A stretch of DNA of 33,107 bases from Thiotrichales bacterium (lineage in GTDB: Bacteria; Pseudomonadota; Gammaproteobacteria; Thiomicrospirales; Thiomicrospiraceae), in contig JAFGXP010000027.1 in assembly GCA_016936535.1 (NCBI GenBank), positions 1-33,107 of the forward strand. The letters are read 5' to 3'. A model generated the notes under the pieces. That model did not search any database. It worked only from the letters and a program-made list of their open reading frames with translations, and was not told the origin of the DNA. The translations under genes and the position numbers were made by a program. Each line of letters opens with the position of its first letter. The first letter of the stretch is position 1. Shown one piece after another: positions 1 to 33,107 of this stretch.

Positions 1-1
1 A

Positions 2-85
2 TGGTGCGAGCGGAGAGACTCGAACTCTCACACCAAAGGCGCCAGAACCTAAATCTGGTGCGTCTACCAATTCCGCCACGCTCGC
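2..85 (-). tRNA. tRNA-Leu (anticodon UAG)
   Basis: On the minus strand this folds as an 84-nt tRNA with encoded CCA. The acceptor stem GCGAGCG pairs with CGCTCGC. The D region GTGGCGGAATTGGTAGACGC is typical of leucine tRNAs. The anticodon stem CCAGA/TCTGG holds a loop with TAG. A long variable arm follows, and the T arm contains GTTCGAGTC. It lies 6 nt downstream of tRNA-Phe, so the two are probably processed from one transcript. Confidence 0.97.
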
Positions 86-91
86 AATAAA

Positions 92-167
92 TGGTGGCCA
101 CACCTGGAATCGAACCAGGGACACAGGGATTTTCAATCCCTTGCTCTACCAACTGAGCTATGTGGCC
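92..167 (-). tRNA. tRNA-Phe (anticodon GAA)
   Basis: A 76-nt tRNA with encoded CCA on the minus strand. The acceptor GGCCACA pairs with TGTGGCC. The D arm TAGCTCAGTTGGTAGAGCA, the anticodon stem AGGGA/TCCCT with loop TTGAAAA, and the T arm with GGTTCGATTCC are all clear. It is the first gene of a Phe-Leu tRNA pair. Confidence 0.97.
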
Positions 168-184
168 ATGAACTTGATGGGCGC

Positions 185-213
185 ATTCTATAGAGTGCTT
201 TTGCCCCTGTCAA
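185..213 (-). promoter_or_regulatory. Sigma70 promoter of the tRNA-Phe/tRNA-Leu unit
   Basis: Minus-strand TTGACA at 213-208, a 17-nt spacer, then TAGAAT at 190-185. This is a consensus -35 and a near-consensus -10 placed just upstream of tRNA-Phe. The bases after the -10 (GCGCCC) are GC-rich, as in stringently controlled stable-RNA promoters. The control itself is inferred. Confidence 0.85.
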
Positions 214-309
214 ACACTATTTTTAAAATTTTCATTTTCTTTTTATCGAACCCAAAATTGCGCCCTCGGCCGATAAATTTACCTTGGGCGCATTTTTAAT
301 ATCACTACG

Positions 310-315
310 TATAAT
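310..315 (+). promoter_or_regulatory. Possible -10 element for gdhA
   Basis: A perfect TATAAT lies about 125 nt before the gdhA start. No convincing -35 sits 16-18 nt upstream, so the promoter would need an activator or is weak. An inverted repeat (TGCGCCC 259-265 / GGGCGCA 286-292) lies just upstream and could be an operator. The rest of the 214-438 gap shows nothing else I recognise. Confidence 0.35.
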
Positions 316-381
316 TTGCATGAACTCTTGCGTCTAGCAAATTTCATCAGGCGCGGATTGTTTGCTACAACCTTATCCTAA

Positions 382-1785
<1,404 letters not shown>

Positions 1786-1825
1786 AGTAAAGCGTCGATT
1801 CGGCCTTTGCTCGCCTAAACAACGA

Positions 1826-1860
1826 AAAAGCCTTAGCACAAATTCTGCGCTAAGGCTTTT
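1826..1860. terminator. Bidirectional terminator between gdhA and the choice-of-anchor lipoprotein gene
   Basis: AAAAGCCTTAGC (1826-1837) pairs perfectly with GCTAAGGCTTTT (1849-1860) around an 11-nt loop. An A tract on one side and a T tract on the other make it usable from both strands, as fits two convergent genes. Confidence 0.85.
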
Positions 1861-1883
1861 GAAACTGTGACGAAGCCTAGGTT

Positions 1884-3674
1884 TTATTCGAAGCGAGTCA
1901 CCACAAGCTCGTAGTAGGTGGTCGTACCACTCACTTCGTTGCCAACCACCAACAATGGCTTACCATTAGGACTTTGTTCAGCCGGAACAAACTGCATACC
2001 TTCAGGTCCTAAATCTCCGGCTTGAGCCAATTCGGTTTCAGGGTCTTTCTGCAGGTTGCGATTATTGAAATATTCAATAAATTGAGGGGCGTTTGGGTTG
2101 GAGACATCGTAAACCATAATCCCGCCCATACGCTCTAAACCAATAAAGGCATAGGTGCGACCATCAATTTTGCCAAGGGTGAGGGCCTCTGGCTCTGGGC
2201 CCTTATTATCCGAACGATCATCGCCAGCATTTTCAGCATTATCATTATTAAAGTCCGCGCCATAACGGTTGGCGGTGATCACCTCAAAATCGCTACCCGA
2301 ATCAAACACCTGTTGACCGGTTTGCGCCTCATAAATCGAGAAAGAGCGCCCGCCATAAGCATAAAGGTGGTCAAAGTTGGTTCCGCCATTTTTGACAACC
2401 GTGGTGTGGTACGAAAACTTCAACCGATTTAATTCATTATCTTTACCAAAACCACCATTGGTTACCAAGCCGGAATTCAAGGTGACGTTATCGGCTGCAT
2501 AGTAGTCTTTGGCGGAAAAGGCATCAACACAATTATCTTTTGCATCAAAATAATAACCAGCAGCTTCACATCCTGCCTGGTCGGTGACATTTTCCAACCA
2601 ATCTTGACGGTCATCCCCCTCGTTGGCGGTTAAGAAATAGCTCTTACCTTGATATTCCATGCTGGCAATGGTATCGGGCATATAAATCCCTTTTACTGGC
2701 CAATTGCGGATATTAACCCCATCCTTTTGGCTGGCATCCAACTCATTGCCTGGAATCGAGTGGTCTTTAAACCCGAGACCCAGAATCTGTTCAATGCGCT
2801 TATCGACCAAATCAATGACGGCAACCGCATTATTCTCTTGCAAGGTCACATAGGCTTTGCTGCCAACGGCATTCACCGCAATATATTCTGGTTCGAGACT
2901 TTGTGCCACGCTGGCTTTTGCGTCGGGATTGGTCGCGCTATAGCCGTCTAATACCATCTTGTCCAATGGCAACTCACTATGCTGTGGGCCGCCAAGATTA
3001 AAATCCGTAAAATGCAAGGTGGTCAAATCGGTGGTTAAGTTTGTGCCATCCCACTGCACGCCAATCAAGGCAACCTGTCCTTCAGGATCTACTTGATAAT
3101 CCGTGCTTGGCTCACCTTCAATCGCGACTAAAAGCTGATTGCCGCTAAAGGTCAACATATCCGGCAAAGCACCCACTTGTACTGCTTTTAAAAACCCTAA
3201 ATCTGCCGCACGGTAAAAAGCCACCCAGCCATTATCGGTTTTATTATTCGCGGCCACGGCCACAGCGAGTAGGCCGTCTTTTAACGCCACGGAGTTGGCA
3301 TCACCCACCACGCCTGCAATCTGCGCGCTGCTGAAGTCACTGACTAAGTTCAAGGACGCTTTTAAAACGGGATTTGCTAAATTCTGGTTGTCTAAAACAT
3401 CCACCGTTTTACGGTTGGCATTGACGACAAAGGTTTGACGATTCACCGCGTCATAAGCCACAATTTCTGCCGCCGATTCATCGTAGATGCCTGAGGAAAA
3501 AGTAGCAATAGGCTGCAAACTAATGGCTTGGCTGGTCGCATTGCGGCCATCTAGACCATCGCGTCCGTTAAGACCATCGGTACCCTCATCGCTGAGTTCA
3601 CAGCCTCCAACCAATAAAACAGAACTGCTCAAGAGTGCCGCTAAAAGCGGCTTTTTTAGCAAACGCATAGTCAT
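1884..3674 (-). CDS. Choice-of-anchor I family lipoprotein, predicted phosphate-starvation protein
   Basis: A 596-residue exported beta-propeller-like protein. The N-terminus is a lipoprotein signal: a basic start, a hydrophobic run, then a LVGGC lipobox with Cys25 as the lipidated residue. Five collagen-like Gly-X-Y triplets follow (31-45) and probably act as a linker. The body has repeated propeller blades. The C-terminal part contains GPEPEALTLGKIDGRTYAFI and GGIMVYDVSNP, hallmarks of the choice-of-anchor I family, members of which are often annotated as alkaline phosphatase or found beside 5'-nucleotidase domains. I see no independent phosphatase motif, so the enzymatic role is unproven. 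Start: ATG at 3674, or ATG at 3668 (MRLLKK), which sits at a better distance from AAGGG. Transcription is probably controlled by the Pho-box-like array upstream, which supports a role in phosphate acquisition. Confidence 0.8.
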   Translation of the reverse strand: MTMRLLKKPLLAALLSSSVLLVGGCELSDEGTDGLNGRDGLDGRNATSQAISLQPIATFSSGIYDESAAEIVAYDAVNRQTFVVNANRKTVDVLDNQNLANPVLKASLNLVSDFSSAQIAGVVGDANSVALKDGLLAVAVAANNKTDNGWVAFYRAADLGFLKAVQVGALPDMLTFSGNQLLVAIEGEPSTDYQVDPEGQVALIGVQWDGTNLTTDLTTLHFTDFNLGGPQHSELPLDKMVLDGYSATNPDAKASVAQSLEPEYIAVNAVGSKAYVTLQENNAVAVIDLVDKRIEQILGLGFKDHSIPGNELDASQKDGVNIRNWPVKGIYMPDTIASMEYQGKSYFLTANEGDDRQDWLENVTDQAGCEAAGYYFDAKDNCVDAFSAKDYYAADNVTLNSGLVTNGGFGKDNELNRLKFSYHTTVVKNGGTNFDHLYAYGGRSFSIYEAQTGQQVFDSGSDFEVITANRYGADFNNDNAENAGDDRSDNKGPEPEALTLGKIDGRTYAFIGLERMGGIMVYDVSNPNAPQFIEYFNNRNLQKDPETELAQAGDLGPEGMQFVPAEQSPNGKPLLVVGNEVSGTTTYYELVVTRFE

Positions 3675-3698
3675 TATCCCTTCCCGAATAAAATTTTT

Positions 3699-3765
3699 AT
3701 CTTACGGTAGGAAAATGACGGTTTCTTGAAAGGAAAATGGCAATTTGAAGACAAATTTATGTCAA
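3699..3765 (-). promoter_or_regulatory. Tandem PhoB-box-like array and -10 element
   Basis: Reading the minus strand from 3765, heptamers recur every 11 bases: TTGACAT, TTGTCTT, TTGCCAT, CTTTCAA, CCGTCAT, CTACCGT. AT-rich 4-nt spacers separate them. The first five match the Pho unit CTGTCAT at 5-6 of 7 positions, and the fifth base is C in all six. Ten bases after the CCGTCAT unit lies TAAGAT (3704-3699) as -10. That is the same 10-nt spacing I know from the E. coli phoA promoter, which has no -35. Control by a PhoB-type activator is inferred. Confidence 0.65.
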
Positions 3766-3774
3766 TTCAATGCC

Positions 3775-4209
3775 TTATGTTGGAGAAAAGATTTGCAGCG
3801 GCGAAACGCGCACAGGACGAAAATTTCGATCCGTGGTGACAATCAACGTCCGCGCTTGGCTCATAAGACGATGATCACTTTGTCGAAACAGTTGCTGTTG
3901 AAATTCAAAACGCAGCGGCGTCAGTGGTTTAACCGCCACGTCGATTTGGAAAGGTTGATGGGCTTGCAATGGTACAAAATACTCAATCTCGATTTTTTGC
4001 ACCATCAAATTAATCCCTTCTTTGGCGAGCACGGCAAAATCGATACCGTGTTTTTTTAAAAAGCGATGGCGTGCATGTTCAAAATAGTGCTGGTAGTGGG
4101 CGTTGTTGACCACACCCTGAATATCGCATTCGTGATCTCGCGCCTCCATGCACGGCATCGTCTGCAATGCAAAGGATGGAGGCACATTGGTTTTTTTCTT
4201 GATCGTCAC
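3775..4209 (-). CDS. Hot-dog fold acyl-CoA thioesterase (YbgC/4HBT family)
   Basis: Probably hydrolyses acyl-CoA thioesters in the cytoplasm. The signature is HECDIQGVVNNAHYQHYFEH (residues 26-45 with the start used here). The Asp of the CD pair is the expected catalytic residue and the Y..YFEHAR helix is typical of the 4HBT/YbgC/FadM group. About 145 residues is normal for the family. The start is uncertain: the open frame reaches 4296, inside the upstream transporter gene. I use GTG at 4209 (preceded by GAGTGGG) since it gives family-like length, but TTG 4212 or ATG 4158/4149 are possible. The gene overlaps or abuts the end of the TDT transporter gene (stop at 4232), so the two are probably co-transcribed. 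The substrate cannot be told from sequence. Confidence 0.8.
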   Translation of the reverse strand: MTIKKKTNVPPSFALQTMPCMEARDHECDIQGVVNNAHYQHYFEHARHRFLKKHGIDFAVLAKEGINLMVQKIEIEYFVPLQAHQPFQIDVAVKPLTPLRFEFQQQLFRQSDHRLMSQARTLIVTTDRNFRPVRVSPLQIFSPT

Positions 4210-4231
4210 CAAAACCCACTCACTGTCTGTC

Positions 4232-5197
4232 TTAATGATCGACACAGACTTTTTTATGCATGACTGCCACTGCTGTTTTGTAACCGAGATAAACAATAAA
4301 TAGCGTTAAAAGAGCGTGTAAACCGTAACCAATCCATTGATAAAACATTTGTCCGCTGTAAGTGCTCATCTGATAACTGGCAATGACCATCGCTGCTACA
4401 GGGAAGGTGAAAGCCCACCAAGAAAGTGCGAAATCCAGCTGAACAAACTTAGGCACCGAAACCAACATTAAGAGCGTTACCGCAATCGCGAAGAAATAAA
4501 GAATCATCGCAAATTGGTTTACCTGATGGTCGTTAAGTGCTAAGTAAGAGATAAAACCGACCGCAGGAGGCGCAATAAAGATAAACAAGGTTGGAATCAA
4601 ACGAGCCGGCATTGGTGCATGGAAGATAATCCGGTTAACCAAAATCGACTTGACCACAATCCAAAACACCAAACCAACCGAAAAGAAAAACCAGTTTAAC
4701 TCCAGCGGCGCATGATGAACCCCTGCAATCGGCACAATAATATTACCGACAATCGGAATAAACCAAGCTGGATTGGAATGATCAGGCGTGAAGTGGTCAT
4801 GATGCACCCAGTTATAGAGTACCCAATAGGTAAGCGAAATCTGCAATGCCGCCCCCACTGTCCAGAGCCAATAGGAGAACTGGGTTTGCTCGATGGCGTA
4901 AAAGGCAATGCTTAGCAGCAACATACTAATGCTGATGGCAGGCACAAAGTTCATTTTAACTGGGTGCTTCATTTCCGCTTTGACTGCCGGAAAATGACGG
5001 ATGAGTTTAAGGAGGTAGACCAGACTCAGAATCATCATCAGAACCACAGCCAACCCTAAGTTCAGATAGGCGACCCACGTCAAATCTGGAAAAGGTTTAC
5101 TTAAGTGTAAAAAGGCGATACTCAGACCGGTAATGCCCATAATCATTCCAAAGAAACTGGCAGGAAAATTAGCTAGCCGTTGCGATTGCTCACTCAT
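4232..5197 (-). CDS. TDT/SLAC1-family membrane transporter (TehA-like)
   Basis: An inner-membrane protein of about 321 residues with roughly ten hydrophobic segments. It opens with LANFPASFFGMIMGITGLSI, the characteristic first helix of the tellurite-resistance/dicarboxylate transporter (TDT) and SLAC1 anion-channel family. Members carry anions such as C4-dicarboxylates, malate, sulfite, nitrate or chloride; the substrate here is unknown. I chose ATG 5197 (MSEQSQRLAN) over the GTG at 5212, which would add five residues. No strong Shine-Dalgarno sequence is visible for either. It is first in a pair with the thioesterase gene. Autotrophs sometimes use members of this family for inorganic carbon uptake, but nothing here shows that. 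Confidence 0.85.
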   Translation of the reverse strand: MSEQSQRLANFPASFFGMIMGITGLSIAFLHLSKPFPDLTWVAYLNLGLAVVLMMILSLVYLLKLIRHFPAVKAEMKHPVKMNFVPAISISMLLLSIAFYAIEQTQFSYWLWTVGAALQISLTYWVLYNWVHHDHFTPDHSNPAWFIPIVGNIIVPIAGVHHAPLELNWFFFSVGLVFWIVVKSILVNRIIFHAPMPARLIPTLFIFIAPPAVGFISYLALNDHQVNQFAMILYFFAIAVTLLMLVSVPKFVQLDFALSWWAFTFPVAAMVIASYQMSTYSGQMFYQWIGYGLHALLTLFIVYLGYKTAVAVMHKKVCVDH

Positions 5198-5212
5198 AAT
5201 TTTTATACCCAC

Positions 5213-5506
5213 ATAAATTAATCTAATTAAATCTTACTGCGCCGAAAGCGTTTAAAACCTGACAAAACTCTGACTTTATAACTGGGTTTCATCCCTATTC
5301 AATAAAGTAGGAAACCACAGACAAAAAGCATTTTAGGCGTAACAGAAATCGCAGAGCTTAAGTTCAAATAAACTTTTGATGAAAACTTTCCGTCAATCTG
5401 ACAGATAAATCCTTTACGGCGCTTTATCCCCTTTTAAGAAGACTTTTAGAAACGCCGTGCAAAAGATGAAGTACCGATAGGAAAGCGTGAACCGAGGGGA
5501 GTGGTT
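5213..5506. other. Intergenic region between fbpC and the TDT transporter gene
   Basis: About 300 bases without a gene. It must hold the promoter of the transporter gene, but I see no strong -35/-10 pair. Visible structure: an 11-bp spaced repeat CTGACAA/CTGACTT (5259-5276); a short palindrome ATCTG-A-CAGAT (5396-5406); and an imperfect inverted repeat ACGGCG...CGCCGT (about 5416-5457) that lacks a T tract and so is a poor terminator for fbpC. Confidence 0.5.
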
Positions 5507-6571
5507 TTATAGCGTTTGAGAGAGCGTAGCCTCTTTTGTAAACACAACGGCATGATCCATTTCCAACTTAATGCCAATTTTTGAACCCACAGGGTGATCA
5601 TGGTGTGATTGGCTCATGCACATAACTTTTTCGCCACTGGGTAGCTTGAGGGTAAACAAAAAATGTGATCCTCGAAAGGCACGGTTCACCACTTCGAGTT
5701 TCCAATCACTGCGGTCATCGTGAAGAATATCGTCCGGACGCACCAAAACCGAAACCGCTTCGCCGGCCTGAGTGCCAAGTGGCAGTTGCGTTTTCAGCAA
5801 ACCCAGCTCGGTATGCACCGCTCGACAATCGCAAACACTACCGGTAATCAAGGAGCCTTGACCAATAAAATCCGCAATAAACGGATGCGCTGGCTGGTGG
5901 TAAAGATTGTAGGGAGTATCCCATTGCAACAAACGCCCCTCTTTAAGCACCCCCACCGAATCGGCCATCGCAAAAGCTTCATTTTGGTTATGCGTCACCA
6001 TTAAGGCACTCATGCCTTCGGCTTTAAGGATGCCACGCACTTCACGTGCCAAAGACTCACGCAGCTCCACATCTAAGCCCGAGAAGGGTTCGTCCATCAA
6101 CAAAATCTTGGGCTTGGGAGCCAGCGCCCGCGCCAAAGCAATTCGCTGCTGCTGTCCACCCGAAAGCTGATGAGGAAAGCGCTTCGCCATGGCCGGCAGC
6201 CCCACCAACTCCAGCAGTTGCGCAACCCGCGCTTCTTTTTGCGCACGGCTGTGGCGATGCAAACCGAAGGCAATATTCTGTTCAACGTTTAAATGAGGAT
6301 AAAGGGCATAATCTTGAAACACCATACCAACCTCGCGCTGTTCTGTAGGCACCATCTTCTTAGCCGAAGAAACCACCTGCTGATCAATTTGAATTTCGCC
6401 CTCGGCCAAGGCATGCAAACCCGCAATGGTTCGCAACAAGGTGGTTTTGCCACAGCCGCTGGGGCCAAGCAGACAACCTACCTCGCCAGCTTTAAGCCAA
6501 AGATTGACTTGATTAACGGCAATATGCTCTTGATGCATTGCTTTAACTTGATGTAATCGCAGTTCAGGCAC
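5507..6571 (-). CDS. fbpC: Ferric iron ABC transporter ATP-binding protein
   Basis: A 354-residue ATPase that powers periplasm-to-cytoplasm Fe3+ import with FbpB and FbpA. Walker A GPSGCGKTT (36-44), Q-loop Gln86 in VFQDYALYP, ABC signature LSGGQQQR (136-143), Walker B LLMDEP (157-162), D-loop and H-loop His194 are all intact. After about residue 235 comes a C-terminal TOBE-like regulatory domain (around 240-345), as in FbpC/PotA-type ATPases. The start overlaps the end of fbpB by 8 bases, implying translational coupling. It is the last gene of fbpABC; no clear terminator follows. A related subfamily handles sulfate, molybdate or polyamines, but the FbpA and FbpB neighbours and the Fur-like box favour iron. 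Confidence 0.92.
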   Translation of the reverse strand: MPELRLHQVKAMHQEHIAVNQVNLWLKAGEVGCLLGPSGCGKTTLLRTIAGLHALAEGEIQIDQQVVSSAKKMVPTEQREVGMVFQDYALYPHLNVEQNIAFGLHRHSRAQKEARVAQLLELVGLPAMAKRFPHQLSGGQQQRIALARALAPKPKILLMDEPFSGLDVELRESLAREVRGILKAEGMSALMVTHNQNEAFAMADSVGVLKEGRLLQWDTPYNLYHQPAHPFIADFIGQGSLITGSVCDCRAVHTELGLLKTQLPLGTQAGEAVSVLVRPDDILHDDRSDWKLEVVNRAFRGSHFLFTLKLPSGEKVMCMSQSHHDHPVGSKIGIKLEMDHAVVFTKEATLSQTL

Positions 6572-8189
6572 GTTTCTTATCCATTAACTGACTTAAAAGA
6601 ATGACTGGAATCAGCCCCGTTAACACAATCAACAGCGCAGGCAAACCGGCATCAGCCAGGCGCTCGTCGGCAGCCATTTCATAAGCGCGGATTGAGAGCG
6701 TATCAAAATTAAAAGGGCGCAAAATCAGCGTTGTTGGCAACTCTTTTAACACCTCAACAAACACTAAAATCAACGCCGTGAGCAAGCTGGTTTGCAGTAA
6801 AGGCAGATGAACTTTACGAAGAATGGTACCGGAGGCTAAGCCAAGTGTCCGCGCGGAATCATCCATATTCGGTTTAATTCGCTGCAAACCTGCCTCAACT
6901 GACTGCAAGGCCACCGACATAAAACGCACACTGTAGGCCAAAACCAAGGCAAATAAGGTTCCAGAGAAAATCAACCCAGTGGACACTTCGTAATGATTAT
7001 AGGCAAAGTCGTCTATCACCTTATCCAACCAAGCCAATGGAATCAGTACTGCAATTGCCAAAACGGTTCCCGGTACGGCATAGCCTAAGTGTGTCACGGT
7101 CACCAAGCGGCTAACCGACTTTTGCCGACTTAGGCGCTTCGCATAGGCCAAAATCACCGCCAAACCGACCACCACCAGAGCACTAATTAACGCCAACGAA
7201 AAACTGTTCCAAGCCAACTCAAAGAATTCGCGATTCCACTGGGTATCGGCTGTGGTGAAACTCCAATAAAACAATTGTGCGCTCGGCACTAAAAATCCCA
7301 GTAACAACGGCAGAAAACAGATCGCAAAGAGGCTCCAACCGCGCACACCCTTGAGCTGGGTTAATTCAGTTTCTGTGCTCGGTGTACTTTGTTCAAAATA
7401 GCGCTGTTGCTTGCGTGTCCAACGTTCCACACCAATTAAAAGCGCCACAAATGCTAACAACACCAGCGAAAGCTGTGCCGCAGTATGAGTATCGCCCAAA
7501 CCAGACCAGGTTCGATAGATGCCGGTGGTAAAGGTATCCACCCCAAAATGCTGCACGGCACCAAAATCAGCAAGGGTCTCCATCAGCGCTAAGGTCACAC
7601 CGGCAATAATGGCAGGCCGCGCCATGGGTAACGCAATATAAAAGAAGCGTTTCCAAGGACCGACCCCCAAGGTGCGACTGACTTCCAAGGCGTGATGACC
7701 ACTGGCACTAAACGCACTACGGCTCAATAAATAAACGTACGGATAGAGCACCAGCGAAAACAACAAAATGGCTCCACCGATCGAGCGAATCTCTGGAAAC
7801 CAGCCTAAGGTAGTCTGCCCCGTCAATTCGCGAAACGCCGTTTGAACGGGCCCTTCAAATTCCAGCAGTCCTGTATAGGTGTAAGCACTGATATAGGCTG
7901 GCATCGCCAGCGGCAGAAGCAAAGCCCAATGCAGCCAGCGACTGCCATAAAACCGATAATGCGTGACCAACCAAGCAGTTGAAACCCCAAGCAACAGGGT
8001 GCCAAAGCCCACCCCCAGCATTAACCAGATGGAGTTTAGAACATACTCCGGTAACAGAGTATTCAGCAAATGCTGCCAATTTTCATTGCCCGGTGTAAAA
8101 ACAAAAGAGACCAGCACCCAGATGGGTGTGGTCATCAGCAACGCAATCACAATCGACAGCCAGAGCCAAAGCTTCGGCGTTTTACTCAT
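6564..8189 (-). CDS. fbpB: Ferric iron ABC transporter permease (fused two-domain)
   Basis: A 541-residue inner-membrane permease with about 12 transmembrane helices, made of two homologous halves as in FbpB/SfuB. Each half carries an EAA-type coupling loop for the ATPase: EVSRTLGVGPWKRFFYIALP near residues 175-195, and DDSARTLGLASGTILRKVHL in the second half (about 445-465). METLADFGAVQHFGVDTFTTG after the first loop is a familiar signature of iron permeases of this type. It starts 47 nt after the fbpA stop and overlaps fbpC by 8 nt, so all three form an operon. Substrate specificity comes from FbpA. Confidence 0.92.
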   Translation of the reverse strand: MSKTPKLWLWLSIVIALLMTTPIWVLVSFVFTPGNENWQHLLNTLLPEYVLNSIWLMLGVGFGTLLLGVSTAWLVTHYRFYGSRWLHWALLLPLAMPAYISAYTYTGLLEFEGPVQTAFRELTGQTTLGWFPEIRSIGGAILLFSLVLYPYVYLLSRSAFSASGHHALEVSRTLGVGPWKRFFYIALPMARPAIIAGVTLALMETLADFGAVQHFGVDTFTTGIYRTWSGLGDTHTAAQLSLVLLAFVALLIGVERWTRKQQRYFEQSTPSTETELTQLKGVRGWSLFAICFLPLLLGFLVPSAQLFYWSFTTADTQWNREFFELAWNSFSLALISALVVVGLAVILAYAKRLSRQKSVSRLVTVTHLGYAVPGTVLAIAVLIPLAWLDKVIDDFAYNHYEVSTGLIFSGTLFALVLAYSVRFMSVALQSVEAGLQRIKPNMDDSARTLGLASGTILRKVHLPLLQTSLLTALILVFVEVLKELPTTLILRPFNFDTLSIRAYEMAADERLADAGLPALLIVLTGLIPVILLSQLMDKKRA

Positions 8190-8236
8190 CCGTTTTTCGT
8201 CAAGCGCTCCCTTAATAAATGGCGCAACACTTTACC

Positions 8237-9271
8237 TTATCGCCAATCGGCTCGGTCCATTATTTTGACCGCTTGTGGATTGAGTTCACCCAGTTTGGAT
8301 AAATTTAAACGATCACTTTTGAACTCGCCCCAAGACTGCAAGGTGGCACTGATTGGCGTGCCCTCCACAACCGGATACTCATTATTTGTTTCGGCATACC
8401 AGTTTTGTGCGGTTTTTGACAGCATAAAAGCAATCAACTTATTCGCATTTTCGACATTTTTGGCCGATTGAGTAATGGCGATGCCACTGACATTAACATG
8501 GGTACCGCGATCTTCTTGGTTTGGCCAGAACACCGCAACTTGGTTGGCCGCATCACGCTGCGCCGGATCATTGCCATTTAACATCTGCGCCAAATAATAA
8601 GTATTCACCAAGGCTACATCACACATGCCTGCCGCAACCGCCATCACCTGATCACGATCACCACCTTTTGGATTGCGCGCAAAATTCTTCACAAATCCCT
8701 TTGCCCAAAGTTCGGTTTTTTCAGCACCTTGATGCGCAATCATCGATGCGACCAAAGATTGGTTATAGATATTATTGGACGAACGCACACAAATTCTGCC
8801 ACTCCATTTTGGATCGGCCAAGTCTTCATAGGTCGAAAGTGCCTCGGGTTTAACGCTGTCTTTGGCATACACCAAAACTCGCGCACGCGTTGTCAACCCC
8901 AACCAGTAACCCTCTTTATCCTGCAAACTCGGCGAAACTTGCGACAGTAATTCAGCTGAAATCGCCGCTTGCAACACTCCCGCTTCTTTCGCACGATGCA
9001 AACGGCCAGCATCGGTGGTAATCAACACATCGGCAGGTGAGCGTCGCCCTTCCGATTCAAGGCGTTTCAGCAATTCATCTGCTTTGCTGGTAATCAAATT
9101 CACCTGAATATTGGTTTGCTGAGTAAACTCATCCAGCAACGGCTTAATTAATTGTGCCTGTCGAGCAGAATAGACATTCACTTCTTCAACCGCCTGGGCC
9201 GCACTGAGGGGCAACAGCGAAGCCGCTCCAATTAGCAGGATTTTGAACAAGGTTTGTGTTGCTTTACTCAT
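8237..9271 (-). CDS. fbpA: Fe(3+) ABC transporter periplasmic binding protein
   Basis: A 344-residue periplasmic protein that binds ferric iron and delivers it to FbpBC. It has a Sec signal peptide (KILLIGAASLLPLSAAQA) with likely cleavage after Ala27. The mature protein begins VEEVNVYSARQ, typical of FbpA/FutA/IdiA. The adjacent tyrosines Tyr225-Tyr226 in LVNTYYLAQ are the expected iron ligands, and Tyr34 in VYSAR may also contribute. GAGGG lies at good distance before the ATG. First gene of the fbpABC operon; a Fur-like box overlaps its promoter, so induction by iron starvation is predicted. Confidence 0.93.
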   Translation of the reverse strand: MSKATQTLFKILLIGAASLLPLSAAQAVEEVNVYSARQAQLIKPLLDEFTQQTNIQVNLITSKADELLKRLESEGRRSPADVLITTDAGRLHRAKEAGVLQAAISAELLSQVSPSLQDKEGYWLGLTTRARVLVYAKDSVKPEALSTYEDLADPKWSGRICVRSSNNIYNQSLVASMIAHQGAEKTELWAKGFVKNFARNPKGGDRDQVMAVAAGMCDVALVNTYYLAQMLNGNDPAQRDAANQVAVFWPNQEDRGTHVNVSGIAITQSAKNVENANKLIAFMLSKTAQNWYAETNNEYPVVEGTPISATLQSWGEFKSDRLNLSKLGELNPQAVKIMDRADWR

Positions 9272-9343
9272 GGCATTCCCTCGTAAGATGGCAGGTAAAA
9301 AGACCGCTAAAGTCTAACCGGACTCAATCGAAAAATCAAAAGG

Positions 9344-9366
9344 ATTATAAATGATAATTGTTATTG
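9344..9366 (-). promoter_or_regulatory. Fur-like box over the fbpA promoter
   Basis: The plus strand at 9352-9366 reads TGATAAT-T-GTTATTG. The left half matches the 7-1-7 Fur half-site fully and the right half matches 4 of 7. On the minus strand TATAAT (9349-9344) forms a perfect -10 for fbpA. The Fur-like site fills the spacer just upstream, so bound Fur would block RNA polymerase. Confidence 0.7.
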
Positions 9367-9371
9367 TTAAA

Positions 9372-9586
9372 ATCCCTGAAAAGTGACATAACTCTTTCTT
9401 GATTCCCTGTCCTTGCGCCCTCAGAAAATAAATAAGCACATTTTCTTATATAAAAATATTAGCAATAGATAAACAAAAACTATTTTTCAAAGTCTTAATA
9501 AATCCGTAAGATTTTGCTGCGAAAAAGATCGCTTCAATTCTGAACCGTCTTTCACACCAAAAATAGATAAATAGAGGTAACAAACA
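9372..9586. other. AT-rich divergent intergenic region, fbpA to the SCP2 gene
   Basis: This is the rest of a 315-base gene-free stretch, very AT-rich around 9425-9500. It should contain the promoter of the SCP2-domain gene, but no -35/-10 pair stands out. A minus-strand reading frame over this stretch looks like chance, since it continues antisense through the SCP2 gene. Confidence 0.4.
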
Positions 9587-9982
9587 ATGGCACTTTTTTC
9601 AGACGAGTGGATGAACAAACTTAAAGACGCGTGGAACAACGATCCAGAAGTCAAAAACAAACTGGCTGAAATCCAATTCTGTTCGACCATTGCATGTGGA
9701 TTCAAAGGGGATGAAAATCCAATCGGCGTGTTTGTGGTTGAAAACGGCGAATGCGTTCGCGCCGGTAGCTGGAATGGCGAAACTGCCGACTGGGATATGC
9801 GTGCCGATGCCGACAACTGGCAAAAATGGATGCAAAAACCCCTAGGGATGACCTCAATGGGCATGGCGGTTGCCACAGGTAAACTCAAATTCAATAAGGG
9901 CGATTTTGGCGCGATGATTAAAAACCCATCCATGGCCGGCCCTTTTATCAAAAGCTTTTCATTGATGGCTGAAATCAACTAA
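9587..9982 (+). CDS. Stand-alone SCP2 sterol-binding domain protein
   Basis: A 131-residue soluble protein resembling single-domain SCP2-like proteins, which bind lipids or other hydrophobic ligands. Support comes from the pattern of FKGDENPIGVFVVENGECVRAG followed by a strand-turn-helix and the end region VATGKLKFNKGDFGAMIKNP, which resembles the G.lk..GD....l section of SCP2 domains. Cysteines at 32, 37 and 56 are present. Start ATG follows AGAGGT. It is divergent from fbpA and followed by a probable terminator, so it seems monocistronic. The ligand is unknown; a ubiquinone- or lipid-linked role, as for UbiJ/UbiT-type SCP2 proteins, is only a guess. Confidence 0.7.
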   Translation: MALFSDEWMNKLKDAWNNDPEVKNKLAEIQFCSTIACGFKGDENPIGVFVVENGECVRAGSWNGETADWDMRADADNWQKWMQKPLGMTSMGMAVATGKLKFNKGDFGAMIKNPSMAGPFIKSFSLMAEIN

Positions 9983-9994
9983 ATCGCTCGGCCG

Positions 9995-10030
9995 GGCGCC
10001 AACCCATTGGGCTTCCATGGGTTTGACGCC
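9995..10030 (+). terminator. Possible terminator after the SCP2 gene
   Basis: GGCGCCAACCCAT (9995-10007) pairs with ATGGGTTTGACGCC (10017-10030), with one mismatch and one bulge, around a 9-nt loop. Only a weak T-rich stretch follows, so termination is probable rather than certain. Confidence 0.45.
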
Positions 10031-10145
10031 GGTTTCATCTCTCTTATTTCACCGTCTATCTTTCGCCAAACGCCCTCGACGTCTCCTATAATACGTAACC
10101 AACCGCTAATTCAGCGCCTTCTTACTGATTGTTTCGGAGTTTGTC

Positions 10146-11336
10146 ATGTCAACCATTGGAACCCCTTTTTCCGCCAGCGCCGTACGCGCACTCCTTTGCG
10201 GCTCAGGCGAGCTTGGCAAAGAAGTGACCATTGAACTGCAACGCCTCGGTGTTGAAGTGATTGCGGTAGATCGTTACCCCAACGCCCCCGCTATGCAGGT
10301 TGCCGACCGCAGTCATGTATTGGATATGCTGGATGGTGCCGCACTCAGAGCCGTGATTGAACAAGAAAAGCCCCATTTTGTCATCCCAGAAATTGAAGCC
10401 ATCGCCACTGATACCCTCGCCGAAATGGAACAAGAAGGCCTCCGCGTAATTCCGAACGCGCGGGCCACTCAGTTAACGATGAACCGAGAAGGCATTCGTC
10501 GTCTTGCTGCAGAAACCCTAGCGTTGAGCACCTCACCCTACGAATTCGCTGATAACTTGACCGACTTTCAAGCCGCAATCCAACGCATCGGAATGCCTTG
10601 CGTCGTCAAACCGATCATGAGCTCCTCAGGAAAGGGGCAAAGTGTGATCAAACAGGCACACGATATCGAAACAGCATGGGAATACGCACAACAAGGCGGA
10701 CGCGCTGGAAAAGGGCGTGTGATTATCGAAGGTTTTGTGGATTTTGACTACGAAATTACCCTGTTGACTGTCCGCCACAAAGACGGTATCAGCTTTTGTG
10801 AGCCCATCGGTCACTACCAAGAAGAAGGCGATTATCGTCAATCTTGGCAGCCGCATCCTATGAGCCCTGTTGCGTTAGAACAAGCACAAACGATGGCTCG
10901 CAAAGTCACCGAAGCCCTTTGCGGGGATCATGGTCGCGGGATTTTTGGGGTTGAGCTTTTTATTAAGGGCGACACCGTTTACTTTAGTGAAGTCTCCCCT
11001 CGACCGCACGACACCGGTTTAGTCACCCTAATTTCACAAAATCTATCCGAATTTGCTCTTCACGTTAGAGCCATCCTTGAACTCCCCATCCCCGCCATTC
11101 GCCAATATGGCCCCAGCGCATCGTCGGTAATTCTTCCCACCGGCCATTCCACCCAAACGGCTTTTACCAACTTGGAACAAGCCTTGTCCGAAGCAGACAC
11201 CGACCTACGTTTATTTGGTAAACCGGAAATCGCCGGCCGCCGACGCATGGGCGTTGCTCTCGCTCGTGATGAGACCATCGAAAAGGCTATTGCCAAAGCC
11301 AAACGCGCCGCAGCGGCCGTTAACGTCCAATTCTAG
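10146..11336 (+). CDS. purT: Formate-dependent phosphoribosylglycinamide formyltransferase
   Basis: Makes formyl-GAR from GAR, formate and ATP in de novo purine synthesis, needing no folate. An ATP-grasp enzyme of 396 residues (E. coli 392). Visible are the N-terminal Rossmann-like [12 protein letters not shown] (16-27), [11 protein letters not shown] (GAR-binding region), the ATP-binding [12 protein letters not shown], and [20 protein letters not shown] with metal/ATP ligand glutamates near the C-terminal third. CGGAG lies before the ATG. A TATAAT at 10087-10092 may be its -10, with a poor -35. Neighbours are functionally unrelated, so it seems monocistronic. Confidence 0.96.
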
Positions 11337-11528
11337 TCCCTCGGATAACAGGACAATCCCCGCTTCGGTTATGGGTAATGAACTGGAGCGGGAAATCCAC
11401 CACCTTCATCGCAATTTACCGCTTAGTGGCACACATTCTGCTTTCTCTTTTCTAACGCAAAGACGCTTCGCGTGTTTGCCAATCATAAGGCCATCTTTAA
11501 GATCGCTAAACACACAAGGGAATTGATT

Positions 11529-11945
11529 ATGAATGCCACGGATTTTACCAATGAGCCTTCGGCTCTTCTAAACGATTACACCCGATCAAATGGCCAAGAT
11601 AAGGCTTTAGGCATGAGTCCGGAAGAAACCGTGATGTTGCTGGTACAAGCCGCAATTGATAAGGGACATTTGGCGATTGCCTGCCACAAAAGCCGTTCGT
11701 TGACCGAGAAAGGGTTTCATCTTGGGCGAATGACCTCAATTATTGATGCACTGCGCGATCGGTTAAATTTTGGCTATAAAATTGCCTATGATTTAGAAAC
11801 GCTCTACGCTTACATTGATAAATGCCTACAAAAAGCGGTTTTTGAAAATGGTACTCAAGAGTTAGAGGCCGCCGTGCAGATGCTCAGCGAAATTCATCAG
11901 GCTTGGCAAGTTTCCTTAGAACGCTTGAATGCAATGAGCGCTTAA
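11529..11945 (+). CDS. fliS: FliS-like flagellin export chaperone
   Basis: 138 residues, largely helical, resembling FliS, which binds flagellin in the cytoplasm and prevents premature polymerisation. The pattern SPEETVMLLVQAAIDKGHLA (about 31-50), then an Ii..L...L helix, DLETLYAYIDKCL and a closing EIHQAW are the FliS layout. The start at 11529 (MNATDFTNEP) has AAGGGA seven bases upstream; the frame stays open further upstream but lacks a site. Unusually, there are no flagellar genes beside it: purT is upstream and rpoH downstream. A weak sigma28-like element lies about 45-70 nt upstream. FliS is my preferred reading; a diverged chaperone for another filament is the alternative. Confidence 0.7.
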   Translation: MNATDFTNEPSALLNDYTRSNGQDKALGMSPEETVMLLVQAAIDKGHLAIACHKSRSLTEKGFHLGRMTSIIDALRDRLNFGYKIAYDLETLYAYIDKCLQKAVFENGTQELEAAVQMLSEIHQAWQVSLERLNAMSA

Positions 11946-11970
11946 CGTACAGATTCAGCTCCTATTTTTA

Positions 11971-11996
11971 GCGGAGGCAACCGTCGTTGCATCCGC
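11971..11996. repeat. Strong hairpin between fliS and rpoH
   Basis: GCGGAGGCAAC (11971-11981), loop CGTC, GTTGCATCCGC (11986-11996): ten of eleven pairs match. There is no following T tract on either strand, so it is not a standard terminator. It may stabilise the end of the fliS transcript. Confidence 0.5.
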
Positions 11997-12077
11997 CCAC
12001 TCAACACCTTCTAAACCGTTGTTTTCCCAGTACGATTTTTGACAATGACCGAATCGTGGAAGGCGTTTAGCACTCTC

Positions 12078-12106
12078 TTGCAATGACTGCTAAAAATCAG
12101 TATATT
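12078..12106 (+). promoter_or_regulatory. Sigma70-type promoter of rpoH
   Basis: TTGCAA (12078-12083), a 17-nt spacer, TATATT (12101-12106), matching 4/6 and 5/6 of consensus. It would give a leader of roughly 27 nt, with AGGAG nine bases before the ATG. Confidence 0.6.
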
Positions 12107-12139
12107 GTCGTAATTCTGTTTACTTAGGAGTCGCACGGT

Positions 12140-13033
12140 ATGTCTGAGACCTTCTCGCTCACCCCAGTTATGGCCTCTAAAAAATCGCTTCCCGCGGCAA
12201 GAGTTGCCGTCTTGGATTTGACCCCTGGCCAAAACTTAGAGTCATATTTACGCACTATTCAAAGCCTGCAACCCTTAACGGCTGTCGAAGAACGACAATT
12301 GGCAGAACGTCTGTATTACCACCAAGATTTAGAAGCCGCCCGTCAGTTGATTCTTTCCTCACTGCGCTATGTGGTGCCTGTCGCCCGTTCCTATAATGGT
12401 TATGGCTTACCGCTTGGTGATTTAATTCAGGAAGGCAACATTGGTTTGATGAAGGCCGTAAAACGCTTTAACCCACAAGAAGGCGTGCGTTTGATGACGT
12501 TTGCCATACATTGGATTCGCGCCGAAATTAATGAGTTCGTCATCCGCAACTGGCGAATTGTCAAAACCGCTACCACTAAGGCACAGCGTAAGCTGTTTTT
12601 TAAACTACGCAGCAGCAAAAAAACGTTGGAATGGTTTGGTGATAAAGATGCGCAAGCATTGGCAGACGAACTCGGTGTTACCCGTAAAGACGTTTTTGAA
12701 ATGGAAAGTCGGCTATACGGTAAAGATTTATCGGTGGACATCCCTGATGACGAAGACAATCAAAATACCACTTTTCCCGTTTTGGTCAGTCAGGAAGCCG
12801 ACCCAGCCCAAATACTAGAGCAGCAAGACCAAGCCGCTTACGAGTTAGAACGAATGCAGAAAGCACTGGCGAGCTTGGATCAACGCAGTCGAGATATCCT
12901 GCAAAAACGCTGGCTTGATGACAATAAAATTGGGCTCAAAGAATTGTCTGAGGCTTATGGTGTGTCGATGGAGCGTATCCGTCAAGTCGAAAAACAAGCG
13001 CTGAACAAGCTCAAAAATCAGCTCTTAGCCTAA
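12140..13033 (+). CDS. rpoH: RNA polymerase heat-shock sigma factor sigma32
   Basis: Directs RNA polymerase to heat-shock promoters. 297 residues (E. coli 284). Region 1.2 (LESYLRTIQSLQPLTAVEE), regions 2.1-2.4 with DLIQEGNIGLMKAVKRFNPQ and MTFAIHWIRAEINEFVIRNW, and the diagnostic RpoH box QRKLFFKLRSSKK between regions 2 and 3 are present. Region 4.2 with the helix-turn-helix LKELSEAYGVSMERIRQVEK lies at the C-terminus. The RpoH box separates it from RpoD and RpoS. Its own promoter and terminator make it a single-gene unit. In enterobacteria the protein is controlled by DnaK and FtsH; that is expected here but not visible. Confidence 0.96.
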   Translation: MSETFSLTPVMASKKSLPAARVAVLDLTPGQNLESYLRTIQSLQPLTAVEERQLAERLYYHQDLEAARQLILSSLRYVVPVARSYNGYGLPLGDLIQEGNIGLMKAVKRFNPQEGVRLMTFAIHWIRAEINEFVIRNWRIVKTATTKAQRKLFFKLRSSKKTLEWFGDKDAQALADELGVTRKDVFEMESRLYGKDLSVDIPDDEDNQNTTFPVLVSQEADPAQILEQQDQAAYELERMQKALASLDQRSRDILQKRWLDDNKIGLKELSEAYGVSMERIRQVEKQALNKLKNQLLA

Positions 13034-13042
13034 GCACTTTCC

Positions 13043-13068
13043 ACCCGCCTTGTGCGGGTTTTTCGTTT
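13043..13068 (+). terminator. Rho-independent terminator of rpoH
   Basis: ACCCGC (13043-13048) and GCGGGT (13054-13059) form a GC-rich stem with a short loop, followed by TTTTCGTTTTT, ten bases after the rpoH stop. Confidence 0.88.
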
Positions 13069-13117
13069 TTGTTCGGTGCCTTTAAACGAGCGGATCCGTA
13101 AATTGCACAACTAACCT

Positions 13118-13146
13118 TTGCAATATCTATACAAACCTTATACAGT
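13118..13146 (+). promoter_or_regulatory. Possible promoter of ovoA
   Basis: TTGCAA (13118-13123), a 17-nt spacer, TACAGT (13141-13146). Each hexamer matches 4/6 of consensus. It is placed about 70 nt before the ovoA start. The area is AT-rich, so alternatives exist. Confidence 0.35.
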
Positions 13147-13215
13147 ATGGTGCAGATCATGGCAGAATGGTCGGCTATTTCAATCATCAACTGACGTTAT
13201 TACACAGGATAGATC

Positions 13216-15390
13216 ATGGAAACCGGATTCTCAGTCACTTCCCTTGATAAGGCACAACCCATCCCGCAGCAACCCCATTTGATTACTCACAATATTGTGT
13301 TGAATCGTGGTGATGTGGAAAGCAAACGGGCGGAAATCAAGGCTTACTTCAATCAAACCTTTGACCTGTATGAAGCGCTGTTCACAACGCTCGCCAATGA
13401 TGAAGCCTACTATTTGCGTCCTTGCAGCTTGCGCCACCCCCTCATCTTTTATTTTGGCCATACCGCGACTTTTTTTACCAATAAATTGGTATTAGCTAAA
13501 CTGTTACCACAACGAATTCACCCAAAAATTGAATCCATGTGCGCCATTGGCGTCGATGAAATGTCTTGGGACGACCTCAATGAAGCCCACTATGATTGGC
13601 CAAGCGTATCGGAAGTGCGTGAATACCGAAATCAAGTACGGGCCGCAGTGAATCATTTAATTGAGACGGTATCGTTTAGTATGCCGATTGACTGGAATAG
13701 CCCGCTTTGGCCGGTGATGATGGGCATTGAACATGAACGCATCCATTTAGAAACCTCATCGGTCTTGATTCGACAACTGCCCATTGAATTTGTCCAACCC
13801 AGCCCACTGTTTCCAATTTGCCCAGAACAAGAGGGTGATGCACCCGAGAATGTTCTTCTGGACGTGACCGCCGGTGATGTGGTGATTCAGCATCAAGATC
13901 CCGCCGAATTTTACGGCTGGGATAATGAATACGGACAGCATCAAGCCTATATTCCGGCGTTCAAAGCCAGTCAATTTTTAGTCAGTAATCAAGAGTTTTT
14001 GGCGTTTGTTGAGGCAGATGGCTACCACAACCCAGCCTATTGGGATGAAGAAGGCAACCGTTGGCGAACCTTCTCTCCGGTCAAGCACCCCAGCTTTTGG
14101 TTGCAAAAAGACAATGCTTGGTATCTGCGTTGCATGACTGAAGAGATTGCCATGCCTTGGAGCTGGCCGGCAGAAGTAAACTTTCATGAAGCCAGTGCTT
14201 TTTGTCGCTGGAAAGCCGAACAAACCGGCCAGCCCATTCGCCTACCGAGTGAAGACGAATGGTTGCGCTTGCGCGATTTCAGTCAGGCGCTGGACTATCA
14301 AGAAGACGCCAATTGGAACTTGCAAAAATTTGCCTCCTCCACCCCAGTGGATGCCTGTGCTGCCGGCAACTTCTATGATGTGATCGGTAATGTTTGGCAA
14401 TGGACACAAACGCCTATTTACCCATTTGACGGCTTTAAAGTGCATCCACTGTACGACGATTTCACTACACCGACTTTTGACAATCAACATAACCTCTTTA
14501 AGGGGGGCAGTTGGATTTCAACCGGCAATGAAATCAATGGTCACTCGCGTTATGCTTTCCGACGTCATTTTTTCCAGCATGCAGGGTTCCGCTACATTGA
14601 ATCAGACGCCGCGGTGAAAACCGAGTTTTCAACCTATGAAACCGATGTTTCAGTGGCACAATATTGCGAATTTCATTATGGCGAACCCTATTTTAATGTA
14701 CCCAATTTCCAACAAGCCTATGCTCAAATGGCGGTAACGGCGGTCGCACAAGATTCCGATTTAGCAAAACGCCACGACTTAAAAGTTTTAGAAGTCGGTT
14801 GCTCCGTTGGACGCGCAAGCTTTGAGATGGCCAAGCATTTTAATGAAATCACCGGCTTGGATTTTTCCGCCCGTTTTATCCGGATTGCCAATCAACTGCA
14901 AGCCAGCGGAAGCGTGCTCTATACCATTCCGCTTGAAGGCGACATTATGGAGTTTAAGGAGCAATCGTTGCAGGCCCTCGGTCTAGAGAAGACCGCCAGC
15001 AAATGCGAATTTTTGCAGCAAGATGCCAATAATCTCAAACCCATCTTCCGTGGTTACGATCTGATGGTGGCCGTGAACATTCTTGACCGCCTCTACGAAC
15101 CGAAGAAGTTTTTAACCGACATTGCACATCGCCTCAACGCCGGCGGCCTACTGCTTTTAGGCTCTCCTTACAGTTGGGATGAGCAGTTCACCCAAAAAGC
15201 CAATTGGTTGGGCGGTTACAAAGATGGCAGCAGTGGAGAGAATGTACGCACTCTACAGACTCTGCACGAACTGCTAGATAAAGACTTTGTTCTGGTACAA
15301 GCGCCACAAGACTTGCCGTTTGTGATTCGCGAAACGCAACGCAAATTCCAACATAATGTCAGCCAAGTGACCTTATGGAAAAAACGCTAG
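13216..15390 (+). CDS. ovoA: 5-histidylcysteine sulfoxide synthase / methyltransferase (ovothiol biosynthesis)
   Basis: Iron enzyme that joins cysteine to histidine C5 with oxygen to give 5-histidylcysteine sulfoxide, and later N-methylates the product to ovothiol A. 724 residues in three parts: a DinB-like N-terminus with the iron-binding triad His82 (FGH), His173 and His177 in HERIHLE; an FGE-sulfatase-type domain (about 220-465) with GNVWQW, FKGGSW and Tyr413 in HPLYDDF, which I align with the catalytic tyrosine of Erwinia OvoA; and a C-terminal SAM methyltransferase with LEVGCSVGRASFE (525-537). EgtB homologues lack the methyltransferase part, so ovothiol rather than ergothioneine is indicated. 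AGGAT precedes the ATG. The 3' end overlaps ovoB by 16 bases. Confidence 0.95.
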   Translation: METGFSVTSLDKAQPIPQQPHLITHNIVLNRGDVESKRAEIKAYFNQTFDLYEALFTTLANDEAYYLRPCSLRHPLIFYFGHTATFFTNKLVLAKLLPQRIHPKIESMCAIGVDEMSWDDLNEAHYDWPSVSEVREYRNQVRAAVNHLIETVSFSMPIDWNSPLWPVMMGIEHERIHLETSSVLIRQLPIEFVQPSPLFPICPEQEGDAPENVLLDVTAGDVVIQHQDPAEFYGWDNEYGQHQAYIPAFKASQFLVSNQEFLAFVEADGYHNPAYWDEEGNRWRTFSPVKHPSFWLQKDNAWYLRCMTEEIAMPWSWPAEVNFHEASAFCRWKAEQTGQPIRLPSEDEWLRLRDFSQALDYQEDANWNLQKFASSTPVDACAAGNFYDVIGNVWQWTQTPIYPFDGFKVHPLYDDFTTPTFDNQHNLFKGGSWISTGNEINGHSRYAFRRHFFQHAGFRYIESDAAVKTEFSTYETDVSVAQYCEFHYGEPYFNVPNFQQAYAQMAVTAVAQDSDLAKRHDLKVLEVGCSVGRASFEMAKHFNEITGLDFSARFIRIANQLQASGSVLYTIPLEGDIMEFKEQSLQALGLEKTASKCEFLQQDANNLKPIFRGYDLMVAVNILDRLYEPKKFLTDIAHRLNAGGLLLLGSPYSWDEQFTQKANWLGGYKDGSSGENVRTLQTLHELLDKDFVLVQAPQDLPFVIRETQRKFQHNVSQVTLWKKR

Positions 15391-16601
15391 GTTGCGAATC
15401 GTTCGCTGCGCTGGGTTTCGACCTAGCGCTTGACCGTGAAAACAGCGATGCCGAAAAGTACGCGCTTAGGCAAACCCTTTTCGGCACCGATCAACTCTTA
15501 CCCATGTGGGTGGCGGATATGGATCTCCCCACCCCTCCTTTTATTATCGAGGCACTCAAGCAGCGACTCGACCACCCAATTCTTGGCTATCCACACACCC
15601 CAGACGCACTCTACCAATCGATTATTGACTGGCAGAGCCAATACGGCTTAAATGTTCAGGCAGACGAGATTGTGTTTACTCACAACGTTGCCAACGGTTT
15701 TATGATGGCCGTCGGAGCCTTTACCCAACCCGGCGACGCCGTATTAATTATGCCGCCAGTCTATCCCCCTTTTTTTGCTGCTGTCCAACGACATCACTGC
15801 CGTTTGGTCGAAGCGCCGCTTCAGTGGCATCTCAATCGTTATTACCTCGACTTTGCCGCCTTGGAAGACAAAATTCGCCGGTTTCACGTGAAACTGCTGC
15901 TGTTCTGTCATCCACAAAACCCTTCTGGACGGGTTTGGCTTAAAGAAGAATTGGAGCAGCTTGCCGATCTCTGCGTGCGTTATCAAGTCATCCTTATTTC
16001 TGATGAAATTCATGCGGATTTAACCTTCCCGCCCAAACAACATCTGCCGCTCGCGGCGCTCAATCATCCAATCGTGGAGCAATGCATCACGCTAAACTCC
16101 CCAGGCAAAACTTTTAATCTTGGCGGCTTACAAATCGGCTATGCCCTGATTCGTCATCCCCAATTGCGCCAAAAATACCGCGACTATTGCCATGCCAATG
16201 CTCTTTACGATCTGAATCTGTTTGCCCAAGTAGCGTTACAAGCGGCCTATACGGAACAAGGTAAGCAATGGCGATCTAGGCTATTGGCACATTTTGATTC
16301 AAATATCCAAGAGCTGATCGGTTTCTTTGCCAAACATTTACCCGCAGTAAACGTCGTACGTCCAGAAGCCTCTTACTTAGTTTGGCTCGATTTTCGCCAG
16401 ATATTTTCTGACCAAACTCAGCTCAAAAAATGGTGCGTAGAACAAGCCAAACTCGGATTAAATGACGGAGAGACCTTTGGCGGAGAGAGCCGAGCCGGAA
16501 CCGGGTTTATGCGGATGAATCTTGCCGTTTCCAAGGCCACTTTACATCAAGCCTTGCAGCAACTGACTTATGCGATTCAAACACTCAAGGAAAAGAAGTG
16601 A
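15375..16601 (+). CDS. ovoB: PLP-dependent C-S (sulfoxide) lyase, probable OvoB
   Basis: A 408-residue fold-type I PLP enzyme of the MalY/PatB lyase class. It opens with the class signature LPMWVADMDL (42-51). Asn182 in NPSGR, Asp210 in ISDEIH, the Schiff-base Lys245 in NSPGKTFN and the carboxylate-binding Arg380 in GFMRMN are all present. General members cleave cystathionine or cysteine conjugates. Because the ATG lies inside the last codons of ovoA in another frame (16-base overlap), I infer that this one cleaves the OvoA sulfoxide to 5-thiohistidine, pyruvate and ammonia, the OvoB step. Cystathionine beta-lyase (MetC-like activity) is the alternative. Its 3' end overlaps the convergent unknown gene by 17 bases. 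Confidence 0.85.
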   Translation: MEKTLGCESFAALGFDLALDRENSDAEKYALRQTLFGTDQLLPMWVADMDLPTPPFIIEALKQRLDHPILGYPHTPDALYQSIIDWQSQYGLNVQADEIVFTHNVANGFMMAVGAFTQPGDAVLIMPPVYPPFFAAVQRHHCRLVEAPLQWHLNRYYLDFAALEDKIRRFHVKLLLFCHPQNPSGRVWLKEELEQLADLCVRYQVILISDEIHADLTFPPKQHLPLAALNHPIVEQCITLNSPGKTFNLGGLQIGYALIRHPQLRQKYRDYCHANALYDLNLFAQVALQAAYTEQGKQWRSRLLAHFDSNIQELIGFFAKHLPAVNVVRPEASYLVWLDFRQIFSDQTQLKKWCVEQAKLGLNDGETFGGESRAGTGFMRMNLAVSKATLHQALQQLTYAIQTLKEKK

Positions 16602-17121
16602 TAGTGGAATGGCCATTATCAAGACGTAACAAATTGCATTGCGCATCTGAGTCCTGATGACTCAGCAACCAAATTTGCGCAAAGGGATGCGATTGAGGAG
16701 CTTGAATCAAATGGCGGTGCTCGGCAAACTCGTACGTTTGCCAGCGAGGATTGAGATTACGAATCACCAACCAAACGTGTGGTGAATCGTAGTTTTTTTG
16801 TGCTTTAGCACGCAGCACATTATTTAACGCCTCTAACAACCGATGCGCCGGCGGCGTTTTCTGCAAGTGCTCCAACGCTTGGCGGGTAGCACGACACAAA
16901 TTCCGTCCCAACAGCTGCTTTGCTTCTTCAACACTGCCATACAAATGGGCAATTTCCAAATCCAAACGCTGGCCATTTAAATAACAACTAACGTCTGGCT
17001 TGCGCGGCTCATTGTGCCAAATATGACGCATTTCAACACCAAACTGTTTCTCGTAACGACGCATAAACAGCTTAGCGGCGGCATGTTCAAGAGCCAATTT
17101 TTCATGCTCGCTTGCACTCAT
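16585..17121 (-). CDS. Uncharacterised protein with PD-(D/E)xK-like motif
   Basis: 178 residues, soluble, not recognised as a named family. After a helical N-terminus comes KPDVSCYLNGQRLDLEIAHL (41-60). A PD, then a strand with D-L-E, loosely resembles the core of restriction-endonuclease-like (PD-(D/E)xK) folds, but the final Lys is replaced (EIA), so activity is doubtful. HVWLVIRNLNPRW (about 119-131) could be a later core strand. It starts 18 nt after the mutarotase stop and is likely the last gene of that transcript. The start ATG has no strong ribosome binding site. It is real by coding continuity and operon position; function unknown. Confidence 0.6.
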   Translation of the reverse strand: MSASEHEKLALEHAAAKLFMRRYEKQFGVEMRHIWHNEPRKPDVSCYLNGQRLDLEIAHLYGSVEEAKQLLGRNLCRATRQALEHLQKTPPAHRLLEALNNVLRAKAQKNYDSPHVWLVIRNLNPRWQTYEFAEHRHLIQAPQSHPFAQIWLLSHQDSDAQCNLLRLDNGHSTITSFP

Positions 17122-17139
17122 ACTGGCGCGGGATACGTT

Positions 17140-18048
17140 TTATGGACGACTGATGACAACTTGCAAGCGATGAATGCCGCGTGCTGGTACCGTGACCTGA
17201 TCGCTGCGCACATTGCCGTTTTCGATGCAAACAAACTCTGCCCATTTCGCATGATCGACATCCGCAAAGTTTTTCACGGTCTCTGGACCCGGGTTCCATA
17301 AGACGGCAGAGGCCGCATGTGCTGTATCGATTTGCAGCTTGACTTCACCGTGCACTTTGGCCAATAAACGATTCGAGGCTTGCAGATAAACGTTATCGAT
17401 TGGCCCAGCCAAAGTCACTGACTCCGCAACTAAAGAATTTTGTTGATTGAGCGTGTTAATTTCCATCGCCCCTTGTAAACCGTCAATCTGTAAACTACCA
17501 TCCCCCGGTAAATTAAAGTAGGTATGCAAAGCCTCTGTCATGGGCAAATCCAAATCGGTTAAGTTATGCGTAATCAAGCTCAAACTCAGGGTTTCACCCA
17601 CCACAACTTGAAAATGCAATACAAACTCATAGGGCCAAATCGCTAAGGTTTCCGCATTGCTGCGGTAAGAGAACAAAACCTTGGTTGCGCCATTTTCTAG
17701 GGCTTGAATGTCTTCCAAATGCCAAGCCGCGCGGCGCACCAAACCGTGTGCGGGTGGGTTGCTACCTTCTACAACAGGTGCATTGTATTGCGCACTGTAG
17801 CCACTAAACCATGGCCAACAAATCGGCACCCCGCCACGAATCGCGGTTTTGCCATCAAATACCGCCTGCTCACTCAGCCACAACAGATCGGCTCCCGCAC
17901 TGCCATCCGCATTTTTAGGACAGTAACTAAATACATTAGCGCCATGCGGCGACAGCTTCGCTGTAGCAAAAGCGTTATCAATTTCAATGACGCTCACTTG
18001 GTTACGCATACTTAGGCGAACGCCGGGAATTTGGGTAAAGTCAGTCAT
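17140..18048 (-). CDS. D-hexose-6-phosphate mutarotase (YeaD-like)
   Basis: 302-residue aldose-1-epimerase-fold protein interconverting alpha and beta anomers of hexose 6-phosphates in the cytoplasm. The YeaD signature IRGGVPICWPWFSGY (about 71-85) is clear. AHGLVRRAAW and EALHTYF provide the two catalytic histidines expected of galactose-mutarotase folds, and a C-terminal FVCIENGNV likely supplies the acid/base glutamate. It follows aroB but a strong terminator lies between them, so expression is probably partly separate. The downstream unknown gene is only 18 nt away. Confidence 0.88.
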   Translation of the reverse strand: MTDFTQIPGVRLSMRNQVSVIEIDNAFATAKLSPHGANVFSYCPKNADGSAGADLLWLSEQAVFDGKTAIRGGVPICWPWFSGYSAQYNAPVVEGSNPPAHGLVRRAAWHLEDIQALENGATKVLFSYRSNAETLAIWPYEFVLHFQVVVGETLSLSLITHNLTDLDLPMTEALHTYFNLPGDGSLQIDGLQGAMEINTLNQQNSLVAESVTLAGPIDNVYLQASNRLLAKVHGEVKLQIDTAHAASAVLWNPGPETVKNFADVDHAKWAEFVCIENGNVRSDQVTVPARGIHRLQVVISRP

Positions 18049-18067
18049 GGTCTCTCCAAAAAGTGCA

Positions 18068-18106
18068 TAAAAAAAGCGGTGAACTGTTGTTTTACCGCTT
18101 CAAAAA
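18068..18106 (-). terminator. Rho-independent terminator after aroB
   Basis: On the minus strand AAGCGGT (18100-18094) pairs with ACCGCTT (18080-18074) around a 13-nt loop. The 3' arm runs into a tract of seven T residues. It lies about 20 nt past the aroB stop. Confidence 0.8.
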
Positions 18107-18122
18107 AGGAATTCGATTGTCG

Positions 18123-19208
18123 TTAGGGCCGATATTCGTCCAAAGTCTGCTGCAAGCTCGCTGGCGGATAGTCCCCGGTAACGTATGCATGACCAATGTT
18201 TTTGAGCAGAACCAAACGAATGGTACCCGCTTGAACTTTTTTATCACCAGCCATTAAATCTAAATATTTGGCGGTAGGCATCTGGGCCAATGAAGGAGGC
18301 AAAATCGGCAAATCCGCACGCACGAACAAATCCGCGATACGTGATTGCTCCGCATCGGACAGATGCCCCAACAATTTAGACAGATAAATTGCCTGCATCG
18401 TTCCCGCGCTCACTGCCTCACCATGCAACCAAACACCGTAACCCATACCCGCTTCGATTGCATGACCAAAAGTGTGACCCAGATTAAACAAGGCGCGAAG
18501 ACCCGCCTCTTTTTCATCCAGCGCAACAATACGGGCTTTATTGGCACAAGAGCGCTCAATCGCTTCCGACAACACCTGAGGATCGCGAGCGCGAATGGCC
18601 TCTAGATGCTGTTCAAGCCATTCAAAAAAAGGCAAATCCCCAATCAAGCCATACTTAATGACCTCAGCCAACCCCGCGGAAAGTTGGCGATCCTCTAAGG
18701 TATTCAGGGTATCGGTATCAATCAGCACACATTCCGGTTGATGAAAAGCACCAATCATATTTTTACCAAGTGGATGATTCACACCGGTTTTCCCACCAAC
18801 AGAGGAATCAACCTGCGACAAAAGCGTTGTTGGAATCTGGATAAAATTCACCCCGCGCTGATAGGCGGCGGCGGCAAAACCGGTCATATCCCCAATCACA
18901 CCCCCGCCTAAAGCGACCAAAGTACATTTACGATCAAAACGTTGGCGCAACAAGGCGTCAAACACCTGATTTAAGGTCTCTAACGTTTTATATTGCTCAC
19001 CATCTGGCAACACCACCGCATGGGTATCAAAATCAGCAAACATCTGCTGACATTGCGCCAAATACAGCGGCGCAACGGTCTCATTGGTGACAATCAGCAC
19101 TTGAGTGCCTTTTACAAACGGTTTAACTAAATCCGCACGCCCCAATAACCCCTGACCAATCAAGATCGGATAACTGCGCTCGCCCAAATCGACACTTAAT
19201 GTTTTCAT
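18123..19208 (-). CDS. aroB: 3-dehydroquinate synthase
   Basis: Second step of the shikimate pathway: converts DAHP to 3-dehydroquinate using NAD+ and a divalent metal. 361 residues from the ATG at 19208 ([15 protein letters not shown]), close to the 362 of E. coli; a TTG three codons upstream is less likely. The NAD-binding [11 protein letters not shown] (101-111), the [20 protein letters not shown] active-site stretch (125-144) and metal ligands Glu182, His245 (NLGH) and His262 (LHGE) are all intact. It follows aroK by 48 nt, the usual aroK-aroB operon. Confidence 0.97.
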
Positions 19209-19256
19209 CTTTTCCAAACCTTAAAACCGAAAGCATGAGCGGATTGCTCACAACGG

Positions 19257-19790
19257 TTAAATCACTTTTTCTTGCAATAAACGCTCATAAATTTGTTTCA
19301 CCACACGATGCACGGGAACCTGTTGGGTTTCAATCACCAAATCGGCCATTTCCAAATACCATGGCTCGCGACGCTGCATCAAATCATGCAATACCTGTTC
19401 TGGATTCTCGGTCTGCAACAAAGGGCGGTTGCGATCTTGACGGGTACGTTGCACCAACGCCTCCACCGACGAGCGTAGATAAACAACAAAGCCACGGGTG
19501 CGCAGATGCTGGCGACTGGGTTCACGCTCGACCACGCCCCCGCCTGTGGCGAGAATAACCTCTTTGCGCTGGGTCAGCTCATCAATCATCGCCTCTTCGC
19601 GGTCACGAAACCCTTTTTCCCCTTCGATATCAAAAATCATCGGAATGGTTGCACCCGTTCGGGCTTCGATTTCGTGGTCGCTATCAATAAAATCGTAGTG
19701 CAGTTTTTCTGCCAACAATTTACCGACCGTAGACTTTCCTGCCCCCATGGGGCCAATTAAAAAAATACTTTCTTTATGCATAGGCGGCAT
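19257..19790 (-). CDS. aroK: Shikimate kinase
   Basis: Phosphorylates shikimate at O3 with ATP in aromatic amino acid synthesis. Walker [10 protein letters not shown], the shikimate-binding [16 protein letters not shown] and GGGVV motifs, and the lid segment [11 protein letters not shown] are present. The start is uncertain. The frame is open to a TTG at 19811. ATGs at 19790 and 19781 follow; 19781 would begin [13 protein letters not shown] and fits the E. coli start best. None has a clear ribosome binding site. About 174-177 residues, as expected. First gene of aroK-aroB, divergent from gmk. Confidence 0.95.
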
Positions 19791-19912
19791 TGTAATGGAT
19801 TTGTTTGCCAAGCACTATCTATGCTCTTGGCCTTTTGCGAGGATTTTATTGCAGCACCGCGCGCTTAGGCCCACGCCCCACTGGGAGAGCCGACTTTTCT
19901 TTGGTAAACTGA

Positions 19913-20617
<705 letters not shown>

Positions 20618-20633
20618 GCCAATTGCCGTGTGC

Positions 20634-20652
20634 GGGCAAATTTCTCTTGCCC
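20634..20652 (+). repeat. Hairpin between gmk and rpoZ
   Basis: GGGCAA (20634-20639) and TTGCCC (20647-20652) form a perfect 6-bp stem with a 7-nt loop. A T-rich stretch begins about 9 nt later, so at most partial termination or transcript processing is expected. Confidence 0.35.
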
Positions 20653-20721
20653 ATGCCATTTATTTTTACAAGGGGTTTTGATACATTACTCGTTTACTCA
20701 AAATAAAGCATGGGAACAAAC

Positions 20722-20946
20722 ATGGCACGCGTTACCGTTGAAGACTGTCTAACACAAGTTGAAAACCGCTTTGAATTAGTGATTTTAAGCGCCAAGCGCG
20801 CTCGCCAACTCGCCAATGGTGCCGAGGCAACTCTAGAATGGCAAAATGACAAGCCAACCGTAATGGCCTTACGTGAACTGGCTGAAAACACCATCGACGG
20901 CAAGGTGGTCATGGAAGATCCGGATACCCCGCCATTTTTTAGCTAA
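20722..20946 (+). CDS. rpoZ: RNA polymerase omega subunit
   Basis: Small subunit that assists folding and assembly of beta' and forms part of a ppGpp site. The start at ATG 20722 ([10 protein letters not shown]) matches the family N-terminus; an ATG 12 nt upstream is in frame but unsupported. 74 residues, shorter than the 91 of E. coli, because the variable C-terminal tail is reduced. The core [16 protein letters not shown] (16-31) and [12 protein letters not shown] are conserved. It lies between gmk and spoT, 22 nt before the latter. Confidence 0.95.
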
Positions 20947-20968
20947 GGTACGGGGAGCGGCTTAACGG

Positions 20969-23089
20969 ATGGCGACCCCCATATCCATTGATGGATTGCT
21001 GAGTAAAGCAGCGGCCTATCTGCATGAAGAGCAGGTAGAACGCATTCGGCTTGCGTTTGAGTTTGGCGCCCTTGCGCACCAAGGCCAAAAACGCAAGGCC
21101 GGTGGCGATTACATATGGCACCCGGTCGCTGTTGCGGAAATCTTGGCTGAATACAAGCTCGACCACGAAAGCATTATTGCCGCCATTCTTCACGATGTAG
21201 TAGAAGATACCCCCTTTACGCGCGACGACATCGTTGAGCGCTTTGGCGAAAGTGTCGCCGCCATGGTTGAAGGGGTGACCAAGCTGGCCAAAGTGAAGTA
21301 CAAGAGCGCCCAAGAAGCCCACGCAGAAAGCTTTCAGAAAATGATGCTGGCCATGTCACGCGATATTCGGGTGATTCTCATCAAACTGGCTGACCGGCTA
21401 CACAATATGCGCACAATGGGTGCGATGAAACGCGAAGCGCAAATTCGCATCGCCAACGAAACCCTCGAAATTTACGCGCCGATTGCTGCACGTCTCGGCA
21501 TCCACTCCATCCGAATTGAGTTGGAAGACCTTTGTTTTAAAGCCAAATATCCAAGCCGCTATGAAGTTCTTAAGCACCGCCTAAAGCAAGTCCGTGGCGG
21601 ACGCAACGAAGCCTTAAAACATATTGCAGACAGCTTTCAACATCGCCTCGATCAAGATGGTATTGCCGCAAAGGTGATTGGCCGCGAAAAACATCTGTAT
21701 AGTCTTTACCACAAGATGCACAACCATAAGTTCAGTGAAATTCTGGATATCTTTGCTTTTCGGGTTATTGTTGATTCTATCGACAATTGCTATCGCGCAC
21801 TCGGCTCGGTGCATTCGCTCTATAAACCTCTCCCAATGCGCTTTAAAGACTATATTGCCGTGCCGAAGAAAAACGGTTATCAGTCGCTGCACACCACGGT
21901 GATGGGGCCTTACAACAATGCGCATCTCGAAGTGCAAATTCGTACCGAGCAGATGCACGAGGTTTCTGAACACGGTATTGCTGCCCATTGGCAATACAAA
22001 CAAAAAGGCGAACACGAATTATCGCAAGTCGATACCCTTGCGCAAGAGTGGGTAAAAAACCTATTGGAAATTCAGCAGAGCACGGGCAACTCTTTAGATT
22101 TCTTAGAAAACGTGAAAATCGACCTTTTTCCAGAAGTCATCTACGTCTTTACCCCGAAAGGCGATATTATCGATTTGCCGCGCGGCGCCACTGCACTCGA
22201 TTTTGCCTATGCCTTACACACCGATTTAGGCCATGCCACTAAAGGCTGCCGAGTCGATAAAAAGGCTTGCCCCTTGCGCACGGTGCTCGAAAGTGGCCAA
22301 AGCATTGAAATCATTAAAGGCAAAGAGCCAGCACCACAAGCGAGTTGGCTTCAATTTGTGACCACCGCCAAAGCCCGCACTCAAATCCGTCACTATATGC
22401 GTAACCTTAAAGCCAGCGATGCGATTGATTTGGGTGAACGCTTGCTCAACAGCGCCTTGCAGCTAAACCATTTGAGCCTTGGCAACCTCTCTGAAGAGAG
22501 TAAAAATCGAGTGCTCAACGAGCTGCATGTCGAAAACTGGCGCGCTTTGCTTGCCGAGATTGGCAGCGGGAATCGCATGCCGGCATTGGTGGCAAAACAA
22601 ATACAGAGTTTTGCTGGCGAGTTCAGTGGCAGCCAACAAAAATATAACCACAGTTGTTTGCCCATTAACGGCACCGAGGGAATGGTGATTCACTATGCTC
22701 ATTGCTGCCATCCCATCCCGGGAGACGGAATCCTTGGCTTTATCAGTACAGAGCGAGGATTGGTGATTCATCGCGAATGCTGCGCCAATGTGAAACAACT
22801 CAAAAGCCAACCCGATAAATGCATCGAACTACGTTGGGCCGATCAGGTTGAAGGCACTTTCCTCGCTGCCTTGCAGCTTGAGGTCGATAATGTTCGAGGC
22901 AGCCTAGGTACGGTGGCCAGCACCATCGCGTCAACCAATACCGACATCGACCGCGTACAATCAGACGACAAAGATGAGAGCTACAGCTTAATGAACTTTG
23001 TACTGAAAGTACGCGATCGTGTCCATCTTGCACAGGTAATGCGCATCCTCAAACGCCTGCCAATTGTGCAAAAAATTCAACGTAATTAA
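20969..23089 (+). CDS. spoT: Bifunctional (p)ppGpp synthetase/hydrolase
   Basis: Controls the stringent response by making and destroying (p)ppGpp. 706 residues. N-terminal HD hydrolase domain with His51 (WHPVAVAEIL), His75-Asp76 (LHDVVEDT) and LADRLHNMRT. These are intact, so hydrolysis is predicted, unlike RelA. The synthetase domain carries FRVIVDSIDNCYRALG and FKDYIAVPKKNGYQSLHTTV. Next come a TGS domain (about 389-450, VYVFTPKGDIIDLPRG pattern), a zinc-finger/conserved-Cys segment with AHCCHPIPGD, and a C-terminal ACT domain (about 629-706). GGGGAG precedes the ATG. Co-transcribed with rpoZ, probably also with ridA 40 nt downstream. Confidence 0.97.
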   Translation: MATPISIDGLLSKAAAYLHEEQVERIRLAFEFGALAHQGQKRKAGGDYIWHPVAVAEILAEYKLDHESIIAAILHDVVEDTPFTRDDIVERFGESVAAMVEGVTKLAKVKYKSAQEAHAESFQKMMLAMSRDIRVILIKLADRLHNMRTMGAMKREAQIRIANETLEIYAPIAARLGIHSIRIELEDLCFKAKYPSRYEVLKHRLKQVRGGRNEALKHIADSFQHRLDQDGIAAKVIGREKHLYSLYHKMHNHKFSEILDIFAFRVIVDSIDNCYRALGSVHSLYKPLPMRFKDYIAVPKKNGYQSLHTTVMGPYNNAHLEVQIRTEQMHEVSEHGIAAHWQYKQKGEHELSQVDTLAQEWVKNLLEIQQSTGNSLDFLENVKIDLFPEVIYVFTPKGDIIDLPRGATALDFAYALHTDLGHATKGCRVDKKACPLRTVLESGQSIEIIKGKEPAPQASWLQFVTTAKARTQIRHYMRNLKASDAIDLGERLLNSALQLNHLSLGNLSEESKNRVLNELHVENWRALLAEIGSGNRMPALVAKQIQSFAGEFSGSQQKYNHSCLPINGTEGMVIHYAHCCHPIPGDGILGFISTERGLVIHRECCANVKQLKSQPDKCIELRWADQVEGTFLAALQLEVDNVRGSLGTVASTIASTNTDIDRVQSDDKDESYSLMNFVLKVRDRVHLAQVMRILKRLPIVQKIQRN

Positions 23090-23129
23090 CCGAATTCATC
23101 CTCAAATCGTCTCTTGATAGGAAACCCGC

Positions 23130-23516
23130 ATGCGTCAAATTATCCATACTGAAAAAGCTCCCAAGGCCATTGGCACTTACTCGCAAGCCGTCCGCTTCGG
23201 CAACACGGTTTATCTTTCCGGCCAAATTGGGCTGATTCCTGAAACCATGGAAATGGCTGAAGGCGACATCTCAGTCCGCATTCATCAAGTATTCCAAAAC
23301 TTAAGCGCTGTCTGTGAAGCGGCCGGCGGCAGTTTGCAAGATATTGTGAAACTCAACATTTTTTTAACCGATATGGTGCATTTTCCAGTGGTCAATGAAA
23401 TTATGGCGCAATATTTCAAAGAGCCTTATCCTGCGCGCGCAGCCGTTGCGGTTAAAGAGCTGCCCAAAAACACCGATATTGAAATCGAAGGGGTAATGGC
23501 ACTGTCGAGCTATTAA
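23130..23516 (+). CDS. ridA: Reactive imine/enamine deaminase RidA
   Basis: 128-residue Rid-family protein, the same length as E. coli RidA. It hydrolyses reactive 2-iminobutyrate/2-aminoacrylate formed by PLP enzymes such as threonine dehydratase. Family signatures: APKAIGTYSQAVR (10-22), YLSGQIGLIPETM, VVKLNIFLTDM-type strand, and PARAAVAVKELPK with the imine-binding Arg103. TAGGA lies before the ATG. In E. coli the gene after spoT is trmH; here ridA takes that place. It ends 22 nt from the convergent HAD gene with no clear terminator. Confidence 0.95.
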   Translation: MRQIIHTEKAPKAIGTYSQAVRFGNTVYLSGQIGLIPETMEMAEGDISVRIHQVFQNLSAVCEAAGGSLQDIVKLNIFLTDMVHFPVVNEIMAQYFKEPYPARAAVAVKELPKNTDIEIEGVMALSSY

Positions 23517-23538
23517 GCTTCTGCACAGTCCACCCCCT

Positions 23539-24333
23539 TTAAGCCAAAAAATGCGCTTGTAAATAATCGGCTACCCCTTCTTGAGCATTGCTCAAGGCCG
23601 CCGCCGCGTGGGGTAGCTGAACCTTGAGTTCTCGGGCTGCATTCGCCATCAGCACGGGATGGCCTACCCACTGCAACATATCCACATCGTTAAACCCGTC
23701 ACCAAAGGCCATGACCTCCTCCGCCCTTAAATTTTTTTGCGCACACCATTGCGCCAAAGCGCTGCCTTTTGAGACTCCGAAATTCATTACCTCCAGATAA
23801 ATATCGGTGGTAAAGGTAATCGCCAAACGATCGGCAAAAGCCGCTTGTAACTGTTGCTGCAGCGGAACAAGTCGTTCGTGCGCGGCATTAAAATAAAACT
23901 TATCAATTTGCCCAAGCGCCAAGGTAGAAAAATCGACTTTGCGATAACCAAACCCTGATGCTTGATGAATCTCCAGTAAAGGCAGATTCTCTTGCTCAAC
24001 CCACCAATTGTCACCTTGATAGAGATTGCGGTGTACCGGATGCTTAACAGACAAGTCAAGCACCTGCTGGGCTAAAGCGGCAGGAATGTAACTCTCATAC
24101 AATAAACGCCCTTCACAATCATGCATCCGTGCACCATTTGACGTAATCAAACTCACAGGCAAGTCTAAAGAGGCCACGATTTGGCGAACGTCACAGTAAT
24201 GCCGCCCCGTAGCCACCATCAAACGCACACCCGTTTGGTGCAGTTGGCGCAGAATCGCTCGTGTTTTTAAACCAATTTGATGATGGGCATTAAGCAAGGT
24301 TCCATCCAAGTCGATGACTACCAGTTGAATCAT
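23539..24333 (-). CDS. Cof-type HAD-IIB phosphatase
   Basis: 264-residue haloacid dehalogenase superfamily hydrolase acting on a small phosphorylated metabolite, probably a sugar phosphate or flavin-type substrate. Motif I DLDGTLL (8-14) with nucleophile Asp8, motif II VATGR, motif III Lys within KGSAL, and motif IV FGDGFNDVDML are all present. The large middle region is the C2B cap typical of the Cof/YidA group. It lies alone on the minus strand between ridA and recG, so it is probably a single-gene unit. Substrate unknown. Confidence 0.9.
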   Translation of the reverse strand: MIQLVVIDLDGTLLNAHHQIGLKTRAILRQLHQTGVRLMVATGRHYCDVRQIVASLDLPVSLITSNGARMHDCEGRLLYESYIPAALAQQVLDLSVKHPVHRNLYQGDNWWVEQENLPLLEIHQASGFGYRKVDFSTLALGQIDKFYFNAAHERLVPLQQQLQAAFADRLAITFTTDIYLEVMNFGVSKGSALAQWCAQKNLRAEEVMAFGDGFNDVDMLQWVGHPVLMANAARELKVQLPHAAAALSNAQEGVADYLQAHFLA

Positions 24334-24421
24334 TTTGACGCCTCTTTAACAGTATGCTGCGTATTGTACGGGTATCCATTGCAGACGCAATTGCGTGCTC
24401 AGCCCGCTAAGTTCAGCCGGC

Positions 24422-24442
24422 AAAAAGCTTTTTTGATAGAAT
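24422..24442 (+). promoter_or_regulatory. Palindrome and -10-like element before recG
   Basis: AAAAAGCTTTTT, a perfect 12-bp palindrome, lies just before TAGAAT in the recG/HAD divergent gap. No -35 is evident. This may be the recG promoter. Confidence 0.3.
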
Positions 24443-24470
24443 CGGTTCAATCTCATCGTGAAATACCCAC

Positions 24471-26597
24471 ATGTTCGAAAATCACTCGCTAGACACTCTT
24501 AAAGGCGTAGGGCCTAAACAACTGGATAAGCTCAATAAACTCGGGTTGTTTCACATCCAAGATTTGCTGCTGCACCTGCCCTTGCGCTATCAAGATAAAA
24601 CTCGGCTCCTCGCAATTGAAGCATTGATTCCCGGCATGGAAGCCCAAACAGAAGGCACGATTATTTCCCAAGCCATGACACGAGGCGGTCGTAACAGTTT
24701 ACTTATCACCTTGCAATCCAACCAAGGCGCACTGCTCAGCCTGCGATTTTTTCACTATCACCCACGCCAGGCGCAAAGCTTTAACCGTGGCAAACGCCTA
24801 CGGGTCTATGGTGAAGTTCGGATGGGCCTGCACAATCTTGAAATGGTTCATCCTACTTATCAGTTCATCCAGGAACAAAACCCTCCTGCGCTAGACACGA
24901 CCCTAACCCCGGTTTACCCGACAACCGAGGGGCTGGGACAAGCGACTCTAACGAAACTGATTCATCAGGCACTGCACCATCTGAAGGCTCAGCCACTGGC
25001 CGAACTTCTGCCAGAAAGCCTGCTGCGCGCCTACTCACTTCCGACGCTTAGCCAAGCCATTCTTACCCTGCATCAACCCCAGGCAAGCGATGACTTGGTG
25101 GCCATCAAGCAGTTTCGGCATCCCGCGCAACAACGCTTAATTTTAGAGGAATTAATCAGCCAGCAAATTGGCTTGCAAAAACTGCGTCAGCAAGAACAGC
25201 AACGTCTCGCCCCCGCCTTTGCGCCCAGTCACAAGGTAAATGCCCTTTTTGCTTCGCTGCCATTTACCCTTACTTGCGCTCAAAATCGCGTTTTAGATGA
25301 AATTCAGCAGGACTTAGCCCAAGCCCAGCCAATGCAACGCTTGGTTCAAGGGGATGTCGGCTCAGGAAAAACGGTGGTTGCCGCGATTGCCGCAATTCAG
25401 GCGGCCGATGCGGGTTATCAGGTCGCAATTATGGCGCCCACGGAAATTTTGGCAGAACAACATCTACAGGCTTTTCGGGAATGGCTTGAACCTCTAGACA
25501 TTAAAGTCACTTGGTTGAACGGTCGCATGAAAACCGCTGAAAAACGTGACATCTTGGCACAAATTCGTTGCGGCGAAGCCAAAGTAATTGTTGGCACCCA
25601 TGCTTTGTTCCAAGATGCCGTCAACTTTCATCAATTGGGCCTAGTGATTATTGATGAACAACACCGCTTTGGGGTGCATCAACGATTAACCCTGCAGCAA
25701 AAAGGGCAAAAGATGGTATTGGAGGGCGACAACGAGCCCAACCTAGACCCCGCAAATAAAGCCTGCTTGGCCATGCATCCCCATCAATTGATAATGACGG
25801 CAACCCCCATTCCAAGAACATTGGCCATGACCGCTTATGGCGACCTCGATTTATCGATCATTGATGAACTGCCACCCGGACGTAAACCGATTGAAACAGC
25901 CGTGATTAACAACCAAAAACGCGAAGAAGTTATGGCCCACCTTTACGCGCGGTGCCAAGAAGGTGTGCAAGCTTATTGGGTCTGTCCGCTGATTGAAGAA
26001 TCTGAAGTCCTGCACGCCCAAGCAGCAGAAGTCACCGCCAATCTGTTTTGCGAAACCTGGCCCGATTTACGGGTTGGACTGGTGCATGGGCGCTTAAAAG
26101 GAGAGCAGAAAGCGGCCGTGATGCAAGCGTTTAAGCACCACGAACTGGATTTATTGGTTGCGACCACCGTGATTGAGGTGGGGGTAAATGTACCCAATGC
26201 CAGTCTGATGATTATTGAAAATGCCGAACGCTTGGGACTGGCCCAACTGCATCAACTGCGTGGTCGAGTTGGGCGGGGCGAGAAACAAAGCCACTGCGTT
26301 TTACTCTATCAAGCTCCGCTCTCGGCTACAGGCAAAGCCCGGTTGCAAATTATGCGCGAAAGCAACGATGGCTTTCGGATTGCCGAAGAAGATCTAAAAA
26401 TTCGCGGGCCCGGAGAGATTCTCGGCACTCGTCAAACCGGCGGGTTGCAATTTCGGATTGCCGATTTACAGCGCGATGCCCATTGGATTGCGCTGGCAAG
26501 ACAAGTCAGTGCTGAGCTTTTAGCACAAGATTCAAACTTGGTGAATGCGCTGCAAGCGCGCTGGATTGGCCATCGTGCCGATTATCAAACGGCCTAG
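24471..26597 (+). CDS. recG: ATP-dependent DNA helicase RecG
   Basis: Branch-migrates Holliday junctions and regresses stalled forks in recombinational repair. 708 residues; the family is normally near 690. N-terminal wedge/OB region begins LKGVGPKQLDKL. Helicase motif I GDVGSGKT (about 294-301), motif II DEQH (395-398), motif III TATPIPRTLAMT, motif IV-V region VATTVIEVGVNVPNA and motif VI QLRGRVGRG are intact, as is the C-terminal TRP-like helical hairpin after GPGEILGTRQTGG. It is followed by ubiC after only 9 nt, so the two are likely co-transcribed. Confidence 0.97.
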   Translation: MFENHSLDTLKGVGPKQLDKLNKLGLFHIQDLLLHLPLRYQDKTRLLAIEALIPGMEAQTEGTIISQAMTRGGRNSLLITLQSNQGALLSLRFFHYHPRQAQSFNRGKRLRVYGEVRMGLHNLEMVHPTYQFIQEQNPPALDTTLTPVYPTTEGLGQATLTKLIHQALHHLKAQPLAELLPESLLRAYSLPTLSQAILTLHQPQASDDLVAIKQFRHPAQQRLILEELISQQIGLQKLRQQEQQRLAPAFAPSHKVNALFASLPFTLTCAQNRVLDEIQQDLAQAQPMQRLVQGDVGSGKTVVAAIAAIQAADAGYQVAIMAPTEILAEQHLQAFREWLEPLDIKVTWLNGRMKTAEKRDILAQIRCGEAKVIVGTHALFQDAVNFHQLGLVIIDEQHRFGVHQRLTLQQKGQKMVLEGDNEPNLDPANKACLAMHPHQLIMTATPIPRTLAMTAYGDLDLSIIDELPPGRKPIETAVINNQKREEVMAHLYARCQEGVQAYWVCPLIEESEVLHAQAAEVTANLFCETWPDLRVGLVHGRLKGEQKAAVMQAFKHHELDLLVATTVIEVGVNVPNASLMIIENAERLGLAQLHQLRGRVGRGEKQSHCVLLYQAPLSATGKARLQIMRESNDGFRIAEEDLKIRGPGEILGTRQTGGLQFRIADLQRDAHWIALARQVSAELLAQDSNLVNALQARWIGHRADYQTA

Positions 26598-26606
26598 ACA
26601 GAAAAA

Positions 26607-27176
26607 ATGATCATATCCCTTCAACCTCACCCTTTGACAAGCTGGTATCCCGCGACACTCTTAAGCCGCTTAGGTGCGGATGCAAGAACCCGTTCTTGGT
26701 TACAAACGCCTAGCTCGCTCACCCAACGTATCCGCCAATACTGCCCACAAATGCGGGTCAAGGTGTTGTTCCAGGGCCTGAGTCAACCAAACAGCGATGA
26801 GCGTTTGTGGCTTAAACTTCCGGCAGGGCAGCGCGTATGGATGCGCGAGGTGTTGCTGCAATGTGATCAACAAAATTGGGTCTATGCACGCACCGTGATT
26901 GCCAATTTTACCCCTGGCAATCCTTGGTTGAGTTTACAAACTTTAGGTACTCAGCCATTAGGCGAAATCTTGTTTGAGCAGCGAAACATTCAGCGCAGTG
27001 CTTTGGTTTTTCAACGCTATGCCTATCAATTGCCCATCGAGAGCTCAAGCGCTTTGGCGCGTCGGTCCTGTTTTATTCAACGCGGTCAAGCCCATTATCC
27101 TTTACTGCTCACCGAGGTTTTTTTAGAACCTTTGCCGATCACTCTTTCCCAAGGCGCATCTCGAGCACCAAATTGA
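26607..27176 (+). CDS. ubiC: Chorismate--pyruvate lyase
   Basis: Converts chorismate to 4-hydroxybenzoate and pyruvate, the first committed step of ubiquinone synthesis. 189 residues. Conserved elements are VWMREVLL with Arg80 (Arg76 of E. coli), the WVYARTVIANF strand with Arg95, LGTQPLGEILFE with Glu120, and the C-terminal PLLLTEVFL whose Glu170 matches the catalytic Glu155 of E. coli. It follows recG by 9 nt. Its partner ubiA is about 2 kb away on the other strand. The 3' end overlaps the convergent exported-protein gene by 38 bases. Confidence 0.93.
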   Translation: MIISLQPHPLTSWYPATLLSRLGADARTRSWLQTPSSLTQRIRQYCPQMRVKVLFQGLSQPNSDERLWLKLPAGQRVWMREVLLQCDQQNWVYARTVIANFTPGNPWLSLQTLGTQPLGEILFEQRNIQRSALVFQRYAYQLPIESSSALARRSCFIQRGQAHYPLLLTEVFLEPLPITLSQGASRAPN

Positions 27177-28185
27177 GACTCAAATTTGCATCCCGAAACC
27201 GGTCTTCATCAAACCAACTCAAGCGCGGCTCAACTTCGGCGAACAAACGCTGCTTGTACAATCTTTCACGCCAATTCATGCCAACAAACAGTTGATCTTC
27301 ATGAGTTTGGCTATTTTCAACATAGCCCCGCCCTTCCAGAAAATAGGAACGTACGCGCTTTGGGCTGATTTGGTAAAAAACACTAAAACGTTGGCTAAGT
27401 AAAAAACGCTCTTCATCATTCAACCAGGTGCCTCGACTGACACTGCGCCAAAGATTCTGCTGTTTTGGGTAGTCGAGCGTTTGCCGTAAATCCCATACCA
27501 AATGCCGCTGCCGCTCGTAAATCAAGTTTTGTTCAGTTCGGCTCATCACGCCAATGGCGAGGGGCTTTTGGTAAAGGTGACGTAATCGAACATAAGGATT
27601 GGGCTGAAATTGGCTGACCCGCAGCCCCAAATCAAAACGTAATTTTTGCCGCTGCGTACTTTTGAGCTCGTATTGCGTTGCAATTGAAGTACCTTGAGTA
27701 CCCACATTTTCTCGATCTTTAGAGGCTTCGATTAAGGTTTCGGAACCATCTTCGGTGACATTCGGATCGGTTTCATCAAAAGAAGACACCACCAATTTGG
27801 CGCGATGGCGCAGACGAGGTAAATCCAAGTAGAGACGAAAGCGCGGTTTACTGGCAACGCGCGGATCATCATAAAGCGTTAGCGGCAAAAATAAGCGCAA
27901 CTCGCTGGGTTCGGGTTTCACCTCAATGCTCTCATCTCCGAGATACATATCTAACTTTTGCGCAACCTCATCCAAATAGCCACCAACGTCAAACGACAGT
28001 TCTTCAAACAAAGCCACGCTATGGCGCATACGTGGAGATGGGGTGGTTTCTAAAACGGGGGGCGATTCGGGCGAAAACCAGTCAGGTGGGTCGGAGAGCA
28101 TCGGATTTGAGTAGGCAGAACCAATCCAGCCAGCACTCAACAAGGCGACTAGGGCGCTTTGGCCAATGCGTGTCAAATGTCGCAT
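27139..28185 (-). CDS. Uncharacterised exported, beta-rich protein
   Basis: About 348 residues from the ATG at 28185 (MRHLTRIGQSA); a TTG at 28206 would add seven. The signal peptide (SALVALLSAGWIGSAYS) has likely cleavage before Asn-Pro. A proline-rich linker follows, then a body with alternating strands, e.g. LRLFLPLTLY, KPRFRLYLDLPRLRHRAKLVV, KLRFDLGLRVSQ. It ends SLNLVLEMRLGKE, which could be the last strands of an outer-membrane barrel, although the usual terminal aromatic is missing. I do not recognise the family. No neighbours suggest a function. Divergent start region with the 166-residue ORF. Confidence 0.6.
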   Translation of the reverse strand: MRHLTRIGQSALVALLSAGWIGSAYSNPMLSDPPDWFSPESPPVLETTPSPRMRHSVALFEELSFDVGGYLDEVAQKLDMYLGDESIEVKPEPSELRLFLPLTLYDDPRVASKPRFRLYLDLPRLRHRAKLVVSSFDETDPNVTEDGSETLIEASKDRENVGTQGTSIATQYELKSTQRQKLRFDLGLRVSQFQPNPYVRLRHLYQKPLAIGVMSRTEQNLIYERQRHLVWDLRQTLDYPKQQNLWRSVSRGTWLNDEERFLLSQRFSVFYQISPKRVRSYFLEGRGYVENSQTHEDQLFVGMNWRERLYKQRLFAEVEPRLSWFDEDRFRDANLSLNLVLEMRLGKE

Positions 28186-28245
28186 TGCTCGATGAGTTTG
28201 ATACAATGACGCCCCCTACCAAATTGAAGATGCGGAAACTCTAGC

Positions 28246-28746
28246 GTGAGTGATCAAATTAACCAGATTCAAGCCACTTTTAATGGTTTGGAAGACAGAA
28301 TACTCTTAAAGTTCAAAACCCTCAATGATCATGTGTATCCACTGTGGGTCACGCGTCGGTTTTGCAAATTACTGCTGCCGGCATTGCACGGTCTGCATCC
28401 GCTTACCGGTGAATTTCTATTGGGGGCAGAGACGCATCTCAAACCTTCGCCGGCAAAGGAGGACACAGATGCATCGTCCGCGTCATTTGAAAGCTACCAA
28501 ACGCCGGAGAAGCCGCAATATCCTTTGGGCGAAGACCCCCTGTTATTGACCAAAATTCGTTTTCAAGATTTAAATCTACCGACCGCGTCCTTTTTGTTAG
28601 AACCCAATCAAGGGCAGGGATTGGTACTGCCCTTTCATCGCGACCTAACTCGTCCGTTGCTGAAAATTTTGAATCAGGCCGTGGATAACGCCGAATGGGA
28701 TTTGGCACAGGAATTGCGCTCGCCGAGCAGTCCTTTATTGCAGTGA
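28246..28746 (+). CDS. Uncharacterised 166-residue protein
   Basis: Starts at GTG 28246, with GGAA about ten bases upstream. Soluble. The N-terminal part ILLKFKTLNDHVYPLWVTRRFCKLLLPALHGL resembles a small conserved region (a strand then an amphipathic helix), followed by an acidic, Ser/Pro-rich linker (about 68-96). A C-terminal part has LLTKIRFQDLNLPTASFLLEPN and ends with a helix. I cannot name a family. It is divergent from the exported-protein gene and convergent with ubiA (gap 40 nt). Likely real because of length and gap position. Confidence 0.55.
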   Translation: MSDQINQIQATFNGLEDRILLKFKTLNDHVYPLWVTRRFCKLLLPALHGLHPLTGEFLLGAETHLKPSPAKEDTDASSASFESYQTPEKPQYPLGEDPLLLTKIRFQDLNLPTASFLLEPNQGQGLVLPFHRDLTRPLLKILNQAVDNAEWDLAQELRSPSSPLLQ

Positions 28747-28786
28747 GGCCTTGGTACGAGTTGATGCACGTTTCATATTCGTCTGG

Positions 28787-29641
28787 CTAAAGCCGATCAA
28801 GCATTATCCCTAACAGAATCCAAACCCCAACCCAATGATGGCGTAAAAACACAGCGAAGGCGCGCGTAGGAACATTTGTTGCGAGCTCTTGCAAGTCCCA
28901 AGCAAACCAAGCGCCCACCAATAATAAGCTCAAATAATAGAGCGAACCCAACTCAAACGCCCAGCCAATGGCAATCAGCAGGCTGAGCATCACAAACTGA
29001 AAAAAACCGATCCATCTCACAAGATGTTTGCCAAACAAAATGGCCGTGGATTTGATTCCTGCTTTGAGATCATCTTCCTTATCGGCGACTGCATAAGCGG
29101 TGTCGTAGATTAATGACCAAACCAAAGTGGCGAAAAACACCAGCCAAGCTTCAGATGGAACCGTGGCTTGCACTGCGGCAAATGCCATTGGCACCGCCCA
29201 TGCAAAAGCGGCCCCTAAAAAGGCTTGCGGCCAATAAGTATGCCGTTTCATAAATGGATAGAGTGCGGCCAACAATACCGCCCCCAATGAAAGCACAATC
29301 GTTAGGCTGTTTAAGGTTAGAACCAATAAAAACGCGAGAGCGCACAGTAGCAAAAAAAACCTTAGGGCTTCGTTCGCCGATAGGGCCCCGGTGGCCAGAG
29401 GGCGGCAGCAGGTTCGCGCAACCTGACCATCAAAATGGCGATCTGCATAGTCATTAATCACGCAACCCGCTGAGCGCATCACGACTGCGCCTAAAACAAA
29501 AACCGTTAAAACCCAAAGATCTGGCATTCCCGATGCGGCCAACCACAGCGCCCACAGAGTGGGCCAGAGCACCAAATAAATTCCGACTGGACGATTAATA
29601 CGCGTTAAGTCGATGTAGGCTTGTCGTCTAGAAGAGTGCAC
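28787..29641 (-). CDS. ubiA: 4-hydroxybenzoate polyprenyltransferase
   Basis: Inner-membrane prenyltransferase that attaches the isoprenoid tail to 4-hydroxybenzoate, the product of UbiC. 284 residues, about nine transmembrane helices. Both Mg/diphosphate sites are seen: N63-D64-x2-D67-x3-D71 followed by RTCCRPLATG, and D187-K-E-D190-D191 in YAVADKEDDLKAG. These match UbiA closely rather than the heme O or chlorophyll synthase groups. Only two bases separate its start from the stop of the upstream 82-residue ORF, so translation is likely coupled within glmU-ORF-ubiA. Confidence 0.95.
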   Translation of the reverse strand: MHSSRRQAYIDLTRINRPVGIYLVLWPTLWALWLAASGMPDLWVLTVFVLGAVVMRSAGCVINDYADRHFDGQVARTCCRPLATGALSANEALRFFLLLCALAFLLVLTLNSLTIVLSLGAVLLAALYPFMKRHTYWPQAFLGAAFAWAVPMAFAAVQATVPSEAWLVFFATLVWSLIYDTAYAVADKEDDLKAGIKSTAILFGKHLVRWIGFFQFVMLSLLIAIGWAFELGSLYYLSLLLVGAWFAWDLQELATNVPTRAFAVFLRHHWVGVWILLGIMLDRL

Positions 29642-29643
29642 AC

Positions 29644-29892
29644 TTAAGCCGCAATAAACGCATCAATTTCTGCACGTGCGTCCGGTGAAAGCTCTAGATT
29701 GGCCATCTCTTTACCCTGACGGTCTTCATACTGTAAAAACACTTTTAGCCCTGCTTTCTGCCAGCGAATCACATAACCATAACCGCACAGTTCAGTTTGA
29801 CCGACATCCTGATGGGTAACTTCCCAGCCATTGGCTGCCATATAATCCCGAAGCGGTTCACATTTGCTTGGATCAAGAGATAAATACTGCAT
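29644..29892 (-). CDS. Small uncharacterised protein between glmU and ubiA
   Basis: 82 residues; AGGAACGATTT precedes the ATG at good distance. Soluble, with a helix, two or three strands (QTELCGYGYVIRWQKAGL, KVFLQYED) and a short C-terminal helix. Two cysteines (positions 11 and 36), no CxxC motif. Not recognised. Tight packing with glmU (39 nt) and ubiA (2 nt) supports that it is a real gene of this operon. Confidence 0.65.
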   Translation of the reverse strand: MQYLSLDPSKCEPLRDYMAANGWEVTHQDVGQTELCGYGYVIRWQKAGLKVFLQYEDRQGKEMANLELSPDARAEIDAFIAA

Positions 29893-29931
29893 AAATCGTT
29901 CCTATTATTGTTCAAATCAGCGAGGTTTTTG

Positions 29932-31296
29932 CTATCGTTTTTGCGGTTTTTGCCAGCCCTTGAGCGTCAGTTGCTTAGCGCGCGACAGGGTTAGCTCATG
30001 AGCGGGAACGTCTTTGGTAATGGTTGAACCGGCTCCAATCGTTGCGCCATCTCCTAAATGGACCGGCGCAATCAACTGGGTGTCAGAACCTACAAAAACC
30101 CCGTCACCAATGACCGTTTGATGTTTGTTCACACCATCGTAGTTGCAGGTAATAGTCCCAGCGCCAATATTGCATTGCGCCCCCATTTGAGTATCGCCAA
30201 TATAGCTGAGATGATTGACCTTTGAACCCGAACCTATTTTGGCTTGCTTGGTTTCAACAAAATTGCCGATTCGGACATTGTCCGCCAGCTCAGTGCCCGG
30301 ACGTAAACGCGCAAAAGGACCGACACTGACATTTTGAGCAAGCACACAATCCTCTAGGTGGGAAAAGGGTTGAACCTCACACCCATCCCCAATGCGAACA
30401 TTCTTGAGCACACAGTGCGCACCAATTTTCACATTATTGCCCAGTGTAACGCTGCCCTCTAAAATGACATTGACATCAATCTGAACGTCTTGACCGACGG
30501 TGACAGCACCACGAACATCCAAACGCGAAGCATCCAACAAAGTCACCCCTTGACGCATTAATTCGGCGGCTTGCTGTTGCTGATACAAACGCTCTAAAGC
30601 TTGCAGCTGTGCCTTATCGTTGACCCCTAAAACTTCCATTTCCGTTGCCGGTTGGGTGGTGTGCACCGAATAACCATCGGCAACGCACATGGCGATAATA
30701 TCGGTTAAATAAAATTCACCTTGCGCATTATTGGATTGTAATTGTCCAAGCCATTGTTTTAAGAACCGACCTTGAACGGCCAAAATTCCCGTATTGACCT
30801 CACGAATTTGCAACTGCTCTGGACGTGCATCTTTTTGTTCGACAATCGCACACACTTCATGGTGAGCATTGCGCACAACTCGACCATAGCCACTTGGATT
30901 CACCAGATCAATCGTCAGCAACGCCAGCGGCTGTTGCGGCGACAGTAAACCTAATAAATCCTTAAGAGTCGAATCGGCGGTTAAGGGCACATCACCATAT
31001 AAAACCAAAACCGAATCCTCATCGGCAATTTCTGGCAGCGCCTGTTGAACCGCATGCCCAGTCCCTAGCTGTTCAGACTGCAGGACAAAATGCACGCCTT
31101 GATCCGCCATAACGGCTTCGACAAGATGTGACTCATGACCGACAACCGTCAATATTTTTTGGGCACCGAGTTGTTTGGCTCGTGCGACAAGGTGCTGCAA
31201 TAAGGGTTGCCCCGCCAATGGCTGCAAAACCTTCGGTAAGGAAGATCGCATCCGAGTTCCCTTGCCTGCCGCCAAAATAATCACTTTTAGTCCCAT
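29932..31296 (-). CDS. glmU: Bifunctional GlmU: GlcN-1-P acetyltransferase / UDP-GlcNAc pyrophosphorylase
   Basis: Makes UDP-N-acetylglucosamine for peptidoglycan and lipopolysaccharide. The start is at ATG 31296 (MGLKVIILAAGKGTRM) with GGGGAA upstream; the frame is open further upstream without support. 454 residues (E. coli 456). The N-terminal pyrophosphorylase carries L-A-A-G-K-G-T-R-M (8-16) and PKVL, and YGDVPL with metal ligand Asp102. The C-terminal left-handed beta helix is made of repeated [LIV]G-x4 hexapeptides, with the acetyl-transfer site around KVNHLSYIGD and GAGTITCNYDG. First gene of glmU-ORF82-ubiA, divergent from dbpA. Confidence 0.97.
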   Translation of the reverse strand: MGLKVIILAAGKGTRMRSSLPKVLQPLAGQPLLQHLVARAKQLGAQKILTVVGHESHLVEAVMADQGVHFVLQSEQLGTGHAVQQALPEIADEDSVLVLYGDVPLTADSTLKDLLGLLSPQQPLALLTIDLVNPSGYGRVVRNAHHEVCAIVEQKDARPEQLQIREVNTGILAVQGRFLKQWLGQLQSNNAQGEFYLTDIIAMCVADGYSVHTTQPATEMEVLGVNDKAQLQALERLYQQQQAAELMRQGVTLLDASRLDVRGAVTVGQDVQIDVNVILEGSVTLGNNVKIGAHCVLKNVRIGDGCEVQPFSHLEDCVLAQNVSVGPFARLRPGTELADNVRIGNFVETKQAKIGSGSKVNHLSYIGDTQMGAQCNIGAGTITCNYDGVNKHQTVIGDGVFVGSDTQLIAPVHLGDGATIGAGSTITKDVPAHELTLSRAKQLTLKGWQKPQKR

Positions 31297-31477
31297 AGGG
31301 TTCCCCAAGTTAAATGCTGTGGCAAACCATTTTATTGGCCCCTTTAGGATTAGCAAGCAACCATCAATAAAAAAGCCTTTTTAAGGGTATACTGGCGACC
31401 TTATTTTCATCATGCTTTGCGTTTATTCTGGCTGGGATTCAGTCGCCAACGCAAACGCCCAACCAAAGGTTTTTCTT

Positions 31478-32863
31478 GTGACGGCAACCCCGACTTTTAC
31501 CGAACTTGGCTTGGCTCCTGCTCTGCTCAATAGCCTCCAACATCTTAACTATCAGCACATGACTCCGATTCAGGCGCAAAGTCTGCCATGGATTTTGCAA
31601 GGCAACGATTTGATTGCTCAAGCCAAGACCGGCTCAGGCAAAACAGCCGCATTTTCATTAGGATTACTCCAACGCTTGCAATCAAGTCGCTCCAAACCAC
31701 AGGCACTGGTACTCTGCCCCACCCGTGAACTTGCCGAGCAGGTTGCACAGGAAATTCGTCGTTTGGCCAGCAGTATCGAAAATGTGAAAGTCCTCACCCT
31801 TTGTGGCGGGGTTCCTTTTCGCGGGCAGGCATCCTCATTGGAATATGGCGCACAAATTCTAGTTGGAACACCAGGACGCATCGAAGAGCATTTAAACCGA
31901 GAAACACTCGATCTCAGTCAGCTCACTCAATTAGTGTTAGATGAAGCGGACCGTATGCTAGAGATGGGATTTGAAGCGGCTCTAAATGCCATTATTGAGC
32001 GCACGCCGAAAAACCGACAAACCTTGCTCTTCAGTGCCACCTTTCCAAAAGCCATCGAACAACTCGCCGCCCACATTTTGCGGCAACCCAAAAGCGTAAA
32101 AGTGGATGCAGTACATGATGAACATCAGTTACGTCAACACTTCTATCCGATTGAAGAGGAATCCGAACGCATAGAGGTGGTGAAACGCTTACTGATGGCT
32201 CATCAACCCCGCTCAACCGTTGTGTTTTACAACACGAAAATAGAAGCCCAACAATTAGCAAATCAGCTGGCCAGAGAAGGCTTTTCCGTATTAGCCTTAC
32301 ACGGTGACCTTGAACAACGTGAACGCGATCAAGCCCTGCTGCAATTTGCCAATCGCAGTGCCACAATCCTTGTTGCAACCGATGTTGCCGCCCGTGGTCT
32401 GGATATTGCCGCTGTTGAGGTTGTCATCAATGCACAATTGGCCCACGACCCCGAAGTACACTTGCACCGTGTTGGGCGTACCGGACGCGCTGGAAAACAA
32501 GGTTTTGCATGCAGCCTATACAGCCCGCGAGACCAATTCAAACTTCAGCAACTTCGCGAACAATTGAATTTGGATATCACAGCAGAAGCTTTGCCCGAAA
32601 AAAACGTACTGTTTCAACCCATCATTAAAGCGCCGATGGTCACACTGCAAATTGAGGGGGGCAAAAAACAAAAAATACGCGCCGGAGATATTTTAGGCGC
32701 TTTGACCGGTGAAGGGGGAATCGCTGGGGATCAGGTCGGCAAGATTCAGATAACCGATATACGTGCTTTTGTGGCCGTAACGAAAGCCGCCAGCAAGCAG
32801 GCCCTGCAAAAATTGGGTCAAGGTACCCTAAAAGGAAAACGCATTCGCGTTCGTTTCTTATAA
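31478..32863 (+). CDS. dbpA: ATP-dependent RNA helicase DbpA
   Basis: DEAD-box helicase that acts on 23S rRNA hairpin 92 during 50S subunit assembly. I chose GTG 31478 (TATPTFTELGL follows) because AAAGG lies eight bases upstream and the result, 461 residues, fits DbpA (457 in E. coli); an open frame to 31412 adds 22 unsupported residues. Q motif MTPIQAQSLP, motif I AKTGSGKT, PTRELA, DEADRMLEMGF, SATF, motif V VATDVAARGLD and motif VI HRVGRTGRAG are intact. The C-terminal DbpA RNA-binding domain (VTLQIEGGKKQKIRAGDILG ... ending KGKRIRVRFL) separates it from other DEAD-box proteins. Inserted on plus between minus-strand atpC and glmU. Confidence 0.95.
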   Translation: MTATPTFTELGLAPALLNSLQHLNYQHMTPIQAQSLPWILQGNDLIAQAKTGSGKTAAFSLGLLQRLQSSRSKPQALVLCPTRELAEQVAQEIRRLASSIENVKVLTLCGGVPFRGQASSLEYGAQILVGTPGRIEEHLNRETLDLSQLTQLVLDEADRMLEMGFEAALNAIIERTPKNRQTLLFSATFPKAIEQLAAHILRQPKSVKVDAVHDEHQLRQHFYPIEEESERIEVVKRLLMAHQPRSTVVFYNTKIEAQQLANQLAREGFSVLALHGDLEQRERDQALLQFANRSATILVATDVAARGLDIAAVEVVINAQLAHDPEVHLHRVGRTGRAGKQGFACSLYSPRDQFKLQQLREQLNLDITAEALPEKNVLFQPIIKAPMVTLQIEGGKKQKIRAGDILGALTGEGGIAGDQVGKIQITDIRAFVAVTKAASKQALQKLGQGTLKGKRIRVRFL

Positions 32864-32877
32864 ACATCAGGCATAAA

Positions 32878-32901
32878 AAAAGCGGGGCAAGCCCCGCTTT
32901 T
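32878..32901. terminator. Bidirectional terminator between dbpA and atpC
   Basis: AAAAGCGGGGC (32878-32888), a two-base AA spacer, then GCCCCGCTTTT (32891-32901): a perfect GC-rich stem with an A tract on one side and a T tract on the other. The loop will open to four bases. It serves two convergent genes. Confidence 0.9.
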
Positions 32902-32918
32902 CAAGGTTTGGGTAACAA

Positions 32919-33107
32919 TTAAGCCAACCCAGTCTTATGCAGACGATCACGCAATTTGCTGATTGCCTGAATTTGACCCACCGCTTCGGCAAGCTCAATC
33001 TGCGCCCGCGCAATGTCGGTTTCAGATTTCGCATTTTGCATCGCTTCTTCTGCAGCGCGCTTGGCTTCTGCAGCTTTCGCTTCGTCTAGGTCCGCCGCAC
33101 GAATCGC
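32919..33107 (-). CDS. atpC: ATP synthase F1 epsilon subunit, C-terminal part (cut by window edge)
   Basis: The last 62 codons and the TAA stop of a gene running off the right edge. The peptide starts [21 protein letters not shown], contains [19 protein letters not shown] and ends [11 protein letters not shown]. This is the two-helix C-terminal domain of the epsilon subunit, which regulates F1 ATPase activity. The rest of the atp operon probably lies upstream, beyond the window. Confidence 0.9.

Follow-up and report, generated by a model that had tools for sequence, protein, structure and literature searches.

The direct repeats that precede a lipoprotein gene in a member of the Thiomicrospiraceae (Thiotrichales bacterium, contig JAFGXP010000027.1; the whole stretch of 33,107 nucleotides analysed here is referred to as the window) are very probably a phosphate-starvation switch, that is, a Pho promoter in front of a surface lipoprotein, and for the encoded protein, a member of the choice-of-anchor I family, a role as a PhoA-aty-like atypical phosphatase is most likely. 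Taken jointly, activation by PhoB of a gene for an atypical, PhoA-like phosphatase with a propeller fold is the reading that we consider probable from the sequences. The promoter type is already known; the useful part is the target gene and its family link. Together, the Pho switch and the kinship to the "PhoA" of some viruses that infect marine cyanobacteria give a poorly known family a likely phosphate-gathering job.

Results

A predicted Pho-box array upstream of the lipoprotein gene

The original prediction, made from the letters of the window, comprised six heptamers at an exact spacing of 11 bases. The spacing and five of the units stand (Table 1), with the claimed agreement of 5 to 6 of 7 positions with CTGTCAT. 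The sixth, CTACCGT, agrees at four positions and runs through the 10-bp spacer into the -10 hexamer, whose first base it shares; when a four-unit register is moved one unit on so that this heptamer is included (the -10 moves too), the score drops from 18.0 to 2.9. The array is best read as five units followed by a -10: CTACCGT is probably not a PhoB unit, and an array of six functional units was rejected. The fifth base is C in all six heptamers, as had been read from the sequence. The TAAGAT hexamer was also placed correctly, 10 bases past the fifth unit, a gap that proved optimal in the controls described below, and we likewise find no -35 hexamer at the usual place, where, by eye, AAGAAA (3727-3722) is the hexamer that a 17-bp spacer would select. 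The lipoprotein gene starts 24 bases after the -10. On the other side, a thioesterase gene on the same strand as the lipoprotein gene has its stop codon nine bases short of the array.

Table 1. Features of the putative Pho promoter, its surroundings and related sites (positions refer to the window unless a contig, C, or locus, L, is named)
Feature	Position	Strand	Basis or remark
Predicted Pho-box array, five heptamers at 11-bp spacing	3715..3765	minus	sequence reading and matrix scan; also a three-unit pattern match
Heptamer 1, TTGACAT	3765-3759	minus	5/7 match to CTGTCAT
Heptamer 2, TTGTCTT	3754-3748	minus	5/7 match to CTGTCAT
Heptamer 3, TTGCCAT	3743-3737	minus	5/7 match to CTGTCAT
Heptamer 4, CTTTCAA	3732-3726	minus	5/7 match to CTGTCAT
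Heptamer 5, CCGTCAT	3721-3715	minus	6/7 match to CTGTCAT
"Sixth heptamer", CTACCGT	3710-3704	minus	4/7 match; overlaps spacer and -10
-10 hexamer, TAAGAT	3704-3699	minus	exactly 10 bp after heptamer 5
Choice-of-anchor I lipoprotein gene, 596 aa	1884..3674	minus	PF22494, NF038117; alternative ATG at 3668
YbgC/FadM-like thioesterase gene, upstream of the array	3775-4296	minus	
PhoX-like lipoprotein array	L123 1747-1813 (G000 C25)		gene from 1842 or 1851
Three-unit pattern match, pstS	C45:66154		
Three-unit pattern match, glnA-pstC gap	C45:56263		
Three-unit pattern match, lipoprotein-like gene	C21:111778		

A scan with a Pho-box matrix, proposed along with the original prediction, bears it out. 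The training set of the matrix comprised only 14 pstS promoters, including one of the window's own genome, and excluded all choice-of-anchor I promoters. These 14 are the pstS-type loci, among 19 from 17 genomes, that reached a consensus score threshold of 22 (the pstS-type loci of G029, G032 and G041 and the second loci of G025 and G050 fell below it and were left out); in each, four heptamers spaced by 11 bp are followed, 10 bp after the last, by a -10-like hexamer, most commonly TATAAT. Position 4 is T and position 6 is A in every one of the 56 training units; the T is missing from two of the window's five units and the A from one. The window site scores 18.0, compared with -23.5 ± 6.6 for dinucleotide shuffles, none of which (0 of 400) reaches it, and no other site on either strand of the window scores as high, the best unrelated one having -2.4. 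In the complete 2.12-Mb genome, a three-unit pattern with up to three mismatches yielded five matches at four places (Table 1), and the reversed control pattern yielded one.

The spacing was examined by varying the period from 8 to 14 and the gap to the -10 from 6 to 14 (63 combinations) over 12 upstream regions, that of the window and those of its relatives. Period 11 with gap 10 is the clear optimum (mean best score 12.1); other gaps at period 11 give at most 5.8, and all other periods (8-10 and 12-14) stay below -15. The class-level, locus-wide and neighbour-gene scans reported below relied on this matrix too, but with a pseudocount larger than that of the 12-region and period/gap scans, so that scores differ slightly between the two sets.

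Conservation in the family and in the class

A choice-of-anchor I protein is encoded in 13 of the 62 genomes of the family; named relatives with the gene are Thiomicrorhabdus marina, T. heinhorstiae and, with a fragment, a Hydrogenovibrio assembly. Twelve upstream regions were usable, the window included; G034, a fragment with a 193-aa open frame and no 5' end, was left out, and G050 contributes its upstream region only. In the latter genome the gene occupies two overlapping frames (C8:75133-76840), yet a strong array stands upstream of it.

In most of these genomes the heptamers are kept together with the gene, the opposite of the loss that would have counted against the original prediction: nine of the 12 regions (eight of 11 without the window) score above all 400 shuffles, two have weak arrays (G027, p 0.015; G023, p 0.037; 400 shuffles each) and one is not significant (G032, p 0.12, also against 400 shuffles). 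Identity to the window in the 11 other genomes is 36-71% for heptamers and 23-55% for spacers, the heptamers being the more window-like in 10 of the 11 (barely so in G027, 0.57/0.55; equal in G032, 0.36/0.36). The commonest bases over 48 units of the 12 genomes spell CTGTCAT (25, 28, 27, 38, 34, 45 and 25 of 48 for the seven positions). In 10 of the 12 loci the upstream region is also the top scorer, the exceptions being G032 and G027; in G027 a second Pho array scores higher. It precedes the following gene, which has the same orientation as the choice-of-anchor I gene and encodes a 5'-nucleotidase/metallophosphoesterase. G032 encodes a full-length PhoX about 5 kb from its choice-of-anchor I gene; no clear Pho array was found before this PhoX gene (best score -3.4).

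A wider survey covered 369 genomes drawn from the class, which we take to be Gammaproteobacteria. Among them, 114 match NF038117, 31 over its cut-off. Nine of 29 class-level loci are individually significant at p ≤ 0.015 (mononucleotide shuffles). The period and gap test used 20 of the 29, the other nine having cut, long or doubtful starts, and period 11 with gap 10 again gave the highest mean, here of 35 combinations with two and three units. The count of 15 of 20 over class-level loci is a generous one, as coding sequence makes up most of the background and, of two p-values, the more favourable was used. The class-level optimum and the nine individual loci are signs that Pho control may extend past the family, albeit not in every genome.

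Choice-of-anchor I-like parts also occur in longer open frames: several of ~740-860 aa were seen, at locus L126 (2119-4281) and among the weaker class matches, and in the single protein examined, which comes from a different record, such a part is accompanied by a Phytase-like domain (PF13449).

PhoB and the putative Pho regulon of the window's genome

The reading of the array as a Pho promoter gains from the gene content of the genome, which encodes PhoB (313.8 bits, over the cut-off), PhoR, PhoU and a PstC-type Pst permease, with phoB between phoU and phoR and near the permease gene. All 17 genomes searched have a PhoB that scores over the cut-off; in the window's genome the PhoB model has 19 matches in total. 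The pstS promoter of this genome has the same architecture as the window array. The pstS gene (L092 12400-15218) lies apart from the block of Pst permease, phoU, phoB and phoR genes and is divergent from a PHO4-family transporter gene.

Another five-unit array, one unit of which is weak, with TAAGAT at 10 bp, precedes a gene for a divergent PhoX-type lipoprotein (61.4 bits) on C25 of the same genome. Classical PhoA (PF00245) was not found in this genome, and two of the 62 family genomes have one. Two more sites deserve mention. At C21:111778-111833 (L093 7778-7833), four Pho-box units, followed at 10 bp by TAGCAT, precede the gene of P0004, a 361-aa lipoprotein-like protein that consists of two similar repeats, has no informative Pfam match and is a candidate member of the Pho regulon. 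At C45:56263-56291 (L092 4263-4291), a three-unit array lies between glnA and the Pst permease gene, on the strand pointing to glnA and away from the pst genes, and no good -10 is present at 10 bp from it. The window itself also carries, at 5507-9271, ABC transporter genes related to importers of 2-aminoethylphosphonate, iron and thiamine; none of the window's eight best sites is an array belonging to them, and we do not count this transporter as part of the Pho system here.

The lipoprotein and its relationship to cyanophage PhoA

The gene downstream of the array was correctly identified in the original prediction as one for a choice-of-anchor I lipoprotein: the protein matches NF038117 with 498.7 bits (cut-off 300) and PF22494 with 341.2 bits (cut-off 32) over the full domain, and a lipobox-like LLVGGC is visible by eye near the N-terminus. 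An AlphaFold model based on four sequences is a beta-propeller of modest quality (pLDDT 63.6, pTM 0.71). The best 50 of 1,406 Foldseek matches in the PDB are mostly other propellers (WD40, LGI1 and YVTN proteins), with no phosphatase by title among these 50; the fold thus indicates a beta-propeller and says nothing on catalysis. When the family profile was searched against PDB sequences, four matches were obtained, of which an archaeal surface-layer protein was the best and none was a phosphatase. Homology to PhoX was considered and rejected, PF05787 being absent among the Pfam matches of the lipoprotein and an hhalign comparison with the PhoX-like protein aligning only 26 N-terminal columns.

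The most informative relatives come from phages. A tblastn search against phage records found nine records, all from Synechococcus phages and annotated as alkaline phosphatase or phoA; in the two that were examined, S-SM2 and Sf-CH8, the phoA gene follows the gene of the phosphate-binding protein (pstS). These cyanophage proteins (420 or 418 aa, 29-30% identity) are homologous over most of their length: profile comparison with the family gives a probability of 99.9 and an E-value of 4.9e-33 over 352 columns, and PF22494 is matched with 64 bits, above its gathering score of 32, although the scores against NF038117, 145.8 and 150.6 bits, are under the cut-off of 300. Forty-eight columns are invariant in an alignment of the two phage proteins with 18 bacterial ones (18 of 22 bacterial rows; L015, L017, L019 and L021 were left out), and many of these hold Asp, Glu, Arg or Lys, including E70, D172, E186, E188, E261, E263, E280, D334, E352, D354, R443, D458, K491, E494, E496, E514, R515, E558 and E580. 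Such a set would fit a metal-binding active site. Through cyanophage PhoA, the lipoprotein has homology to proteins that bear the name PhoA and are unlike E. coli PhoA, as would be expected of a putative PhoA-aty. The genome of S. elongatus, used as a control, has a match to NF038117. Among viral contigs, 41 stretches matched a pattern, none of them a relative of the lipoprotein.

The literature searched does not contain the name "choice-of-anchor I", either alone or tied to phosphate. PhoA-aty is characterized, in passages of PMC4548154, by conserved Asp and Glu motifs and by relatives in cyanobacteria, proteobacteria, algae and marine animals, and bacterial MSP130 genes are reported in part of PMC4536745; further literature on PhoA-aty and MSP130 is PMC6156274 and PMC4237138. 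Synechocystis PhoA (sll0654), likened here by name, rises with phosphatase activity at low phosphate according to a section of PMC3600050. As for the phages, portions of PMC5083919 describe cyanophage phoA as regulated by PhoR/PhoB, dissimilar to bacterial phoA and of a function that is not clear, and portions of PMC10976474 treat phage phoA as a putative alkaline phosphatase gene present only in phages with pstS and call Pho-box prediction in phage genomes unreliable.

Discussion

The sequences show the array, its geometry and conservation, the presence of PhoB and PhoR and the homology to cyanophage PhoA, and they identify the array as a Pho promoter about as firmly as sequence data can; from them we infer binding by PhoB, a response to phosphate, phosphatase activity, bound metals and placement in the cell envelope. 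By analogy with E. coli, phosphate starvation would lead PhoR to phosphorylate PhoB, which would then occupy the 11-bp repeats head to tail; with the last repeat over the -35 region, PhoB could help RNA polymerase to use the TAAGAT -10. The choice-of-anchor I lipoprotein would thus be switched on under starvation and, as a PhoA-aty-like beta-propeller with metal-binding acidic residues and a putative alkaline phosphatase, might free phosphate from organic phosphate for uptake by the Pst transporter. The job in phosphate scavenging that the original prediction proposed gains independent, albeit sequence-level, support from the cyanophage PhoA homology and from the adjoining 5'-nucleotidase gene with its Pho box in G027.

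Chance or low-complexity AT-rich sequence has a negligible probability as the source of the repeats: the units match the consensus at only 5-6 of 7 positions and three relatives are weak, but the 400 shuffles, the period and gap controls and the greater likeness to the window of heptamers than of spacers in 10 of 11 genomes (with G027 barely so and G032 equal) refute this explanation as far as sequence can. It is also quite improbable that the array is bound by another regulator of the OmpR family. Several such regulators use direct repeats with 11-bp spacing, the 19 matches to the PhoB model mean that other family members exist in this genome, and the window units deviate at positions 4 and 6; however, the site was scored by a matrix built from pstS promoters only, the units of the 12 genomes together spell CTGTCAT, and neighbours and homologues concern phosphate.

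A different kind of alternative accepts the array as a true PhoB target and has the lipoprotein bind phosphate, organic phosphate or calcium at the surface, or serve as a non-catalytic helper. This we regard as unlikely. The family name that is missing from the searched literature, the surface-layer protein that leads the PDB profile matches, with no phosphatase among the four, and the function called unclear for cyanophage phoA in the portions of PMC5083919 cited above all speak for it, whereas the many acidic and basic residues that are invariant from cyanophages to this genus, as would be expected in an active site, and the phage relative annotated phoA beside pstS speak against it.

With an atypical phosphatase under Pho control as the preferred reading, a broader proposal can be made tentatively: choice-of-anchor I proteins, cyanophage PhoA, algal PhoA-aty and perhaps animal MSP130 could form one family of propeller metallophosphatases of Pho-regulon origin, so that the Pfam/NCBI name would hide a widespread alkaline phosphatase. 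This is a possible reading, still in some doubt, and is suggested by the Pho arrays that precede the genes in the family and in some other class members. The preferred reading gives a family named only for its varied anchors a likely role in phosphate scavenging and links it to a candidate regulator, a defined promoter and an assay that can be run directly; if this reading is right, the family would escape surveys of alkaline phosphatases in which only PhoA, PhoX and PhoD are counted.

Comparison with known systems

The phoA and pstS genes of E. coli have PhoB-dependent Pho-box promoters. The window array has in common with these promoters, and with those of the pstS genes of its own and related genomes, 7-bp direct repeats at 11-bp spacing, the last unit in the place of the -35 and the -10 at 10 bp; it differs from the pstS promoters, which have four stronger units, in having five weaker ones, and from classical Pho promoters in its target, a lipoprotein gene that is not among the classical ones. 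Choice-of-anchor I and MSP130 are presumably named in one wider family. It is by this name that the MSP130 proteins of animal biomineralisation, the subject of passages in PMC4536745, are likened to the lipoprotein, and the likeness to PhoA-aty follows the description in parts of PMC4548154. PhoX (PF05787) and Psip1, the latter a propeller requiring Fe and Ca according to excerpts of PMC11098088, are by literature beta-propellers encoded by phosphate-starvation genes; PhoX differs in that no sequence homology with the lipoprotein was detected, and Psip1 is set beside it by description. Cyanophage PhoA of S-SM2 and Sf-CH8 differs from the lipoprotein in its low identity, its shorter chain and its score under the NF038117 cut-off, though above that of Pfam, and is nevertheless its homologue, sharing the 48 invariant columns and encoded beside pstS.
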